A stretch of 10,140 nucleotides of DNA from an uncultured Bacteroidales bacterium. GTDB taxonomy: Bacteria > Bacteroidota > Bacteroidia > Bacteroidales > Bacteroidaceae. Below, piece by piece: positions 1 to 10,140 of this stretch; position 1 is the first letter of the stretch, and each line of letters starts with the position of its first letter. Made by a program: the position numbers and the translations under genes. Location of the stretch: contig CALZMA010000021.1 in the NCBI GenBank assembly GCA_945788445.1, positions 1 through 10,140 of the forward strand. The letters are read 5' to 3'. The notes under the pieces were generated by a model, which saw only the letters and a program-made list of their open reading frames with translations, was not told the DNA's origin and ran no database searches.

Positions 1-575
1 TCCCCGGGCTTGTCGATGAGAATGAGCGAGTCGCGGTAGAGCGCGGTCCGCTGGGTCCAGACTTCGCGCGGGTGGTTGAGCTTCGAGTAGTTGGCCAGCC
101 AGCCGCAGAGCGTGCGCCACGTGCGGTAATAGTAGAGGCGCAGGTCGGGGTATTGCTCGTTGATGTAAGCCGGACTCACCTCGTGGAGTTCCTGCGAAGC
201 CTCGGCATAGAGAGCCTGTATGGAGTAGATTTCAGCCTGTGCAATGTGGACGTAGGCATGGAGCACTTCGTCGTTGGCCTCATGGGCCATTTGCGCGATA
301 CAGTCCAAGTAAACCTGCGCCGAGTCCGTCTGGTAATGCGTATAGAGGCTCAGGATTTCCTTGTAGAGCGCAGTGCGGTTCTGTCCCTGCGCCGTGGCCG
401 CCTGTCGCTTCAGTCGGCTGATTTGTTCGCTCCTCACTTGGTGAAATTCCGCCTTGCGGTCCAGAATGTCGTCGAGCGCTTCCAGCGACTGGAGCGTTTG
501 GGCGTCGAAGTCGGTCTTTTGTCCCCAAAGCGGGCAGGTCAGGAGGGAGAATAGGAGGCAGAAGAAGATTTTCAT
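1..575 (-). CDS. susR: SusR-like starch-utilisation regulator, N-terminal part (runs off the left edge)
   Basis: An open frame on the minus strand begins at ATG 575 and is still open at base 1, giving about 191 residues. The start MKIFFCLLF... opens a classical export signal (residues 1-19, ending PLWGQ). An in-frame ATG at 581 would add only M-L and is the alternative start. The mature part is wholly helical and TPR-like. It has a charged segment (LEALDDILDRKAEF..., about 31-58), then a stretch around LYKEILSLYTHYQTDSAQVYL. This pattern resembles the N-terminus of the DUF6377/SusR type of Bacteroidota regulators. As I recall them, these carry a periplasmic helical sensor, a membrane span and a C-terminal cytoplasmic DNA-binding part, which would lie outside this window. 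The divergent position next to susA matches B. thetaiotaomicron susR, an activator responding to maltose or longer glucans. The family call is from recollection plus context; another TPR-type exported protein remains possible. Confidence 0.68.
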   Translation of the reverse strand, partial: MKIFFCLLFSLLTCPLWGQKTDFDAQTLQSLEALDDILDRKAEFHQVRSEQISRLKRQAATAQGQNRTALYKEILSLYTHYQTDSAQVYLDCIAQMAHEANDEVLHAYVHIAQAEIYSIQALYAEASQELHEVSPAYINEQYPDLRLYYYRTWRTLCGWLANYSKLNHPREVWTQRTALYRDSLILIDKPG

Positions 576-707
576 AAGCATTAGATTGGGCTGAGGCTGA
601 AGGCAAGGAGGCAGCCGGGCAGGGTAGGGAAGGAAACCGCAGGAAGGGAGGACCGCAGGCGGCTCGATGAGGCTTTCCATGCCTTTCGGGACTGGCTCAT
701 TGCGCGG

Positions 708-715
708 CAAAGATA
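708..715 (-). promoter_or_regulatory. Possible -7 element for susR
   Basis: On the minus strand this reads TATCTTTG, an exact match to the Bacteroidota -7 consensus TAnnTTTG. Transcription would start near 700, leaving a susR leader of roughly 125 nt. No TTG/TTTG was found at the expected 19-21 bp upstream (that position reads TAAC), so only the -7 half supports the call. Confidence 0.4.
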
Positions 716-766
716 AATAAACTTTCAAAACGTTGTTAAATTTGTCTTTCTTTTTCTTCAATCCGT

Positions 767-775
767 TTTATATTT
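767..775 (+). promoter_or_regulatory. Distal TTTATATTT copy upstream of susA
   Basis: TTTATATTT occurs here exactly as in the promoter-proximal element at 834-842, 67 bp upstream of it. The sequence before it (TTCTTCAAT at 754-762) only loosely resembles the CCATTCTAA half seen elsewhere. Because the region is AT-rich, chance is possible. The equivalent paired arrangement in front of susB makes it more interesting. Confidence 0.4.
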
Positions 776-807
776 TTCTTATTACGCGGAAATGCGTTTT
801 CTATGAA

Positions 808-842
808 TATCAGTGGAAAACCATTCTAAAACGTTTATATTT
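808..842 (+). promoter_or_regulatory. Candidate activator site of the susA promoter
   Basis: A composite element reads TATCAG (808-813), 7 bp, CCATTCTAAA (821-830), 3 bp, GTTTATATTT (833-842). The same blocks in the same order lie in front of susB at 3630-3674. In both cases the last block ends exactly 13 bp before the TTG of the -33 element, so the spacing to RNA polymerase is preserved. This is what a class II-like activator site would look like. Assigning it to SusR is inference from context. Confidence 0.6.
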
Positions 843-854
843 CAGTTCACCAAA

Positions 855-886
855 CTTGCGCTCCGCTTTCGCCCACCGTAATTTTG
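855..886 (+). promoter_or_regulatory. susA promoter (-33/-7 Bacteroidota type)
   Basis: The -33 element is CTTG (855-858) and the -7 element is TAATTTTG (879-886), an exact TAnnTTTG match. They are 20 bp apart, within the usual spacing for the Bacteroidota primary sigma factor. Transcription should start near 892, giving a short leader of about 25 nt before the susA start. The leader has no Shine-Dalgarno sequence, as is usual in this phylum. Confidence 0.72.
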
Positions 887-917
887 CATCGAACTTTTTA
901 AATCGCAACCCCCTGCC

Positions 918-2768
918 ATGAAACAGACCCTTCTGTCTCTCCTCGTCCTCTTCAACTGCCTTTCTGTCTTTGCTGCATCCCGCCGCGGCGAAGTCCAGGT
1001 ACAGCCCGCCTTCTGGTGGAGCGGCATGGAAGAGCAGACCCTGCAAATCATGCTTCACGGCCCGGGTGTAGGACAGAGCGAAGTGAACGTTGCTGCCCCC
1101 GGCATTGCCATCGACAGCATCCACCGTCCCGCCAACACAAACTACCTCTTTATATACCTCAACCTCCGCGGCGCTGCCCCACAGAAGTTCGACATCGAAC
1201 TGCGGCAGGGACGCCGCGTGCAGCGCGTGGCCTATGAGCTCCGCCAGCGCGACCACAGCGTGAAAGCCCAGGGCTTTGACGCGTCCGACGTGCTCTACCT
1301 CCTCATGCCCGACCGTTTCGTCAACGGCAACAAGGACAACGACGTGGTGAAGGGCCTCCGCGAGCAGACCTCCGGCCAAGAGCCCGATGCGCGCCACGGC
1401 GGCGACCTCGCGGGCATGACCCTGGCGCTCGACTACCTCGCTGACCTCGGCGTGACGGCCGTCTGGCCCACCCCCTTGCAGGTGAACGACATGCCGTCCC
1501 ACTCCTACCATGGCTACGCCATCACCGATTATTACCAAATCGACCCCCGCTACGGCAGCAACGAGGACTACTGCAACTTCGTCCGCGCCGCCCACGAAAA
1601 GGGCATCAAAGTGGTGCAGGACATGGTGTTCAACCACTGCGGCTCCGAGAACTTCCTCTTCCGCGACCTGCCCGACTCCACCTGGTTCAACAACCGCAGC
1701 GTCTACAAGCAGACAGCCTACCGCATTGCCGCCGTGGGCGACAGCCACGCCGTTGAGGCCGATGCCGACAATGCCCAGAACGGTTGGTTTGTCTCGGTCA
1801 TGCCCGACCTGAACCAGCGCAACCCCCACGTGCTCCGCTATCTCATCCAGAACTCCCTGTGGTGGATTGAATATGCCGGCATCGACGGCATCCGCCAGGA
1901 CACATACCCCTACGCCGACCGCCGCGCCATGGCCCAGTGGAACGAGGCCGTACTACGCGAGTACCCCCGCTTCAACATCGTCGGCGAAACGTGGATCAAC
2001 CACAACGTGGGCGTGAGCTTCTGGCAGAAGAACTCCCCCGTGGCCCCCGCGGACAACAACTCGCAGCTCCCCACCGTGATGGACTTCCCCCTCATGGGCC
2101 TGCTCAACAGTTGTCTCGACGAGCCCACCAACGATTGGGACAAGGGCCTGGCCCGAATCTACGAATACCTCAGCCAGGACATCGTCTACGCCGACCCCTC
2201 CCGCCTGCTGACCTTCCTCAGCAACCACGACACCGACCGCTTCGCCCGCAACGAGGCGCAGGCCAACCAGCCCCACCGCTACCGCCAGGCGCTCACCCTG
2301 CTCCTCACGCTCCGCGGCATCCCGCAGCTCTACTACGGCGACGAACTCGCCATGGCGGGCAACAAGTCGAAGGGTGACGGTGCCCTCCGCATGAATTTCC
2401 CCGGCGGGTTTGAGGGCGACAAGGTGAATGCCCTCACGGGCGAGAACCTCCCGCCGCTCATGCGCGAGACACACGACTTCACGCGCCGCCTCCTCCGCTG
2501 GCGCAAGGGCAACGAGGTCATCGCCCGCGGCACATTGCGCCACTTCGCCATCAACCAGGGCGTTTACGTCTACGCACGGCAGCTCGGCGGCCGCACCGTC
2601 ACCGTCATCCTGAACGGCAACGACCGCCCCGAATGCCTCCAGCTCGGCCGCTACGCCGAAGTGCTCCCCGCCGCGGAAGCCACCGACGTGCTCACAGGCC
2701 GCCGCATCGACCTCTCGCAGGATTGCCTCCAGCTGGGCGTGCGCGAGACCCTCGTGCTGGAATTCTGA
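918..2768 (+). CDS. susA: SusA, periplasmic GH13 neopullulanase/cyclomaltodextrinase-like alpha-amylase
   Basis: This 616-residue enzyme hydrolyses alpha-1,4 (and probably some alpha-1,6) bonds of imported maltooligosaccharides, pullulan or cyclodextrins in the periplasm. Residues 1-19 are a signal peptide (MKQTLLSLLVLFNCLSVFA) without a lipobox. About 25-110 is the beta-sandwich N-domain typical of cyclomaltodextrinases. About 120-520 is the GH13 barrel, and the rest is a C-terminal beta domain. All catalytic regions are intact: region I DMVFNH (235-240), region V MPDLN (295-299), region II GIRQD (nucleophile D328), region III GETW (acid/base E357) and region IV SNHDTD (stabiliser D438). H198 in SYHGY and the PDRFVNG segment (131-137) also fit the family. 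The length is essentially that of B. thetaiotaomicron SusA (about 617). It has its own promoter and is followed by a terminator, so it is probably monocistronic. The start is fixed by the signal peptide and by the promoter about 30 bp upstream. Confidence 0.93.
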   Translation: MKQTLLSLLVLFNCLSVFAASRRGEVQVQPAFWWSGMEEQTLQIMLHGPGVGQSEVNVAAPGIAIDSIHRPANTNYLFIYLNLRGAAPQKFDIELRQGRRVQRVAYELRQRDHSVKAQGFDASDVLYLLMPDRFVNGNKDNDVVKGLREQTSGQEPDARHGGDLAGMTLALDYLADLGVTAVWPTPLQVNDMPSHSYHGYAITDYYQIDPRYGSNEDYCNFVRAAHEKGIKVVQDMVFNHCGSENFLFRDLPDSTWFNNRSVYKQTAYRIAAVGDSHAVEADADNAQNGWFVSVMPDLNQRNPHVLRYLIQNSLWWIEYAGIDGIRQDTYPYADRRAMAQWNEAVLREYPRFNIVGETWINHNVGVSFWQKNSPVAPADNNSQLPTVMDFPLMGLLNSCLDEPTNDWDKGLARIYEYLSQDIVYADPSRLLTFLSNHDTDRFARNEAQANQPHRYRQALTLLLTLRGIPQLYYGDELAMAGNKSKGDGALRMNFPGGFEGDKVNALTGENLPPLMRETHDFTRRLLRWRKGNEVIARGTLRHFAINQGVYVYARQLGGRTVTVILNGNDRPECLQLGRYAEVLPAAEATDVLTGRRIDLSQDCLQLGVRETLVLEF

Positions 2769-2827
2769 GAAAAACAATAGAGTTTATCTGTTCGCATTAC
2801 GCAACGGGTTCAAAAAGATTGGATAGG

Positions 2828-2854
2828 CTGTTCTGTTTGGTACTTTCAGAACAG
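2828..2854 (+). other. Hairpin in the susA 3' region
   Basis: CTGTTCTG (2828-2835) and CAGAACAG (2847-2854) are perfect 8-bp complements with an 11-nt loop. No T-run follows, so it is not a terminator by itself. It lies in the AT-rich stretch between the susA stop and the terminator at 2892 and may protect the mRNA 3' end. Confidence 0.4.
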
Positions 2855-2891
2855 TATAGTGTTTTAGGTAACAATACATTAGTTGTTGGGT

Positions 2892-2929
2892 CAGGCACTT
2901 CTTCGGGAGAAGAGGTGCCTGCGCTTTTT
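2892..2929 (+). terminator. Rho-independent terminator after susA
   Basis: A 13-bp stem pairs CAGGCACTTCTTC (2892-2904) with GAAGAGGTGCCTG (2909-2921), with a single G-U pair and a GGGA tetraloop. TTTTT follows at 2925-2929. It lies about 124 bp past the susA stop and should separate susA from susB. Confidence 0.85.
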
Positions 2930-2998
2930 CTCCCCGCGCATCGCCGGGCCGTGATGAGGCCGCCAAAACCATCTCCCGAAGCCCCGAAACTGCCTTCC

Positions 2999-3350
2999 CT
3001 ATACGCTTTTTGGCCCCCGCAAAAACCTTTCAACCCTTCAGCCTGTACAGGAAAGCCCTTGGAAATCATAGCGAAATAGGCTGAAGGGTTTGAAATCCAA
3101 ACCCTTCAGCAAGGTTCAGCGATGCGGCCCCGCCAGTCCCTGCTTCTGTCGCGCCAAATCCGCCAACTGAAAATCCGGTCGCAGGCTTCGGTCTTTCCAT
3201 CGGCGGACTTGTGCCGCCGCCTGCACGGCTGAACCGTGCTGAAGGGTTGGAAAATCAAACCCTTCAGCCCTTTTTACTATGAAAACCAAGAGAAAACAAC
3301 AGTCGGCTGAAGGGTTGAAACATTTTTTCGGGGGTACAAAAACCGTATAG
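2999..3350. repeat. 352-bp nested inverted-repeat (MITE-like) element
   Basis: Left arm 2999-3120 and right arm 3228-3350 are imperfect inverted copies of 122 and 123 bp around a 107-bp core. Matched landmarks, in order inwards: CTATACG (2999-3005) with CGTATAG (3344-3350); a GCCCCCG/CGGGGG block flanked by A/T runs; CAACCCTTCAGCC (3031-3043) with GGCTGAAGGGTTG (3305-3317); CTTGG-N3-TCATAG (3058-3071) with CTATGA-N3-CCAAG (3277-3290); GCTGAAGGGTTTG (3080-3092) with CAAACCCTTCAGC (3256-3268), a perfect 13-mer; and GGTTCAGC (3113-3120) with GCTGAACC (3228-3235). Each arm also folds on itself, left 3080-3110 and right 3238-3268. Six CTGAAGGG units are present in all. The core has a further hairpin (CGGCGG 3201-3206 with CCGCCG 3214-3219). 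There is no open frame of protein-like character and no obvious target-site duplication. It could be a MITE, a REP/BIME-like palindrome or the remnant of an insertion sequence. Confidence 0.72.
3238..3275 (+). terminator. Terminator-like hairpin inside the repeat element
   Basis: GCTGAAGGGTT (3238-3248) pairs with AACCCTTCAGC (3258-3268), and CCTTTTT follows at 3269-3275. It has the form of a rho-independent terminator on the plus strand. It would back up the terminator at 2892 and insulate susB from upstream transcription. It is part of the inverted-repeat element, so termination may be incidental. Confidence 0.45.
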
Positions 3351-3576
3351 ATACGCGCGCGCGAGGCATCGTAGTCCGGCGGAAAAGAGGGTAGGGGAGG
3401 GCCGCAAGCCCGTGGGGCGTTCAGCACGGGCGGCAAGGGGCACATGGTCCGGCTTCCCGCTCGTGTTTCGCAAACTAAGCCGCCGGTTTGTTGGGCGGAG
3501 TGAGCAAAGCCTGCCGATAAAGGGCACGAAAACGCCCCTTTGGACGTGAAAAAAGCCCGCTTCGATGGTTAAAAAA
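3351..3576. other. Non-coding stretch between repeat element and susB control region
   Basis: No credible gene is seen in these 226 bases. Short frames on the minus strand lack family resemblance, a promoter and codon bias like their neighbours. The stretch is GC-rich, with an alternating CG run at about 3354-3362. Near 3519-3541 there is a short inverted repeat (AAAGGG with CCCTTT). It gives way abruptly to the AT-rich susB promoter region near 3570. Confidence 0.5.
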
Positions 3577-3597
3577 CCTTCCTAACCATTTATATTT
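3577..3597 (+). promoter_or_regulatory. Distal candidate activator site upstream of susB
   Basis: CCTTCCTAA (3577-3585), 3 bp, TTTATATTT (3589-3597) repeats the two blocks found in the proximal susA and susB sites. It lies 77 bp (TTTATATTT to TTTATATTT) or 67 bp (CCWTTC block to block) upstream of the proximal susB site. No -33/-7 pair stands at the right distance downstream, so it looks like an auxiliary binding site rather than a second promoter. Confidence 0.5.
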
Positions 3598-3629
3598 TTT
3601 GAGGGGAGCAGAGATGCAAAACCCTTGTG

Positions 3630-3674
3630 TATCAGCAAAAAAGCCATTCTAAAGGCCCCGAAAAGTTTATATTT
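3630..3674 (+). promoter_or_regulatory. Candidate activator site of the susB promoter
   Basis: TATCAG (3630-3635), 8 bp, CCATTCTAAA (3644-3653), 11 bp, GTTTATATTT (3665-3674). The blocks are identical to those before susA (808-842), and the last one again ends 13 bp before the -33 TTG. The spacer between CTAA and TTTATATTT is 13 bp here, against 4 bp at susA and 3 bp at the distal site. The difference is close to one helical turn. Confidence 0.6.
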
Positions 3675-3687
3675 TTTATTTAAGCCG

Positions 3688-3718
3688 TTGTACCCGCCTT
3701 TTGCACGTAGTACTTTTG
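3688..3718 (+). promoter_or_regulatory. susB promoter (-33/-7 Bacteroidota type)
   Basis: The -33 TTG (3688-3690) and the -7 TACTTTTG (3711-3718), an exact TAnnTTTG match, are 20 bp apart, as at susA. Transcription should start near 3725, leaving a leader of about 79 nt. It would drive susB-susC-susD and whatever follows. Confidence 0.72.
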
Positions 3719-3727
3719 CAACATCGA

Positions 3728-3745
3728 CTTGGCAACCAAGCCAAG
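3728..3745 (+). other. 5'-end stem-loop of the susB leader
   Basis: CTTGGC (3728-3733) pairs with GCCAAG (3740-3745) across a 6-nt loop. It would sit within a few nucleotides of the predicted mRNA 5' end, a position where stem-loops can stabilise long transcripts. The remaining leader, up to the start codon, is A/C-rich and looks unstructured, with no Shine-Dalgarno sequence. Confidence 0.4.
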
Positions 3746-3767
3746 AAACAACCTTACGCACCGATAA

Positions 3768-5978
<2,211 letters not shown>

Positions 5979-5997
5979 CCGACCGCTGGAAGGCCGG

Positions 5998-6015
5998 ACA
6001 GCCCCCGGGGGCTGT
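5998..6015. repeat. Perfect 18-bp GC palindrome after susB
   Basis: ACAGCCCCCGGGGGCTGT is a perfect palindrome starting 20 nt past the susB stop. As RNA it would form a GC-rich hairpin with a minimal loop. It abuts a second, independent hairpin (6015-6042). No T-run follows, so it is not a classical terminator. Confidence 0.75.
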
Positions 6016-6042
6016 TTGTATGGGGACACTTCCCCATACAAA
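6015..6042 (+). other. 12-bp perfect hairpin in the susB-susC intercistronic region
   Basis: TTTGTATGGGGA (6015-6026) and TCCCCATACAAA (6031-6042) are perfect complements with a CACT loop. The G-run of the preceding palindrome (6007-6011) could instead pair with CCCC at 6032-6035, so alternative folds exist. With no U-tract it more likely acts in mRNA stability, processing or partial attenuation between susB and susC. Confidence 0.7.
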
Positions 6043-6096
6043 GCTCCTCTATTCCCCTTTCCCCAGATAGAATTTTTAACCTTTGTTTCCCCTCTT

Positions 6097-6133
6097 CGGC
6101 AGCGCCGCAGCCGTCCAAAGGCCGCGGCTGCCG
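6097..6133 (+). other. Alternative stem-loops in the susC leader
   Basis: CGGCAGC (6097-6103) can pair with GCTGCCG (6127-6133). GCAGCCG (6107-6113) can pair with CGGCTGC (6125-6131). Both use the same right-hand arm, so they exclude each other. An AT-rich stretch (about 6148-6168) then separates them from the susC start codon. Whether this switches anything cannot be decided from the sequence. Confidence 0.4.
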
Positions 6134-6168
6134 GGGGCGGAAGCGTTTTAAATAGCAGTTCTAATAGC

Positions 6169-9100
6169 ATGAACAAAAAGTCTTTTAACTCCAAGTTCCT
6201 GTCGCTCGTTATGGCAGGCGCTTGCATGTCGCTCACCGCTGCGGCCCAGAGCATCACGGTGAAGGGACATGTGCAGGACACGCAGGGCGAACCCGTGGTC
6301 TTTGCAACCGTCACCGTGCCGGGCACGAAGACAACTACCCAGACCGATGCCGACGGTAACTTCCGCATCAACGTGGCCGCCGGCTCCAACATCCGCGTGG
6401 CCTACATCGGCTACAAAACCGCCGTGGTGAAGGCCAACGGCACGCTCGTCGTGACCCTCGAAGACAACTCCACGCTCAACGAAGCCGTTGTAGTGGGCTA
6501 TGCCAAAGTGAAGAAAACCGATGCCACCGGTTCTGTCACCGCCATCAAGCCCGACGACATGACCAAGGGTATCACTACCAACGCCCAGGACATGCTCGTG
6601 GGTAAAGTGGCCGGTGTAGACGTCGCCACCGCGGGCGGTACCCCCGGTGCCGGTGCCAGCATCCGCATCCGCGGCGGTTCGTCGCTCAATGCCAGCAACG
6701 AGCCCCTCATCGTCATCGACGGTCTCGCCATGGACAACGAAGGCGTGAAGGGCCTCTCCAACCCCCTCGCCATGGTCAACCCCGAGGACATCGCCAGCTT
6801 CACCGTGCTCAAGGACGCTTCCGCCACCGCCATCTACGGTTCGCGCGCATCCAACGGTGTCATCATCATTACCACCAAGAAAGGCCGCAAGAACAGCCGT
6901 CCGCAGGTTTCCTACAACGGTAGCGTGAGCTTCGGTACGAAAGCCAAGACCTACGACGTGCTCTCGGGCGACCAATACCGCGCTTACGTCCAGGAACACT
7001 TCGGCGAGGCCGCCACGCTCCCCTTGGGCACGGCCAACACCGACTGGCAGGACCAGATTTACCAGACAGCCGTCAGTCACGACCACAACATCTCCATCAA
7101 CGGCGGCCTCGGCTGGCTTCCTTACCGCCTCAGCTTCGGCTACACCAATGAAGAAGGTATCATCAAGACCTCCAGCTTCGAGCGCTACACCGTGGCCGTC
7201 AACCTGGCTCCCTCCTTCCTCAACGACCACCTGAACGTGAACCTCAACGCGAAGTACATGTCGGCCAAGAACCGCTACGCCGACGGCGGTGCCATCGGTG
7301 CGGCCCTCAGCATGGACCCCACCCAGCCCGTCTACTTCGACCCCGCCGACCCCGACGCAGCCTACACGGGCGGCTACTACCAGCACATGCAGGACGCCAC
7401 CTTCAGCAACCCCGCCTGGACACGCCAGCCCAACACGAAGAACACCGCCAACCCCTTGGCCATGCTCGAGCTGAAGAACGACCACGCCAAGAGCGAAGCC
7501 TTCATCGGTAACCTCGAGCTCGACTACAAGCTCCACGGCTTCGAGGACCTCCACATCCATGCCAACCTCGGCGGCGACTATTCGCAGGGCAACCAGTGGA
7601 CCGAGATTTCGCCCCTCTCCGCCTCGAACCACTACTACGGCAGCAACTGGCGCGACGCGAAGTACAAGTACAACCTCCAGGGCAACATCTACGCCCAGTA
7701 CCAGCACCTCTTCGGCTACCACAACGTCGACATCATGGCCGGTACGGAAGCACAGCACTTCCACCACAACGGCTTCGGCGAAGGCGGCGGCTGGGACGAC
7801 TACCTCAAGGTAGACAAGGACTACCAGGGCCGCGCCACCACGGCCTACGCCTCGCGCAACTCCCTCCTCTCCTACTTCGGCCGCGTGAACTACATCTACA
7901 ACGACCGCTACCTCGCCACCTTCACCATGCGTTGGGACGGTTCCTCGCGCTTCGCCGACGGCAACCGCTGGGGTACCTTCCCCTCCGTAGCCTTGGGCTG
8001 GAAGGTGAAGAACGAAAAGTTCCTCCGTTCCGCAGAGTGGCTCTCCGACCTCAAGCTCCGCCTCGGCTGGGGTATCACCGGCCAGCAGAACATCGGCCAG
8101 GACTTCTACTACATGCCGCTCTACAACGTGGGTGACGACTATGCCCAGTACCCCATCGGCAACGACTACATGCACACCCTGCGCCCCAATGCCTTCAACA
8201 AGGACCTGACTTGGGAAAAGACCACCACGTGGAACGCCGGCCTCGACTTCGCATTCCTCAACAACCGCATCGACGGTTCGGTCGACTACTACTACCGCGA
8301 GACCAAGGACCTCATCTCCGTCGTAGACGTGGAAGCCGGTACGAACTTCAACAACCAGATCTGGAAGAACATCGGCAAGCTGCGCAACTACGGTCTTGAG
8401 TTCACCCTCAACGCCCGCCCCATCCAGACCCGCGACTTCACCTGGCAGGTAACCTACAACTTCATGTGGAACCGCAACAAGATTACCGAGCTCTACGGCG
8501 ATGCCGGCTACGTGGCTACGGGCATCTCCCCCTCCAAGCTCCCCGGCGGCGGTACCGTACAGGTGAACAAGGTGGGCTATCCCGCCAACTCCTTCTACGT
8601 TTACCAGCAGGTTTACGACGAGAACGGCAAGCCCATCGAAAACATGTTTGTGGACCGCAACGGCAACGGCTACATCGATGACGACGACCGCTACATCTAC
8701 AAGAACCCCGCGGCCGACGTGCTCATGGGCTTCACCTCGAAGTTCATCTACAAGAACTGGGACTTCAGCTTCACGCTCCGTGCAAGCCTCAACAACTACG
8801 TCTACTATGACTTCCTCAGCGACCGCGCCGACGTCAGCCTCGGCGGCATGACGGTCCAGAACGAGTGGACCAACCGCACCATGGAGCACCTCAACCTCGG
8901 CTGGAGCGGACAGGGCAACTACGCCATGAGCGACTACTTCGTGCGCAATGCCTCCTTCCTCCGCTGCGACAACATCACCCTCGGCTACAGCTTCCGCAAC
9001 ATCTTCAAGCGCGGCGGCTTCGACGGCATCACGGGCCGCGTCTATGCCCTCGTGCAGAACCCCTTCGTCATCACGAACTACGACGGCCTCGACCCCGAAA

Positions 9101-9186
9101 TCAGCAACGCCGACTACAAGGGCGTAGACAAGAGCTTCTACCCGCGTCCCCGCACCTTCATGGTCGGCCTCAGCCTGAACTTCTAA
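6169..9186 (+). CDS. susC: SusC, TonB-dependent starch oligosaccharide transporter
   Basis: An outer-membrane beta-barrel importer of maltooligosaccharides, 1005 residues from ATG 6169. This start is chosen because MNKKSFNSKFLSLVMAGA...AAAQ (1-27) is a clean signal peptide. The frame stays open back to 6016, but that part overlaps the hairpins and has no protein character. About 28-98 is the carboxypeptidase D-like domain (VKGHVQDTQGEPVVFATV... DADGNFRI). STLNEAVVVGYAKVKKTDA (101-119) is the TonB-box region and SusC signature. About 120-240 is the plug (LVGKVAGV, IRIRGGSSLN, PLIVIDG, VLKDASATAIYGSRASNGVI). The rest is the barrel, ending GLSLNF with the usual terminal phenylalanine. An EF-hand-like loop D829-RNGNGYIDDDD-R841 is typical of the family. 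No N-terminal STN domain is present, so signalling through an anti-sigma factor is not expected, which fits control by a SusR-type protein. Length matches B. thetaiotaomicron SusC (about 1002). SusD follows after 55 bp. Confidence 0.95.
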   Translation: MNKKSFNSKFLSLVMAGACMSLTAAAQSITVKGHVQDTQGEPVVFATVTVPGTKTTTQTDADGNFRINVAAGSNIRVAYIGYKTAVVKANGTLVVTLEDNSTLNEAVVVGYAKVKKTDATGSVTAIKPDDMTKGITTNAQDMLVGKVAGVDVATAGGTPGAGASIRIRGGSSLNASNEPLIVIDGLAMDNEGVKGLSNPLAMVNPEDIASFTVLKDASATAIYGSRASNGVIIITTKKGRKNSRPQVSYNGSVSFGTKAKTYDVLSGDQYRAYVQEHFGEAATLPLGTANTDWQDQIYQTAVSHDHNISINGGLGWLPYRLSFGYTNEEGIIKTSSFERYTVAVNLAPSFLNDHLNVNLNAKYMSAKNRYADGGAIGAALSMDPTQPVYFDPADPDAAYTGGYYQHMQDATFSNPAWTRQPNTKNTANPLAMLELKNDHAKSEAFIGNLELDYKLHGFEDLHIHANLGGDYSQGNQWTEISPLSASNHYYGSNWRDAKYKYNLQGNIYAQYQHLFGYHNVDIMAGTEAQHFHHNGFGEGGGWDDYLKVDKDYQGRATTAYASRNSLLSYFGRVNYIYNDRYLATFTMRWDGSSRFADGNRWGTFPSVALGWKVKNEKFLRSAEWLSDLKLRLGWGITGQQNIGQDFYYMPLYNVGDDYAQYPIGNDYMHTLRPNAFNKDLTWEKTTTWNAGLDFAFLNNRIDGSVDYYYRETKDLISVVDVEAGTNFNNQIWKNIGKLRNYGLEFTLNARPIQTRDFTWQVTYNFMWNRNKITELYGDAGYVATGISPSKLPGGGTVQVNKVGYPANSFYVYQQVYDENGKPIENMFVDRNGNGYIDDDDRYIYKNPAADVLMGFTSKFIYKNWDFSFTLRASLNNYVYYDFLSDRADVSLGGMTVQNEWTNRTMEHLNLGWSGQGNYAMSDYFVRNASFLRCDNITLGYSFRNIFKRGGFDGITGRVYALVQNPFVITNYDGLDPEISNADYKGVDKSFYPRPRTFMVGLSLNF

Positions 9187-9241
9187 GCCTTGCCCCCGCA
9201 GCAAACCATCCAATCCCTTTTCACAAAAGAAACATTCTGTT

Positions 9242-10140
9242 ATGAAACTCAATTTGCTTAAATACATGGCGCCGGTGGCCCTCACTCTCGGGCTGGGCTT
9301 GGGAGCAGCATCCTGTGCCGACGACCTCAACCAATCGTCCATCGACCCGCAGACGCAGAGCGGCGTGGAGCAGGACGGCTACTACGCCAAGATCTACGGC
9401 CTCATGGTCCTCTCCGGCCAGAAGGGCGCGACCGACACCCCCGACATCTCCGACGACCCCGGCAAGAACCCCTTCTTCCGCCGCGTCTGGGAGCAGCAGG
9501 AATTCTCCACCGACGAGTGCCTCTGGGCCTGGCAGAACGACCCTGGCCAGTCCGAGTACCTCAACTTCAGCTGGGGCTCCACCCATCTCTTCACCCGCAT
9601 GCTCTACAACCGTCTCGGCTACAACATCACCCAGTGCAACTTCTTCCTCGACCTCTACAAGGACAAGACCGACGAAGTGAGCCAGCAGCGCTGCGCCGAG
9701 GTGCGCTTCTTCCGCGCCATGTACTACCAGTACTTCCTCGACTTCTTCGGCAAGGCACCCTTCAAGGACACCTTCAACGAAGAGAAGCCTAAGGAAATGT
9801 TGGCCCCCGAGCTCTTCGCCTACATCGAGGGCGAATACAAGGACATCATCGATGCCCTCCCCGAAGCCGACCCCGCCGGCAAGCACTTCGGCCAGGTCAA
9901 CAAGGTTGCCGCCTACATCATGCTCTCCCGCCTCTACCTCAACGCCCAGACCTACACCGGCGTGGCCAAGTGGGACGAGGCTGTTGAATGGTCCACGAAG
10001 GCCATCGAGAGCGGCTACGACCTGAGCCGCGCCACCTCTTCGGCTGGCTTCACGGGCTACCACCAGCTCTTCATGGGCGACAACGACCGCAACCCCGAGG
10101 CCATGAAGGAAATTGTCCTCCCCATCCGTCAGGACGGCAC
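9242..10140 (+). CDS. susD: SusD, outer-membrane starch-binding lipoprotein (cut by the right edge)
   Basis: The first 299 codons are present. The start ATG 9242 opens a lipoprotein signal ending GAASC, with C25 as the lipidated cysteine. The following A-D-D fits the acidic surface-export signal of Bacteroidota lipoproteins. The mature protein follows the SusD/RagB pattern: an N-terminal helical segment (SIDPQT, YYAKIYGLMVLSGQKG at 47-62), the loop segment TDECLWAWQND (90-100), then TPR-like helices (RCAEVRFFRAMYYQYFLDFFGKAPF, and later VAAYIMLSRLYLNAQTYTG). As I recall, B. thetaiotaomicron SusD binds starch through an aromatic arc including W98 with N101 and R81. W95/W97, N99 and R81 here lie at matching places. 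The sequence resembles true SusD rather than a generic paralogue. The 55-bp gap to susC has no terminator or promoter, so the two are co-transcribed. SusD forms the lid of SusC on the cell surface. Confidence 0.93.
   Translation, partial: MKLNLLKYMAPVALTLGLGLGAASCADDLNQSSIDPQTQSGVEQDGYYAKIYGLMVLSGQKGATDTPDISDDPGKNPFFRRVWEQQEFSTDECLWAWQNDPGQSEYLNFSWGSTHLFTRMLYNRLGYNITQCNFFLDLYKDKTDEVSQQRCAEVRFFRAMYYQYFLDFFGKAPFKDTFNEEKPKEMLAPELFAYIEGEYKDIIDALPEADPAGKHFGQVNKVAAYIMLSRLYLNAQTYTGVAKWDEAVEWSTKAIESGYDLSRATSSAGFTGYHQLFMGDNDRNPEAMKEIVLPIRQDG

Follow-up and report, generated by a model that had tools for sequence, protein, structure and literature searches.

A conserved dyad between the direct-repeat boxes of predicted SusR-type operators at the sus locus of a Bacteroidales bacterium and its relatives

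The sus locus and its two promoters

The window analysed here (the whole stretch of DNA, 10140 bases) is one whole short contig, C21, of a draft genome of 1.34 Mb that is 57% complete. It carries the start of susR on the minus strand, followed by susA, susB, susC and the start of susD, as listed below.

3..575, minus strand: 5′ part of susR, 191 codons, leaving the contig (NF058541 SusR_regulator, E 1.9e-25, residues 30-188)
918..2768, plus strand: susA, GH13 neopullulanase-type (Pfam Alpha-amylase and Cyc-maltodext N/C domains)
3804..5978, plus strand: susB, GH97 alpha-glucosidase (Pfam GH97 domains; SusB crystal-structure chains, E 0)
6169..9186, plus strand: susC (TIGR04056 SusC/RagA, above cut-off)
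9242..10138, plus strand: susD, leaving the window (NF033071 SusD, E 2e-103, partial)

The first-pass annotation, made from the letters of the window, had called the neighbouring gene SusR-type, and the NF058541 match bears this out; the score is far under the full-length cut-off because the gene is truncated by the contig end, and the remaining C-terminal part was found on contig C101 of the same genome. A SusR paralogue, scoring 482.5 bits and so above the NF058541 cut-off, lies at 758-2338 of contig C98 (genome G000; loci L147 and L199), and no box pair of the kind described below was found in the stretch of C98 searched. Between susA and the susB promoter, at 3010-3330 of the window, multiple copies resembling AAACCCTTCAGC were seen by eye in both orientations; they look like a dispersed repeat or hairpin cluster. 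The parts recognised in the two promoters are as follows.

767..777, plus strand: susA distal box TTTATATTTTT, 67 bp ahead of the proximal box
796..820, plus strand: susA central dyad, core 803-813 ATGAATATCAG (register +28 to +52 from the distal TTATATT; includes TATCAG)
821..830, plus strand: susA CCATTCTAAA, lineage-specific block (sequence comparison)
833..842, plus strand: susA proximal box GTTTATATTT
856..858, plus strand: susA -33-like TTG, without general conservation (exact in 5 of the 48 operators aligned below)
879..886, plus strand: susA -7 element TAATTTTG (TAnnTTTG, as quoted in PMC7366714)
3589..3599, plus strand: susB distal box TTTATATTTTT, 77 bp ahead of the proximal box
3618..3642, plus strand: susB central dyad, core 3625-3635 TTGTGTATCAG (register from the operator alignment)
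3644..3653, plus strand: susB CCATTCTAAA, lineage-specific block (sequence comparison)
3665..3674, plus strand: susB proximal box GTTTATATTT
3688..3690, plus strand: susB -33-like TTG
3711..3718, plus strand: susB -7 element TACTTTTG

Each promoter contains two direct-repeat TTTATATTT boxes, which are 67 bp apart ahead of susA (767/834) and 77 bp apart ahead of susB (3589/3666), and TATCAG starts exactly 41 bp past TTTATATTTTT in both. The susB spacing exceeds that of susA by ten bases; one of these precedes CCATTCTAAA and the other nine follow it, ahead of the proximal box. The blocks on which the first-pass annotation had built its proposal of a shared architecture were all found in place, with TATCAG at 808 and 3630, CCATTCTAAA at 821 and 3644 (after gaps of 7 and 8 bases), GTTTATATTT at 833 and 3665, then 13 bp to the TTG at 856 and 3688, and, 20 bp after it, TAATTTTGCA at 879 and TACTTTTGCA at 3711. 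Its further statement that the two regions diverge outside these blocks needs one exception, TTTATATTTTT, which is common to both at 767 and 3589; this is the strongest of the common blocks, and the annotation had passed over it. Comparison of the susA and susB promoter regions gave four maximal common blocks of at least 10 bp, while dinucleotide shuffles had a mean of 0.22 and reached four in 2 of 2000 cases.

Box pairs ahead of sus and malQ genes

Among 146 fetched loci, 15 TTTATATTT pairs were counted at 67 bp and 11 at 77 bp (at most one mismatch per box, duplicates removed), with a mean of 1.73 at the other spacings from 30 to 120, and for three unrelated control words the counts were 0, 1 and 4 pairs at 67 and 0, 0 and 3 at 77. 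A scan of 399 genomes of the family, which required a -7 element and two boxes spaced anywhere between 55 and 85, returned 73 matches in 55 genomes, with one reversed-pattern control match seen; the spacing was 67 in 24 matches, 66 in 16 and 77 in 10. The downstream gene was looked up for all 73, among which the row of G066 counts one operator a second time, through another pairing of its boxes, and that of G064 (spacing 78) possibly has the wrong distal box. Spacings of 64-68 and 76-79, classes chosen after the first set had been seen, placed 58 of 61 matches ahead of susA, susB, susC or malQ, compared with 0 of 12 at other spacings (Fisher 2.5e-11). With the same classes, a second scan covered 149 genomes of genus g3, taken as Bacteroides because the identity of its SusB proteins to that of the crystal structure reaches 97%, and its 35 new matches were divided in the same way (28 of 30 at the preferred spacings, 0 of 5 at others; three control matches). 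A match was obtained in 42 of these 149 genomes and in 55 of the 399, though the exact pattern misses many operators, such as those with altered distal boxes. The first-pass annotation had proposed scanning whole genomes for its motif, and in these two scans the box layout does recur ahead of sus genes at fixed spacing. Two other patterns served less well: an earlier one, with TTG instead of the -7 element next to the box pair, was poorly specific (14 matches versus 10 reversed-pattern controls), and the combination of distal box and dyad, with no proximal box required, was not specific, the list from the 399 genomes containing many matches.

In the ten SusR-SusB loci fetched from the second genus (L289-L298), a susA operator was present in eight and no site was found in L293 and L296. 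Both susA and susR match in two pieces in L296 (genome G453), so the two genes may be broken or misassembled. The 149-genome sample does not include B. thetaiotaomicron; the genome nearest to it, whose SusB shares 97% identity with that of the crystal structure, has a susA operator with the distal box CTTGTATTT and the dyad CTTATTATCAA.

The box pairs were also located ahead of malQ, in 28 matches of which 20 are non-redundant. The gene was called as GH77 plus CBM20 in three loci and elsewhere through similarity to one of these, and it adjoins SusR in five fetched loci. The 20 non-redundant malQ operators carry the same boxes with another dyad, centred at +34.5, and a TTT at +49 to +51. Unlike the malQ of many relatives, that of the window genome (L230, around 2220-2660) has no box pair upstream.

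An arrangement of this kind has been described before. For SusR-like operators, Ravcheev et al. 2013 (PMC3878776) predicted a pair of conserved sites repeated in the same orientation, with a long non-conserved spacer and 67 or 77 bp from centre to centre. In that paper SusR is an activator of susA and susBCDEFG; its background states that SusR binds both promoters, and its results that the DNA sites of SusR had stayed uncharacterised. The window agrees with the prediction in having direct-repeat TTTATATTT sites at 67 and 77 bp, ahead of susA and susB and with a SusR gene present, and since the 67/77 spacing is the same, the operator core is that known prediction, the agreement being one of structure and spacing. 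The first-pass annotation had given no established SusR operator sequence for this kind of organism; one had been predicted earlier, and an experimental test of the predicted operator was not found in the literature searched. The HTCS operators of Bacteroides, as described in the same paper, are likewise direct repeats ahead of polysaccharide genes, but with an average of 21 bp between the repeats, compared with 67 or 77 bp in the window operators. Judged by sequence comparison, the window promoters hold a real operator, the core of which had already been predicted. Relative to the examined sections of PMC3878776, the additions made here are the malQ sites, the central dyad and the phasing on -7 rather than -33; neither malQ nor glucanotransferase is mentioned in its main text.

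Column conservation between the boxes and at the promoter

The spacer described in PMC3878776 as non-conserved was found to hold a conserved dyad in 48 operators, YTRATWATCAR, whose distance from the distal box is the same in the 67 and the 77 class. For this analysis, sites were chosen by the boxes and the -7 element only, and the sus operators were aligned on the distal box. In an earlier set of 39 non-redundant operators, several spacer columns already exceeded the largest value of 2000 shuffles. Ten sites were added, and a 65% limit on spacer identity kept 48 of 55 operators, 33 belonging to the 67 class and 15 to the 77 class; the pair at 67 was used for L295, which has two overlapping pairs. 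Counted from the distal TTATATT, the left side shows A at +29 (42/48), C/T at +35 (43/48) and T at +36 (47/48), followed by G/A at +37 (39/48) and A at +38 (38/48), and the right side shows C at +43 (40/48), A at +44 (46/48) and A/G at +45 (47/48), followed by T at +51 (41/48) and A at +52 (38/48). Eleven spacer columns exceeded the maximum of 3000 shuffles, the top shuffled value being 0.42 bits versus 1.60 at +43. The symmetry of the 48 operators is centred at +40 with a score of 1.79, against 0.62 for the next centre and a median of 0.03. The TATCAG block named by the first-pass annotation is therefore real, as the right half of this dyad.

The C at +43 was present in 15 of 15 operators of the 77 class, which places the ten extra bases of this class between the dyad and the proximal box. 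When the alignment was anchored on the proximal box instead, the best C/G column fell from 83% to 56%. Ten further sus operators outside the 48 have spacings of 66, 68 or 78, and in several of them the dyad C is shifted by one base. The dyad is also conserved in eight susA operators of the genus taken as Bacteroides. By these comparisons, it departs from the published description of the operator and not from its core. The alignments, taken together with the scans, show the boxes, their spacings, the dyad, its register and the specificity for sus and malQ genes.

The block CCATTCTAAA fared differently. Though both window promoters carry it, and its only two matches in the 1.34 Mb draft genome are these two (reversed-pattern control, 1), it is exact in none of the other operators among the 48 and within two mismatches in just two more, so it does not stand as the operator block proposed in the first-pass annotation. 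The susA promoter of L003, which was dropped as redundant, carries CCATTCTAA in its place. This restriction of CCATTCTAAA to the window pair is what would be expected if the shared blocks had arisen by duplication of one promoter within the window genome, an explanation that is scarcely credible for the architecture as a whole; the same boxes, spacing and dyad occur in operators of six genera with otherwise dissimilar spacers, which refutes it for the boxes and the dyad at the level of sequence, and only CCATTCTAAA itself could still be a product of such an event.

Seven sus-like operators that had been excluded from the alignment (L283-L288 and L299) retain the frame of the dyad, with T at +36 in 6 of 7 and A at +44, A/G at +45 and T at +51 in 7 of 7, and have C at +43 in only 1 of 7, six of these loci holding a SusR paralogue in the fetched stretch and some being near-identical relatives. 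At no other offset did the frame trio occur in at least 4 of the 7.

IHF sites are asymmetric, with a WATCAANNNNTTR core. The right half of the dyad, WATCAR, resembles the IHF core WATCAA, and a central element that served as a bend site for an IHF/HU-type protein, joining the two boxes, was therefore considered. An HU-related gene does lie near susR in the related loci L187 (7802-8440, TIGR01201) and L188 (1374-2009), but in only these two. The columns are dyad-symmetric about +40, unlike the asymmetric IHF core, and the malQ operators have a different centre, so we regard a bend site as very improbable. Cur/BT4338 was likewise considered as owner of the dyad and rejected, the consensus wwwTATGTTnTAnAACATAwww given in PMC6989115 being, by eye, unlike YTRATWATCAR.

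The first-pass annotation had also emphasised a conserved distance to the -33 element. This did not hold across the alignment, where only 5 of 48 operators have an exact TTG at that place; it keeps two of three letters in two, is shifted in one and is missing in 40. What is kept within 2 bp in all 48 is the distance from the start of the proximal TTATATTT to the TA of the -7 element (43 bp in 37, 44 in 10 and 45 in 1), as measured within a search range of 42-46 and with the -7 element itself a selection criterion. The Bacteroidetes sigma-ABfr promoter consists of a -33 TTTG and a -7 TAnnTTTG, as quoted in PMC7366714. The kept operators share its -7 element, by which they were chosen, and the two window promoters have both elements, but the operators in general differ from it in the rarity of the -33 TTG. 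Since the -33 element is mostly missing and the phasing on -7 is steady, they resemble activator-dependent promoters that lack a -33 element and take their phase from -7.

SusR and the reading of the operator

The complete SusR relative of L003 has 555 aa, contains DUF6377 and scores 460 bits with NF058541, slightly under the cut-off of 480. In 28 SusR sequences and paralogues, 18 of the 41 invariant columns fall within residues 502-534, the helix-turn-helix region; no Pfam helix-turn-helix family was matched at E up to 1. The AlphaFold2 model built with these 28 sequences (mean pLDDT 86, pTM 0.62) has helical repeats that form a domain up to about residue 300, followed by a single very long helix and short C-terminal helices at 501-510, 516-523 and 527-538. 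The fold search with this model returned TPR and other helical-repeat matches among the top 50, and the matches of the profile search were one fusion and a pair of designed TPR proteins. The E. coli MalT is a TPR-type maltodextrin sensor with direct-repeat boxes, and its domain III (1hz4) is among the top 50 matches of the SusR model (rank 32, E 7.3e-3). However, SusR is membrane-anchored, and the match is to the generic TPR fold.

The reading that we favour, as somewhat more likely than not, is that of a three-part operator of the SusR family, in which the boxes and, most likely, the dyad are read by a SusR oligomer. Two direct-repeat TTTATATTT boxes, 67 or 77 bp apart and thus differing by about one helical turn, flank the dyad YTRATWATCAR, which sits in a TA...TA frame with its centre 40 bp past the point where the distal TTATATT begins. 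The 77 class has its ten additional bases between the dyad and the proximal box. SusR, a membrane-anchored maltodextrin sensor, would bind the boxes through its C-terminal helix-turn-helix, and we infer that it does so as an oligomer that also binds the dyad, loops the DNA and activates transcription. As the DNA-reading region and the box are common to sus, malQ and paralogue loci, the boxes are probably SusR-family sites, and as the dyad frame is common to sus and paralogue loci with varying inner bases, the SusR family probably reads the dyad too. These inner bases, which differ between SusR and paralogue loci, may carry specificity. The position of the proximal box, 43-45 bp ahead of -7, means that bound SusR could contact RNA polymerase, and it would do so at promoters mostly lacking a -33 element.

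The different dyad of the malQ operators leaves room for a second regulator. SusR might bind the two boxes only, with the dyad as the site of another dimeric regulator working with it, which would explain why sus and malQ operators have common boxes and different dyads. There is a precedent in five loci with GCAAACGTTTTC or GCAAACGTTTGC between the boxes, which we take to be LacI-like sequences, so that a LacI-like palindrome can occupy this place. LacI-type regulators are present in some sus loci, according to PMC11633381. We nevertheless hold a second regulator at the sus dyad to be rather doubtful, the dyad frame recurring with altered inner bases in sus-like loci that mostly hold SusR paralogues.

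The 77-bp pairs flanking GCAAACGTTTGC or a close sequence are at L283 2961, L284 4518, L285 6514, L286 6007 and L287 6520, and a SusR paralogue is present in the fetched stretch in 4 of these 5. Joint control by LacI and SusR is possible at these sus-like loci.

The dyad is the symmetric element of the operator, the kind of site that dimeric helix-turn-helix proteins ordinarily bind, and it changes between gene classes while the boxes are pure A/T. These features would suit SusR dimers bound to the dyad only, with the proximal box serving as a UP-like element and the distal box as an accessory element. Box pairs at the preferred spacings are, however, specific to sus and malQ genome-wide, which is unlike a general UP element, and this arrangement appears unlikely. 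Returning to the three-part operator, we suggest, tentatively and with less than even confidence, that two invariant outer boxes hold the regulator on the promoter while the central dyad, with inner bases that vary from one regulator to the next, picks the family member or partner, so that exchanging the centre among the sus, paralogue and malQ types could rewire maltodextrin promoters with the outer frame kept.

The sus genes form the founding polysaccharide utilisation system of the gut Bacteroidetes. A column-level description of the operator, with a third element, phasing on -7 and a ten-base insertion class, reduces its dissection to a small set of mutagenesis experiments. The malQ sites suggest that malQ shares the regulation of the sus genes, and the operator could serve as a template for building promoters that respond to maltose in gut bacteria.
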